A stretch of 43,717 nt of DNA from a virus: the IMG/VR virus record IMGVR_UViG_3300048586_000258, positions 1 through 43,717 of that record. One strand, 5' to 3'. This document shows positions 1 to 43,717 of the stretch, one piece after another. A program made the translations under genes and the position numbers. How positions within the stretch are numbered: position 1 is the stretch's first letter; each line of letters begins with the position of its first letter. The notes under the pieces were generated by a model. It did not search any database. It was not told where the DNA came from and saw only the letters and a program-made list of their open reading frames with translations.

Positions 1-105
1 GCGGCCGTCGTCCCGCGCGACCTTGGACCAGCGCCGCGCAACCTCGATCGCCTGGGCGCGGCGCGGGAACAGGGCCCGCAGAACGGTGAGGCGGTTCCAG
101 ATCAT
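1..105 (-). CDS. Bbp19-like protein, 5' part (cut by window edge)
   Basis: This is the first 35 codons of the gene seen complete at 43385-43690, present again because of the terminal repeat. It starts with ATG at 105, overlapping by ATGA the stop of the upstream gene at 102. Codon 34 reads GGC (Gly) here and AGC (Ser) in the right-hand copy. It should not be counted as a second gene. Confidence 0.85.
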   Translation of the reverse strand, partial: MIWNRLTVLRALFPRRAQAIEVARRWSKVARDDGR

Positions 106-132
106 TCCGGTACAGCTCCGACCTCAAGCAGG
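1..132. repeat. Left copy of the terminal direct repeat
   Basis: Bases 7-132 are identical to 43592-43717, and 1-5 also match 43586-43590; only base 6 (C, against T at 43591) differs. The repeat lies inside coding sequence, so it marks where a circular or circularly permuted genome was cut open. It may be an assembly overlap or true terminal redundancy; the sequence alone cannot tell. Confidence 0.9.
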
Positions 133-335
133 ATCGGCGGATGAGCTGAGCCCAGCAATGTGACGTATATCGGCGCCCCGGCCGCCAGCGCCTTCAACTC
201 GGCCGGGGTGGGTTGCCAGGACGTCCTCATTGCGGGGGTTCCATCGTCATAGGCGAAGTCCCGTATTGGCAAACCTCGGTAGCCTTGCGCCTTGCCAATG
301 CGCCGCGTCGCGCCCTCGATCGCGTTCACGATCAT
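102..335 (-). CDS. Small conserved podovirus-type protein, 77 aa
   Basis: A 77-residue protein starting at ATG 335, which overlaps the portal stop by ATGA. The body carries a PTPAELKALAAGAPIYVTLLG segment (residues about 43-63) followed by HPP. Proteins of this look and size sit just downstream of portal genes in several podoviruses, but I know no assigned function. No signal peptide or membrane segment is evident. Its stop overlaps the start of the Bbp19-like gene, so portal, this protein, Bbp19 and scaffold form one coupled run across the circle junction. A much longer reading frame extends upstream in the same frame, but its Arg/Pro/Gly-rich content is a shadow of the portal gene. Confidence 0.75.
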   Translation of the reverse strand: MIVNAIEGATRRIGKAQGYRGLPIRDFAYDDGTPAMRTSWQPTPAELKALAAGAPIYVTLLGSAHPPILLEVGAVPE

Positions 336-1999
336 GCCGGCGCCCCCTGCGGCTGCATGGCCGAGGCCGCGCCCGCGACGTCCTTCAACGCCCCGGCGCC
401 CTCCTTCGCCATGGCCATGGCTTGCATGGCCTGCTGCATCTGCTGCCGCTCGGCGGCCAGCGCTTCTGCCTCCTCTTTCGAGCGGAACATCTTCGCCGGC
501 GCCCCGCGGGCTTCCATGAGCACCTCGAGCGCCCCGTCGGGGTCGATCCGATCGGCGAAGCGCTGCGCCGCGTCGGGGCTCAGCTGGGCGAGCGGTGCGA
601 TGTCCTCGAGGATCCGCACGGCCGCCAGGCCCTGGGCGCTCTTTTGGGCGGCCGCCGCGGCCGATTGGTAATCGACCTGCAGGCCAACCTCGGACATTTC
701 CGGCGGGGGCGGGGGCAGCTGGCCGGCGCGCCACAAGAGGGCGAAGCGCCGGCCGATCTTGGGCGCAAGGAACTCCTCCTGCACGCGGCCCTGGTGCGGG
801 GCCCAGAGACGCTGGCGCTCCTCGGTGATCGCCATGACCTCGGTGGCCGTCATGCCGGTTCGGCCGGCAAGGTTCATCAGCGTGTAGTGGAAGGCGTCCT
901 TGATCTCCTCCATCTTCTCGCGCTTCTCCTCGATCGTCAGGCCGGTGCTGCCCGTGATCTCGAGGGGGCGCAGCATCTGGTTGCCGCGCATGTCGAGCGC
1001 GCCGTAGACCACCGCGCCGGGCCGCACGCGGCCGTTCAACGGCCAGTCGCCTCGATCGGGGGCGAGGAGCGTCGGGTCGCTGGCCCGCTGCGCCTGGCGC
1101 AACGTCGCCTCGTCCATGCGGTTGTGGGCCCGGGCGCTGGCAAGGGCGATGAAACCAGGCCCCACGCCATAGGTGCGGCCGCTGTCGACTTCCCACCGGG
1201 GGCCATGGAACGGCATTTCGTCGTAACCGCTCTCGCGCACCAGGGCGCCCTCGATCTCGCAGACGTACCGCGAAACCCACCGCTTGCCCCTGACTCCCAG
1301 CATACCCTTGCGCCAGTCGTCATTGGTCAGCACGTGGTGGTAGAAGGTGATCTTTCCCTGGTCACCTTTCTCGGCCATGTCCTGGATCTTCGCGGGCAGG
1401 TAGCCCTTCCGCGCGAACATGCGCAGGGCGGCCGGTGCTTTCAGGTGGAACTTGCGCACCACCTCGCAAACCCGGCCAAAGCCGTCGATCTCGTAGCAGA
1501 CCTCGGCCAGGCTCAAGGTCACGTCCATGATCTTCTGTTCTTCGGCCACCAGCTCGTCGTACTGGGCGCCGTTGCCGAAGGCCGCCAGGTCTGAGAACAC
1601 CTGCGTGGTCGCGGTGTAGAACGGGCTCACCGCGGGGCCGAAGCTCGCGAGGATCCGATCGCGAACCTTGTCCAGCCAGAGCCGCGCGGGCTGCCAGGCG
1701 TTCAGATCGGTGTCGTTGGTTTTCAGGCCGAACCACACATTCGCCGGGTTGGTCAGGGTGCCATAGAGCCCGGCCGAGAAATTCGACTGGGCCATGATCG
1801 GGGCGCTCGAGAGGGGTTTTTCCTGCACCTTGGTGGTGTGGTCGTCCAGGCTGAAACCGCCCCGTTGCGGCCGGATGAGGCGGGCGATCGCCTCCCAGTT
1901 TTGCTCGTCCTCGACGCGGTCGGTTTTGAGCTCGCCCCAGCGACGCTCGGCCTCGGTAAAGGCCGGATGCTTCACCGTGATCGCAGACATGCTGCTCAT
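332..1999 (-). CDS. Portal (head-tail connector) protein, T7 gp8-like
   Basis: A 555-residue protein with the features of the podovirus head-to-tail connector family (T7 gp8-like). An N-terminal alpha-helical part (residues 1-120) contains the NFSAGLYGTLTNPANVWFGL segment, and a central region ends in the conserved LTIEEKREKMEEIKDAFHYT and GMTATEV stretch around residues 365-400. The C-terminal tail is Ala/Gln-rich with runs of Met, typical of the barrel and tail of portals. A dodecameric ring of this protein would form the vertex through which the terminase fills the head and to which the tail adaptor binds. Length fits the family. ATG 1999 overlaps the preceding small gene by four bases. 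The tail-proximal partners (adaptor, nozzle) lie far downstream at 37.6-40.4 kb. Confidence 0.93.
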   Translation of the reverse strand: MSSMSAITVKHPAFTEAERRWGELKTDRVEDEQNWEAIARLIRPQRGGFSLDDHTTKVQEKPLSSAPIMAQSNFSAGLYGTLTNPANVWFGLKTNDTDLNAWQPARLWLDKVRDRILASFGPAVSPFYTATTQVFSDLAAFGNGAQYDELVAEEQKIMDVTLSLAEVCYEIDGFGRVCEVVRKFHLKAPAALRMFARKGYLPAKIQDMAEKGDQGKITFYHHVLTNDDWRKGMLGVRGKRWVSRYVCEIEGALVRESGYDEMPFHGPRWEVDSGRTYGVGPGFIALASARAHNRMDEATLRQAQRASDPTLLAPDRGDWPLNGRVRPGAVVYGALDMRGNQMLRPLEITGSTGLTIEEKREKMEEIKDAFHYTLMNLAGRTGMTATEVMAITEERQRLWAPHQGRVQEEFLAPKIGRRFALLWRAGQLPPPPPEMSEVGLQVDYQSAAAAAQKSAQGLAAVRILEDIAPLAQLSPDAAQRFADRIDPDGALEVLMEARGAPAKMFRSKEEAEALAAERQQMQQAMQAMAMAKEGAGALKDVAGAASAMQPQGAPA

Positions 2000-2205
2000 G
2001 CCGCCACCCCGCCAAGCGTGGCCGTCGCGGGGATCCCGCTCGGGCTGGTCAGGACGTTGGCGGCCGCACCGGCGCGGCGACGACGCAGGCGGGCCTCGAT
2101 GTCGGCTTGGCCTTGCGCCTCCTCGTTGTCATAGGACGCGACCTGGACAGGCTTCGTCTCGATCGCGGCGGGGGCGGAAATCTTGGGCTTGTTGAAGATG
2201 CACAT
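1996..2205 (-). CDS. Small conserved protein upstream of portal, 69 aa
   Basis: A 69-residue protein starting MCIFNKPK, rich in Ala and Arg, with a C-terminal LTSPSGIPATATLGG segment. Short proteins with an N-terminal Cys, an Arg-rich middle and this kind of end are found next to portal genes in many podoviruses; their role is not established. The start ATG 2205 is preceded by AAGGA at a good distance, just after the stop of the acetyltransferase-like gene. The end overlaps the portal start (ATGA). Confidence 0.75.
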   Translation of the reverse strand: MCIFNKPKISAPAAIETKPVQVASYDNEEAQGQADIEARLRRRRAGAAANVLTSPSGIPATATLGGVAA

Positions 2206-2208
2206 GGG

Positions 2209-2730
2209 TCAGGTTCCTTCGGTTGTGTGGGGGTGGGCGGACCAGGCGAACTGGCGGTAGATCTCGCGGCCGTTGCTGCCAAAACCCGGCATTTCGGCCT
2301 CAAAGGTGAAGCCGATGCCGATCAGGAGCGATGAGGCGGTGGGGTGGCCGGCCCAGGTGCGGGCCTCGACACGGTTGATCCCGCGCTCGAAACACCACTG
2401 GGGCATGACGTTGCGCAGGTGCAGCGCCAGGACGGCCAGCGGCCGGCGCCAGGCGCGGTGATCTCGGGCGAGGAGGGCGGCATTGGCCACGCCCGCCTGG
2501 CCGCTGTTGGCGATCGCCAGGACGGCGAAGGGGTTGGCGCCATGCGCGGGGTCAGTGTGAACGACATAGCTCGCGACGTGATGCGCCTGCATTGCGCGCC
2601 AGTCGCCAAACAGGGCGAGCGCGGTGGTGGCTGCGCCCCGGATGATCTCGGCCTCGAGGCGGTCGTTGACGTCCAGCCGCTGCAGCACGGCCATGGCGGA
2701 CAAATCATCATAGGGGCGCAGCTGGATCAT
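2209..2730 (-). CDS. GNAT-fold-like protein resembling T7 gp13-type virion proteins
   Basis: A 173-residue protein from ATG 2730, which overlaps the stop of the gene before it by ATGA. The pattern (early charged strand, AIANSGQAGVANAALLARDH in the middle, then FERGINRVEARTWAGHPTASSLLIGIGF) looks like a GNAT acetyltransferase fold, in which a turn after a strand binds acetyl-CoA. Proteins of this fold occur in the virion block of T7-like phages (gp13/DUF2833 type), some probably structural rather than enzymatic. I cannot show an intact acetyl-CoA site by eye. Place in the operon: between packaging and portal genes. Confidence 0.6.
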   Translation of the reverse strand: MIQLRPYDDLSAMAVLQRLDVNDRLEAEIIRGAATTALALFGDWRAMQAHHVASYVVHTDPAHGANPFAVLAIANSGQAGVANAALLARDHRAWRRPLAVLALHLRNVMPQWCFERGINRVEARTWAGHPTASSLLIGIGFTFEAEMPGFGSNGREIYRQFAWSAHPHTTEGT

Positions 2731-3035
2731 GCCGCGGCGTCTTTCAGCTCGAGGAGCTTCTGCCGCGCCGCGTTGCACCAGTTGGCGAGCGCCATGCTCT
2801 TGCCGGCCGTCGACTGGGCTTTCAGGCTGCAGAGGGTGACGTAGCTGACGTCGCCCACCTCGCGGACCTTCAAGCCCTCCTCGGCCTCGAGCTGGTCAAA
2901 CAGCGCCGGCCGGTGCGAGTGGTGGTTGCGCTCCTCGATGAGCGCGACCAGGCGCGCCAGGCGCTCGCGCATCGGCTCGGGCGGGGCCTTCGGTTTCGGC
3001 TCGCGCTTCGGCGCGGGTGTCGGTTGCTTGGCCAT
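2727..3035 (-). CDS. Hypothetical protein, 102 aa, Lys/Pro-rich N-terminus
   Basis: Not recognised. The first 25 residues are Lys/Pro-rich and probably disordered; the rest is charged and helical, with RERLARLVALIEERNHH and a C-terminal ANWCNAARQKLLELKDAA. No membrane segment. It starts at ATG 3035, three bases after the tad2 stop, and ends overlapping the GNAT-like gene. It is in the coupled late operon between tad2 and the portal cluster, so a packaging or head role is possible but unproven. Confidence 0.7.
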   Translation of the reverse strand: MAKQPTPAPKREPKPKAPPEPMRERLARLVALIEERNHHSHRPALFDQLEAEEGLKVREVGDVSYVTLCSLKAQSTAGKSMALANWCNAARQKLLELKDAAA

Positions 3036-3038
3036 TGG

Positions 3039-3317
3039 TCAGCCCTCCGCCTGGGGGCGGACTTCAACCCAGTCCTCGGCCAGCATATCCGTCTGGCTGG
3101 CCAGCCAGGGCACAACCTTGCCCTCTGCGTCTTTCATGTCGATGTGCGGGCGGTACGTGACGCTCGCGCCTTCGCCCATGATCGACAGCAACGGCTCGCG
3201 GTTCACCACGAAATTGCTGCCTGCGACCAGAAAGAGAAACATTCCCTTTCCATTCCAGCCCTCGCGCGCCACGCGGCGCCCTTCCTTGAGGGCTGCTATC
3301 GCCTTGCCAAAATCCAT
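3039..3317 (-). CDS. tad2: Tad2-family (DUF2829) anti-Thoeris protein
   Basis: A 92-residue protein with the full signature of the DUF2829/Tad2 family: MDFGKAIAALKEGRRVAREG at the N-terminus, then WNGKGMFLFL (21-30), a middle HIDMKDAEGKVVPW (58-71) and LASQTDMLAEDW (72-83). Characterised Tad2 proteins are tetramers that bind and sequester the cyclic ADP-ribose signal made by the Thoeris ThsB TIR protein, so that the effector ThsA is not triggered. The length is typical. The start ATG 3317 has a GGAGG Shine-Dalgarno inside the terminase tail. Its place directly behind terL means expression with the late genes. That this copy blocks Thoeris in the host is inference from the family. Confidence 0.88.
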   Translation of the reverse strand: MDFGKAIAALKEGRRVAREGWNGKGMFLFLVAGSNFVVNREPLLSIMGEGASVTYRPHIDMKDAEGKVVPWLASQTDMLAEDWVEVRPQAEG

Positions 3318-3319
3318 CG

Positions 3320-5080
3320 TTATCCTCCGTAGGGGTTCAGAACGTCGAAGCCGGTCGAAAGCCCACCGGCAGGCTCAGGGGGGCGCCCGAAGGTCGGGCC
3401 GCCGTTGTGGCCCATCAGGGCCGATTTCCCGTCTGGGAAACTGATCGGGGAAACCCCGTTCGCGCGGTGCTCGGACAGCAAGAGGTACTGCCCGGCGTCA
3501 TGCACGTTCGCCTCGGTCAGGGTCTTGTCGGGAACCTTCCGCTTGTCGCCGTTGGCGTCGATCTCGTCTTTCCAGACATACCGGGCCTCAAAGCCTCGGA
3601 TCAGGAACTTGCACGAGGGGTCGATCAACAGACCCGGTGCGCCGGCGTGAACGAACTCGAGCGCCGCGCGCACCGCTTCAAGGCGGGGCTGTATGCGGTT
3701 TGTCCCGATCTTCTGCGGCCGCACGCGGAAGCCTGCGGCCTTGCCGACCAGGCGGTTCCAGGTGTCGTTCTCGTCGGCCGCCTGGCTGGCGCCGTGCTCG
3801 CCCGCCATGTCGCCCCAGCCGCCTTCGATCTCCCAGCTTGGCCAGCGTGCATCGAGGAGCTCGGCCAGCCGGCGTCCGAACTCGGCCGCCATGAGGCGCT
3901 CGGCCGGGAAATGCAGCTCGCCCAGGATCCGCCAGTGGAACGGCGCCAGGAACTGACCGATGACGGCCGCACCCTTGAAACCCTGGTCGAGCCCAATCCT
4001 CAAGGGCAGGCCAGGCTCTGGCGGGATCGTGGCCTCGGCCACGTGGATCCGGCGATTGAACTCGCGCTTAAACACCGGCTCGCCAGCGCGCAGGTAAACG
4101 ATCTTGTTGTAGATCAGCCGGTCGATCATGTCGCCGCGCCCCGCGAGGCGCATGGCGGCGATCTGGCGCGGGTAGTAGGCGGCCGAGAGGTTCTGCAGGT
4201 TTTCGCAGCCGGGCTGGCCGTAACCTGGCTGATTGTGGAACTCGATCCGGATCCGGCGCGTGCCCTCGGGAAGGTCGGCGGATAAGGCCGCACCCATGCG
4301 ATCGCGCTCCTCCTGGTCGTGAAAAACCCGGTAGGTCCAGTTGTCCTCGTCGGGGGCGTTGAAATCGCAGATGATCTGGCCATAGCCGCGCAGCTCGGGC
4401 GGGTAGCCCTCGAAATGCGAGGCGCCCGGCCAGCGGTCGATCCGGCCGATGCCGGCGGTCAGCACCTCGATCGGCACAGTGTCGGTTTCGTTCAGCCAGA
4501 TGTCGGTGGTCTGGATCCCGCGCATCGCGGCGATCACGTCGTCGCCGAAGGCCATGAACTGCGCCTCAAACTCGATCGGCCCGTGGCCGTCATCGAAGGC
4601 GATCACGTGGCTCACCGGCGCCCCGCGGCCGCCCGACCAGGTGCCCAGGTGTTTGGGGAATACCTCGAGGTACGAGGGGATCGTGGTCGACCAGAGCTGG
4701 CGGTAGGTTTCGCGCACCACCAGGAGCTTGTAGCGCCGCGTCCCGTCGATCGTGGAGCGAGGCATCATCAGCGCGCGGCGCAGGCGCGATTTCAAGGTGG
4801 TGGTGGTCTTGCCGCTGCCCACCGGTCCCTGGATGCCGACAATGTCCGCATCGGACCAGTAGAGCGCCTCGGCGGTCGGCCCGGGGAAAGTGGCCGCACC
4901 CTCGATCGGCATGTTGCCTTCGTAGAAATTCCCCTCTAGCTTCGCGATTGCCTCGCTTGCGTCCAGACCCTCGAGATCGGCGACCTTCGCCTCGTCCAGG
5001 ACCGCAACCCGCCCCTCGTCGGCGGACAGGGAAGGCGATCCCCCCGTACCCCGTTCCCGTGGCCCAAGTGTCGCGCTCAA
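3320..5080 (-). CDS. terL: Terminase large subunit
   Basis: A 586-residue packaging motor. The ATPase part has a Walker A GPVGSGKT at residues 85-92 and a Walker B-like IWLNE near residue 190. The C-terminal nuclease part offers acidic candidates in RIGLDQGF, GGWGDMAGEH and ANVHDAGQY. The enzyme cuts the concatemer and pumps DNA through the portal using ATP. The frame begins with TTG at 5080, seven bases after a GGAGGG Shine-Dalgarno and overlapping the previous stop as TTGA, which supports this unusual start. The family is that of BPP-1-like and related podovirus terminases. Only the candidate small subunit upstream is uncertain. Confidence 0.94.
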   Translation of the reverse strand: MSATLGPRERGTGGSPSLSADEGRVAVLDEAKVADLEGLDASEAIAKLEGNFYEGNMPIEGAATFPGPTAEALYWSDADIVGIQGPVGSGKTTTTLKSRLRRALMMPRSTIDGTRRYKLLVVRETYRQLWSTTIPSYLEVFPKHLGTWSGGRGAPVSHVIAFDDGHGPIEFEAQFMAFGDDVIAAMRGIQTTDIWLNETDTVPIEVLTAGIGRIDRWPGASHFEGYPPELRGYGQIICDFNAPDEDNWTYRVFHDQEERDRMGAALSADLPEGTRRIRIEFHNQPGYGQPGCENLQNLSAAYYPRQIAAMRLAGRGDMIDRLIYNKIVYLRAGEPVFKREFNRRIHVAEATIPPEPGLPLRIGLDQGFKGAAVIGQFLAPFHWRILGELHFPAERLMAAEFGRRLAELLDARWPSWEIEGGWGDMAGEHGASQAADENDTWNRLVGKAAGFRVRPQKIGTNRIQPRLEAVRAALEFVHAGAPGLLIDPSCKFLIRGFEARYVWKDEIDANGDKRKVPDKTLTEANVHDAGQYLLLSEHRANGVSPISFPDGKSALMGHNGGPTFGRPPEPAGGLSTGFDVLNPYGG

Positions 5081-5391
5081 TTTTCGCCCTCCGGATGCCC
5101 GAAAAAGTGGGATGGCCTCACACAGAGGGGGAGAGAGTGTCGCGCGCAGGCCGCCCCCCCGGGGGTCGCGCCGGCGGCCGCGATCGCCAGGGCGCGAAGG
5201 GGGGTGGGGTCGAGCGCCAGGCGGGCGGCCTCCACTTCGCGGATCTGAGCGAGGGCCTCGAGCTGCTGCGCTCGAGCTCGTTCGCGCCAGCGCTGTTGCT
5301 CGGGCGTGCGACCAGAGGCGAAGGCGAGCGCGCCGGGTGGCGATTGATTTTCGATCAATTGGCCGATGCCTGTTTTGTTCAGCGATTTCAT
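5077..5391 (-). CDS. Hypothetical protein between putative TerS and TerL, 104 aa
   Basis: Not recognised. The N-terminal two thirds is a charged helical stretch (QQRWRERARAQQLEALAQIR, residues 33-52). The last 25 residues (SLPLCVRPSHFFGHPEGEN) look unlike the rest and overlap the terL ribosome-binding site. ATG 5391 overlaps the end of the preceding gene. Its place between the two candidate terminase genes suggests a packaging role, but no domain supports it. Confidence 0.6.
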   Translation of the reverse strand: MKSLNKTGIGQLIENQSPPGALAFASGRTPEQQRWRERARAQQLEALAQIREVEAARLALDPTPLRALAIAAAGATPGGAACARHSLPLCVRPSHFFGHPEGEN

Positions 5392-6041
5392 GGCGTTACC
5401 TCGTCCGTCCGCGAACCATCGTCCGCGCGCCGAATGGGCGGGGCGCTAAGCCCTTGATTTCCTTGGGTTGCCATCGGCATGGGTGGCGGTGCCACGCGAC
5501 GCGGCTGAGGCGTCACGTCGCGCGCCCCAGCTGGGCCAGGCTGCACCACCTGGGCGGTCTGTCCGCCCGCCACGAACACTTGCACCGGCGCCTGCGGTGC
5601 CGCGTCGGGCGTGACCTTGGCCAGGCCATAGGGCAGCATCGCCTCGAGCGAGCGCAGCTGCGCCGTGAACACGAACTGGAACGTCGCCAGGCGCTGCGCC
5701 GTGCTCGGGGCCGAGGGTGATCCCTTGTAGCCCGTGGCGCCCGCCTCGGCCCAGGCGAGCACCTGCTCGGTGCGGGCCATGGCGCTCAGGAACGCATCCT
5801 CAGTCGAGGCGAGCCCTGCCATCTCGGCCAGGACGTCCTCGGGCAGGCGGTAGCCCTTGGTCGCAAGCCACTCGCGCATCTGGCTGGTCGCCTTGCCCTT
5901 GCCGCGTGGCGTGCGCCCTGCATCGCCCGGCTGAGGCTCGTCGGGCAGGAAGGTGAGCTGCTCGCCAGCGGCCTTGGCGGCCGTGATCCGCTCGGCAGCG
6001 TCCCGCGCCAGCTCTTCGAACTTGGTGACAGGCCCGACCAT
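5388..6041 (-). CDS. Putative terminase small subunit / packaging-associated protein
   Basis: A 217-residue soluble protein. Residues 1-80 are charged and helical (FEELARDAAERITAAKAAGE, then a Lys/Arg/Gly linker and a possible DNA-binding MREWLATKGYRLPEDVLAEM). Residues 100-145 contain a second helical block and the C-terminal third is Pro/Gln-rich and probably disordered. The call as small terminase rests mainly on position: just upstream of terL and next to the repeat-rich gap a TerS might recognise. ATG 6041 is preferred; a TTG two codons earlier is also in frame. No strong Shine-Dalgarno is seen. It could also be an unrelated virion protein. Confidence 0.5.
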   Translation of the reverse strand: MVGPVTKFEELARDAAERITAAKAAGEQLTFLPDEPQPGDAGRTPRGKGKATSQMREWLATKGYRLPEDVLAEMAGLASTEDAFLSAMARTEQVLAWAEAGATGYKGSPSAPSTAQRLATFQFVFTAQLRSLEAMLPYGLAKVTPDAAPQAPVQVFVAGGQTAQVVQPGPAGARDVTPQPRRVAPPPMPMATQGNQGLSAPPIRRADDGSRTDEVTP

Positions 6042-6465
6042 GGTCAAAACCTACCCATTTCTAGTGATTTCAGAGGGTTAGACGAACCCGCTACGCCTGT
6101 TCCGGCGGCGTAGTGGGTTCTGTAGTGGGCTGATCTTCTCTTTTCCTCTATCTTTTCAAGGATATAGAAGAAGGTCACTACGCCACTACGCCACGACAGA
6201 CATATCTCATGCGTGATCGGGCGCACGCTCGCACATACATGTGTGTGAGGGGTTTTGGCGTAGTGGCGTAGTGGCGGGCGGTAACGTCTTGATTTGGCTC
6301 GCCAAACACCCACTACAGAGGCCACTACAAGCCCACTACGCTTGGGCTGGACCGTAGTGGCCCTGACCCGTGGCTGACGCCATAGGCCCGCGTCAATAAT
6401 GGCACAATATGGGTCGGGGCGCGAGGCCAGAAAATCGAGGCGCGTCAATGTCAAGAGAAACTCCA
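6042..6465. promoter_or_regulatory. Gene-free repeat region with nine GTAGTGG/CCACTAC copies (candidate origin or pac)
   Basis: This is the longest stretch without a convincing gene. GTAGTGG lies at 6110, 6122, 6260, 6268 and 6354; CCACTAC at 6183, 6310, 6322 and 6333; a partial CACTAC at 6176. Several extend to GGCGTAGTGG. The repeats form inverted pairs: 6084-6097 with 6107-6120 (14 bp, one mismatch), 6176-6193 with 6256-6273 (18 bp, perfect), and 6320-6328 with 6354-6362 (9 bp, perfect). A pyrimidine-rich, A/T-richer tract lies at 6131-6175, and CACAT-AC-ATGTG at 6232-6243. Helicase and primase genes lie on one side, terminase genes on the other. The leader and any promoter for the packaging and head genes must also lie here; no clear -35/-10 pair was found. 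Confidence 0.7.
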
Positions 6466-8487
6466 TCACGCGAACTCGTCCATATCTTGTGGCCCGGAAG
6501 AAGACGGCGCAGGCGCTCCCTTGGCCGCTCGGTGGCGATCTTGTGGGAACATTTCGAGGCCCGGTAGTGACGAAAGCGGGATCTCGACGCCGCGCGATTT
6601 CACGCCAGCAAGGGTGCGGGGGACAGAGGCAACGACAGCGCCCTTCACCCGCTCGAGCGACTGCTTCCACGCGCCACCAGCCCATTGCGTGCCTTCGAAC
6701 AGGCGCAGCAGAGGGGCTGCCTTGGCGTTGCCCACGAACAGGTGCGGCTCGCTGTCCTTGTTGTGGACGATGCGAAGAAGCAAAGGCGCGAGCTTGGCAT
6801 TGGCGGCCTGCTTGCGCTGTTCCTGGCCGTGTCTGTCCGCCGCGAACTCGCTCAGCAGGTTCTCTGGCGCAGCTGGGGCGCCCGCCGCCACCTGCAGCCA
6901 TTGGGCTACAGTAAACTGTTCACCGCGGCGGAAGATGTCGACGTACTGGGACAGCAAGTGGACCAGGACTTCATCGGCATCGGTACCCAGCTCGGCCAGG
7001 TCGGCCCCGATGTAGCGCGCGATCTTCTCGGCCCAGCCATTGAGCTCGTCAGGCAGCGGCATCGCCTCGGCCGTCATCATCTGCGCCATGGCCAGGGTGG
7101 TCGCCCAGTTGTCGGCGTTGCGACCAGCAATACCTTGCTCGGCGAAGGCTTCCCGCCATAGCTCGAGGCGCTGCGTCCAGGTCGGCCATCTGTCGATCAG
7201 CTGGCGCTTGATGATCGCACCACGCTCGCGCCATCTGTCTGCCCTCATGGCTGGGGGCTTAGCCCCTTCCGGAAAGGGTTGCAGGGTTAGGGTGATGATC
7301 CGCTGCAGGTCCTGGCTTTTGAGGATCCCAGGGATCAGCACGGATGAAAACAGGAAGGTCGATCGCAGCTGGCCGCTCGATCCCTTCTGGTCGCTCGATC
7401 CGCGAACCCACCGGCCACCAGATGACGCGACCCGGGCTGTCTCGATGATCGAGCGTTCCTTAGCACTTCCCGTGTCGCCGGGCTCGAGCTCGTCCAGGGC
7501 GATCGGCAAGGTCGACTGGCCCATGAGCGAGGCAATCCCCCGTGCGGTGGCGTCAGGGCTCTGGATGAGCCCCTTGTCGCCCCCGTGCAGCATGTTCATC
7601 AGGCGCTGCAGGGCGCTCTTGCCGGTGCCGGGGCCTCCGGTGAGCCAGTAGGCGGGACGCCAGTCCAGCGCCCCGCCGAAAGCCTGGACGCCCATCATGC
7701 CGAGCGCGATCGTGGCGTCGATCTCAGGGCGCTGCCATTGCCATGTGCCGAGGAGCTCGAGGAGCTCTGGTACCGGGTCTGCGTGCTTCCCAGACGACGC
7801 CGGGTGCGGGATCGGCGGATAGGCCGGGTAGATCTTGTTCTGGTGCGTCGTGGGCTTCTGCGTCTCGCCATTCATGATGAGCGCGTCGCCGGTGTGATAG
7901 ATCAGGTTGCCGTCGTCATCGGTCCAGGCGCCCACGCCGCGAACCGAGCCTTCCGGATCGAAAAGCCCTCGCTCGCTGCACGCCTGAAACATAGCGCTGG
8001 CAGCGAGCTGGTGGTTGAAGTGCTCGGGCTTGATCTTTAGGTCACCCGTCTTGCGGTCCAGCGAGACGGCCGGGAAGTTGTGGTAAAGTTTCGGCAGCAT
8101 GTGACCGAACAGTGCCATGATCGCCTGAGCGTCATGCTTGCCGACGGGACGCATCTGACCGTGAACGTCGAGGTAGTAGTAGGTGCCGCCGTTCACACCC
8201 AACGGGACAACCGGGCAATCTTCCCATATCAGGCCCCGCGGCCTTGCGGGCTTTCGCCCCTTGGGCGGTTTTGCGGCCGGGGACGTGTCGGGTGGGTCCA
8301 GTCCATCGCCTGGTCGTGCCTCCGGCTGCGCCTCGATTGGCAGAGCCTCGATCGGCTTGGGGACAGGTACCCTGCGTGGCTTTGGGGCTCTAGCTGCCGG
8401 CGCTGGTTTGTGTGCGGGCTTTCCACCCAACGGGGCAGGGGGCGCCGCCGGATTTGACAGCCAGTCGTCGTTGTTGGCCTCGGTCAT
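6466..8487 (-). CDS. AAA+ / D5-like replicative helicase
   Basis: A 673-residue protein from ATG 8487, which overlaps the stop of the previous gene (ATGA). After a long Pro/Ala/Lys-rich disordered N-terminus (about 1-95) comes a region with GGTYYYLDVHGQMRPVG, then a P-loop ATPase: Walker A GGPGTGKS near residues 281-288 and Walker B IALDELE near 325-331. A C-terminal helical region may bind DNA. The arrangement matches phage helicases encoded beside Toprim primases, which unwind DNA for the host polymerase; no phage DNA polymerase is seen in the window. The C-terminus (about the last 25 residues) is again Pro/Ser-rich. Directly downstream is the repeat region, a plausible loading site. Confidence 0.8.
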   Translation of the reverse strand: MTEANNDDWLSNPAAPPAPLGGKPAHKPAPAARAPKPRRVPVPKPIEALPIEAQPEARPGDGLDPPDTSPAAKPPKGRKPARPRGLIWEDCPVVPLGVNGGTYYYLDVHGQMRPVGKHDAQAIMALFGHMLPKLYHNFPAVSLDRKTGDLKIKPEHFNHQLAASAMFQACSERGLFDPEGSVRGVGAWTDDDGNLIYHTGDALIMNGETQKPTTHQNKIYPAYPPIPHPASSGKHADPVPELLELLGTWQWQRPEIDATIALGMMGVQAFGGALDWRPAYWLTGGPGTGKSALQRLMNMLHGGDKGLIQSPDATARGIASLMGQSTLPIALDELEPGDTGSAKERSIIETARVASSGGRWVRGSSDQKGSSGQLRSTFLFSSVLIPGILKSQDLQRIITLTLQPFPEGAKPPAMRADRWRERGAIIKRQLIDRWPTWTQRLELWREAFAEQGIAGRNADNWATTLAMAQMMTAEAMPLPDELNGWAEKIARYIGADLAELGTDADEVLVHLLSQYVDIFRRGEQFTVAQWLQVAAGAPAAPENLLSEFAADRHGQEQRKQAANAKLAPLLLRIVHNKDSEPHLFVGNAKAAPLLRLFEGTQWAGGAWKQSLERVKGAVVASVPRTLAGVKSRGVEIPLSSLPGLEMFPQDRHRAAKGAPAPSSSGPQDMDEFA

Positions 8488-8780
8488 TGCGCTGGCCCCA
8501 CCAAGCTGACGCGCTGCTCCCAGGCTTTCCCACTGTCTTCGTTTGCGATTGCAAGTGCGGCGCAGCAGGTCGGACAAATGCGAAAGGTGACGACCACGCC
8601 TTCATAGGTTTCTGTCCTTGCCCGGTGGCGTGTCTTGGCATGGATGTCGCCTGCGCAAATGATGCAGCCCTTCTCGTGGTCCTTGGCAGCAACGACGAAA
8701 CGGTCGGAAAAAACGCGAACGTCGCAGTCGCGATCGACCCAAGGCTCTTGTGCCAGGCACTTTGCTTCATCGAACGTCAT
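8484..8780 (-). CDS. Small Cys-rich protein between primase and helicase, 98 aa
   Basis: A 98-residue protein with two cysteine pairs, CIIC (about residue 39-42) and CPTC(C) (about 69-73), with His residues between, consistent with one zinc-binding knuckle. No known family recognised. ATG 8780 overlaps the primase stop and its own stop overlaps the helicase start, so the three are translationally coupled. A role as accessory factor of the primase-helicase is inferred only from this place. The longer open frame upstream is a shadow of the primase gene. Confidence 0.72.
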   Translation of the reverse strand: MTFDEAKCLAQEPWVDRDCDVRVFSDRFVVAAKDHEKGCIICAGDIHAKTRHRARTETYEGVVVTFRICPTCCAALAIANEDSGKAWEQRVSLVGPAQ

Positions 8781-9922
8781 GCTGCCCCCTGCTCGTTGAT
8801 TGCGCGCTTGAGCGCGTCGTTCAGATCCTCGCCCGGGATCTCGCTGCGCCAGACGCGCACCAGGCGGCCGGCCTTGGCATGGGCCTGCACGGCCGCCTCG
8901 AAGGCGTCCTTGGCTTGCTGGTGCTCGTCGTTGTCGCACAGGAGCACGACTTCAGAGACGTTCCGGGGCAGCTCCACCCTGCCCATGTTGGTCAGGCTGT
9001 AGGCCGCCAGGACGCGCTCCGATGGCCACAAAAGCATGGCCGAAAGGCATGTCTCGATCCCTTCGCCGATGATGACACGAGTACCAGGCGCGCATTGGGC
9101 AAGCGGCACGCCCTTGCCTCCCTTTGGTCCAATGCCAGACGACAGGCGGATCGAGGCGCCCTGGATCGAGCCGAGCACCTTCTTGTCGTCGGGCAGGTTG
9201 GCTTTGGTCCAGCCGCGATCGCCCAGGTGGAGATATGTCCGATGGCAGGCGACGATCTGGCCGCGGCCGTTCACCATCGCGGCAACCATGCCTGGCAGCT
9301 TGCTACGGGTCGTCGTGACCTCGCCGGTCTCTGGATCCGTGTCTTCGCGGTAGTAGCCAAGCGCGGCATGGTATCGAAGCGCACCAGGTGGGTGCGGCAA
9401 GTCCGATAGGTCTATGCCGCGCCCGGCCAGATAGTACTGCACCGGCGTGCCGAACAGATCCTCGCGGCCCGATAGGTAAAGCGCCTCCGCGTGCTTCTGG
9501 CGCTTGATCGCCTCGGCCGCGGCGGCTTCTTCTGCAGCCTTGCGCTGCACTTTGGCGCGCTCGATCGCCTTCGCCCTGGCGATGCGGATCTCAGGTGTTT
9601 CCGTTTCGAGGCCCAGGAATGCCCGCGCCTCACGGAATGCGGCCGTGTTGTCGGAAAGGCCGAGCGACATGCGGATCAGGTCGATCACGTCGCCCCGATC
9701 GCCGGTCGCATAGTCGTTCCATCGTCCGATCTTCGGCCCTGAAAGATGAACGCAGAAGGATCCGACCGAGCGATCGGCCCGGCCGGGGTTCAGCGTGAAG
9801 TACAGACCCTTGTCGATGTAGCTGCCCGACGCGCGCGGCGCGTAGTGATCGACCACTTGGTCGATGCGCGCGTGCAGCATGTCCTTGATCTCGTCAATGC
9901 TGTAGGTCTGCCGGGCGGACAT
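8777..9922 (-). CDS. Toprim-domain DNA primase
   Basis: A 381-residue protein. The N-terminal about 100 residues have the CHC2/DUF7146-like pattern ending RWNDYATGDRGDVIDLI. The middle is a charged Ala/Lys/Glu helix. The C-terminal Toprim domain starts near residue 280, with the catalytic Glu in IIGEGIETCLSAM (E287) and the acidic LLCDNDEH (about 327-334). It would make RNA primers for replication, with the helicase encoded two genes downstream. The classical Cys/His zinc ligands of CHC2 primases are not apparent. ATG 9922 lies two bases after the previous stop. Confidence 0.87.
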   Translation of the reverse strand: MSARQTYSIDEIKDMLHARIDQVVDHYAPRASGSYIDKGLYFTLNPGRADRSVGSFCVHLSGPKIGRWNDYATGDRGDVIDLIRMSLGLSDNTAAFREARAFLGLETETPEIRIARAKAIERAKVQRKAAEEAAAAEAIKRQKHAEALYLSGREDLFGTPVQYYLAGRGIDLSDLPHPPGALRYHAALGYYREDTDPETGEVTTTRSKLPGMVAAMVNGRGQIVACHRTYLHLGDRGWTKANLPDDKKVLGSIQGASIRLSSGIGPKGGKGVPLAQCAPGTRVIIGEGIETCLSAMLLWPSERVLAAYSLTNMGRVELPRNVSEVVLLCDNDEHQQAKDAFEAAVQAHAKAGRLVRVWRSEIPGEDLNDALKRAINEQGAA

Positions 9923-9924
9923 GG

Positions 9925-11043
9925 TCAGGCGGCCGCCTGCGCCGAAAGCATCCGCTCGAGGGCGGCGAGGACATAGTCACGCTTGAATGTGCGCGCTCTG
10001 GTCAGCACGTTGAACCGAGGCTTTATCTCTGCGAGCGGCACGCTCAGCTCGAGGGCGATCTCGTGATCAGGCCACCCGGCTATCGCAAAGTGCAGAAGGT
10101 CGCGATCACGCTGCAGCGTCCAGACTTTGTCGCGCTTCACTTGGCTGACGTGGGTTTCGAGCTCGGTGAGGCCATGAAGGTTCAGGGGTGAACCGGTGCC
10201 CGCCACCACCGGTTCGGACGCGGCTTGCGGCAGGGCTTGGGCACCCTTCGCGTCCTCGGGGCCTTCGTTCACGGTTTCGGTGCGCACCGGATCCGTGACG
10301 GGCGGGCCCGCTGGTATTGCTATCATGTTCTCGACGTTGTTGCCTGCTTTCCGCTCGGCCAGGCGCGCCATGATCCGGCCTTTCAAGCCAGCCTTCGCGC
10401 GAAACTGAGTGCCCTGAACCGGGCGCTGCAGCACGCCGGCCGCGATCTCAGCCGCGGCATTGAGGGACAGCCCGGCGTGGAACATCTGCCAGGCGCAGGT
10501 TTCGATCAGAAGGGTATCCTCCTCGGCGCTCCAAACGCCCTGCGCCAGCGGCGCGGGATCTAGGGTCACCGGGGCGGCGCATTCCCTCGCCGCCCCGGTG
10601 CCTTCCCCGGCGGGTTCTGGCGATGCCTCTGACACATCGCGCTCGGGCTCGGGCTGTTCCGGCTCGGCCGCGGCCGGGGAAGGGGATTGCGCGACCAACC
10701 CGGCGGCGCGCGCGTATTTGTCGGGATCCTGGTCGAAGCTCGGTCCGGTCCATGCCTCGATGGGATGGCCGTCGATATGCTTCAACGTCGAGGGCGAAAG
10801 CGTTACTGCGCTATCAAACATGTTTTCTTCGACGGGCTCAGGCGGATCGGCCTCGAGGCCGGGCATGGTCCAGCCGGTGTGAATGACGATGTCGCAGCCA
10901 GGGGTGCAGTCGAACGTCGGGTCGAGGCCGGCCCTGGTCAGGATCTCCCCTGCCTCGGAAACGCAACGCAGCATCGCTGCGAGGTATTTCAGACCGTTGA
11001 GCTTAAGATTGTCCAAGTTCATCGTTGGTTCGGATCGGGTCAC
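9925..11043 (-). CDS. Myb/SANT-like DNA-binding protein with Pro/Glu-rich linkers
   Basis: A 372-residue protein if begun at GTG 11043, which overlaps the previous stop as GTGA and has GAGGAG upstream; ATG 11022 is an alternative without a good Shine-Dalgarno. A SANT/Myb-type helix cluster starts at VWSAEEDTLLIETCAWQ, ending in KAGLKGRIMARLAERK. A second helical block near the C-terminus (VWTLQRDRDLLHFAIAGW, then a helix-turn-helix-like EIALELSVPLAEIKPRF) may be another such module. The linkers are rich in Pro, Glu and Ala and probably disordered. Two DNA-binding modules upstream of primase and helicase suggest an initiator or regulator; candidate targets are the 6.1-6.4 kb repeats, by inference. 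Confidence 0.6.
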   Translation of the reverse strand: MTRSEPTMNLDNLKLNGLKYLAAMLRCVSEAGEILTRAGLDPTFDCTPGCDIVIHTGWTMPGLEADPPEPVEENMFDSAVTLSPSTLKHIDGHPIEAWTGPSFDQDPDKYARAAGLVAQSPSPAAAEPEQPEPERDVSEASPEPAGEGTGAARECAAPVTLDPAPLAQGVWSAEEDTLLIETCAWQMFHAGLSLNAAAEIAAGVLQRPVQGTQFRAKAGLKGRIMARLAERKAGNNVENMIAIPAGPPVTDPVRTETVNEGPEDAKGAQALPQAASEPVVAGTGSPLNLHGLTELETHVSQVKRDKVWTLQRDRDLLHFAIAGWPDHEIALELSVPLAEIKPRFNVLTRARTFKRDYVLAALERMLSAQAAA

Positions 11044-11402
11044 GCGGCGCTCTCCTCGGATGCGGGGGAATGGGATGCGCGCCAGGCGTCGATCGCCATG
11101 CTGGCCCGCCAGAACAGAAACTCGTGCATCGCCCCGCTGGCGGTCAGCATCGCCTGGCACCAGGCCACGCTGCCGCCTTTCTGGTTGCGTCGTGCGGCGG
11201 CGTTGAGCGCCTCGCCGGCGGCCTCAGAGAGGGCCACCATGGGCGTGATGCTGCGATTGATGTGGGGCAGGAGCTCGACCAGCGCCTCGAGCGCCAGCTC
11301 GGTGCGGCTGTCCTCGATCCGCTGCGTCGCGAGGAAGCCCACCAGGTTCGCGAGCGACTGATCGGCCAGGGACAGACGCGGGCCAGACTGGGCGGGGCTC
11401 AT
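11040..11402 (-). CDS. Hypothetical helical protein, 120 aa
   Basis: Not recognised. Mostly alpha-helical and Ala/Leu-rich, with LVGFLATQRIEDSRTELALE and a later AMHEFLFWRASMAIDAW. It has no motif that gives function and no clear membrane segment. It starts at ATG 11402 (ATGA overlap with the small membrane gene before it) and its stop overlaps the GTG of the Myb-like gene, so it belongs to the early leftward operon. Confidence 0.7.
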   Translation of the reverse strand: MSPAQSGPRLSLADQSLANLVGFLATQRIEDSRTELALEALVELLPHINRSITPMVALSEAAGEALNAAARRNQKGGSVAWCQAMLTASGAMHEFLFWRASMAIDAWRASHSPASEESAA

Positions 11403-11563
11403 GTGAGCACCGCCACGATCAGCGCGATCGCGCCAAGGACCAGCATTATCACAAAGCAGGTGACCAGGATCACGACCACGCCCAGGCTGATCGCATCCTC
11501 GTCCAGCCAGTCGAAGGGCGCGGGTTCGTCGCCCTTGTCGTTCTCGATCGGCTCCCGGGTCAT
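11399..11563 (-). CDS. Small membrane protein, 54 aa
   Basis: A 54-residue protein whose first 24 residues are acidic and polar. The rest is one long hydrophobic segment (SLGVVVILVTCFVIMLVLGA and on), so it is a single-pass inner-membrane protein with the N-terminus probably in the cytoplasm. The start ATG 11563 overlaps the stop of the gene before it. The longer open frame here is a shadow. Function unknown; early expression from the Cro side makes a host-takeover or exclusion role possible. Confidence 0.68.
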   Translation of the reverse strand: MTREPIENDKGDEPAPFDWLDEDAISLGVVVILVTCFVIMLVLGAIALIVAVLT

Positions 11564-11880
11564 TGGAACAGCCCCTGCAGGTAGGCGCCTAGGAGCGTGC
11601 CGGCAGGATGAAGGGCGTTGTAGGCAGCGCTGCCCAGCATGAAAGTCAAGCCGATCGCCATAAGCCGGGTCGGTTCGCGCTCGACCTCGATCATCATCAC
11701 GCGCGGCTCGGGCGCTGGTGCGGCGCCCTGCTCGATCCGGCGGGCGATAATGAGCGCGACCCGCACTGGCATGTTGTGAATGCAAACGAACGGCTGGGAT
11801 GCCGCTACGGTGCGAATGTGACGGGGCAGCTCGTTTGCCGTCTCGACATCGCGGCGGGCAAGATCGTCGGTTTCAGCCAT
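11560..11880 (-). CDS. Hypothetical protein with C-terminal membrane segment, 106 aa
   Basis: A 106-residue protein. The N-terminal 70 residues are soluble (HNMPVRVALIIARRIEQG, then acidic VEREPTR), and the end MAIGLTFMLGSAAYNALHPA could be one membrane helix. Not recognised. ATG 11880 lies inside the end of the gene before it (8-base overlap) and its own stop overlaps the 54-residue membrane protein start. Confidence 0.66.
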   Translation of the reverse strand: MAETDDLARRDVETANELPRHIRTVAASQPFVCIHNMPVRVALIIARRIEQGAAPAPEPRVMMIEVEREPTRLMAIGLTFMLGSAAYNALHPAGTLLGAYLQGLFQ

Positions 11881-12163
11881 GAATGTCCCTCCGGTTCAGG
11901 TCAGGCGGTTCCGGCAGCAAGGCCACCTGCGTTGCCCGGAACAGCGCATCTGCCAGCTGCAGAAGCTCGTCGGGCTGGCGGCGGTGGATCTCGTACTGCG
12001 TCGCGAAATCGAACACGGCCGCGCGAAAGGGCTGATCTTCCTCGAGGAGCTCCTCGGCCTGGCTGCGCAGCTGCTCGACGTCGAGCGGCGTGAGCGATCC
12101 GACCTTGGCCTTCATGGCCACGGCAACGGCGCTAGAGGCGACAGGGCGGATCCCGGCTCTCAT
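11873..12163 (-). CDS. Hypothetical protein, 96 aa
   Basis: A 96-residue protein with a charged, helical core (LDVEQLRSQAEELLEEDQPF, then AVFDFATQYEIHRRQPDELL). ATG 12163 is chosen because it overlaps the stop of the gene before it (ATGA), the pattern seen throughout this operon. A start 16 codons later (MKAKVGSL) is possible and gives a more regular N-terminus. No Shine-Dalgarno is visible for either. Not recognised. Confidence 0.6.
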   Translation of the reverse strand: MRAGIRPVASSAVAVAMKAKVGSLTPLDVEQLRSQAEELLEEDQPFRAAVFDFATQYEIHRRQPDELLQLADALFRATQVALLPEPPDLNRRDIHG

Positions 12164-12387
12164 GGCCAGCTCGCGATGACATGCGGCCGGGCTGCAGCGC
12201 ACGGCGCTGTCTGCTCAGCCCGGCCGCACCGGCCCCGACGGCTTGCAACGCCAGGGCGCACCGACGGGAGCCTACTCCGCCGGTATGGGAAAAGAGCGGC
12301 GGCCGCGTCTTGAACCGCGACCGCCACCAGGTGCGCACCCCCGAGGCAAGCCAGAGCAGAGGCATGAGAGGGTGCGGGGAACGTCAT
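12160..12387 (-). CDS. Possible small protein, 75 aa (coupled between two genes)
   Basis: The frame starts at ATG 12387, overlapping the Cro-like stop (ATGA), and ends overlapping the start of the next gene (ATGA), which argues for a real gene. The product is Arg/Ala-rich (SRLPSVRPGVASRRGRCGR) with a hydrophobic stretch near residues 10-33 (ALACLGGAHLVAVAVQDAAA). Its composition is close to that of a chance frame in GC-rich DNA. If not coding, this is a 180-base spacer inside the operon. Confidence 0.42.
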   Translation of the reverse strand: MTFPAPSHASALACLGGAHLVAVAVQDAAAALFPYRRSRLPSVRPGVASRRGRCGRAEQTAPCAAARPHVIASWP

Positions 12388-12671
12388 TCGGCTGCGACCT
12401 GATGGCTGCGCGCCTCGAGGAGGGCGTCGATCTCGGCCGCGGGCGCGCCCCAGATCATATGCTCGGCCGTGAGGGGGATGCCTCGGGCGGCTGCGTGGGC
12501 AAGCACCAAACGGATCAGTTTAGGGGAAGGGAAGTCGCCCGCATCACGAGCGGACGAAGGATGGCGCCAGTTATAGGCTGCCTTTGAGGCGTAACAGCAG
12601 ATGACCGAAAGCTTCTCAAGCGGGCCAATCAACCGTTCGCATACTTCCAATGGGGTGAGGTTCTGCTTCAT
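12384..12671 (-). CDS. Cro-like transcription regulator (YdaS-type HTH)
   Basis: A 95-residue protein with the look of YdaS/Cro-type helix-turn-helix proteins: PLEVCERLIGPLEKLSVICC, an invariant-type Trp in YNWRHPSS, then a Pro-Ser helix PKLIRLVLAHAAARGIPLTAE. Such proteins are the first gene of the lytic operon in many proteobacterial prophages and repress the CI promoter. Divergent from the CI-like repressor across a 95-base region with palindromes. ATG 12671 sits two bases from the CGCTACATGTAGCG palindrome, which may be its own operator. The second candidate start upstream lacks support. Confidence 0.72.
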   Translation of the reverse strand: MKQNLTPLEVCERLIGPLEKLSVICCYASKAAYNWRHPSSARDAGDFPSPKLIRLVLAHAAARGIPLTAEHMIWGAPAAEIDALLEARSHQVAAE

Positions 12672-12673
12672 GA

Positions 12674-12687
12674 CGCTACATGTAGCG
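12674..12687. promoter_or_regulatory. Perfect 14-bp palindrome, candidate operator
   Basis: CGCTACATGTAGCG is a perfect palindrome lying immediately upstream of the Cro-like start, where the leftward early transcript begins. Its sequence is unrelated to the CACAAA-type sites next to it, so it probably binds a different protein, for example the Cro-like protein itself. Confidence 0.55.
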
Positions 12688-12708
12688 GGAGGCGGGTCTG
12701 CGCCGCAA

Positions 12709-12742
12709 CACAAATTTTGTGAAAAACACCTTTGTAAAGGTG
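12709..12742. promoter_or_regulatory. Repressor operator candidates in the cro/cI intergenic region
   Basis: Two inverted repeats lie side by side: CACAAA-T-TTTGTG at 12709-12721 and CACCTTT-GT-AAAGGTG at 12727-12742. The first recurs almost unchanged (GACAAA-A-TTTGTG) at 13841-13853 before the rightward xis/int-side genes. On the minus strand a TTTACA hexamer lies within the second repeat and could be a -35 for the leftward promoter; I see no convincing -10. Confidence 0.6.
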
Positions 12743-12766
12743 CGGCTGAGTGCCGAGTTATGACCG

Positions 12767-13387
12767 ATGGATGAGAAGTGGTTCAAAGCACAGCAGAAAA
12801 AAGCGGGCGTCACTGCCGAAGATATCGCAAATGTGCTCGGTCGAGACCGCTCGGTCGTGTCTCGCATCTACACTGGACGGCAGCGGATGAGCTTGGAATG
12901 GGCAAAGGCGTTCGCTAAGGCGCTCGAGGTGCCCTTGGCCGAAGTTCTTGAGCATGCCGGTACGGCAGATGAAGAAACGGCTCGAACTCTTCGCCCTGGG
13001 TTTGCCGACAGTGATGCTGCAGTCTGGGCACCGCAGGCCGGAATGGGAGATGGACGGGAGATACGCGCAACCGCTGCAACGCTTGGTGGCGCGCGCGCCG
13101 GCATCGACATTTGGCGGGTCAAGTCTAGAGCGATGGCTCTTGGTGGCTACCTTGAGGGCGACTTCTTCCTTGTAGACACCAATCAATCGGAACGGCCGCA
13201 GCCCGGCGATGTAGTACTCGCGCAGCTCTACAACAACAGTTCCGGTACGGCCTCAACGGTGCTTCGGCGATTTCAGCCACCTGTCTTGGTTGCCTCAAGC
13301 GTAGATCCGGACGACATGCGGGTTCATGTCGTCGATGGCGTGAATGTCGTTATAAAAGGCAGGGTTATAGCCAGCTGGCGCATGTAG
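12767..13387 (+). CDS. CI-like repressor with S24-type domain lacking the Ser-Lys dyad
   Basis: A 206-residue protein. Residues 10-60 are an XRE helix-turn-helix (AGVTAEDIANVLGRDRSVVS, then WAKAFAKALEVPL). The C-terminal 90 residues follow the LexA/CI fold: WRVKSRAMALGGYLEGDFFL, GDVVLAQLY, TVLRRF, and a final VIKGRVIASW. In self-cleaving relatives SM and a K in the later strand are the catalytic pair; here the Ser position is Ala122 and the Lys position Arg167. It would keep the lytic operon silent, binding the CACAAA-type sites. Without the dyad, RecA-stimulated self-cleavage seems unlikely, so induction may use another route. No clear Shine-Dalgarno; the transcript may have a very short leader. 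Confidence 0.82.
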   Translation: MDEKWFKAQQKKAGVTAEDIANVLGRDRSVVSRIYTGRQRMSLEWAKAFAKALEVPLAEVLEHAGTADEETARTLRPGFADSDAAVWAPQAGMGDGREIRATAATLGGARAGIDIWRVKSRAMALGGYLEGDFFLVDTNQSERPQPGDVVLAQLYNNSSGTASTVLRRFQPPVLVASSVDPDDMRVHVVDGVNVVIKGRVIASWRM

Positions 13388-13397
13388 GGAGGCACTC

Positions 13398-13841
13398 TTG
13401 ATCTTCGCATTCGTATTTGTGACGTTCCTGTACCTGAAAATCATGACCGAGTTCATGCTCGAAACTTCGATGACAATCACCGGCGCTTTACTGTCAGCGA
13501 TCGTCGCCGGTGCGCTTTGCTTTGCTGCGCAACTGGTTTCTGTGCCTGCGGTTGCTCGGTGGGTCGAGCGTGAGAGGGTGCTCCGCTCACGATCTCCGAA
13601 CATTCCTTTAGGATACCCATTTATTGCGACGGCCTTGCCCTACCTCGCCTCGCTCGTGCTGACGGTGGTGGCGACATACCTGATCGTCGTAGGGTTCTCG
13701 CCCGACGTGTTGCGGGCGCTACGGACTTATCGTTCGGATGACGACGTTTTCTGGTTCGTCGTCATGGTGGCGATACCGCCCTTCGTCAATTACGTGATCT
13801 GGAATGGCATCTACCGCGCAATGGCGCAGAACCAAATGTAG
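13398..13841 (+). CDS. Membrane protein beside the repressor (exclusion candidate)
   Basis: A 147-residue integral membrane protein. Hydrophobic segments are at about residues 1-15, 25-50 (ITGALLSAIVAGALCFAAQL), 75-100 (TALPYLASLVLTVVATYLIV) and 118-138 (VFWFVVMVAIPPFVNYVIW), with a basic loop between the second and third. The start is TTG 13398, five bases after a GGGAGG Shine-Dalgarno; an internal ATG (13443) is less well placed. It begins ten bases after the repressor stop, so both are likely on the same lysogen transcript. Genes at this position often encode superinfection-exclusion proteins. No family recognised; that role is inference. The last base of the gene adjoins the operator at 13841. 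Confidence 0.7.
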   Translation: MIFAFVFVTFLYLKIMTEFMLETSMTITGALLSAIVAGALCFAAQLVSVPAVARWVERERVLRSRSPNIPLGYPFIATALPYLASLVLTVVATYLIVVGFSPDVLRALRTYRSDDDVFWFVVMVAIPPFVNYVIWNGIYRAMAQNQM

Positions 13842-13901
13842 ACAAAATTTGTGATTTTCACAAATTTGGCGTTGACAGTCACAAGTCAGAACACCTAACT
13901 T
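13841..13901 (+). promoter_or_regulatory. Operator pair and promoter for the rightward xis/int operon
   Basis: GACAAA-A-TTTGTG (13841-13853) matches the cro-side operator. An overlapping larger inverted repeat runs AATTTGTG-ATTTT-CACAAATT (13846-13866). A perfect -35 TTGACA follows at 13872-13877, with a weak -10 TAACTT at 13896-13901 (18-base spacer); another TTTTGTG lies at 13900-13906. The operator lies upstream of the -35, so the repressor could act here either by looping or as an activator. Confidence 0.68.
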
Positions 13902-13933
13902 TTGTGCAGGCACTGCTTGCACAGGAGTTCACC

Positions 13934-14173
13934 ATGAGCCTCGCTTCTCTCACCGTCATTCCAGCTCGATCGCTTCCGATCGAGGACAAGACCCTTCACC
14001 ACCTTCGCAATATTGCGCACGACGCCCGGCGCGGTCAGACGACCGCGGCCGAGGCCGAGTTTCTGCTCGCGACCGCCGGCCCGCTCCTCGATGAGCTGAT
14101 CTCCTGGCGGAACCTGGCGGCCGGTATCATCCCGGCCGAGGCGATGATCGCCTACCTGCCGGGCCGCGGCTGA
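13934..14173 (+). CDS. Hypothetical protein, first gene of the xis/int operon, 79 aa
   Basis: A 79-residue soluble protein. ATG 13934 has AGGAG six bases before it and is the first gene after the TTGACA promoter. Charged and helical with LHHLRNIAHDARRGQTTAAE and a hydrophobic FLLATAGPLLDELISW. Not recognised. A longer frame starting at 13904 lacks a ribosome-binding site. Confidence 0.68.
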   Translation: MSLASLTVIPARSLPIEDKTLHHLRNIAHDARRGQTTAAEAEFLLATAGPLLDELISWRNLAAGIIPAEAMIAYLPGRG

Positions 14174-14279
14174 GCCCTCTGCCGGGGGCCGCTTGCGACG
14201 GTTAAAACAGGCACCGTTGGCCCCGCCGTTCACGTCCCGATGCCAAGCGGCGCATCGGGCAGTCAACCAAGAGGGACAG

Positions 14280-14471
14280 ATGCTGGATGCAATGGCGATC
14301 GTCGGGATCGGCTTTGGACTGTTTGCCGGGTTCGGGCTCGTGATCCTGGTCGTCGCGGCCGCGATGGACAAACACGAAAGCGAGCCGACGGCCGAGGAGC
14401 TCGAGGATTTCACCAGGTCGATGGACCGCTGGGGCTACGTGCCCGAGCAAATCTGGAAGCGCGGCAAATGA
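14280..14471 (+). CDS. Small membrane protein, 63 aa
   Basis: A 63-residue protein with one clear membrane helix (MAIVGIGFGLFAGFGLVILV and on) and an acidic cytoplasmic-type tail (ESEPTAEELEDFTRSMDRWG). GAGGGA precedes ATG 14280 at the right distance. Its stop overlaps the excisionase-like start. About 105 bases between 13934-gene stop and this start hold nothing I recognise. Function unknown. Confidence 0.66.
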   Translation: MLDAMAIVGIGFGLFAGFGLVILVVAAAMDKHESEPTAEELEDFTRSMDRWGYVPEQIWKRGK

Positions 14472-14749
14472 TCGTGTCGCCTTTCCGCAAGTCGTTCATC
14501 ACCGCCACCGAAGTGGCCGACTTCCTCGAGCTGCCCTATGCGGCCTTTCTGTCGAAGCGCGAGGAGCTGATCGCGGAGCATGGGTTTCCGGAGCCGATGC
14601 CGTTCAGCAAGCGCCCGATGCGGTGGCGCTCCGATCGCGTCGCCGCCTGGGTCGAGGAACAGGGCCTGCCGCGCGCTGAAACCGCAGCCCTGCCGCCACG
14701 CCCGACGGGCCGGAACGTTGTTCTGATGGAAGAGGCTCGAAAGGTATGA
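14468..14749 (+). CDS. AlpA/excisionase-like DNA-binding protein
   Basis: A 93-residue protein with FITATEVADFLELPYAAFLS near the N-terminus, then a wing-like GFPEPMPFSKRPMRWRSDRV and AAWVEEQG. This is the pattern of the MerR/AlpA-type small helix-turn-helix (HTH_17) in phage excisionases and integrase regulators. It would bend attachment-site DNA or control int expression. ATG 14468 overlaps the previous stop (ATGA), and its own stop overlaps the next gene. Position two genes upstream of the integrase fits an Xis role; not proven. Confidence 0.68.
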   Translation: MIVSPFRKSFITATEVADFLELPYAAFLSKREELIAEHGFPEPMPFSKRPMRWRSDRVAAWVEEQGLPRAETAALPPRPTGRNVVLMEEARKV

Positions 14750-15198
14750 GCGGCATGCAGCAGATCGGGTCACGACCGCACCCGCTCGATACCCTTCCGC
14801 GCCACGAGCGCCGCGCAGCACTTGCCGCAGAGGCGATGCACCGAAAGTACGGCCAATGGGGGGCGTGGGAGACGCTCACTTTTCCGCCCGGATCAGCGGG
14901 GCGCTCTTGGGCTGCGACGTTCACGAAAGTGCATCGCAACAAGGTGTTTTCCGTTCTGGACCGCGACGATTTCAGCGGCGCGCGCCACCTGGCGGTGTCC
15001 AGTCTGAGCGGAATTCGCCCTAGTTGGCACGAGATGCAGCGGATCAAAGACGATCTCGCGGGCGAACGCGCCACGGCTGTCGAGGTTTATCCGCCGCGCT
15101 CGGAGATCATAGACGATGCCGACATGTTCCACATTTGGGTGTTGCCGGGCGCGCTACCTTTTTCGCTTTATCGCGCCTCTGAAAGGCAAACGCCGTGA
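14746..15198 (+). CDS. DUF7694-like protein
   Basis: A 150-residue soluble protein. The conserved part is residues 60-140: VHRNKVFSVLDRDD, ARHLAVSSLSGIRPSWHEMQ, RIKDDLAGERATAVEVYPPR, then DADMFHIWVLPGALPF. This pattern recurs in proteins of many alphaproteobacterial phages and prophages (DUF7694), function unknown. It overlaps both neighbours by four bases, inside the xis-int run, so it is expressed with the integrase. No membrane segment or catalytic motif seen. Confidence 0.75.
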   Translation: MSGMQQIGSRPHPLDTLPRHERRAALAAEAMHRKYGQWGAWETLTFPPGSAGRSWAATFTKVHRNKVFSVLDRDDFSGARHLAVSSLSGIRPSWHEMQRIKDDLAGERATAVEVYPPRSEIIDDADMFHIWVLPGALPFSLYRASERQTP

Positions 15199-16400
15199 CA
15201 CGTAAACCCCGCTCGCCCATCGGTGACGCCCCCTCTCGCCTGCGCCAGCGCCTCCGTACGGATGGCACCTGGCGCGTTTGGTGGGAACCTCGCGCAGCTG
15301 AGCGCGGGCTGGGCTTCGCCGTAGTCGAGCTCGATGCCGATCGCGCGGCCTGGTCGATCAAGGAAGCCCGCCGGCTGAACGCTGAGGTCGACAAGGCGAT
15401 CGAGACGGGCCAGCGCCGCGCAGCTCGCCCGACTGGGCGCACGATGTCGGATCTGATCCGGGAATATCGCCAGTCGATCGCCTTTCGCGAGGATCTCGCC
15501 CCTAAGACGCAGCGCTCCTATGGCGCGCTCCTCAATCAGATCGAGGACAAATGGGGGCACCGGCGCGCGATGGACTTCGACAAGCCGGTGATGTTCGCGT
15601 GGTACCAGGCGCTCTACAACGGCAAGAGCGCCCGGATGGCCCAGGCGCTGATCCGCCAGATGTCGATCCTGTTCAGCCATGCCGAGCTGCTCGGTTGGCG
15701 ATCGGAAGGCAGCAACCCGTGCTTCAATCTTGGTGTGCGCACCCCGCGCGGCCGCTCGAGGGTGGCGAGCTGGGATGAAATCGAGGCGCTCCTGCTGGCG
15801 GCCGAGGCGCTCGGCCGCCACGCCATGGCCCTGGCGATCCGCCTGAGCCTTTACCACGGCCAGCGGGAAACCGATGTTATCCAGGCCACGCGCGGGGCGT
15901 TTCAGCTGCGAATGGCGCGGCCGTGGGGCGAAAAAGAGGAACGGCCGACATGGGTCTGGTTCTTCCGCCGGTCCAAGCGCAAGAACGACGCTTCGCTGCC
16001 CGTCCATGCCGAAGTGATCCCCTTTCTGCGCGCAGCCCTGGCCGATGCCGGCACGGCCGAGAAGCCGCGCCTGCCCACTGATGCGCTCCTGGTCGATGAA
16101 GCGGTCGGCCGGGCCTATGACGAAGATCTGTTCGCCAAGCGCTGGCGCGAGATCCGCGCGAGGGCGGCCGAGCTCGATGGCATGGCCGACATCACCACGC
16201 TGCAGTTCCGGGATCTGCGCCGCACCTTCGGGGTGCTGGCGCGCCAGGGCGGGGCGAGCGCCGATGACACGGGCGACGTTCTCGGCAACTCGGCCGCGAA
16301 CGATCCCCAGCTGGGCGAGATCTACATGCAGCCGACTTTCGACACGACCAGCCGCGCGATCGCGGCGGTCCAGAGCCCAAAGGAGAAAAACCGGAAATGA
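15195..16400 (+). CDS. int: Tyrosine-type site-specific integrase
   Basis: A 401-residue recombinase. The N-terminal core-binding region runs to about residue 185. The catalytic part has Arg224 (HGQRETDV), basic strand FFRRSKRKN (Lys261/263), the box RDLRRTF with Arg342, and the nucleophile Tyr377 (GEIYMQP). The His of the HxxR box is Arg339 here, a substitution I recall in other integrases of this type. It inserts the phage DNA at tRNA-Asn by recombining attP (18532-18578) with the host site. It is 2.1 kb from attP, with cargo genes between. ATG overlap with the DUF7694-like gene. Confidence 0.92.
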   Translation: MTRKPRSPIGDAPSRLRQRLRTDGTWRVWWEPRAAERGLGFAVVELDADRAAWSIKEARRLNAEVDKAIETGQRRAARPTGRTMSDLIREYRQSIAFREDLAPKTQRSYGALLNQIEDKWGHRRAMDFDKPVMFAWYQALYNGKSARMAQALIRQMSILFSHAELLGWRSEGSNPCFNLGVRTPRGRSRVASWDEIEALLLAAEALGRHAMALAIRLSLYHGQRETDVIQATRGAFQLRMARPWGEKEERPTWVWFFRRSKRKNDASLPVHAEVIPFLRAALADAGTAEKPRLPTDALLVDEAVGRAYDEDLFAKRWREIRARAAELDGMADITTLQFRDLRRTFGVLARQGGASADDTGDVLGNSAANDPQLGEIYMQPTFDTTSRAIAAVQSPKEKNRK

Positions 16401-16750
16401 GCAAGCTCCGTCTGGCGCCGCCCGGCGCTAAGCCCTCGAAAAACGCGCACCTGGCGGCGATGATGCCGCCCTTTGGCGAAGTACCGTTCGCTCGCCTCAA
16501 GGCCGCCTACGATGAGCTGCGCGCGGCCTGCAGGGCCGAGGGCACGCCGCGGATCCAGGACGCGATCGACGCCTGGGAACCGCTGGCGGATTTCGCGTTC
16601 CAGCGGCCGACGCTGAGCGAGGCCGACATTGCCGAGGTTCGCGCCTGGTGGGACGTCCTGCCGACGACTCGGGCTGTCAGGCAGGATCTCTGCAGCAGCT
16701 GCGGCCGGCCGTATGGCTGCAATCATGAAGAGGATTGCGCCTTTGCCTGA
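16397..16750 (+). CDS. Hypothetical protein with C-terminal Cys cluster, 117 aa
   Basis: A 117-residue protein. Most is helical (FARLKAAYDELRAACRAEG; then a IQDAIDAWEPLADFAFQRPT stretch). The end CSSCGRPYGCNHEEDC (residues 98-113 region) could hold one zinc ion. It starts with an ATGA overlap on the int stop and its last 26 bases overlap the phosphoesterase start. Not recognised. Confidence 0.65.
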   Translation: MSKLRLAPPGAKPSKNAHLAAMMPPFGEVPFARLKAAYDELRAACRAEGTPRIQDAIDAWEPLADFAFQRPTLSEADIAEVRAWWDVLPTTRAVRQDLCSSCGRPYGCNHEEDCAFA

Positions 16751-17651
16751 CTATAGCCCCAACCTTTGCCTCTACCACGCCACCTGCGACGACGGGTTCA
16801 CGGCCGCTTGGGCGATCTGGTTGCGTTGGCCGCTCTGCGAGTTTCGAGCGGTCCAATACGGTCAGCCTGCACCTGACGATGTGGCTGACAAGCATGTCCT
16901 AATCGTAGATTTCTCTTGGCCGGCGGATGAGCTCGAACGCATGGCCATGTCGGCGCAGACTGTCTTAGTGCTCGATCATCACAAAACGGCTGAGGCCTCT
17001 TTGCAAGGGATGCACCGGATCGTGCGGCCCACCTACGAGAATGTTCTTCGATGTTTTGCTCGTATGGTCGGCGGTCCGAGAGAGCGCATCCTGGTCGAGT
17101 TCGACATGGAACGCTCTGGCGCTCGGATGGCGTGGAACTTTGCTCACCCTGGATCAAACCCGCACATCCTTGTCAACCTTGTCGAAGATCGTGACCTGTG
17201 GCGCTTCCAGTTTCCGGAAACTAAGCCGGTGCGGATGCTACTGCAGTCGGTCCGCCATTCGTTCGAAGGTTGGTGCGAAGTAGCAGACCAGCTGCGGACA
17301 GACCTGCCTGGCTCTGTTCGGACCGGGCAGGCAATCCAGCGCTTTTACGAGGCGCGGGTCGAGGAAATGGCAGACGCAGCTGAGCTGCAGTCGATTGAAG
17401 GCTGGGAGAACGTCCCCGTGGCACACGTGCCGTACGCTTTTGTCAGTGACGTTTGTCATCGGCTCCTGCAGATGCACCCAACGGCGCCCTTTGCGGCGGC
17501 CTGCGTCACCGCACACGGTGGGACAACCTACAGCTTGCGGAGCGATGACGGTCGGCAAGACGTGTCGGCGATCGCTAAGGCTCGAGGAGGAGGCGGACAC
17601 AGAAACGCGGCAGGGTTCCGCCTGGAACAGGGATCCTTCCAAAATGCCTGA
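16725..17651 (+). CDS. DHH/DHHA1-family phosphoesterase
   Basis: A 308-residue protein with the full DHH-DHHA1 set: motif I LYHATCDDGFTAAWA (residues 16-30), motif II VLIVDFSWP (D62), motif III VLDHHKTAE (D84-H85-H86), motif IV VEDRDLWRF (D155, D157), and the DHHA1 loop GGGGHRNAAGF (288-298). Enzymes of this family (NrnA, RecJ-type) bind two divalent metals and hydrolyse very short RNA or linear and cyclic dinucleotides. In a phage it could recycle nano-RNA or destroy nucleotide signals used by host defence. Substrate is not shown. ATG 16725 is the only start that keeps motif I close to the N-terminus. Codon use is less GC-rich than that of int. Confidence 0.85.
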   Translation: MKRIAPLPDYSPNLCLYHATCDDGFTAAWAIWLRWPLCEFRAVQYGQPAPDDVADKHVLIVDFSWPADELERMAMSAQTVLVLDHHKTAEASLQGMHRIVRPTYENVLRCFARMVGGPRERILVEFDMERSGARMAWNFAHPGSNPHILVNLVEDRDLWRFQFPETKPVRMLLQSVRHSFEGWCEVADQLRTDLPGSVRTGQAIQRFYEARVEEMADAAELQSIEGWENVPVAHVPYAFVSDVCHRLLQMHPTAPFAAACVTAHGGTTYSLRSDDGRQDVSAIAKARGGGGHRNAAGFRLEQGSFQNA

Positions 17652-17880
17652 CATCGAGCTGAGAGGTTCCGGAAACAGCTGGCAGATCATACTGGCCGGC
17701 AAGCCCCTGCCGCGGCACTACAGCGGCCACAGCATGGCCATGGCAGCCTTGCCGGGGCTCGAGCGGCGCCTGCGCAAGGCGGCGGCTCAGCGGCGCCCCT
17801 GCCTGCGCTGCAAGAGGACGTTCGCTAGCGAAGGCGCGCATAACCGCATGTGCGACCACTGCCGACGGATCCACTACTGA
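17644..17880 (+). CDS. Small zinc-ribbon protein, 78 aa
   Basis: A 78-residue protein. The C-terminal half has CLRC (residues 53-56) and CDHC (about 70-73) separated by basic residues, a classic zinc-ribbon that could bind nucleic acid. The N-terminal half has a short strand pattern (WQIILAGKPLPRHYSG). It starts eight bases inside the phosphoesterase gene and ends 49 bases before a strong terminator, so it is the last gene of the int operon. Function unknown; possible partner of the phosphoesterase. Confidence 0.7.
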   Translation: MPDIELRGSGNSWQIILAGKPLPRHYSGHSMAMAALPGLERRLRKAAAQRRPCLRCKRTFASEGAHNRMCDHCRRIHY

Positions 17881-17929
17881 ATACCTGACGCGCCCCTCCC
17901 CTGGGTTAACCCCAAGTTCGGCGCGTACT

Positions 17930-17970
17930 GCCCCGGCGGCTCCTCCTCCCTGCCGCCGGGGCTTTTTTTT
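17930..17970 (+). terminator. Strong intrinsic terminator of the int operon
   Basis: GCCCCGGCGGC pairs perfectly with GCCGCCGGGGC (11 bp) around an 11-base loop and is followed by eight T residues (17963-17970). It would stop rightward transcription after the zinc-ribbon gene, leaving the Lar-like gene a separate unit. Confidence 0.93.
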
Positions 17971-18010
17971 ATGATCCCGATTCGGCCAGGAGAGGCTAAG
18001 GGGTGATGCG

Positions 18011-18175
18011 ATGGAGATTGAACCGTGCCCACACTGCAGCGGCGAGGGGCGCCTGCACTATGCGGTGACCTATCGGGTTCGGTGCCAGAGCTGCGATGCC
18101 ATGGGCCCGCCTGGCGTGACCAGGCAGATCGCGATCGACGGATGGAACAAGCGAGAAAAGGAGATCGAACAATGA
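18011..18175 (+). CDS. Lar-family restriction-alleviation-like protein, 54 aa
   Basis: A 54-residue protein with CPHC (residues 6-9), a CQSC pair (about 25-28) and the end IAIDGWNKRE, the signature of Lar-type proteins: CPxC, then CxxC, then A-x-x-x-W-N-x-R. E. coli Rac prophage Lar alters type I restriction in the host so that unmodified DNA survives. Here the sequence supports only family membership; the restriction system it may act on is unknown. AAGGGG precedes ATG 18011. It is the first gene after the terminator and no promoter is obvious. Not part of the leftward late operon. Confidence 0.78.
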   Translation: MEIEPCPHCSGEGRLHYAVTYRVRCQSCDAMGPPGVTRQIAIDGWNKREKEIEQ

Positions 18176-18429
18176 AGATTGAATACGGCCTGGGGACCAC
18201 GGATTATGGACCAGGGGTGTCCATATCCCTGACGGGCGATGAAGTGGCGGTTGCCATTGACGCCTATCTCACCGCCCACCGGGTGCACGTCGTCGGCGCT
18301 CGCACCATAACCGTCAATGGTCAGCTCTGCGAGATAGGACACATCTATGTCGACCCGGGCGCCTTCGTAATTGCGGAGGGGCGGAAATTCTCCGGGCGCG
18401 GGCCAGAGGAGACAACAGATGCCGGATGA
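18172..18429 (+). CDS. Hypothetical protein coupled to the Lar-like gene, 85 aa
   Basis: An 85-residue soluble protein with a beta-rich middle (VSISLTGDEVAVAIDAYLTA, then VHVVGARTITVNGQLC and HIYVDPGAFVI). It starts by ATGA overlap with the Lar-like stop, so both are expected to be made together. Not recognised. No motif that gives a function. Confidence 0.68.
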   Translation: MKIEYGLGTTDYGPGVSISLTGDEVAVAIDAYLTAHRVHVVGARTITVNGQLCEIGHIYVDPGAFVIAEGRKFSGRGPEETTDAG

Positions 18430-18453
18430 ACCAATGAACTCCCCCAGTCCACA

Positions 18454-18480
18454 CGTCCGCCGCGGACGCGCGCGGACGCG
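18454..18480. repeat. Short inverted and tandem repeat near attP
   Basis: CGTCCG-CCG-CGGACG (18454-18468) is a perfect inverted repeat, overlapped by two tandem copies of CGCGGACGCG (18461-18470, 18471-18480). It lies about 50 bases from the attP core, within a 250-base stretch with no well-supported gene. It could be an integrase or excisionase arm site, or a weak terminator stem. Confidence 0.5.
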
Positions 18481-18531
18481 CGGATGCTATACGAGCGTAC
18501 AACAACTTTTTTCAGCAATTTCAGGGGTTTG

Positions 18532-18578
18532 TGGCTCCGGCGGTAGGGATCGAACCTACGACCAATTGATTAACAGTC
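18532..18578 (-). other. attP core: 3' half of tRNA-Asn(GUU)
   Basis: On the minus strand these 47 bases read as the 3' part of a tRNA-Asn: anticodon loop CTGTTAA (anticodon GTT at 18574-18572), the 3' side of the anticodon stem, a T arm with GTAGG-TTCGATC-CCTAC, the 3' acceptor strand CGCCGGA, discriminator G and CCA at 18534-18532. The 5' half of the tRNA is missing, so no tRNA is encoded here. Such a fragment beside an integrase is the usual attP; integration would rebuild a complete tRNA-Asn. Confidence 0.92.
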
Positions 18579-18681
18579 GAGAGGATGGACAACAAAAACA
18601 AGTGGTTAGCTTGGCGCAAAACACCACATATTGCGTAGTCCTTCCAAAGCTCGCATTGCTCACCATAGCAGGAGCGCGCTG

Positions 18682-18798
18682 ATGGAACTGATGATTGGAA
18701 TGGCCATCGGCGCCGCGATAGTTGGGGTGATCTGGGCTTTCGGCGGTCGGGTTGAAGGGGCGATTCTCCGCTGGCTCGGCTTGGAGCCCCGCGACTAG
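18682..18798 (+). CDS. Small membrane protein at the end of the rightward block, 38 aa
   Basis: A 38-residue protein with a single hydrophobic helix (MIGMAIGAAIVGVIWAF) and a short charged tail ending EPRD. GGAG lies at a good distance before ATG 18682. It lies just beyond attP. Its TAG stop shares the palindrome CTAG with the stop of the next gene on the other strand. Function unknown; too short for family recognition. Confidence 0.6.
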   Translation: MELMIGMAIGAAIVGVIWAFGGRVEGAILRWLGLEPRD

Positions 18799-18914
18799 CA
18801 GCATGGCCCGCCCTGGCCTGGGCCGGGCGGTCCTTTGCCTTCAAGCCAGAGCGTATAGGCGACAAGAATGAGGGTAGGCGCCCCGAAGATTAGGAGCGCC
18901 CACCCCCAGGCCAT
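18795..18914 (-). CDS. Small membrane protein coupled to the tailspike, 39 aa
   Basis: A 39-residue protein: MAWGWALLIFGAPTLILVAY as one membrane helix, then a Gly/Pro-rich tail ending CC. ATG 18914 overlaps the tailspike stop by one base (TGATG), so translation is probably coupled, and it is the last gene of the leftward operon. A GC-rich hairpin (CCGCCC pairs with GGGCGG, about 18809-18834) lies inside it and may act in termination. Function unknown. Confidence 0.55.
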   Translation of the reverse strand: MAWGWALLIFGAPTLILVAYTLWLEGKGPPGPGQGGPCC

Positions 18915-21583
18915 CAGAACACCCGCGCCTCATACTGCGACGGCAGCAGCCCGAGGTTCGGGATCGAGCCAAGCTGGTTGAACCGCGTCGTGCTGATCCC
19001 GACCGTGATGACCGTCTCGGTGAGTAACCGCGTTCCGAGGAGGCGGCAGTAGATCACATCAGGGACGACAATCACCTTCTTGGTTCCAAACGTGTAGTAA
19101 CCTTGGGTTCTCAGCCACCACTCAAGCTGATTGTTCTCGAACGCATGGCGCAGGCCCTGGCCGAGAGGGCTCGTATCGGTCTCAGTGATGCGAGGCCGGG
19201 AACCAAGGGCATCGGTGTGCGTCCCTTGCAGCACAAGCCTTTGGTCTGTTTGCCACAGGAGCGGAATTTGCGACCATGACAGAACGCCGGGGTTTGTTTC
19301 GGCCATGGTCATCAGTCTGGCCCGGTCAGGGTCCACGTCCGGGTTCAGGGTTTGTGACAACTGGCGTACTAGAGCAAGATCGCCGCCGCTGTCCCAAGCG
19401 CCTGTCTCCACCAGGTTCTCGTAGCGCCAGTTGACATTAATGAAGGTCGGACTAACCACCCCGCTCAATGGCCTCCCATATGCGCCCCGGTTGATGAACC
19501 CGGTGGATAGCGCAAGCGTGGTCAGGGCCGGAGCCAGAAACAGCCCTACGTTGAAACCCTCGATCCGGGGCCGGATGAGCCAGGCATCGCCGGTATTCTT
19601 CTGGTAGATGAAACCTGTGGCTGGCTCTGCACCTTTAAGTGGCGACCTCTGGCCGATGATGTCGAAGTCGATCAAGCTGTAGTGACTGGTATATGCGATT
19701 TCAGCGCCATGCTCGCACTCCCAGATTAGCCAATCATGGAACACCGATCGGACACCATGGCCCTGATCGGGGTTGGCCTTGTGGACAGAAAGGCCCCAAT
19801 GAGTTGCGAAAACCTCATTCCGATCCGGCTTCTGGATCGGAATGCGGTTGACATCGACCGTTGACAATCCGAGGCCGACGAAAGGAACTGCATCGTCAGC
19901 AAAGGCTCCGATGGGGTCCGCAAGGATGGCCCGGTGCGCCCAAGAGACGCCAGAGTTAACGTTGCAAGCGATGTTGTCGTGAATATAGGGCGCGCGCCCT
20001 GCCATCCAAATCCCAACGCCAGCCCGGCCCGTTTCGTCAACATTGAGGTTCTTGCCGTCAGAGTTCGGGATGTTGTTGAATTTCCTTTCAGCCCCTTGAT
20101 AGACGCGCGCATTCAGGTTCCAGCGAATGTCGCCAAACTCGTCGCCATCCTCGCAGGCGATCCCGGCCCCGCCGCACTTGTAGGTGAAGTTGTTGAAGAT
20201 TTTGCCTCTGCTGGAATGAAGCGAGATACCCCATCCATCGGACTTGTGAACCATCCAGTTTTCGACAACTGCCGCATCACAGAGGCACAATTCCACGTTC
20301 TCGTAGGTGCGGCAGGGCGTCATCGGATCATCGAAGCCAGCTTGGTGTATGTGCATCGAGTACCGGCCCTTGACGTTCGATGTTGGGGTCCATCCGGTAT
20401 CTGGGCGCTTACCTCCAAGGCTGACGTAGGGAGAGAAAGCCGAGATTGCCTCGACCTGGTTCACCTTGTCGGTGCGCCCGAGGCCGATCGAGGTGCCGCC
20501 ATAGCAGAGCGCCATCATCGAGTGCATGATCGCGAAGTGGCCGCGACGGTGGACCGGGGCGCTGGCCGGCGACTTGAAGATCACGTTGCGGTCGAAGTAA
20601 CCGATCACCGTCCGCGTCTTGTTGAGCGGGGTGTCCATCGGGCGCGGGCCGCTGTGGTCGTATTGCAGGCCGCGCGGCGTCACCCCGTCCGGGTGCGTGG
20701 TGAAGGTGACGAAGTTGCCGCTGATCGCGGTGATTACCGCTTCTTCATCTTCAGGATCGTCAACAAAAACCACCACGGAACCGACCGTTCGATACCGCCG
20801 CAGGCGCGTACCGGCGATGTAGATCCTGCCCCCGACCTTCCAGCCGACAGGGGTGCCGTCAAGAAGGATGCTGGACGACCCGAGCGTCGGGTGGACCGCC
20901 GGGCGCATGTAGGGTGTCACCGTCTCGCCCCTGATCTGGACGGCCCCCATCGAGAGGAAGCCGCGCCCAAGCAGGTGTGGGTCGTTCGTCATGTCGAGGT
21001 CGGTATCCCCCGGCATCAGGAACTCGAACTTGTAGGCAGACCCGATCGGGTTCGTTTCGGTCCCGATCTTAATCATGGATCGCATGTCGCCGTTAAGCGT
21101 GTCGCAGAGCATCCGGGTCGTCATGTCGTGCTTGACCCGGAACTCGCCATCGACACGAACCCATTTCAGGCACTCGCTCGTCAGCACGTTCTCGGGGTTC
21201 GCGCAGGGCATCACATAGTCATAGAGAACCGATGCGGTCTGACAGATCAGAACCTTATCCCCGGCCAGCGGGATGCCGCTCGGATACCAGACAGTCGGGT
21301 CCGACCAGTTGCCGGATTTCCATGCAACCTTGGTTGCATCGGGTCGCGGCGTCAGAAGGTTCTGTGCCGCCTCCTCGGCATACCACTTGAACCCCTGCTG
21401 ATACATATACTGATAGGGCAGCGCCTTGGCGGCAGCCGCGATTTCAGCCGCTTCCGTAGGTGGCGGGGGCGGGGGCGGCGGTTCCTCACCCGAACCGATG
21501 CCCTCCGATGCCTGAAGGCTGCCCGAAACGGGCCTGAGAAAGCCTCCTATCTTGGCGTAAACTTTTCCAGACGCATGACGCAT
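18914..21583 (-). CDS. G8-domain beta-helix tailspike / candidate depolymerase
   Basis: An 889-residue virion protein. After a short head and eight Pro residues (35-42), residues 84-190 form a G8 domain: KSGNWSDPTVWYPSGIPLAG, then DKVLICQTASVLYDY, a WVRVDGEFRVKHD strand and IKIGTETNPIGSA. Next comes a long repetitive beta-strand region with right-handed beta-helix features (ENVELCLCDAAVVENWMVHK, GGAGIACEDGDEFGDIRWN) to about residue 750. G8 plus beta-helix is the layout of animal CEMIP/TMEM2 proteins linked to hyaluronan breakdown. Here it probably binds or cuts a surface polysaccharide. No catalytic residues can be named. It follows a glycine-rich adhesin and lies outside the main tail cluster. 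Confidence 0.75.
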   Translation of the reverse strand: MRHASGKVYAKIGGFLRPVSGSLQASEGIGSGEEPPPPPPPPTEAAEIAAAAKALPYQYMYQQGFKWYAEEAAQNLLTPRPDATKVAWKSGNWSDPTVWYPSGIPLAGDKVLICQTASVLYDYVMPCANPENVLTSECLKWVRVDGEFRVKHDMTTRMLCDTLNGDMRSMIKIGTETNPIGSAYKFEFLMPGDTDLDMTNDPHLLGRGFLSMGAVQIRGETVTPYMRPAVHPTLGSSSILLDGTPVGWKVGGRIYIAGTRLRRYRTVGSVVVFVDDPEDEEAVITAISGNFVTFTTHPDGVTPRGLQYDHSGPRPMDTPLNKTRTVIGYFDRNVIFKSPASAPVHRRGHFAIMHSMMALCYGGTSIGLGRTDKVNQVEAISAFSPYVSLGGKRPDTGWTPTSNVKGRYSMHIHQAGFDDPMTPCRTYENVELCLCDAAVVENWMVHKSDGWGISLHSSRGKIFNNFTYKCGGAGIACEDGDEFGDIRWNLNARVYQGAERKFNNIPNSDGKNLNVDETGRAGVGIWMAGRAPYIHDNIACNVNSGVSWAHRAILADPIGAFADDAVPFVGLGLSTVDVNRIPIQKPDRNEVFATHWGLSVHKANPDQGHGVRSVFHDWLIWECEHGAEIAYTSHYSLIDFDIIGQRSPLKGAEPATGFIYQKNTGDAWLIRPRIEGFNVGLFLAPALTTLALSTGFINRGAYGRPLSGVVSPTFINVNWRYENLVETGAWDSGGDLALVRQLSQTLNPDVDPDRARLMTMAETNPGVLSWSQIPLLWQTDQRLVLQGTHTDALGSRPRITETDTSPLGQGLRHAFENNQLEWWLRTQGYYTFGTKKVIVVPDVIYCRLLGTRLLTETVITVGISTTRFNQLGSIPNLGLLPSQYEARVF

Positions 21584-21585
21584 GA

Positions 21586-23340
21586 TTACACCGCCGATGG
21601 CGCTGAGGCGCAGTCAGAGACACGGAAACGATAGATGATTGCCGCACGCCGACCCGGACGAGTGTTGCCCGCGTTGAGGGTGGGGTCGGATCGCGCTCCC
21701 GAACCAGCGCCGTAGTCATCGACGCCAAGCCCGGGATCGCCCGCAGAGACTTCGCCGTCGCCGCAGCCGCCCGCGCCGTAGTATTTGCCAGCGCCGCCCT
21801 CGATCAGCGAGAAGCGGCCATCGCCACCCTTGCCACCCTTGCCTGTGGTATTGTTGCCATCGCCACCCGCGCCACCAGAACCGCCGCCACCACCAGAGGC
21901 ACGAAGGCCAGAGGCTGAACCCGCGCTATTTCCGCCCTCGAAGCCGCCGCCCGTCGTCGCGCCGCCCAACCCAACATCGGACGACGCGTTCGTTTGATAT
22001 GCCGCGCCGGAGCCGTTGAAGCCCGCGATGCCGGGTTTCGGAGTGTTGACATTGTTGGACACCCCACGGCGACCGCCCTGGTAGGTGACGCCGTTGACGA
22101 CAAGATCGCCGCCGTTGCTGCCGTCCGTGCTGGCCGTCGTGACACCGGCACCCGGCCCGCCGAGGGAGAACGCAATCGCGCCAATTTCCAGAAGGTCCGT
22201 CTCGTCCTCGTCGGTCTGTCCGCCAGAGGCCCCACTAGTCCTCGTCCGTCCTGCTGACGCGCCAGCCGCCTGATAAAGACGCCACACCGGAAGGTCTGCA
22301 CCGGAAATTCCAATCTCGCCAGTGATCGTCGTTCCCGATGTTTCCGAGCCAAGGATCTTCAAGAGGTAGTAGTCTACGCCGCCCTCGGTGATCGTCGTCA
22401 GTTCATTGCCAGCCGGGTAGGTGACGACAGAAAGGTTGGCGAGTTGCTCGACGGCCCCGAAGGTTCGGTAGCTGTTGGGTCCAATCTTCCTGACGACAAC
22501 TTCATCGCCTTGGTTCGTAATCTTGAAACGACCGGACACGCCATTGATTGTCACGGGCGCAATCGCGCGGAGGATCACGTCTCCGGTGTTGAGACGCAGC
22601 ACCGGCCATTTCCACCCCACCGGGGCCGAGACATCCGCGTTCGCCGGAAGCGTCACCGTCATCGCAGAGGTATTGTTCGCCCAAAGTGGGCGTTCCCCGT
22701 AAATGTCCAAGATCGACGGGGTGTAAGTTGTTCCCTCTTGCAGGTTGTAGTTCTCGACCGATCCGGGCTGGCCCAAGAACAGGTCGTTCGGCCCCATGAA
22801 GGCAGGGATTTCACCAGCGTCCAGCCCGGTCCAGACTACGACCTGAGAAAGCAGGTATTGCGGGGGGCGCGGCGTATTGGGATCGCCGTTGCAGTTGACG
22901 ACTTCGACCGGCAACTCGCCATTCTTGGCATAGCGGGTGTCGTTGTATTGCGAGGCGGAACCGAGGCCGGGCAGGCCTTCCAGATCGTTGTAGGCACCGT
23001 TGAGGGCCACAGGGTGAAGATCGGTCCACAGCACGATCCGGTTCCAGATCGCGGCGCCAGTCGGTACAGCCCCGGCGAACCAAGCACCCACTAGCCCGGT
23101 TGTCCGAAGGAAGATCGAGCCTATGCCATAGCCCTGGGTTTGGTCGTCTCCGGCGGTCGGATCGACGTCGCCCTCAAACTTATTCTTGCGGCCCTCGAAG
23201 AACGCGCCTGACTTGATCCGGGACACGCCTCTTGCCCAGCTGCTCGGCCCGGTTTTGCGGGCCGAAGGGACATGCACCTCAGCCGCGTCGGCCTGGGCGG
23301 GGGTGATGAGTGTCGTTTCTTCTGACGTTTTCCGCGCCAT
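21586..23340 (-). CDS. Glycine-rich tail adhesin / receptor-binding protein
   Basis: A 584-residue protein from ATG 23340, which overlaps the previous stop (TAATG). The N-terminal 130 residues (RVSRIKSGAFFEGRKNKFEG) may attach to the tail. The middle is beta-rich. The last 200 residues are dominated by Gly with Ser, Asn and Ala (GGGGGSGGAGGDGNNTTGKG; SAGSASGLRASGG) before a final YRFRVSD. This resembles the glycine-rich tip domains of T-even-type gp38 adhesins, where packed polyglycine helices present variable loops to the receptor. The likeness is of composition, not of sequence I can align. The upstream open frame is a shadow of the gene before. Confidence 0.65.
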   Translation of the reverse strand: MARKTSEETTLITPAQADAAEVHVPSARKTGPSSWARGVSRIKSGAFFEGRKNKFEGDVDPTAGDDQTQGYGIGSIFLRTTGLVGAWFAGAVPTGAAIWNRIVLWTDLHPVALNGAYNDLEGLPGLGSASQYNDTRYAKNGELPVEVVNCNGDPNTPRPPQYLLSQVVVWTGLDAGEIPAFMGPNDLFLGQPGSVENYNLQEGTTYTPSILDIYGERPLWANNTSAMTVTLPANADVSAPVGWKWPVLRLNTGDVILRAIAPVTINGVSGRFKITNQGDEVVVRKIGPNSYRTFGAVEQLANLSVVTYPAGNELTTITEGGVDYYLLKILGSETSGTTITGEIGISGADLPVWRLYQAAGASAGRTRTSGASGGQTDEDETDLLEIGAIAFSLGGPGAGVTTASTDGSNGGDLVVNGVTYQGGRRGVSNNVNTPKPGIAGFNGSGAAYQTNASSDVGLGGATTGGGFEGGNSAGSASGLRASGGGGGSGGAGGDGNNTTGKGGKGGDGRFSLIEGGAGKYYGAGGCGDGEVSAGDPGLGVDDYGAGSGARSDPTLNAGNTRPGRRAAIIYRFRVSDCASAPSAV

Positions 23341-23756
23341 TATGCTGCCTCCAACTGAATGAGTTCGCCATCTTCCCAGGCCATCGGCTCGCCATCTTCC
23401 CAAGCCCAAACATCGAGCGGGACGTCGGGCGCGATCGTCACGGGGTTGCTTACGTACCAGCGGGACCAGATCCCGCCGGCGTCCTGGCCGCGCACCGCGC
23501 CCACGATGGTTTGACCAGCGTCCTCGGCCGCAATCACGCGGGTCGCGCCGGTGTCGGACAAGCTGATGAAAGGCAGCCTGATGTAGGCGCGCTGATATGC
23601 GACGGCCGCCGTCCATGTGCCCAGCCCAAGGGCCTGCGTCCCGCCAACGAAGTCATCGCCGGTGAGCGCAGGGGCCACCGTGCAGACCGCGTCTGAAACC
23701 GGCGGCTGGCCACGCGGCGGTGGGAAGGGCGATGGAAGGCGGCCGAACCTACGCAT
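23340..23756 (-). CDS. Hypothetical virion-like protein, 138 aa
   Basis: Not recognised. The N-terminus is Pro/Arg-rich, then beta-type segments (TWTAAVAYQRAYIRLPFISL) and an acidic Trp-containing end with a small internal repeat, WAWEDGEPMAWEDGE. Overlaps the gene before by eight bases and the adhesin by one. Location suggests a short tail-tip or decoration component, or an adhesin chaperone. Confidence 0.6.
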   Translation of the reverse strand: MRRFGRLPSPFPPPRGQPPVSDAVCTVAPALTGDDFVGGTQALGLGTWTAAVAYQRAYIRLPFISLSDTGATRVIAAEDAGQTIVGAVRGQDAGGIWSRWYVSNPVTIAPDVPLDVWAWEDGEPMAWEDGELIQLEAA

Positions 23757-24042
23757 GGCTGAACGAGGCCCTGGTCGGGTGGCGATCGCCCTTCACATAG
23801 ACGCGGTTCGCGCCCGGGACGCCCGGAAAGAGCGAGGCCAGCGTTTGATCCGCCGTGATCGCATCCTTGGGGTAGATGCGGATCGCGCCGGCGTCGGACG
23901 TCGGGACGACTTCGCCCACCGTCGCCTGCAACAGCAGGACATCATGGCCGATGTTCTGGATCCGGATCGCGGTGATGCTCGTGGCCTCAACCTGGCCGAG
24001 CCGCCAGGTGTTCGCCGAAACACTGATGTCATCTTGTGGCAA
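23749..24042 (-). CDS. Hypothetical virion-like beta protein, 97 aa
   Basis: A 97-residue beta-rich protein (WRLGQVEATSITAIRIQNIG; ATVGEVVPTSDAGAIRIYPK). It starts with TTG at 24042, chosen because AAGGAG lies seven bases before it, inside the last codons of the o-spanin gene. Repeated short strands ending in RIYP suggest a jelly-roll or Ig-like virion subunit. Not recognised. Confidence 0.6.
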   Translation of the reverse strand: MPQDDISVSANTWRLGQVEATSITAIRIQNIGHDVLLLQATVGEVVPTSDAGAIRIYPKDAITADQTLASLFPGVPGANRVYVKGDRHPTRASFSHA

Positions 24043-24045
24043 GGG

Positions 24046-24300
24046 TCAGCTCCTTTTGGTTGGGGGGATTGTCCAGTCCGCCAGGCCCTCGAGCTGGCCG
24101 ACGCACTGGCGAAGGTTGGACCGATCGCGGCCCCAGTAGATTTCGGTTTCGCGCTGGCTCAGCCCGCGATCGGGCAGGGGCGCCGGGCCTGGCACCGGGG
24201 TGGTCAGGCTGGGCGGTGGCGAGGGGCGCAGGTCAGCGGGCATTGAGCCTCCGCACGCTGTCAGCGCTAAGGGCAGGGCGATCAGCATCGGGATCCGCAT
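24046..24300 (-). CDS. Outer-membrane spanin lipoprotein (Rz1-like)
   Basis: An 84-residue protein with a lipoprotein signal: MRIPMLIALPLALTAC, where Cys is the lipid anchor after an LTA-type lipobox. It is followed by a Pro-rich linker (PSPPPSLTTPVPGPAPLPDR), typical of Rz1. Start ATG 24300 places the lipobox correctly. It starts inside the i-spanin gene, in another frame (68-base overlap), the usual Rz/Rz1 arrangement. Together with the i-spanin it fuses inner and outer membranes in the last step of lysis. Confidence 0.86.
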   Translation of the reverse strand: MRIPMLIALPLALTACGGSMPADLRPSPPPSLTTPVPGPAPLPDRGLSQRETEIYWGRDRSNLRQCVGQLEGLADWTIPPTKRS

Positions 24301-24535
24301 AGGCGGCTTCCTCCAAGGTTTGGGCGAGGGCATCGCGTTCGCGCTGCAGCTCGAGGCGATCGGCCTCGAGGCGGCTCAGGCGTTCGGCATTGTCGAAGGC
24401 TTCGGCCCGTGCGGCCCCTAAAAGGGCCGCCTGGCGGGCATCTGCGTTTTGGGCGCCCTTGGTCCATCCGAAGGCGAAAGCAGCCACCAGCGTCGCGCTG
24501 AGCGCCAGGAGGAGCCAAGGGCGCAGGAGGGTCAC
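24233..24535 (-). CDS. Inner-membrane spanin (Rz-like)
   Basis: A 100-residue protein. GTG 24535 overlaps the muramidase stop (GTGA). The N-terminal helix LLRPWLLLALSATLVAAFAF anchors it in the inner membrane; the rest is a charged coiled coil (FDNAERLSRLEADRLELQRE). It lies behind the muramidase and overlaps the o-spanin gene. Length and layout match i-spanins. Upstream in-frame ATG codons belong to a shadow frame. Confidence 0.85.
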   Translation of the reverse strand: MTLLRPWLLLALSATLVAAFAFGWTKGAQNADARQAALLGAARAEAFDNAERLSRLEADRLELQRERDALAQTLEEAAYADPDADRPALSADSVRRLNAR

Positions 24536-25146
24536 GGTTGCACCGCGTTGGGTCGAGCGGCCCACTTGCGATATGCGGCGGCGAGCTTGGTATGGTAGCC
24601 GTGCTTCGCGTAGCCAGGCCCGTTGTAGCCTCGGGCGAAACCGGACCAGTCGTGGCGACGCAGATCGTCGTCAAGACCCTCGGAAATGATGAACCGGATC
24701 ATCGCCAGCAGGTGGCGCTCCTCATCCACCAGGAAATCGGTGACCATGTCCTCTGCAGTCCGGTATCCCGCCGCCTTGCAGTTGAACCCCATGATCTGAC
24801 CAAGACCCCAGGAGGCGCTGCGCAGAGCGGCCGGGCGGTCGATCTTGATGGCTGCCAGCAGTCGCGGGTAGCTGTCCGCCGGGTATGGCTTCTGGCCCCA
24901 GCGGGGGTAGGCGATGCCCTGCGTCTCCGCTATGCGCCGCTTTCCCTCGCCAAGCTCACGCCAGAACACGTGCGGCTCGAACAGCATTTTCAGTCGGCCG
25001 GAACTGTCGCGGCCGGAACCTGCGGCCTCCACTTCGACCAAGGCGCGGATCTCATCCTCTCCCACGCCAATCAGCTTGCCGAGACGGCCGTAGTCCCAGG
25101 CGTCGATCTGTTTCATTGGCCCAAAGAACTGCATCAGGGCTTGCAT
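24532..25146 (-). CDS. N-acetylmuramidase endolysin
   Basis: A 204-residue enzyme with the N-acetylmuramidase domain (PF11860-type): IRALVEVEAAGSGRDSSGRL (residues 33-52) with candidate catalytic Glu38 or Glu40, MLFEPHVFWREL, SASWGLGQIMGFN and WSGFARGYNGPGY near the end. No signal peptide or signal-anchor is evident, so release through a holin is expected. ATG 25146 has GGGAG before it and overlaps the HNH gene by 13 bases. It cuts the glycan strand of peptidoglycan; spanins follow. Confidence 0.9.
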   Translation of the reverse strand: MQALMQFFGPMKQIDAWDYGRLGKLIGVGEDEIRALVEVEAAGSGRDSSGRLKMLFEPHVFWRELGEGKRRIAETQGIAYPRWGQKPYPADSYPRLLAAIKIDRPAALRSASWGLGQIMGFNCKAAGYRTAEDMVTDFLVDEERHLLAMIRFIISEGLDDDLRRHDWSGFARGYNGPGYAKHGYHTKLAAAYRKWAARPNAVQP

Positions 25147-25664
25147 GAACTTCTCCCGTGGTTCTGGTGGTAGCCGTGGAGGACTTCGGCGGCTTTGCGG
25201 GCGGCCACTGCTTCATCGAACGAGCTGAAGCTGCCAAGGACGATGGTCCGATTGTCGACGCCGATCGTCGCTTTCCAGGTGTGCCACTTGGTGAGCGATA
25301 CGCCTGGATGCCCGCTGGTGTTGTTCGATGAGATCATGCGATTGCGCATATTCTCCGTGCGAGAAACGTCGCGGAGATTGACCCAGCGGTTATCGCTGCG
25401 GTTGCCGTTCTCGTGGTCGATGTCTTCCGGCTCGAGGCCGGTTTCCATCTTCCAGATCACGCGGTGCGCATAGAGCAAGACCCAGTCGATCCGGCCCTGC
25501 AGGTAGCCACGTTCGATTGTTGTGAACGCGGGCTTGCCTGCCCACCGACCGTTCCACTGCACGGTCCCGGCCGGATCCTGGCGCCAGAACAGAGCGCCAG
25601 TTTCGGGGTCGTAGCGAAGGCGCAGCAAGAGGTACTCTTGCGAGAAATCTGCCAGGCCGCTCAT
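25134..25664 (-). CDS. HNH endonuclease with AP2-like DNA-binding domain
   Basis: A 176-residue protein. The HNH part is AHRVIWKMETGLEPEDIDHE, NGNRSDNRWVNLRDVSRTEN, with the DHENGN Asp-His pair and the NL motif. The C-terminal SGHPGVSLTKWHTWKATIG, then GSFSSFDEAVAARKAAEVLH, is an AP2-type domain, as in many homing endonucleases. It is wedged between a membrane protein gene and the muramidase, with ATGA overlap at its start. Probably a free-standing homing endonuclease. Its codon use is slightly less GC-rich than that of the muramidase. ATG 25664 fits; the upstream part of the frame is a shadow. Confidence 0.88.
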   Translation of the reverse strand: MSGLADFSQEYLLLRLRYDPETGALFWRQDPAGTVQWNGRWAGKPAFTTIERGYLQGRIDWVLLYAHRVIWKMETGLEPEDIDHENGNRSDNRWVNLRDVSRTENMRNRMISSNNTSGHPGVSLTKWHTWKATIGVDNRTIVLGSFSSFDEAVAARKAAEVLHGYHQNHGRSSCKP

Positions 25665-26077
25665 TTCCGCCACCACCGCATGAGGCGATCGAAGATGTGG
25701 CCGTGCGGATAGAAGGGCGCCTTCCAAAGCGGCCAGCTCGATCGCTCCTCCTCGGGGATCAGGAGCTGCAGCGCCTTCAACAGGTGGTAGCCCGCGAACA
25801 GGAGCAAGAGATCGAAGATGATGTTGACGCGGGTCCAGCCCGTGGCCTCGCCCCAGCTGGCCCAGGTGCCAGGCGCGGCCGCGTCGACCAGGGTAGGAAC
25901 GACGTCCCAGTAAAGGACGCGGAACACCACGGCCCAGATGATGCCAGAGACGCCCATGGCCAGGTGCATGGTCGCGTCGCGCTCGCGCTGCATGGCCCAG
26001 CCCACCAGGCCGCGCCAGATAATCAGAAGGACGATGACCGTCCCGATCGCGAACGCCTCATTTACCCAGTGCATCAT
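25661..26077 (-). CDS. Multi-pass membrane protein, holin candidate, 138 aa
   Basis: A 138-residue membrane protein with hydrophobic segments at about residues 8-28 (FAIGTVIVLLIIWRGLVGWA), 40-60 (AMGVSGIIWAVVFRVLYWDV) and 85-105 (VNIIFDLLLLFAGYHLLKAL). The tail is rich in Trp, Arg and Pro. Its position just before the endolysin makes it the best holin candidate, though two other small membrane proteins precede it. Starts by overlapping the 55-residue gene by 20 bases. Confidence 0.65.
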   Translation of the reverse strand: MMHWVNEAFAIGTVIVLLIIWRGLVGWAMQRERDATMHLAMGVSGIIWAVVFRVLYWDVVPTLVDAAAPGTWASWGEATGWTRVNIIFDLLLLFAGYHLLKALQLLIPEEERSSWPLWKAPFYPHGHIFDRLMRWWRK

Positions 26078-26225
26078 TCGCCCGGTCCCTTTTCATTTTC
26101 TCAACCACCTTCTCGAGGGCGATCCGCTTGTCCTTCACCACCTCGACGCTCTGCTCCCGGCGCGCGTCGATCTCGGCGATCTCCTCGCTGCGATCGGCGC
26201 GCTTGTGCCCCCACCAGCTCATCAT
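26058..26225 (-). CDS. Small charged protein in the lysis cassette, 55 aa
   Basis: A 55-residue protein starting MMSWWGHKRADRSEEIAEID and continuing as a highly charged helix to a basic end (VVEKMKRDRAND). Small proteins beginning MMSWWG with a charged helix occur in lysis cassettes of other phages (DUF7620-like), function unknown. ATG 26225 overlaps the previous stop (ATGA). Confidence 0.72.
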   Translation of the reverse strand: MMSWWGHKRADRSEEIAEIDARREQSVEVVKDKRIALEKVVEKMKRDRANDALGK

Positions 26226-26431
26226 CCGCGGCCCTCCACTGCGTCGGTCAGAGCGTCGATCGCCTTGGCGGCCTCGCGGGCAACCGCAGCGTTCGCCTCC
26301 GAAAATTTCTGCAAGTCCGCGATCCGCGCGTCGGTGACCACGTCGTTGCGCTTCCGCTCCTCGCGGTACGCCCAGGCCAGGCCGATGATAACGATGCCCT
26401 GCAGGCCGTACTCGAGGAGCGCCTGGTCCAT
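26222..26431 (-). CDS. Small membrane protein with coiled coil, holin-like, 69 aa
   Basis: A 69-residue protein: one membrane helix near the N-terminus (LEYGLQGIVIIGLAWAY), then a charged coiled coil (RIADLQKFSEANAAVAREAA). The layout resembles BhlA/UviB-type holin-like proteins. ATG 26431 overlaps the stop of the previous gene by one base (TGATG). Which of the membrane proteins is the true holin cannot be decided from sequence. Confidence 0.68.
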   Translation of the reverse strand: MDQALLEYGLQGIVIIGLAWAYREERKRNDVVTDARIADLQKFSEANAAVAREAAKAIDALTDAVEGRG

Positions 26432-26754
26432 CACAGGCCCTTTCGCTTGTAGTAGCCGGCGCCCAGCCAGAGCCCGTGCACCGCGATCAGGAGCGGGATC
26501 TGGTAAAGCGCGGCCATGGCGATCAGGGCGACATGGGCGATGTCCTCGAGGCAGTCGTTGACCTCGGCCCGGTAGAACTGCCACTGCCCGAATTCCCAGG
26601 CGGCGTAGGCGAGGAGCACCAGCCACCAGGGAAAGCCCACCAGGACGGGCAAGCCGCCCACCAGGTAGGCATGGCCCGCCTGGTTGCGCAGATAGCCCAG
26701 GGGATCATCCTGGAAGCTCGAGGGCGTGCGGAACATGCGGACCAGCCACATCAT
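26431..26754 (-). CDS. Membrane protein at the head of the lysis cassette, 107 aa
   Basis: A 107-residue membrane protein with hydrophobic segments at about 33-53 (GGLPVLVGFPWWLVLLAYAA) and 70-100 (IAHVALIAMAALYQIPLLIA), and a charged stretch AEVNDCLEDIAHV between. ATG 26754 overlaps the previous stop by ATGA; the longer frame upstream is a shadow. Not recognised; likely part of the lysis cassette. Confidence 0.7.
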   Translation of the reverse strand: MMWLVRMFRTPSSFQDDPLGYLRNQAGHAYLVGGLPVLVGFPWWLVLLAYAAWEFGQWQFYRAEVNDCLEDIAHVALIAMAALYQIPLLIAVHGLWLGAGYYKRKGL

Positions 26755-27317
26755 GGCAGGCTCGCCAGGAAGGCCGCGATCGCCGCCGGCGTCGCGCCGT
26801 TCTCGATCATCACCGCCACGATGAAAATCACGTCCAGCTGCTCGGGCGTGATGTCGAACTCGCCCACCAGGTAATCCATGTCCGGATGCACCCTGAGCAC
26901 GATCGTGACGCGCTGATCCCACCGCACCAGCGGGTCATAGGGATCGGCAAGGCGGCGCGCCTCGACCGCCTGGGTGTATTTGTCCAGAAGGTGCAGGAAG
27001 CCGTCGGCCGGGAAATACTCGAGGGCGTCGAAGAACGCCTTGGCGTAGGGCTGCCAGCTTTCGCGGGCGAGCTGCAGCTCCTCCTCGGGGGTGAGCGGCG
27101 GCGGCGTCGGGATCTCGGGCGCGGCCGGGACCAGCGTCCAGGCGCCGGCAACCCACCGCGCGCGCTGGCCCGACGGGATCGCGGGCGGCACGGTGGTGAC
27201 GCAGCCGGCCGGGATCAGGTAGTCATCGCCCTCGATCAGCGGATCGGGGCGCGGGTTCGCGTCGGCCAGCTGGGGTCCGACGTAGTAGCCTTGGGGGTCG
27301 AGCTGATAGACGATCAT
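26751..27317 (-). CDS. Tail-fibre assembly-like protein, 188 aa
   Basis: A 188-residue protein whose N-terminus MIVYQLDPQGYYVGPQLADA and RWVAGAWTLVPAAPEIP resemble phage tail-fibre assembly (chaperone) proteins, which begin with short strands ending in a W-x-L/V segment. The C-terminal 110 residues are helical (WQPYAKAFFDALEYFPADGF). It starts ten bases after the fibre gene, with AGGAG overlapping the fibre stop. A chaperone for that fibre is the best guess. Confidence 0.65.
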   Translation of the reverse strand: MIVYQLDPQGYYVGPQLADANPRPDPLIEGDDYLIPAGCVTTVPPAIPSGQRARWVAGAWTLVPAAPEIPTPPPLTPEEELQLARESWQPYAKAFFDALEYFPADGFLHLLDKYTQAVEARRLADPYDPLVRWDQRVTIVLRVHPDMDYLVGEFDITPEQLDVIFIVAVMIENGATPAAIAAFLASLP

Positions 27318-27326
27318 GGCGCGCTC

Positions 27327-28727
27327 CTAAAAGACGACGACCCAAAGGGCGTTGGTGTTGGCCGGACGGGCTTCGCCGCCACCAGAAAAGTCGGTGGTGA
27401 AGGGGTGGCCGTGATCGCCGATGTAGGACGTGGCTTCGGTGCTCTGGCCGCTGTAGACGGTTTTGCCGCTGCCGCCGGCCGCGGTGCCCGGCGTCCCTGT
27501 CCGGATGAAGCTGTGGTTGTGGCCGCCGGTTGCGCCGGTGTGCCCGGTGTGCTGGTGCGAGAGGTTCTGACTGCCCTGCAGCGTGGCCGCTGCGCGCCCT
27601 GCGTCGACGCCGGCCCCGTCGTCCAGGCCACGCACGAACCGGCCGCGCCAGTCGGGCAGGCTGGCCGTGGTGGAGCCGTTACCTGGTCCATACTGGGCGG
27701 GCGTTTTCACGCCCTCGCTGGCAGCCACAAAACCGCTTGCCACGGCCGAAGCCCATAGCTCTGGGTAGCTCGCTCGCGAGAAGGTTGCCCCGTTCAGTTT
27801 CAGGCGGCCGGGCGGCGCAGTGGTGCCGAGATAGAGCTCGACGGTGCCGGGCTGAGGCAGGCGGTCGGCGATGCCGAGGTTGACAACCGCCGTTGGCTTG
27901 CTGGCCAGAAACTGCAGGTTGTCTGAATTATTCATGTCGCCGGTGCCGGCCCCGGGCGCGCCGGGCGGCATGTAGACCTCGATCTTTCCATCGCCAAAAT
28001 CGGCGGCAATGGTCGTCGCGATATGCGCGATCTTGGTGTGGTATTGGGTGTTGTTCACCCCATAGAGGAATACGTGGCCGATGCTGTAGAGGATGCCTGA
28101 CGTCCAGTTGCCCTTGAACTGGACGACGCCGGCCTGCGCAGCTTGGGCGGCCACCTTGGCGGCATTGGCATCAGCGGCGGCCACAGTCGCAGCCTGGGCG
28201 GCCGCGACCGCTGCGGCGCCATTGGCCTGAGCGTCCTCGATCGCCGTGGCCGTCGGGCCCGCAACGGGCTGGCCGTCCTCGAACATCACAACCCTGCCGT
28301 TGACCGGCGTGAAGGGATTGAGCGGCGCGGTGGTGCTGCGCAGGGTGCGGCCGAGCGTCACCTCAAGCGCCTTGGTGACCTCGGCCCGCTCCTGGGCGAT
28401 CATGGTCAGACGATCGAGCTGGCGCTCGAGGGACCGCTCGCGCGCGCCTTGCGTCGCACCCCAGCCCTGCTCGAGCGCTGTGGCTCTGGTGATGGTCAGC
28501 GTCCAGCCCATGTATCCCGCTGCCGTCGGGGCCGAGAGGGTGAGGTTGCCGGAGACAAGGCTTTCCTCGGGCGACACGGTGAAGTTGCCGGGCGCCAGCT
28601 CGACCACGCTGTTCCCGTCGGACACGGTCGCGACGATCGAGCCCTCTGTGTAGGGATGCGGGATCGCGAAAGGCCCGGTGCCGGCGATCGTGTAGGGCGG
28701 GGCTGGCTCGAATGCGTCGATGGTCAT
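27327..28727 (-). CDS. Tail fibre with T7-type N-terminus and collar-like tip
   Basis: A 466-residue protein. Residues 1-150 (PYTIAGTGPFAIPHPYTEGS, ATQGARERSLERQLDRLTMI) match the head-binding part of T7 gp17-type fibres. An Ala-rich shaft follows (VAAAQAATVAAADANAAKVA). Then a tail-collar region, RLKLNGATFSRASYPELW, and a tip with repeated His: LSHQHTGHTGATGGHNHSF, ending GGGEARPANTNALWVVVF. HxH motifs in such tips coordinate metal in T4 gp12-like fibres. Overlaps the ejection gene before it (ATGA). Confidence 0.85.
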   Translation of the reverse strand: MTIDAFEPAPPYTIAGTGPFAIPHPYTEGSIVATVSDGNSVVELAPGNFTVSPEESLVSGNLTLSAPTAAGYMGWTLTITRATALEQGWGATQGARERSLERQLDRLTMIAQERAEVTKALEVTLGRTLRSTTAPLNPFTPVNGRVVMFEDGQPVAGPTATAIEDAQANGAAAVAAAQAATVAAADANAAKVAAQAAQAGVVQFKGNWTSGILYSIGHVFLYGVNNTQYHTKIAHIATTIAADFGDGKIEVYMPPGAPGAGTGDMNNSDNLQFLASKPTAVVNLGIADRLPQPGTVELYLGTTAPPGRLKLNGATFSRASYPELWASAVASGFVAASEGVKTPAQYGPGNGSTTASLPDWRGRFVRGLDDGAGVDAGRAAATLQGSQNLSHQHTGHTGATGGHNHSFIRTGTPGTAAGGSGKTVYSGQSTEATSYIGDHGHPFTTDFSGGGEARPANTNALWVVVF

Positions 28728-31222
28728 TGGCTGCCTCCGAAGGCGTTGGAAAGGTCGGGCAGGCGGACGCCGTCATTGGATCCGCGTGTGGGCAGGAACG
28801 GCTGGGTGCCGTAGTCTCGCTCGAGCTGTTTCAGCTTGCGGCGCATGGCGGCCTCGGCCTGCGGGTCGAGGAACGCCTGCAGCTCGTCGGCCACCAGGCG
28901 CGAATAGGCGGCGCGCACCGGCCAGGCCGATGAGAAAAACGGGGTGTTCTGCCGCACCGTGTTGGCGATGTCGCGCCCCACGGCCGTCGGCTTGCCGTTG
29001 ATCGCGCTGGTCACGTTCGACGCAACCGGGCCGATGACGTCGCCGATCGCGCCGGCCACGGGCCCGGCCAGCGTCTCACCGATGCCCCCGCCCACGCGGC
29101 TCGTCTCGGACTGGAAGAAATCGCCGAAGATGCCGAGCCCGCCACCCTGGAAGGTCGCGGCCAGCCAGAACTTCCCATCCGTCATTGGCCGCGGATCGTT
29201 GCCCTTGGCCAGCTCTTTCAGCTGGATCGCGAGCGCGCCCAGGACCAGAAGCATGGCGGACATCTGCGCCGCATACTTCGCCTTCGCGACCGGGGTGGGC
29301 AGGTTCATAAACCGCCGGTACTGGCCCAGCATGAGCGACATGGTGAAGCTCTTGTAGGCCGTCGAGGAGCGCAGGAGCTCGCCTGAGAAGCTGCCGGCCG
29401 GGGCGGTGCCCTGCAGGAGCGCGCGGCCCTCGAGGCTGGCCGTGGGCACGGCGAACTCGAGCTGCTCCTGCATGGCCATCTGCAGGCGCAGCGCCAGGCC
29501 CTCGGCCTCGACGCGGGGCAGGGCACGCTGTGTTTCCAGCCAATAGAACGGCGATATGAAATTCGCCCCGCCTGGTTCGCGGAACTGGGTCGAGGGATCG
29601 CGCAGGAGATCCCAGTCGGCCGCCGTGATGCCGCGCGCCTGGAACAGCTCGCGCAGGGGCGCGTCGATCTGCGCGAAGGGCCGCCCGGCATTGTCCGCCA
29701 TGAAGCCCGCGAATTCCATCTGGAACGCGATCTTGCGCATGTCGGTAATGAACGAGAGGCCGGTCGCCCGAAGGGTGAAGCCGGCCAACCGCTCGGGGAT
29801 CCCGGTGCCGAACATCTGGCCGAAGAACCGGGCCGAGCCGCCGCCGGCATCCGCCAGGGTCTGCGCGACATAGCCCATGCGCGCGGCCGTCTCGCGGGTG
29901 GCATGGCTGGCGGTCAGCTTCACCGATCGGGCGAGCACGTTGCCCGCCGACATGCCCATGGTCTGCGCCGCCATGGTGATCGTGGCCACGTCCGTGACCG
30001 ATGACAGCACGGCGCTGCCCAGCTGGATCGACGTCAGAACCGCCCGGGTGCCGCCGAAGAACCGGGCCACGGCCACGCGCTCGGCGCGGTTGGCGGTGCC
30101 GTCCTGGTGCGCCAGCATCGCCTTGGCGACGGCCGCCTGCGTGGTGACGCGGGCCTCGAGCTTGGGATCGCTGAGCGCGGCCGCGCGTTTCCGGCCCACC
30201 TGCTCGGCATAGGTCAGCCCGGCGCGCGGGTTCGGGCCCAGGACGCGCATGAGGGCGGCGTCGCGGGCCATGCCGTGCAGGCCGTTTATCATGGCCGAGA
30301 AGGGGTCGGCCGTGCCGAACTGGGCGTTATAGTCCAGCCAGTCGGAGCCGCTCTTGAAGTGCATGACGCGGTGCTCGCCGCGCTGGTTGTAGAGTGCCTT
30401 GCCGCCAAAGCTCAGGGATGGATCGCGATCATCCCAGCCGCCCGACACGATCCCGTCATAGACATCTTTGAGGAACCGCTGCGTCGCACTGCGCGGCGGT
30501 ACCTGGCCGGGCTGTGCGCTGAACGGCTTGCCGGTGGAGAGATCAGGAATCCTATCCCAGGCGAGGCGCGTCTCGATCGCCTGCGCCCAGGCGTCGAAGC
30601 CGGCGCGGCGCAGCTGGCCCGCGTCATGGGCATGGGGCACGCCATAGTCGGCCAGGTTGCCGATGTCGGCGCCCAGGCTGTTCAGGGTGCGGCGCATCCG
30701 CTGTTGCTGGGCCCGCACTGCCTTGGCCAGCGTGGCGGCCGAGGCGCTGCCCGTCGCCTCGCCGTGCAGCTCGCGCACCAGGTCGCGCAGGAGCGCCTTG
30801 TTGCGGGTGGATCCCGTCACGCCCAGGCCAACCTGCTCGAGCACCTGGCGCAGCCCGGCGTTGATCGACGCCTCGTAAGCCTCGGTCAGCGACTGGACGC
30901 TTTCGCCTTTGAAGCCGCTGCCTTCCGAGTAGGCCATGAGGTTGCGGATCGCGAGCGCAGGATCTGGCGAGGTTTCGACCAGGTTGCGGATCCGCCGCAT
31001 CGCCTGCAGCTGGTTCACCACCTTGTGGTAGCGCGACCGTTTCGCCTGGGCGGTGGCCTGTTTCAGATCCTTGGCGGCCAGAGCGGCCGCCTGGCCACGC
31101 GGCATGATCGTTTGGTACCGCGCAAAGAGCTGGTCGAACGCCTTCCGCGCGGCGATGCCGCGGTTGCGGTCGATCTCGCCGAAGTCCACTCCACGCGCCA
31201 GGCAGTCGGCCATGCTGGTCAT
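28724..31222 (-). CDS. Internal virion (ejection) protein, gp16-related, 832 aa
   Basis: An 832-residue, mostly helical protein. The front half has many charged heptads (LAAKDLKQATAQAKRSRYHK), the middle contains GSDWLDYNAQFGTADPF and MINGLHGMARDAALMRVLGP, and the back has hydrophobic segments (MLLVLGALAIQLKEL). This pattern matches the C-terminal part of the gp16-like or polyvalent ejection proteins of podoviruses, encoded here as a separate gene. It is probably packed in the head with the two proteins before it and forms the channel across the cell envelope. Overlaps the 1228-residue gene by four bases. Confidence 0.75.
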   Translation of the reverse strand: MTSMADCLARGVDFGEIDRNRGIAARKAFDQLFARYQTIMPRGQAAALAAKDLKQATAQAKRSRYHKVVNQLQAMRRIRNLVETSPDPALAIRNLMAYSEGSGFKGESVQSLTEAYEASINAGLRQVLEQVGLGVTGSTRNKALLRDLVRELHGEATGSASAATLAKAVRAQQQRMRRTLNSLGADIGNLADYGVPHAHDAGQLRRAGFDAWAQAIETRLAWDRIPDLSTGKPFSAQPGQVPPRSATQRFLKDVYDGIVSGGWDDRDPSLSFGGKALYNQRGEHRVMHFKSGSDWLDYNAQFGTADPFSAMINGLHGMARDAALMRVLGPNPRAGLTYAEQVGRKRAAALSDPKLEARVTTQAAVAKAMLAHQDGTANRAERVAVARFFGGTRAVLTSIQLGSAVLSSVTDVATITMAAQTMGMSAGNVLARSVKLTASHATRETAARMGYVAQTLADAGGGSARFFGQMFGTGIPERLAGFTLRATGLSFITDMRKIAFQMEFAGFMADNAGRPFAQIDAPLRELFQARGITAADWDLLRDPSTQFREPGGANFISPFYWLETQRALPRVEAEGLALRLQMAMQEQLEFAVPTASLEGRALLQGTAPAGSFSGELLRSSTAYKSFTMSLMLGQYRRFMNLPTPVAKAKYAAQMSAMLLVLGALAIQLKELAKGNDPRPMTDGKFWLAATFQGGGLGIFGDFFQSETSRVGGGIGETLAGPVAGAIGDVIGPVASNVTSAINGKPTAVGRDIANTVRQNTPFFSSAWPVRAAYSRLVADELQAFLDPQAEAAMRRKLKQLERDYGTQPFLPTRGSNDGVRLPDLSNAFGGSQ

Positions 31223-34200
31223 GCCGCCACCCCCGTCGCTTCGATCGCGCAGGCTTGCACGAAGGCATCGAATTGCGCGTCCTGGTCGAGATCGTCCAGG
31301 AGCTCGGCCGCGGTGCGGGTCGTGCCGTCGGTCAGCTCGACCTCGAGATCTCCGAACGCCTGGCGCAGCTCGGCGGTATTGACTTCGCCAGGCGCGGCCT
31401 CCATGTTAGAAGTGTCCCCGCGAGAAGGAGGGACATTTCCCATGACATTCGACAGCTTTGTATCTTGGGAGTACCGCCCTGCGGTGCTGTTTCGGGAACC
31501 TTCCGGCGCGTTCGTGGCGCTCGCCATGCTCGAGCCGGGAACCGACTGGGTGTCGGTCGACGCTCTCGACGTAGCCCATACCGCCAACGTGCTCGGATCC
31601 GAGGAAGCGTTCCGCGGTTTCTTCGAAAGAAGCTGGGGCGCGCTCGACATTCCGTCGGCCGAGAAGGCCACTGAACTGAGCACGTCCCGGTCGGCTGCGG
31701 CGTAAAGCGCCACCTCGCCCTCGTATAGCTCGATCGCGCGCGGATCCCTGCGATCTAGGGCACGGCGCTGCGTGTAGGACGCGGTCCCCTTCTTCTTCGC
31801 GTCGAACATGCCCCGGGTCCAGATCTGGACCTCGCTCAGCATCCCGTCGTCATGCCGCACGATCAGCTTGCGATCGACATAGCCCTCGGGTTTCCTCGCC
31901 CACCCCTCATCGACCAGGTCGAATTCCTCGGCCAGCTGCGCGACCAGCTGCTCGGCCTCCTCGAGATCGGTCACGATGAAGCCGCCGCGCGAAACGTCGG
32001 TCAGCTGGCGCGGGCTGGCATAGCTCTTGCGGGCGAGCTTTTCCTCAGTGGTAGCCCGCTCTTTCAGCCCGGGATCCTTGAACGTGATGCCGAGCTCGCG
32101 GCCGATGCGGTTGCCGGCCTCGCTGAGCCTGGCCTGGGCATCGGCCGCCAGGGTGTAGAGCGTGTCGAGATCATCGAAGGGCTGGGCCATCGCCAGGCGC
32201 GGAACGAAGGTGACCGGATCCGCCTCAGCCAGGATCTCGGCCGCGGCGGGCGCTGCCGGCGTGCGGATCTCGGCCGCGATCTCCTGGTCGGCCGCCTCGG
32301 CCTCGAGCGATTGCGCGCCTTCCTCGTAGCCCTCGTCCACCAGGTCTGCGCGCAGCTCGGGTGCCGCGCCCCGCGGCCGGCCGATGTCGTCGGGTAGATC
32401 GCCGAAGATCTTCGGGTCGATCGCGCGCAGCACGTCGGCCGGGCCCGGCCCGTCGAACATGCCGCCGGTCGCGCCGGCCTTGCGTGCATCTTCCGCGTAG
32501 CGCGCCAGGAAGCCTGCGACCTCGTCGGCCGGGGCCGCCTTGCCCTCGCGCCAGAACTTGCGCACCAGGGCGGCGGTGAGCGGTGCCACGGGGCCCTCGA
32601 GGAGATCGACCTCCTCGAGGAGCTCGGACACGGCCCGGGCGATGCTCAGCCCTTCGCGGCTCGACAGCTCGCGGGCGGCGCCGATCAGGCGCATCGCGTC
32701 CAGGACATAAGGCGAGACGTCCATTTCAGGGCGCACCAGGCCGGCCTCGATGTCGGCCCGCAACGCGGCCCAGCTGGGCGCGGCGCGATCGAGCGCCTCC
32801 ATGAGCGATTTCAGGGGGCCGGCGTCCGTCTCGGTGAACCGGGCCAGGATCTCGGAATCCGGCCAGGCGCGGGCAAAGAGCGCCTCGCGCAGTTGCCGCT
32901 GGCCCAGGTTGTTCAGCACGCCGCCCTCGCCGAACATCGCATTGCGCGCCGATCGAGGCAGGCCGGAAAGGGCGGCCTTCACGAACTCGCCATTCGACGC
33001 CGCGGTGAGCGGCTGGGTCGGATCGAGGCGCATGAGCACCGGCGATGTCATCGCCCGGCTCGAGGCGCGCGCGACTTCCGTGGGCGTCATCTGCGCAACG
33101 CCGCTGTCCTGGGCTTCGACCACGAACCGGCGCAGCTCGTCATCGGAGAGGGCGCTGCGCCGGCGGGCCACAAGAACGGGACGCTCGACGCCCTCGGGGA
33201 TCGCGAAGCCGGCTGCCTCGATCTGGCTGCGGTAGGCGCCGCTGCGATCGGGGAACTGGTCGTAGGCCCGCGCGATCGCCGCCACGCGGCCGTTGCCGCT
33301 TTCGATCATGCCGTCGGGCCCGACGATCGGCGCGCCGCGATCGGCCGTCGGGGCCGGCATGAGGCGCATGGGATCGAGCTGGGCGGCCGTGTCGGAAATC
33401 CAGGCATCGGATGCCTGGCGGCTGCGATCGCGCGGCTGGAAGTCTCCGCTCGCCGCGCGCAGCTGGGAAATGTCGAGCACCTCGTATTCGACGTCGATCC
33501 GGAAATCTTCGCCGGCCGTCACCTGGCCCTCGCCGGTGTAACCCCGGGTCGTCGGCGAATAGGGGGCAGCATCGCCAGAGATCGCGACGCCGTCATGCTT
33601 CGGCACGGCGCCGCCCTCGTACTGGCGCTGCAGAGAAACCGCATATCCGATGCGCCGCTCGAGGTGCGGGATCCCCGGGCGCTCGTAGTATTTCGACACG
33701 AACGCGGCCGCCTCGCGCGCGTCCTTCGCCTGGCTGATCCTGGACCAGGCGCCGGCCTCGCTGGTCTTTAGCTCGTGATCGACAAAGGCGATCTGCGTGT
33801 CGAGATCGCTCGGGCTCTTGCCGCGCTTCTGCGCGAACGCCTCAAGCGCCCGGCGGCGGTCGTTCCACTGCGCGATTCCATAAGCCGCGCCGCCGTCTCC
33901 AACTGCATCGGTGCGCAGGCTGGGCCCGCTCTCGACCATGAAGTTACCGACAAAGCCAGAGGCGATATGCGGCTCGTAGCCCAGCTCGAGGAACTTGCCG
34001 AACACATAGCCCGCCCGGTTTGTGCGGGGCGAGGCATTGCCGGCCGGGGTGTAATCAAACTTGATCGGGCCGGCTGGCGACTGGACCTCGTTCGGCGGCG
34101 GTGCGATCACCTCCTGCACGGTCGGATCGCCGCGCAGCTGCGCCTCGGCCGTGTCGACCGCAACCTCTGCGTCGATCTCGTCCATGTCGGCCGGCTTGGC

Positions 34201-34905
34201 GTCCAGGACGCCGCGGCGCCGGGCGGTGAGCATCCCGTAGCCTTTCAGGATACCCACCACGCCGGTGGCAAAGGTGCCGCCCAGCAAGGCGCCCATGCCG
34301 ATGCGGCCGAGCACGTCGGGCGTGGGCAGATCGAGATCCTCGGCCACCTGGAATTCGCGCGGCAGCACGGCCGCCTCGCCGATCGCGCCAAGAGCGGCCT
34401 CGCTCACGATCGTCCGGAGCGCGCCGCTCGAAACCCCGAAGGGCAGGAGCATCAAGCTGGTCTGGTCCGTCATCGCCCGCGCGGATCCGCCCAGGAACTC
34501 GGCAAAGCCGCCGCCCGGCTGGTCGAGGATTGACTGCGCCTCCTCGAGCTCGGCCTTGCGCTCGCCGTCGATCGCCAGGTCGAATTGCTCGCGCGAGAGG
34601 GGCAGGGTGCCGTACTTGGTCGGGTTGGTCGGTACCTCGCGAGAAACCTCGTCAAGGACCATGTCCTCAAAATCAATCCAGTTGTTCTCGTAATCCCACC
34701 GGCGGTTCTGGATGCGCATCTTCGCTTCCGAGCCGAGCATCCCGTACATTTCGGTGGCGAGCCCGCGGCGCTTGTCCTGGGTGTAATTCCAGGCATCGGT
34801 GCGGATCGTCTCGGCTTCCCAGGCGGCGCCCATGACATCCCAGCTGCTCACGTCCATGTCGGGCGGCGCGGGCAGGTTTTCCTCGGGCAGGGGCAGATCC
34901 GTCAC
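31219..34905 (-). CDS. Large ejection protein with tail-lysozyme and DdrB/ParB-like domains, 1228 aa
   Basis: A 1228-residue multidomain virion protein. Residues about 300-400 are a phage tail-lysozyme domain (GNFMVESGPSLRTDAVGDGG with candidate Glu near 322, AYGIAQWNDRRR), which could open a hole in peptidoglycan during ejection. Residues about 445-610 resemble DdrB-like ParB domains (YEVLDISQLRAASGDFQPRD, IVGPDGMIESGNGRVAAIAR). A charged region follows. Residues about 1068-1166 look foreign, low in normal helix pattern and antisense to a plus-strand ORF (31442-31705). The last 60 residues (FGDLEVELTDGTTR) again look native. Overlaps neighbours on both sides. The role follows T7 gp16; domains are assigned by eye. 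Confidence 0.83.
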   Translation of the reverse strand: MTDLPLPEENLPAPPDMDVSSWDVMGAAWEAETIRTDAWNYTQDKRRGLATEMYGMLGSEAKMRIQNRRWDYENNWIDFEDMVLDEVSREVPTNPTKYGTLPLSREQFDLAIDGERKAELEEAQSILDQPGGGFAEFLGGSARAMTDQTSLMLLPFGVSSGALRTIVSEAALGAIGEAAVLPREFQVAEDLDLPTPDVLGRIGMGALLGGTFATGVVGILKGYGMLTARRRGVLDAKPADMDEIDAEVAVDTAEAQLRGDPTVQEVIAPPPNEVQSPAGPIKFDYTPAGNASPRTNRAGYVFGKFLELGYEPHIASGFVGNFMVESGPSLRTDAVGDGGAAYGIAQWNDRRRALEAFAQKRGKSPSDLDTQIAFVDHELKTSEAGAWSRISQAKDAREAAAFVSKYYERPGIPHLERRIGYAVSLQRQYEGGAVPKHDGVAISGDAAPYSPTTRGYTGEGQVTAGEDFRIDVEYEVLDISQLRAASGDFQPRDRSRQASDAWISDTAAQLDPMRLMPAPTADRGAPIVGPDGMIESGNGRVAAIARAYDQFPDRSGAYRSQIEAAGFAIPEGVERPVLVARRRSALSDDELRRFVVEAQDSGVAQMTPTEVARASSRAMTSPVLMRLDPTQPLTAASNGEFVKAALSGLPRSARNAMFGEGGVLNNLGQRQLREALFARAWPDSEILARFTETDAGPLKSLMEALDRAAPSWAALRADIEAGLVRPEMDVSPYVLDAMRLIGAARELSSREGLSIARAVSELLEEVDLLEGPVAPLTAALVRKFWREGKAAPADEVAGFLARYAEDARKAGATGGMFDGPGPADVLRAIDPKIFGDLPDDIGRPRGAAPELRADLVDEGYEEGAQSLEAEAADQEIAAEIRTPAAPAAAEILAEADPVTFVPRLAMAQPFDDLDTLYTLAADAQARLSEAGNRIGRELGITFKDPGLKERATTEEKLARKSYASPRQLTDVSRGGFIVTDLEEAEQLVAQLAEEFDLVDEGWARKPEGYVDRKLIVRHDDGMLSEVQIWTRGMFDAKKKGTASYTQRRALDRRDPRAIELYEGEVALYAAADRDVLSSVAFSADGMSSAPQLLSKKPRNASSDPSTLAVWATSRASTDTQSVPGSSMASATNAPEGSRNSTAGRYSQDTKLSNVMGNVPPSRGDTSNMEAAPGEVNTAELRQAFGDLEVELTDGTTRTAAELLDDLDQDAQFDAFVQACAIEATGVAA
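31442..31705 (+). CDS. Antisense ORF with strong RBS inside the ejection-protein gene, 87 aa
   Basis: A plus-strand frame, the opposite direction to every gene for more than 12 kb around. GAAGGAGGG lies eight bases before ATG 31442, and TTGACT (31379-31384) could be a -35; the -10 is weak. The 87-residue product has normal protein composition (FDSFVSWEYRPAVLFREPSG, AFRGFFERSWGALDIPSAEK) and resembles nothing I know. On the other strand the ejection protein reads through it as an odd Ser/Asn/Pro-rich stretch. It looks like an inserted cassette (a moron) expressed independently, possibly in the lysogen. Confidence 0.62.
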   Translation: MTFDSFVSWEYRPAVLFREPSGAFVALAMLEPGTDWVSVDALDVAHTANVLGSEEAFRGFFERSWGALDIPSAEKATELSTSRSAAA

Positions 34906-37037
34906 TTGCCAGCCTCCCGGATGAGATCGGAGAGACGGAAGCGGTAGGCGCGGCCCTTGGCATCATCGGCCCGGCGCACGGTGTAGGTGCGGCCGGCGAC
35001 GGTGTAGCGGAACTCGTACACGTCGGCTTTCTCGCTCACGCGGTGCAGCTGCAGCGAGGGAAACAGGTCGCGCGGGGTCTTGCCCAGGTCGGGCTTGGCG
35101 CCATCGAGGCCGGCGGCCGCAAAGGCCCGCATGGGATCGGGCGGCGTTTCCATGGCGCTGCTATCCCAGCCGCCGATCGAGGGATCCCACCGTTGCCCGT
35201 CCAGGTGGCGCTGCAGGTTCTCGAGGCCGGCCTCAACCTCGATCGCCGGCACGCCGGCAGGCAGGCTCACATAGGCGTCGCCGATCGGCTGAACGCCCCC
35301 GATCGTGAGCTGGCCGTTGGCATCGGGTACCGCGCCGGTGACGCGCTGGATCGAGCTCGTGAACAGATCGAGCGCGGCGGGATCGTCCATGAAGGCCGGT
35401 GCCGTGTCGCCCACGTCGGTCTGCGAGGCGCCGGCACCGTCGGCATAAAGCGCGGTCGCGGCCGCCATGATCTCGGCCTGCAGGGCCGGGTTGCCGTCGA
35501 AGGCGCCGCCGGTGACTTGCGACAGGATGGATCTCTGGTTTGCCGGGCTGGGCAGGTTTACGGTGCCGAGCGCCTGGCGCTGCTGGCCGCGCAGGATCTC
35601 GGTGACAAGGGGCGTGTCACCAGTCGAGACCAGAAGCGACAGGGTACGCGCGAATACGGGATCCGCCTCGAGCACCTTGGCCACGTCCTCGGCCTTCCTG
35701 GGATCGGCGGCCAGGATTGCCTTGGCCAGCGCGACCTTGGGGCCGGGTTCGGCCTTCGGGTCGAGGATCGCGCGCAGCTGCGCCTTCTCCTTGGGGTCCA
35801 CGATCGCTTGCGACTTCGTGTAGCCCTTCTCGGTCACGTAATCGTTGAAGGCGATCCGCTTTGTCAGGCCCTGCACAAAGGCGTCGGGCGAAGCCTCGTC
35901 AAAAGCGGGCAGCTCAGGAACCGCCATGCCCGCGGCCCGGGCCTGCTCGACGCCGCCGGTATTCCAACCCTTGGCCGCTTCCTCGCGCCAGGAGCGGAGC
36001 ACCACTAGGCGTTCATTCTCCCATTCTTCTTCGATCGGCCGGGCTTCCTCGGTCGCGATCGCCGCATCAAGCTCGGGCACGGTCATCTGCTTGATGTTCG
36101 GGATCTCGCCCTGCAGCTCGTAGGCGGCCTTTGCCTTAGCCCATCCCGGCCGGGCCTGCGCCTCGGGGCTGTAGAGGAGCGTCAGGTCGGCGGGTGTGCG
36201 GCCGACGCCCAGGATGCTCGCCATCGTGGCGAGCCGCTTGTCGAGATCCGCCTCGGCCTCCTTGGCGGCCACTTCGACCGCCTTGGCCTCCTTCGCGGTG
36301 CGCTCGTCGATCGAGCGCTGAGCAAGGATGCGCAGTTTGGTGACGTCCTCGCCCAGGTCGTTGTAGGCGCCAGCCTCGGCCGCGGCCAGGAAGCCCTCGG
36401 GATCTGCCTCGATCTGTGACGCCGCGCGCTGGCTAAAGAGCCGGGTCCGGAGCGCCTTTTTCTCGGTATAGACCGCGGCCGCGTCCATGCCATTGGCGGC
36501 CGCCCGGGCGTCGATGTCGGCCTCGCCCTGGGCGATCAGGGCCTGCAGGGTTTCATCGTCGGTCGTGGCGCCCTGCACAACGATCTCATCCTGCAGCGCC
36601 ATGCTGGTCGCGGTACGTTGCGACTGGCGAAGCCCGATCGCCTTGTAGCCCAGGGCATCGGCGTGGCGATCGGCCAGGCCAGTCACGGCCATGTCGAACC
36701 GATCGGCGATGCGCTTGTCGACGCGGGGCAGGCCGTTGTCGTCGGCGCCGGTGAGGTACTTCTGTTTCAGCTCGGCCACGCGCTGCGGCCAGAGGGTGTC
36801 GATCGCGTCCGGATCTCCGAGCTGCTCAAACTCCTGGCGCAGCTGGCCGAGATCTCGCGTGACGTCCAGCTGCAGGCGCTGCGCCTGGCGATCGAGCCGG
36901 TCCCGCTCCATCGCGGTGCCGATCTGCATGGCGGCGCTGCCGAGCTCGGCGACGGCCGAGCCTGTGTCCCGTGAGGCAACGGGCACGTTGGCCGAGCGGC
37001 CCGCGATCACCCCTGCCTTTGGAACGGTCAGCGTCAT
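34902..37037 (-). CDS. Internal virion (ejection) protein, gp15-like, 711 aa
   Basis: A 711-residue, mostly helical protein beginning MTLTVPKAGVIAGRSANVPV. Long coiled-coil-like stretches (MERDRLDRQAQRLQLDVTRD; KEAKAVEVAAKEAEADLDKR) precede a more globular C-terminus (YEFRYTVAGRTYTVRRADDA). Its place after a gp14-like gene and before the lysozyme-bearing protein is that of T7 gp15. It starts by TGATG overlap with the gp14-like gene. No enzyme motif seen. Confidence 0.75.
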   Translation of the reverse strand: MTLTVPKAGVIAGRSANVPVASRDTGSAVAELGSAAMQIGTAMERDRLDRQAQRLQLDVTRDLGQLRQEFEQLGDPDAIDTLWPQRVAELKQKYLTGADDNGLPRVDKRIADRFDMAVTGLADRHADALGYKAIGLRQSQRTATSMALQDEIVVQGATTDDETLQALIAQGEADIDARAAANGMDAAAVYTEKKALRTRLFSQRAASQIEADPEGFLAAAEAGAYNDLGEDVTKLRILAQRSIDERTAKEAKAVEVAAKEAEADLDKRLATMASILGVGRTPADLTLLYSPEAQARPGWAKAKAAYELQGEIPNIKQMTVPELDAAIATEEARPIEEEWENERLVVLRSWREEAAKGWNTGGVEQARAAGMAVPELPAFDEASPDAFVQGLTKRIAFNDYVTEKGYTKSQAIVDPKEKAQLRAILDPKAEPGPKVALAKAILAADPRKAEDVAKVLEADPVFARTLSLLVSTGDTPLVTEILRGQQRQALGTVNLPSPANQRSILSQVTGGAFDGNPALQAEIMAAATALYADGAGASQTDVGDTAPAFMDDPAALDLFTSSIQRVTGAVPDANGQLTIGGVQPIGDAYVSLPAGVPAIEVEAGLENLQRHLDGQRWDPSIGGWDSSAMETPPDPMRAFAAAGLDGAKPDLGKTPRDLFPSLQLHRVSEKADVYEFRYTVAGRTYTVRRADDAKGRAYRFRLSDLIREAGK

Positions 37038-37603
37038 CAGCCGAGCACCCTCTTGTCGGTAATGCCCGGCCAGAGCTCGGGCGCGGCCGTCAGGAGCGAG
37101 CCGGCGGCGCTGAACCGGCTCTTGATGAACGCATCCTCGGCCTGGGCCTTCACGACGCGCTGCGCGCCGGTCAGCTCGCGGCGCTTCGCCTCGCCGTCAG
37201 ATCTGATCGCCTGGCTTTCAAAGCTCATTTCCTGCGCCGCGGTGCGGCCGAGAAGCATGGCGGTGGGGCTGTCGAGGCTGATCCCGCGCTTGGCGAGCTC
37301 GGCGCGCTGTTGCGCCGTCGCCGCGCGCCATTCCTGGCGCTTGCGCATGTCGGCCGTGGCGGTGAGCTCGGCCTCGGTCTGCGCCTTGGCCTGCAGCTCG
37401 GCGATCTGCTCGTTGCCGGCATCGACCGCCAAGTTCCCCTGGGCGAGGGTGCCCGCGATCGAGGCGACGGTGCCCACCACCTGCAGCAAACCGCCGAAGG
37501 TCAGGCCGCCCGCGGCCGCGCCGGTCGCAGCTGCGGCCGTGGCGCCCGCGGCCGTCGCGCCGCCGATGCCGGCAAGAGGGGCGAGGAGTGCCGGGAAACA
37601 CAT
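37037..37603 (-). CDS. Internal virion protein, gp14-like, 188 aa
   Basis: A 188-residue protein. Residues 1-55 are Ala/Gly-rich and hydrophobic (GGATAAGATAAAATGAAAGG, LLQVVGTVASIAGTLAQG), suited to membrane insertion. The rest is helical and charged (LAKRGISLDSPTAMLLGRTA, LTGAQRVVKAQAEDAFIKSR). The pattern and the place right after the nozzle gene are those of T7 gp14, which inserts in the outer membrane at infection. Starts at TAATG overlap with the nozzle stop. Confidence 0.78.
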   Translation of the reverse strand: MCFPALLAPLAGIGGATAAGATAAAATGAAAGGLTFGGLLQVVGTVASIAGTLAQGNLAVDAGNEQIAELQAKAQTEAELTATADMRKRQEWRAATAQQRAELAKRGISLDSPTAMLLGRTAAQEMSFESQAIRSDGEAKRRELTGAQRVVKAQAEDAFIKSRFSAAGSLLTAAPELWPGITDKRVLG

Positions 37604-39816
37604 TAGCGGCCACCTTCCTGGACAATGGGCACGACGGCCGTGACGGTCATCGGCGCGCCGCTGTGGGGGGTGAAGCGCAGCGATTGCTGCAGGGCCTGGC
37701 CGGTGGTCAGCTCGATCTGTGCCACCCCCGAAAAGGCGTCGGTCAGATCCGACGACACGACACGAGGGACCAGGGCGACGGGCTTGGTGAGGCGCTCGAC
37801 GGGCGGGAAATCGCGCTCGATCCCCTGCACATAGCCTTGGGCGGTGCGGTGCAGGCCGATGCCGAACTTGCTGTAGAGCCGCTTGCGCCGGCCCATGGTG
37901 TTGCCGTCGTTGGCCTGGGCGACGATGTCGAGCAATTCCACCTGGTGGCTGTCATCGAACAGCCCGATGCAACCGCGCGTGACCGGCTCGGGCAGGACGA
38001 TCTCGCCGCCTTCCGGAACCATGATCGGGCCGAACTCGCCAACATCGGTCCAGGCAAAGACCAGCTCGCCCACAAGGTGGGGCAGGCTGAACGTATCGGT
38101 CGCCTCGCCCAGGACGAACTGCTTTGCCGCGAAGAAATGACAGGCGTCCGCGATCGACTGGATCCCGGTTAGCACGCCATAGGTCAGCGCCAATTCCTCG
38201 ACGTAGCGCACGGTCAGCCCGTTCACGGTGCGGCGCACCACCAGGCAAAGGACGTCCTGCGTTCCGGTGGCGTCGGGATAGACCGCCATGGCCTCGACAA
38301 AGCCATCTGCCAGCGTCAGCACCGCCCAGCCGAGGATCTCCTCGGTCGGGTCATAGATCATCGCGGCCAGGTCGCCGGATCCGCGCCGCACCCAGGCGAT
38401 CGGCTGGGGCACGCCTTGCCAGACGATCTGCTCAAAGAGCTCAGCGCCCAGGTGCTGGGCCGGTAGGGAAAGGTTGGTCGCCTTGTTGGCGTCCTGCTCG
38501 AAAGAGTAGGCCACCAAGAACAGGCGCTGCTTGTTGCGGGTGATGAATACCGGGTTGCCGTCGGGCGCGATCGGCAAGGCGCGCGACGCGCCCAAGGCGC
38601 CGTCAAGGCCAAAGACCGCCGTGGTGGGCCCGATCACCTGGGCGCGGGTTTCTGATCGGGTGCTGTATTCCTCGCCCAGGGCGAAGATGTGCAGCCCCGA
38701 TCGGCCGCGCTTCAAGCTCTGGATCCGGTTCAGGCTGGCATCGCCGGCGATCGCATAGGCGAAGCTGCCATCGGCTTCGGTCGACGGCTCGAAATTGGTG
38801 AACTCGCCCACCGTCGAAAACCAGACCGTGCGGGGATCCGTGGGCGTGCCAGCGAAGCACAGGCGCTGGTCATAGATCTCGACAGAGGACGGCCAGCCGG
38901 TGCGCGTCGACCAGGCGCCCATCGACCAGCGATAGGTCGGGCTGTCGACGCACGCCTGCGGGATCCGCTTCAACACCGTCGCCGTGGCCGAGGTGGTGCT
39001 GGCGACGGCCGTGATCCGCGCGACGCCGGTCTTGTCGGACAGGAACACCCACTTCGTGCCGTTCGCGGTCAGCGCCTCGCCTTCCTCGTGGATCGGCGGA
39101 TTGGTTCCGGCATTGGTGCCAGCGGTGAGCTGGTAGACATTGTCGCCATAGCGGCGCACCGCGCCCACGGCGATCGTCTCGTTGCTCGTCCAGAGCGGCA
39201 CGGTCGTATAGGTCGAGGGCTCGAGCTGCACCAGCTGGCCGATGCGGTCGGCCGCGAAATGGGAAAAGTTGGACGTGAGCGTGATCGAGCCGGTGGCTGC
39301 GCTCGCCTGGATCGTCAAGCCAGCGTCAAGGTTCTGCGTCCGGAACGGCCCGCGATCGAAGGTTTCGGGCTGGATGGTCCAGTTATTGAGCGCGAACCGG
39401 CTGAGCCGCTGGATCGGCCCGAAGCCGTCCAGCATGTAGATGACATCGGCCGACTGGACGAATTGCAGGGTTGCGAGCGCCGCGGTCGAATAGGGCGTGG
39501 TCAGCTCGTAGGGGACGCCCGCGCTCAGGACCAGCGCGCCATAGCGCCAGACGCGCATTTTGAGGTTGGTGAACTCGAGCACCACGCTGTCATTTGCCGC
39601 GAACACGAACGGGATCAGGACCGCCTCGGCGTTCGACTTGGTCGCACCGCGATAGAGCGTGCCAGGCGCCCGCGTGAAACCACCCTGCGCGAGGGGCAGG
39701 AAACCGCGGCATGTGGCCAGGCCGGTCTGGTAGCGCTGGTAATCATACCTGCGGTGCAGGAGCGGGTCGATCTCGCCGCTCGAGAAGGCTACCTGGGGCG
39801 GGCTCGTCCGCGTCAC
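37603..39816 (-). CDS. Tail nozzle / tubular protein B-like, 737 aa
   Basis: A 737-residue beta-rich protein starting VAFSSGEIDPLLHRRYDYQR, a hallmark of the T7 gp12-like nozzle family and its BPP-1-type relatives. Other family-type segments are FLPLAQGGFTRAPGTLY, WSTRTGWPSSVEIYDQRLCF and GRSGLHIFALGEEYSTRS. A hexamer forms the end of the tail tube and carries fibres. Length matches. It overlaps the adaptor gene by four bases and the gp14-like gene by one. Confidence 0.9.
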   Translation of the reverse strand: MTRTSPPQVAFSSGEIDPLLHRRYDYQRYQTGLATCRGFLPLAQGGFTRAPGTLYRGATKSNAEAVLIPFVFAANDSVVLEFTNLKMRVWRYGALVLSAGVPYELTTPYSTAALATLQFVQSADVIYMLDGFGPIQRLSRFALNNWTIQPETFDRGPFRTQNLDAGLTIQASAATGSITLTSNFSHFAADRIGQLVQLEPSTYTTVPLWTSNETIAVGAVRRYGDNVYQLTAGTNAGTNPPIHEEGEALTANGTKWVFLSDKTGVARITAVASTTSATATVLKRIPQACVDSPTYRWSMGAWSTRTGWPSSVEIYDQRLCFAGTPTDPRTVWFSTVGEFTNFEPSTEADGSFAYAIAGDASLNRIQSLKRGRSGLHIFALGEEYSTRSETRAQVIGPTTAVFGLDGALGASRALPIAPDGNPVFITRNKQRLFLVAYSFEQDANKATNLSLPAQHLGAELFEQIVWQGVPQPIAWVRRGSGDLAAMIYDPTEEILGWAVLTLADGFVEAMAVYPDATGTQDVLCLVVRRTVNGLTVRYVEELALTYGVLTGIQSIADACHFFAAKQFVLGEATDTFSLPHLVGELVFAWTDVGEFGPIMVPEGGEIVLPEPVTRGCIGLFDDSHQVELLDIVAQANDGNTMGRRKRLYSKFGIGLHRTAQGYVQGIERDFPPVERLTKPVALVPRVVSSDLTDAFSGVAQIELTTGQALQQSLRFTPHSGAPMTVTAVVPIVQEGGR

Positions 39817-40409
39817 CAGCGCGCCTCCTCAACCCAGTCGCCTTGCTCCTCGCCGCCGTCGTAGCGGGCCTCGCTCGCCATGCGGCTATCCTCGCGCATG
39901 GCCGCCTCGAGCGTGGCGCGGGCCTTCCCCTCGAGGCCCTCGACTTTCGACTGCGTGGTGAGCCAGCGCGGCGCGAGAAGCACGGCCAGCGCCAGGGCGA
40001 CGGCGGTCTGAAAGGTTTCCGGAAGGGCCGTCTCGTTGTCGATCCGAGCGGTGTAGCGAATGGGCAGGGGCGCGCGCCGGTTGCAGCGCAGCCCGATCTT
40101 GTCCAGGCGCCAGCGGGTACCGCGATCGCCAACCTCGCGCAGCTTCACCAGGTCGCCCGGTACCTCGTAGAACCAAGGCAGGGCCGGGTCGATCGCCATT
40201 TCGGGGGCGGGGATCGCTTCGGAGAGGTGGACATAGGTCGAGGCAAAGGACCAGTCGCAGGAGCTGAGGCAGCTGTTAAGCGCGATCGGATACTGATCGG
40301 CCGCGTCGGTCGCCTTGTCGCTGTCATCCTCAAAGCTCGAGATCGGCGCCAGCTCGAGAAAGCGGAACGCCTGGGCGGCTATCGAGGATGCGGCGATCGG
40401 GTCGGGCAT
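39813..40409 (-). CDS. Tail adaptor / tubular protein A-like, 198 aa
   Basis: A 198-residue protein with the gp11-like pattern: helical ends (AAQAFRFLELAPISSFEDDS; then FQTAVALALAVLLAPRWLTT) and a middle of strands CSLSSCDWSFAS-type, LPWFYEVPGDLVKLREVGD. Such adaptors form a ring under the portal and receive the nozzle, which is the next gene. ATG 40409 follows a GC-rich hairpin. Moderately diverged, so the call leans on position and pattern. Confidence 0.82.
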   Translation of the reverse strand: MPDPIAASSIAAQAFRFLELAPISSFEDDSDKATDAADQYPIALNSCLSSCDWSFASTYVHLSEAIPAPEMAIDPALPWFYEVPGDLVKLREVGDRGTRWRLDKIGLRCNRRAPLPIRYTARIDNETALPETFQTAVALALAVLLAPRWLTTQSKVEGLEGKARATLEAAMREDSRMASEARYDGGEEQGDWVEEARW

Positions 40410-40430
40410 GACGGGCCTCGGCTGTGGTAG

Positions 40431-40456
40431 GGCCGGGGCCTGTTACGGCCCCGGCC
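40431..40456 (-). terminator. Perfect 10-bp GC hairpin between cement-protein and adaptor genes
   Basis: GGCCGGGGCC pairs with GGCCCCGGCC around a six-base loop. It lies in the 66-base gap after the Bbp16-like gene. There is no run of T on the downstream (minus-strand) side, so it may attenuate, pause or protect the mRNA end rather than fully terminate. This would let head proteins be made in excess of tail proteins. Confidence 0.55.
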
Positions 40457-40475
40457 TTTCGTGTCGAGCCCCGCC

Positions 40476-40934
40476 TCAGCGGTAGCGGTAGTGGAATTCG
40501 CCCTTCATCGAACCGGCGCCCGTGGCGTTGGCCGGGCCGGTGGCATAGATCCCGATCGTGCCGCCGGGATCCTTGGCGAGGCCGAGGGCTTCCCAAAGCG
40601 CCACGCCGTGCTTGGCGTCGCCCTTGGTCAGCGGCGTCACATAGGTGCCGGCAGATTTCAGGATCGTGATGAGGGCCGTGGGCAGCGCTTTGGTGCCGAT
40701 GTTGACCGTGGCAAAGCCCCAGGCGTCGACCTTGAACCACGTCTCGTGGCCCAGGATGCAATCGCTCGGCAGCTCGGCCAGGAGGAACTGGCTGGTGGCC
40801 AGGTCATCGGCGGCGTTGGCAACGGTAAAGGCGGCGATGATGTTCTGGCCGCGCGCGCGCGCCGGGTCGGGCGTGGCCTCGCCCAGCAAGGGCTGGGTCT
40901 TGAAAAGGTCGGACTTCTTCTGAACGACGGGCAT
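40476..40934 (-). CDS. Bbp16-like capsid cement / decoration protein
   Basis: A 152-residue protein resembling the Bbp16 family: KSDLFKTQPLLGEATPDPAR, VANAADDLATSQFLLAELPS, DAWGFATVNIGTKALPTALI. The family decorates the outside of BPP-1-type capsids to hold them together at packaging. It directly follows the capsid gene in the same direction. The length is typical. The start ATG 40934 is the first in frame. Confidence 0.85.
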   Translation of the reverse strand: MPVVQKKSDLFKTQPLLGEATPDPARARGQNIIAAFTVANAADDLATSQFLLAELPSDCILGHETWFKVDAWGFATVNIGTKALPTALITILKSAGTYVTPLTKGDAKHGVALWEALGLAKDPGGTIGIYATGPANATGAGSMKGEFHYRYR

Positions 40935-40997
40935 GGGATCTACTCCTGCGATGCCAAAAGGGGGAAGGCGGCCGGGGTCAGACCTCGGCCGTCAGGA

Positions 40998-41930
40998 TTA
41001 CTCCACGCACTCGATGGCGATGACGCCCTTGTCCTCGATGCGGACCGCGTCGATGTAGGCCGACACGTAGCAGTACGGCTTGTTCTTGGCCGAGCTGTCG
41101 TTCCACATATCGCCCTTGACGTCCCGCCAGACGCCAACCGCGATGTTGTTCTTGGTCCACATCGGGCAGAGGCGGGCGGTGCCGGCCGCGTTCTTGGGAA
41201 GGCGGTTCGTCACCACCCAGGTGAGACCCATCAGCGGGGTCGGAACGCCGGTGCGCAGCTGCTCGATCGAGAAGGCGTTCAGCGGGGTCGAGGATGCCTG
41301 CGCGATCGCCAGCAAGTCATCAACCTGCTCGGGGGTGATCCCGCAATACATCTGGTCGCCGTCCTCGATGCCAAAGTCGGCCTTGTTCAGCGTGAGCTTC
41401 GCCAGGCGCAGCTTGTCGATCGTCAGGCCGGTGGCACCTGCAGGCATCACCTGGCCGGTGGGCAGCCCGATCACGGTCCCGCCGCGCTTGCCTTCGACAG
41501 CGCTGCCGAGGATCCCGCCGTCGGTCACGAGGAATTCGCCGTCAACCCGGCGGATGCCGAGGGTACGGTCAGCCTTGCCGCGGATGACGCGGCGCGTGTG
41601 CGTGGTCACAAAGGACGACGTCGGATCGGTCGCCATGGCGAACTTGTCCTCGGTGTCGATGTATTGCCCGCTCTCGATGACCGGCGGGCGGACCAGCCAG
41701 CGTCGGCTGCCGGTGACAGGCATTTCGGGGTTCCGGCGGCTGCGGTCCTCGCCGTACTGGTACTCGCCGGCGTTCAAGAGATCCGCCGCGGTCTGTGCTT
41801 CGCCCGATGCCGCAACTTCGGTCACGGTACCGGCGAAGGGGTTCTTGGTCTGCTGGGTGACAGCTTGCACCGACGCGGCATACATCAGCTTGTGATGCGC
41901 CTCGACGGCCATTGAAATCTGGTCGGGCAT
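40998..41930 (-). CDS. Major capsid protein (Bbp17-like)
   Basis: A 310-residue protein resembling Bbp17-type major capsid proteins. It begins MPDQISMAVEAHHKLMYAAS, has a middle ADLLNAGEYQYGEDRSRRNP and SRRWLVRPPVIESGQYIDTE, and ends YVSAYIDAVRIEDKGVIAIE. It would form the HK97-fold shell. An AAAGGAGG Shine-Dalgarno six bases before ATG 41930, the strongest in this stretch, fits very high expression. A separate leader with a terminator upstream marks it as an expression unit, followed by the cement protein. Confidence 0.9.
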   Translation of the reverse strand: MPDQISMAVEAHHKLMYAASVQAVTQQTKNPFAGTVTEVAASGEAQTAADLLNAGEYQYGEDRSRRNPEMPVTGSRRWLVRPPVIESGQYIDTEDKFAMATDPTSSFVTTHTRRVIRGKADRTLGIRRVDGEFLVTDGGILGSAVEGKRGGTVIGLPTGQVMPAGATGLTIDKLRLAKLTLNKADFGIEDGDQMYCGITPEQVDDLLAIAQASSTPLNAFSIEQLRTGVPTPLMGLTWVVTNRLPKNAAGTARLCPMWTKNNIAVGVWRDVKGDMWNDSSAKNKPYCYVSAYIDAVRIEDKGVIAIECVE

Positions 41931-42120
41931 GGGCCCCTCCTTTGGAAAACTGACGATGTCTTGTGAGTTTTCGGCCGGGGTGCCCGATCGCGATGCGGAC
42001 CCATCCTCGAGATACGCTCTCTGGGCGGCCGTCTTTCCGGCTGTCGTCCCGACCGGGCGAGCCCCGGGTGCCGATCAACATCTAGGGATACACGAAAACC
42101 GAATCACTGCAACTGGGTCG
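41931..42120 (-). promoter_or_regulatory. Capsid gene leader (about 190 bases)
   Basis: No gene is seen here on either strand. It lies between the terminator and the capsid start, and ends in the strong Shine-Dalgarno. On the minus strand TTGCAG at about 42106-42101, with TATCCC 16 bases on, is a weak promoter candidate. The leader would give the capsid its own transcript. Confidence 0.45.
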
Positions 42121-42126
42121 CAAACG

Positions 42127-42159
42127 AAAAATGCCCCTCCGAACGGCTCGGAGAGGCAT
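42127..42159 (-). terminator. Intrinsic terminator upstream of the capsid leader
   Basis: On the minus strand an 11-bp stem (one G-U pair) with a seven-base loop, GCCTCTCCG pairing with CGGAGGGGC, is followed by five T (42131-42127). It would limit read-through from the scaffold and small-gene side before the capsid gene. Confidence 0.82.
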
Positions 42160-42191
42160 CTTCACGCTTGACAGAGTGCGAAACGCTGATC

Positions 42192-42416
42192 TCAGGCCGG
42201 GATGACGGCAAAGCCCTCCATGTCGAGCTTGACCGTCAAGGCCATTCCGAGCGGCCGAGCCTCGGTGTCCGGATGCGCTGGCGTGAACTCGGAGGGGTAG
42301 CGCCGGCGCATCCGTCGGTGCATTTCGATCCCCATCACCAGCTGAACCGGATCGTAGTCCCGCAGCATCATCGCGGCCCGCGCTTCGGCAATCTGCTGCA
42401 GCTCGTCCATCGCCAT
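42192..42416 (-). CDS. Small protein between scaffold and capsid genes, 74 aa
   Basis: A 74-residue protein: helical MDELQQIAEARAAMMLRDYD, then VMGIEMHRRMRRRYPSEF and a short beta-type end (GMALTVKLDMEGFAVIPA). Not recognised. It starts three bases after the scaffold stop and ends 32 bases before the terminator, so it is the last gene of the segment that begins across the circle junction. Confidence 0.68.
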   Translation of the reverse strand: MAMDELQQIAEARAAMMLRDYDPVQLVMGIEMHRRMRRRYPSEFTPAHPDTEARPLGMALTVKLDMEGFAVIPA

Positions 42417-42419
42417 GGC

Positions 42420-43388
42420 TTACCTCGTGGCGGCCTTGGCCAGCGCCTCGAACCGCGGCTGCAGCTCGCGCATCTTGGCGGCATTGCCCGATGCGAGCGC
42501 CTTCTGCCACTCGCTGCCGTCGGCCGTGAACTGGGCGAACTGGGCCCGCGCCTCGGCCGGGGTCACGGTCAACTGGCCGCCTTTGCCTCCACCGATCAGC
42601 GCATCCTCGCCCGCCATGTCGGCGATCGCGGCCATGAACTTGATGGTCGAGGCGTCGCCGGTCTTTTCGCTCAGCACCTGGCTGAGGGCCGCGATGTGGT
42701 CGGGGGTGAGCCCGGCCTTGGTCGCGACCAGCTCGGCGCCCTGGCGGGCCTTGTTGATGAGCGCCGGGCTCTGATCGCCAAAGTCGCGGCGCAGCTCCTC
42801 CATCATCGTCGTCTGTGCGGCCTGCAGCCCTTCCTTTGCGGCCTTGTCCATGGCCGCCATCTTTTCCGCGAAAAGGTTGACGTAGCCTTGGTGGACCTCG
42901 GGCGGCACGCCGGCCTCAAACGCGATCTTGCGCGCCTTCGCCTCGAGATCCCCATCCCAGGCGGCATCCTTCGGCCAGGTTTCGGGGGGCTTCGCGGTAT
43001 AGGCATCTTCCTTGTCGGGCAGCCCCAGGGCGGCGCGGTTGGCCGTGGCCCATTCGCTCCACTTCTGCCCCTCGGCCGGCTTGTCGATGATCTTGTCGAT
43101 CCCGCGGCCGAGGCGCTGCTCGGCCTGGCGGTGGCCCTTCACGAGTTTGGCGGTGATCTCCTTGGGATCGTCAACGGTCAGGCCGCGCGCCTTCATCCAT
43201 TCCTGATCTTCCGGCGCATAGTCGGATCCCTGCCACCAGGGCGTGGCGCTCGCGCCTGCAGCTGCTGCCGCTGCGGCGGCGGCGGCGGCCGCTGCGGCGT
43301 CTCCTGCGCCGGCATCGCTACCGGCCGCACCCGCGCCAGCCCCGTCGTTCGGGGCCCTCAAGATCAGTTTCTGCCAGGGTCGGTTCAT
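42420..43388 (-). CDS. Capsid scaffold / assembly protein, 322 aa
   Basis: A 322-residue helical protein. After a 45-residue Ala/Gly-rich start with a long Ala run (15-44), there are WWQGSDYAPEDQEWMKARGL and EITAKLVKGHRQAEQRLGRG, then helical MAAMDKAAKEGLQAAQTTMM and an end QPRFEALAKAATR. This is the layout of podovirus scaffolds that guide the capsid shell and leave before packaging. Place: immediately before the capsid segment. The Ala run may vary in length between isolates. ATG 43388 overlaps the Bbp19-like stop. Confidence 0.84.
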   Translation of the reverse strand: MNRPWQKLILRAPNDGAGAGAAGSDAGAGDAAAAAAAAAAAAAAGASATPWWQGSDYAPEDQEWMKARGLTVDDPKEITAKLVKGHRQAEQRLGRGIDKIIDKPAEGQKWSEWATANRAALGLPDKEDAYTAKPPETWPKDAAWDGDLEAKARKIAFEAGVPPEVHQGYVNLFAEKMAAMDKAAKEGLQAAQTTMMEELRRDFGDQSPALINKARQGAELVATKAGLTPDHIAALSQVLSEKTGDASTIKFMAAIADMAGEDALIGGGKGGQLTVTPAEARAQFAQFTADGSEWQKALASGNAAKMRELQPRFEALAKAATR

Positions 43389-43690
43389 TCGTCATCCTCC
43401 ATCAGAGTGTTCATGTCCTCAAAGCTCGTGCCCATCAGGGCGAGGAGCTGCACGGCGAAGTCGCGTCGGCCCGCCTCGTAGGCGAGCCGGTGGGGATCGA
43501 GCTGGTCGAGCTCGGGGACCCCGTCCTGCAGCGTGACCGCCTGCATCTGCAGCACCCCGCCCAGGCGGATGATGTCCTGCTGCAGGCGGCTGTCGTCCCG
43601 CGCGACCTTGGACCAGCGCCGCGCAACCTCGATCGCCTGGGCGCGGCGCGGGAACAGGGCCCGCAGAACGGTGAGGCGGTTCCAGATCAT
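43385..43690 (-). CDS. Bbp19-like protein, complete copy, 101 aa
   Basis: A 101-residue protein whose C-terminal part (DPHRLAYEAGRRDFAVQLLA, residues about 66-85) carries the A-x-E/A-G-R-R core of the Bbp19-like family, found in BPP-1-type head clusters with unassigned role. The upstream part is helical and basic (FPRRAQAIEVARRWSKVARD). It spans the junction: its first 100 bases are repeated at 1-105 with one amino-acid difference (Ser34 here). ATG 43690 overlaps the end of the 77-residue gene. Stop overlaps the scaffold start. Confidence 0.8.
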   Translation of the reverse strand: MIWNRLTVLRALFPRRAQAIEVARRWSKVARDDSRLQQDIIRLGGVLQMQAVTLQDGVPELDQLDPHRLAYEAGRRDFAVQLLALMGTSFEDMNTLMEDDE

Positions 43691-43717
43691 TCCGGTACAG
43701 CTCCGACCTCAAGCAGG
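43586..43717. repeat. Right copy of the terminal direct repeat
   Basis: Repeat partner of bases 1-132; 131 of 132 positions agree, the exception being T at 43591. Joining the ends here gives a circle of about 43,585 bases in which all genes at the edges become complete. Confidence 0.9.
43687..43717 (-). CDS. 3' end of the 77-aa gene (second copy, cut by window edge)
   Basis: These bases repeat the last ten codons or so of the gene complete at 102-335 (ending LEVGAVPE). It is present only because of the terminal repeat and should not be counted as an extra gene. Confidence 0.8.
   Translation of the reverse strand, partial: LLEVGAVPE

Follow-up and report, generated by a model that had tools for sequence, protein, structure and literature searches.

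An iteron array whose word changes together with residues of the adjacent helicase is a probable replication origin in a phage family of alphaproteobacteria

We analyzed a complete virus record of 43,717 bp, hereafter the window, and found that the gap following its helicase gene contains an array of short repeats (iterons), at which copying of the phage DNA very probably starts. The array is located directly downstream of the helicase gene, its layout is kept in related phages, and its repeated word covaries with the C-terminal domain of the helicase. These results support the proposal of replication-origin iterons made in an earlier reading of the nucleotide sequence alone (the sequence-only reading). 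Since position, layout, fold, and covariation fit the mode of the SaPI Rep proteins, we interpret the region as the origin, with the helicase serving as the initiator. We propose with considerable confidence that the gap is a replication origin and that a D5/SaPI-Rep-like helicase encoded by the phage itself binds its iterons through the C-terminal domain. The features are summarized in Table 1.

The exact heptamer (GTAGTGG/CCACTAC) occurred 12 times in the 43,717 bp, compared with a mean of 1.30 and a maximum of 4 in 100 dinucleotide shuffles. Nine of the 12 copies were located within 251 bp (6110 to 6360); the others (884, 17871, and 40488) were close in number to chance. The array comprises 12 sites when the one-mismatch copies at 6088, 6175, and 6191 are counted in. 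The sequence-only reading had described nine heptamers in about 250 bases with inverted and tandem repeats, and all of these were located again: a perfect 18-bp inverted repeat (6176–6193/6256–6273), perfect 9-bp inverted repeats (e.g., 6320–6328/6354–6362), a near-perfect 14-bp inverted repeat (6084–6097/6107–6120, 93%), and the tandem heptamer pair at 6260/6268. The heptamer that it had singled out was thus in strong excess (12 against 1.3) and clustered in the gap. The A+T-rich tract (6132 to 6171) is a candidate unwinding element. A clear switch of GC skew was not seen at the array, and the skew was uninformative as an origin marker. The iteron at 6191 to 6197 has the same word as the closest relative (GTCGTGG) and is possibly a relic of an earlier word or a product of recombination. 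An imperfect inverted pair, CCCTGACCC (6361 to 6369) and GGGTCGGGG (6411 to 6419), is located immediately beyond the array and is similar in relatives.

As the sequence-only reading had claimed, the region lies between replication and terminase genes. The helicase, Toprim primase, and Myb-like genes are on one side, and the genes for a putative small terminase (TerS, 219 aa, assigned by position only), TerL, and portal protein are on the other. The window also contains an integrase gene (15195 to 16397) and a repressor-like gene (12767 to 13384), which suggests that the phage is temperate. A DHH phosphoesterase-like gene (16629 to 17648) adjoins the integrase gene, and a Tad2-like (Thoeris anti-defence 2-like) gene (3039 to 3317) is located between the TerL and portal genes.

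Table 1 Positions of the iterons, neighboring elements, and genes in the window, and of domain-bearing proteins in relatives (L loci).
Feature	Position	Strand	Remark
Inferred replication origin, gap between helicase and putative TerS genes	6048..6465	no strand	418 nt, 12 iterons; aligned with 15 relatives
Iteron 12, degenerate GTAGCGG	6088..6094	-	one-mismatch copy
Iteron 11, GTAGTGG	6110..6116	+	exact copy
Iteron 10, GTAGTGG	6122..6128	+	exact copy
A+T-rich polypyrimidine/polypurine tract (CTATCTCCTTGAAAAGAAAGA type in relatives)	6132..6171	no strand	alignment with relatives
Iteron 9, degenerate GTAGTGA, third in 8-bp-period tandem	6175..6181	-	one-mismatch copy
Iteron 8, GTAGTGG, second in 8-bp-period tandem	6183..6189	-	exact copy
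Iteron 7, GTCGTGG, word of closest relative L018	6191..6197	-	one-mismatch copy
Spacer, mostly alternating purine-pyrimidine (ACACACATGTATGTGCG type), splits array halves	6205..6249	no strand	similar in relatives
Iteron 6, GTAGTGG, in tandem pair	6260..6266	+	exact copy
Iteron 5, GTAGTGG, in tandem pair	6268..6274	+	exact copy
Iteron 4, GTAGTGG	6310..6316	-	exact copy
Iteron 3, GTAGTGG	6322..6328	-	exact copy
Iteron 2, GTAGTGG	6333..6339	-	exact copy
Iteron 1, GTAGTGG	6354..6360	+	exact copy
219-aa protein, putative small terminase	5388..6047	-	position only
703-aa D5/SaPI5-Rep-like AAA+ helicase, inferred initiator	6466..8577	-	Foldseek matches; weak sequence matches
Helicase C-terminal region (residues 519–703), inferred iteron-reading domain	6469..7023	-	covariation
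Codon of K660, weaker link to iteron base 3	6598..6600	-	covariation
Codons of T655 and L656, tracking iteron bases 5 and 6	6610..6615	-	covariation
381-aa Toprim primase, same replication module as helicase	8777..9922	-	
Myb-like two-domain protein, fast-evolving, about 372 aa from likely ATG, syntenic	9925..11160	-	
Proteins with the recurring domain, in relatives	L041:18072-18908, L032:18563-19423, L077:17462-18361, L020:17868-18941, L086:17093-17947, L046:17080-17934		

The relatives were taken from IMG/VR as well as from genomes, those of Rhodobacteraceae among them. No similarity was found between the DNA of the region and cultured phages, and when prophages were surveyed in 249 sampled genomes belonging to the same family as one host genome, six gave a match. 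About 12 sites were found in the gap behind the helicase gene of 67 related phages and prophages, mostly in the order < >>> << >>> << >, with tandem sites 8 bp apart and similar spacers. The 67 loci carried 33 words, nearly each lineage having its own. Each word consists of a constant GT and 4–5 variable bases (GT-N3-N4-N5-N6-N7), as in GTTGTGG, GTTGCAG, GTAGCGG, GTCGCTG, GTTTCAG, and GTTAGGT, and the bases after GT differ between phages at most or all sites together. In the closest relative (L018; helicase 89% and putative TerS 96% identical), exact GTAGTGG was absent from the gap and GTCGTGG was found at the corresponding places. GTAGTGG is specific to this phage and is not kept even in its closest relative. 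When exact copies of the heptamer were counted in relatives, the number was near zero, which is misleading because the word differs among phages. Of the region, whose conservation in related phages the sequence-only reading had named as a test, the architecture is kept and the word is not. L138 and its near-twin L140 have a very similar C-terminal domain, yet no array was found at the expected place. Two related prophages in a single host genome, Oceaniglobus trochenteri G4, carry the words GTGTTAG (L046) and GTTGTGG (L132), a coexistence that is consistent with a drive by incompatibility and is no proof of it.

To relate the word to protein residues, alignment columns were scanned against each base (residue numbers are those of the window helicase). 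The first scan covered 529 helicase, 340 primase, and 58 Myb C-terminal domain columns in 61 non-redundant phages. For base 5, helicase T655 was an outlier (MI 1.33 bits, z 20.2), followed by its neighbor L656 (10.4). The second scan, to which the putative TerS was added as a control, covered 1017 columns of helicase, primase, and putative TerS in 45 common phages. T655 was the clear outlier for base 5 (z 14.5; next, 8.1), and L656 was the top column for base 6 (z 9.5; next, 7.1). K660 showed high MI with base 3 (0.90) and ranked fourth by z, and a clear reader column was not seen for base 4; bases 3 and 4 are less well explained. Residue 655 corresponded to base 5 as T to T (26/26), R to C (14/14), K to C (4/4), H to C (2/2), and Y to G (5/7), so that R, K, or H pooled gave C in 20 of 20 cases. 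Residue 656 corresponded to base 6 as L to G (31/37) and F to A (11/15), and residue 660 to base 3 as R to T (15/16), S to C (6/10), and Q to A (5/9). From these alignments, the helicase C-terminal domain appears to give the iteron specificity.

We examined this covariation with held-out loci and with phylogenetic comparisons. The registers of the training words (67 loci) were set semi-manually, and kinship was only partly controlled. The held-out loci came from searches for similar primases, for prophages, and in phage records, and their words were called by a script that takes the register from the GT anchor and information content; because of this procedure, words with two GTs are ambiguous in register. 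Base 5 was predicted correctly in 20 of 24 held-out loci (permutation p 5e-6). The four misses (L188, L196, and the related L199 and L217) were all distant, and therefore the code is not unchanged across all more distant lineages. Base 5 changed at least 18 times on the helicase-core tree. Among greedily matched nearest pairs, all 11 that differed at base 5 also differed in residue class, and 16 of 18 that were equal at base 5 kept the class. In the L031/L021 pair, at a core distance of 0.13, GTTGTGG changed to GTTGCTG together with T to R. From the window to L018, base 3 changed from A to C together with K660 to S; these two phages are 93% identical in the helicase core, 75% in the C-terminal domain, and 98% in the primase.

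The C-terminal region was modeled by AlphaFold using 61 sequences (pLDDT 86.6), and residues 655–656 and 660 were placed on the adjacent strands (654–656 and 659–661) of a predicted beta-hairpin. Foldseek matched the full helicase to NrS-1 (E 1e-7), the SaPI5 primase-helicase (7ola, E 6e-7), and the D5/E5 helicases of ASFV and poxvirus (MPXV), with overall E of 1e-7 to 1e-5; sequence matches were weak (DUF927; 5dgk, E 0.025). As judged from the modeled fold, a D5-like AAA+ helicase core is present. For the C-terminal domain, no significant match was found among solved structures (Foldseek) and family profiles. A weak recurrent Foldseek match, not significant, was TcpK (prob 0.30–0.35, DNA-bound chains), the winged-helix protein of plasmid pCW3 whose beta-wing reads 9-nt tandem repeats (PMC6137059) and which, in contrast to the helicase, is a conjugation accessory protein. 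Two matches were obtained among predicted viral proteins, the one named being an uncharacterised protein of Synechococcus phage S-CAM8. The C-terminal region is a probable DNA-reading domain that has no name in the protein libraries searched. In several relatives, the domain again forms the end of proteins other than the helicase, and the domain-bearing proteins that were fully read (L041, L032, and L077) have a BRO-N-like N-terminal part. The reading residues of the recurring domain can differ from those of the helicase copy in the same phage, and no iterons were found upstream of the BRO-N-fused copies.

The array may instead control transcription, with the helicase domain or the BRO-N-fused copies binding it to regulate the leftward late operon rather than to initiate replication. 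The array is situated immediately upstream of this operon, and several relatives carry a copy of the domain joined to a BRO-N-like one. We consider this improbable, as the covarying domain is part of a replicative helicase, and an ordered set of 12 sites, accompanied by an A+T-rich tract and adjoining the helicase gene, is consistent with an origin of a SaPI-like initiator (PMC7581432); transcription control and origin function are, however, not mutually exclusive.

The sequence-only reading had proposed the Myb-like protein as a possible reader of the iterons, in which case module exchange would produce the helicase correlation as a side effect. Most iteron phages encode this protein upstream of the primase; it evolves fast and has variable recognition helices. 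However, these helices hardly differ between the window and L018 despite the change of base 3, and in several array-bearing phages (L042, L043, L104, L113, and others) the Myb protein was not detected. None of the 58 aligned columns of its C-terminal domain was among the top for any base in a scan restricted to that alignable domain, the middle domain being variable. Furthermore, module exchange would not pick out a pair of neighboring helicase residues for a pair of neighboring bases. The Myb-like protein was rejected as the main iteron reader, since the residues of its C-terminal domain do not change with the word, and we regard this assignment as quite improbable. In L042, an Albimonas prophage, a protein that by eye resembles an OmpR-type winged-helix protein (about 5191–5674, upstream of the primase) takes the place of the Myb-like gene.

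Even less probable is a pac site bound by the neighboring small terminase, the other function considered in the sequence-only reading. The array adjoins putative terminase genes, with a homologue of the 219-aa gene downstream in 57 of the 67 iteron loci. Beyond this arrangement nothing in support was found: the columns of the putative TerS failed to follow base 5 (best z 3.5, whereas the helicase reached 14.5), its sequence in L018 matches that in the window at 96% identity despite the different words, and ten distant phages keep the array while no homologue of the 219-aa gene was detected in them. The idea that the repeats, many of them inverted, form the arms of a folded structure, in RNA or single-strand DNA, that compensatory changes maintain is hardly credible and was set aside because the shared word and the covariation with a protein account better for what is seen: the word tracks residues of that protein and is the same in a phage's copies, even those with no facing partner, whereas independent stems would drift apart.

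The preferred reading, an origin recognized by the helicase, has its closest parallel in the SaPI Rep and SCCmec Cch2 initiator helicases, whose iterons lie downstream and are recognized by the C-terminal domain (PMC7581432). The likeness extends to the D5-like AAA+ helicase, the iteron origin directly downstream of its gene, the primase in the same module (here) or fused, and the C-terminal domain as the iteron reader (putative here). In contrast to those elements, the present system belongs to an apparently temperate podovirus-like phage family of alphaproteobacteria, its 12-site array is mirrored, its word varies by lineage with residue-base covariation, and the C-terminal domain of its helicase has no detectable sequence or fold match to a solved structure.

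Coevolution of word and reader has precedents in geminiviruses (PMC2974675) and in PLE/ICP1 (PMC8263062). In geminiviruses, changes in the origin iterons accompany changes in a small number of residues of Rep, comparisons have led to proposed pairings of amino acids with bases, and replication is incompatible between viruses whose specificities do not match (PMC2974675, citing Arguello-Astorga and Ruiz-Medrano). Short origin iterons vary together with a few residues of the reader (putative here) in both systems, whereas the geminivirus Rep is an unrelated rolling-circle HUH protein with fewer iterons and the covarying protein here is an AAA+ helicase. In PLE and ICP1, the origin iterons and the reader domain of RepA diversify, and the domain is reused in a second protein, the nuclease Odn (PMC8263062). 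Diversifying iterons and a putative reader whose domain also occurs in a second protein are found here; the PLE iterons are, however, about 30 bp with another reader, and the second copy here is a BRO-N-like fusion in which no nuclease was seen. The O protein of lambdoid phages is not a helicase. It is an initiator that binds several iterons beside an A+T-rich tract, with the origin in the middle of the O gene, according to the excerpt cited (PMC7466680). Several iterons next to an A+T-rich tract, with putative initiator binding, are common to both; the lambdoid origin differs in lying inside the O gene, and the same excerpt describes no comparable diversification.

In our model, about 12 iterons of an 8-bp-period word would flank the purine-pyrimidine spacer and the A+T-rich tract. 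The helicase C-terminal domain would bind the iterons directly via the predicted beta-hairpin, and the helicase would assemble on both array halves, melt the A+T-rich tract, and then load itself, working together with the adjacent Toprim primase. In this family the word diversifies with GT fixed and the next 4–5 bases shifting in concert at most or all sites, and helicase residues 655, 656, and 660 shift to match bases 5, 6, and 3. It is a guess that this diversification is driven by incompatibility with related prophages or satellites, or by escape from origin-aimed attack. We also tentatively raise a broader possibility: the C-terminal beta-hairpin may represent a new DNA-reading domain with a near one-residue-to-one-base code, re-specified many times under competing prophages, satellites, or origin-directed attackers, and its BRO-N-fused copies may be regulators or weapons aimed at origins.

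The phage family, for which searching a phage collection gave no DNA match, thus appears to recognize its origin in a way already known elsewhere, and its natural residue-base code is unusually clear. Reading of SaPI origins by a C-terminal helicase domain was already known. In the literature, we found no description of a phage family whose origin word changes this often with the residues traceable. The approximately 33 natural origin words with matching readers provide a test set for how initiator specificity changes while the origin is not lost, and the residue-base code offers a route to predict the compatibility of related prophages from sequence.

Follow-up and report, generated by a model that had tools for sequence, protein, structure and literature searches.

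The structure closest to the protein described here is that of human TMEM2, in which, according to the structural passages of PMC10206443, a single uninterrupted beta-helix begins with the G8 region. The enzymatic status of TMEM2 is disputed: the passages of the same report that deal with activity describe no detectable degradation of hyaluronan by the ectodomain and an unassigned active site (PMC10206443), and human TMEM2 is also described as inactive in the relevant part of a second paper (PMC10276149) but as active in that of a third (PMC10474455). In the window, by which we mean the whole 43,717-nucleotide stretch analyzed, an ORF on the minus strand (18914..21583, ATG start) encodes a protein of 889 residues, hereafter P0001. 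The original prediction had read this ORF as a G8 domain followed by a beta-helix, had placed it among receptor-binding genes, and had suggested that the product is a surface-polysaccharide depolymerase resembling animal hyaluronan-degrading CEMIP. As detailed below, its reading of the ORF and of the gene context is borne out, and the depolymerase proposal needs to be recast. We propose that P0001 probably serves a temperate podovirus-type phage of Rhodobacterales as its receptor-binding tailspike, gripping and most likely cleaving the exopolysaccharide (EPS) of the host.

The phage and its close sibling

The window comprises the record IMGVR_UViG_3300048586_000258, a single virus of 43,717 bases with podovirus-type genes for a head-tail adaptor, terminase, major head protein, tail tube, internal virion proteins, collar fibre and endolysin. 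Bases 11-60 recur at about 43596, near the other end (regions 1-132 and about 43586-43717), and the two ends of the record, between which no exact overlap was found, are adjacent in a sibling phage; hence the genome, though classed as linear, is probably circular or terminally redundant. It encodes an integrase (15195..16400, plus strand; phrog_1, 3.3e-26), and beside the spike gene lies the 3' end of a tRNA gene (18532..18563, minus strand), the probable core of the attachment site, whose sequence occurs unchanged in 316 of 390 Rhodobacterales genomes. Prophages related to the chassis were recovered from five of the 390 Rhodobacterales genomes searched; tail protein B is 51-57% identical in four of them and matched in two pieces (38 and 60%) in the fifth, and reaches only 28-34% in 7 of 200 genomes from the order of genome G020. 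None of these five prophages has a G8 spike, the region being occupied by other genes. No direct link to a host emerged in the form of a spacer or of a lysogen of this phage, and it is the prophage relatives and the attachment-site tRNA end that point to Rhodobacterales as hosts.

The P0001 gene lies in the tail operon, 2 nt behind the gene for a Gly-rich fibre protein (21586..23340, minus strand) and downstream of the genes for a collar-type tail fibre (27327..28727, minus strand; PF07484, 5.1e-10; phrog_1858, 1.6e-28), the endolysin and tail proteins, which agrees with the predicted setting among receptor-binding genes. Its G+C content (0.58-0.61) is below that of most of the phage genome. 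An ATG overlapping the spike stop codon (TGATG) opens a reading frame, read by hand, for a predicted membrane peptide of 39 residues (18795..18914, minus strand) ending in GGPCC; its 36-residue counterpart in the sibling has the same end and an otherwise different sequence. Elsewhere on the minus strand, an HNH endonuclease gene (25134-25727) between the tail and lysis genes is likely a mobile insert, with a sibling match limited to 23 residues, and the endolysin beside it has no counterpart in the sibling by tblastn. A 1228-residue protein (31219-34905, minus strand) combining phage tail lysozyme and ddrB-like ParB domains is probably an ejected virion protein.

Most structural proteins of the sibling (IMGVR_UViG_3300048835_000287; 42,103 bases) are 95-100% identical to those of the window, including the portal (98.7%), TerL (99.0%), major head protein (97.7%), tail tube A (100%) and v684 (98.1%); the collar fibre is 90.8% identical. 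The sibling spike (888 residues) occupies the same slot behind the same 2-nt gap but is only 30.7% identical to P0001. The adjacent fibre, whose sibling version gives a weak Gly_rich_2 match, is 36.5% identical, so that fibre and spike have been replaced together; no nucleotide alignment with the sibling was obtained over window positions 18613-23033. Despite this divergence the sibling spike keeps most of the residues that are invariant across the family, and in alignment A2 the two spikes have insertions in common that the four remaining sequences lack. P0001 thus sits in a tail slot whose occupant varies between near-identical phages. Such divergence within a near-identical chassis, with the candidate site retained, is the behavior expected of receptor-binding proteins.

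Domain architecture and fold

Pfam searches of P0001 with E-values up to 1 recovered G8, CEMIP_beta-hel and Beta_helix only, and thus no GG/lectin-like domain. The G8 region spans residues 99-223 (20915..21289, minus strand; PF10162, E 0.0011, compared to 1e-16 to 1e-19 in homologues) and the CEMIP beta-helix region residues 405-548 (19940..20371, minus strand; PF24606, E 1.7e-4), the same order as in CEMIP and TMEM2. Both scores fall under the curated cut-offs (19.3 bits against 22.9 for G8; 21.9 against 27.3 for CEMIP_beta-hel), whereas all four homologues tested lie above both, with G8 scores of 61-68 bits (8.4e-19 for G8 and 1.7e-9 for CEMIP_beta-hel in homologue L010). The kinship of P0001 to these domains is therefore established through its homologues, and as these align to it over nearly its full length (query 30-888) and TMEM2 is the best match of its structural model, the sub-threshold matches are more than chance. 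Searches of PHROGs and NCBIfam with P0001 returned no family match, and no recognizable signal peptide, PA14 or RTX-type part was found in it.

Residues 1-37 (21473..21583, minus strand) form a small beta-hairpin (DSSP strands 8-12 and 15-18, at low confidence) followed by a Pro-rich hinge; bacterial matches begin only at about residue 30-40, and the first 70 residues have no match in phage records. We consider this stretch a candidate attachment piece. The C-terminal beta-rich domain (residues 763-889; 18917..19297, minus strand), delineated in alignment A2, is common to the Rhodobacterales homologues, and tblastn matches of bacterial homologues run to residue 888.

An AlphaFold2 monomer model of P0001 (pLDDT 83.4, pTM 0.87) contains a right-handed beta-helix, as do the folds that it matches. 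Its best match is human TMEM2 (8c6i), with a VIA-align Z of 23.6 over 490 residues at 2.9 A; Foldseek likewise ranks TMEM2 first (E 8.3e-10), with a modest TM-score of 0.42 over the query. In agreement with this, a profile of 80 sequences (alignment A3) retrieved human TMEM2 alone from the PDB (E 1.8e-11), with E-values up to 1 allowed. P0001 accordingly combines the fold of the TMEM2 ectodomain with kinship to it at the profile level, and the G8/CEMIP-type fold that was to be looked for by structure prediction and comparison is present. Because the G8 region of TMEM2 is itself the start of a continuous helix, the predicted fusion of G8 to a beta-helix is better described as one fold. After TMEM2 the model matches AlgE4, other beta-helix enzymes and tailspikes, the nearest PDB folds being mostly polysaccharide lyases, hydrolases and epimerases. 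The spike would presumably be a trimer of the modelled monomer.

Relatives in bacterial exopolysaccharide clusters

Scans with the P0001 sequence alone found no relative in viral contigs, phage records or genome contigs, but tblastn against plasmids returned nine records, seven of them from Rhodobacterales. An alignment built on the plasmid homologues then retrieved 107 relatives in GTDB contigs, the best 80 of which constitute the genome loci analyzed here. Among these best 80 of 107 the close relatives of P0001 come from Rhodobacterales, Parvularculales and cyanobacteria, the closest being Rhodobacterales proteins that align almost from end to end at about 30-33% identity. The G8/CEMIP family is common in Rhodobacterales. 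In the tree the two spikes group together next to a Rhodobacterales group, on branches so long that their exact origin among the bacterial sequences is unsure. The alternative that the homologues are prophages of this phage's kind was rejected, as loci L002-L090 contain no other genes of the phage (tblastn, 1e-4). A plasmid of Leisingera sp. NJS201 (L005:1263-7954) has two copies under the same G8 protein accession, the second being split across two overlapping frames, as by a frameshift.

Six of the Rhodobacterales plasmid homologues sit in annotated polysaccharide clusters, with neighbors encoding glycosyltransferases, chain-length proteins, O-antigen ligases, sulfotransferases or export functions. 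Using 24 seed proteins from the plasmid G8 loci, we found an EPS-type gene within 9 kb at 37 of the 80 homologue loci (best 80 of 107), but at none of 34 control regions taken from these contigs (35 stretches had been chosen, one of which does not exist); the origin of the seeds favors clusters of the plasmid G8-locus type. The corresponding fraction among those of the best 80 loci with full flanks is 27 of 51. Fisher tests give p = 7e-8 and 2e-8 respectively, values that overstate the significance because related genomes are not independent. The seeds gave no match near the other 43 of these 80 loci. Of the Pfam markers used, PF00534 or PF02563 occurs within 10 kb in at least 20 of 48 genomes, sampled from 50 of the 80 loci (L010-L055, L065, L068, L070 and L077, with L015 left out). 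By eye, one control region (L107) holds a glycosyltransferase among the PF00534 matches listed.

The association is uneven across the family. In the tree group that contains the nearest rows to the phage, at least 11 of 13 Rhodobacterales rows have an EPS marker within 10 kb as judged by eye; L011 and L015 have none among the matches listed. In the Parvularculales branch the EPS seeds mostly yield no match, or weak ones of WecB-like type, but PF00534 is found within 10 kb in at least eight genomes (G022, G025, G028, G032, G033, G034, G038 and G041). One part of the family thus shows a strong link to EPS, which is weaker or missing in the rest.

Among viruses, the relatives of P0001 in IMG/VR are the sibling spike and one protein of a myovirus-type contig, and there is no G8 protein among 50,697 phage records; these scans relied on short peptide patterns or tblastn and may miss more distant copies. 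The myovirus-type contig (L090:7886-10771) encodes a 961-residue G8/CEMIP-type protein that opens with a signal-peptide-like stretch and closes with an Ig/cadherin-like domain. Its gene lies between spanin-like genes and a tail gene, and the protein is perhaps an exported EPS enzyme of the phage. Our search of open-licence PMC papers found no paper on a phage G8 protein.

A conserved candidate active site

Positions strictly invariant in alignment A3 include E280, H310, R332, R370, N403, R407, Y408, H411, H413, H456, E478, N489, N537 and W621. TMEM2 has the same residue at the counterparts of E280, H310, R332, R407, Y408, H411, H413, H456, E478 and N489; it differs at R370 and N403, and N537 and W621 fall outside the alignment with it. 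From this set we single out R407, Y408, H411, H413, H456 and E478 (20150..20365, minus strand), invariant in 80 of 80 aligned proteins and shared with TMEM2, as a candidate active site whose catalytic role is suggested by conservation. The genome and viral scans used patterns over residues 405-415 and 450-459, which in part predetermines the invariance there; these patterns played no role in finding the sibling spike, reached through a chassis gene, or TMEM2. A3 omits genome loci L050 (frame break), L067 and L087 (both short), and a further alignment, A4, holds 70 of its 80 rows, the other 10 having been removed by hand. Outside the search patterns, 14 polar columns are invariant in the other 78 rows of A3; P0001 keeps 11 of them, the sibling spike 12, and both keep 9. 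For 18 non-polar columns of the same kind the numbers are 17 and 14. Polar columns are therefore conserved about as well as structural ones (11-12 of 14 versus 14-17 of 18), and not better.

By DSSP, H354, H413, H456 and E478 lie at or just past the end of the first strand on four successive rungs, a placement that would stack them as a ladder along one edge of the helix. The catalytic residues of AlgE are given as Y149-xx-D152-x-H154 in the relevant passage of PMC7385640. We considered whether Y408-xx-H411-x-H413 takes the place of this motif and dropped the idea, since beta-helix registers slip. A fragment model of homologue L012, beginning at the equivalent of G406, aligns from residue 117 of AlgE4, one rung earlier, and from residue 227 of AlgG, in disagreement with the AlgE4 register. 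For AlgG this comparison used D317, taken from the entry title, and H319, which we take to be a site residue. TMEM2 is absent from the 50 VIA-align matches listed for the L012 fragment, whereas Foldseek ranks it first. As the beta-helix fold occurs in both lyases and hydrolases, the chemistry may be of either type.

These residues might instead serve binding, with P0001 acting as a lectin-like adhesin that holds polysaccharide without cutting it. Conserved polar residues are compatible with this, as is the account of the TMEM2 ectodomain in the activity passages of PMC10206443, where hyaluronan degradation went undetected and no active site could be assigned. We consider a purely binding spike rather unlikely, as an invariant set of His, Glu, Arg and Tyr is kept in two spikes only 31% identical, and the nearest PDB folds are predominantly enzymes acting on polysaccharides.

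A probable tailspike directed at host exopolysaccharide

The host-binding slot, the TMEM2/CEMIP fold and residues, and the frequent location of relatives in slime-making clusters together indicate that P0001 probably binds and cuts the slime of its host. We envisage a spike built of a short N-terminal piece, a G8/CEMIP-type right-handed beta-helix and a C-terminal beta domain, which may have been taken over from, or share ancestry with, secreted bacterial proteins often encoded in EPS clusters. Located in the virion, it would grip a particular host EPS along the helix and cleave it, most likely at the site comprising R407, Y408, H411, H413, H456 and E478, allowing the virion to pass the slime layer. 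Exchange of the spike between sibling phages would then change the polymer recognized.

A second alternative is that P0001 is an EPS-modifying protein outside the virion, either freed when the cell lyses or produced by lysogens in a form of lysogenic conversion. Bacterial homologues do have type I secretion tails or PA14/Ig-like domains, and the signal-peptide-like start of the myovirus-type copy, which follows a spanin gene, implies that some phage G8 proteins may be secreted. P0001 itself has no recognizable signal peptide, PA14 or RTX-type part, its gene follows that of a fibre in the tail operon after only 2 nt, and both have been replaced jointly in the sibling; we regard this alternative as unlikely. 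Acquisition from a eukaryote of an animal-type, hyaluronan-specific enzyme, which the top structural rank of TMEM2 and its sharing of most invariant residues could suggest, is highly improbable given that the closest sequences are Rhodobacterales proteins (about 30-33% over nearly the whole length), that the spikes lie beside these in the tree and that P0001 has no detectable GG/lectin-like domain.

Of the depolymerase originally predicted, we retain a polysaccharide target, made likely by the EPS neighborhoods of homologues and the replacement of the spike, together with the CEMIP-type fold and the tailspike position. We abandon the likeness to an animal hyaluronan enzyme, for the relatives are bacterial, the GG/lectin-like domain was not detected and hyaluronan is no obvious host polymer. 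The animal framing misleads, the family being common in Rhodobacterales and often encoded near EPS genes; the data are better described by a tailspike of CEMIP fold whose kin are bacterial proteins of EPS clusters. Going further, it is possible, and we offer it tentatively, that Rhodobacterales phages recruited an EPS-processing enzyme of their hosts, a member of the CEMIP/TMEM2 family, as an exchangeable tailspike, and that R407-Y408-xx-H411-x-H413, H456, E478 and N489, kept through this exchange, mark a catalytic site common to all members of the family, among them human TMEM2 and CEMIP.

One protein family would thus serve both the EPS clusters of the host and the phages that cross that EPS. 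Compact phage and bacterial relatives, lacking lectin-like domains, make both the activity of TMEM2 and the position of its active site testable through mutation of a few named residues, and their genetic setting names the likely class of substrate, host EPS. The family is also a source of candidate depolymerases for Rhodobacterales slime.

Comparison with known systems

P0001 resembles TMEM2 (8c6i) in its continuous right-handed beta-helix that includes the G8 region, and the RN, GH, GRYxxHxH, H, ExxxE and N positions of TMEM2 and CEMIP/KIAA1199 align to those of the phage family. TMEM2, however, is a membrane-anchored cell-surface protein, and its GG/lectin-like domains were not detected in P0001. 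In sequence the likeness to a Ruegeria conchae protein (WP_260026581.1) reaches 33.6% identity over residues 77-680 (E 2e-67). The G8 proteins of Rhodobacterales EPS clusters share with P0001 a homologous C-terminal domain but carry PA14, cadherin/Ig-like or type I secretion parts that it lacks, and P0001 in turn has a short N-terminus of its own. The A-module of the mannuronan C-5 epimerase AlgE4, also an EPS-modifying enzyme, is the second-best fold (Z 20.9 over 321 residues at 3.0 A). With Sf6, P22, Det7, LKA1 gp49 and phi29 gp12 P0001 shares a right-handed beta-helix in a phage receptor-binding protein, although no sequence relation to them was found and PHROG assigns it no family.
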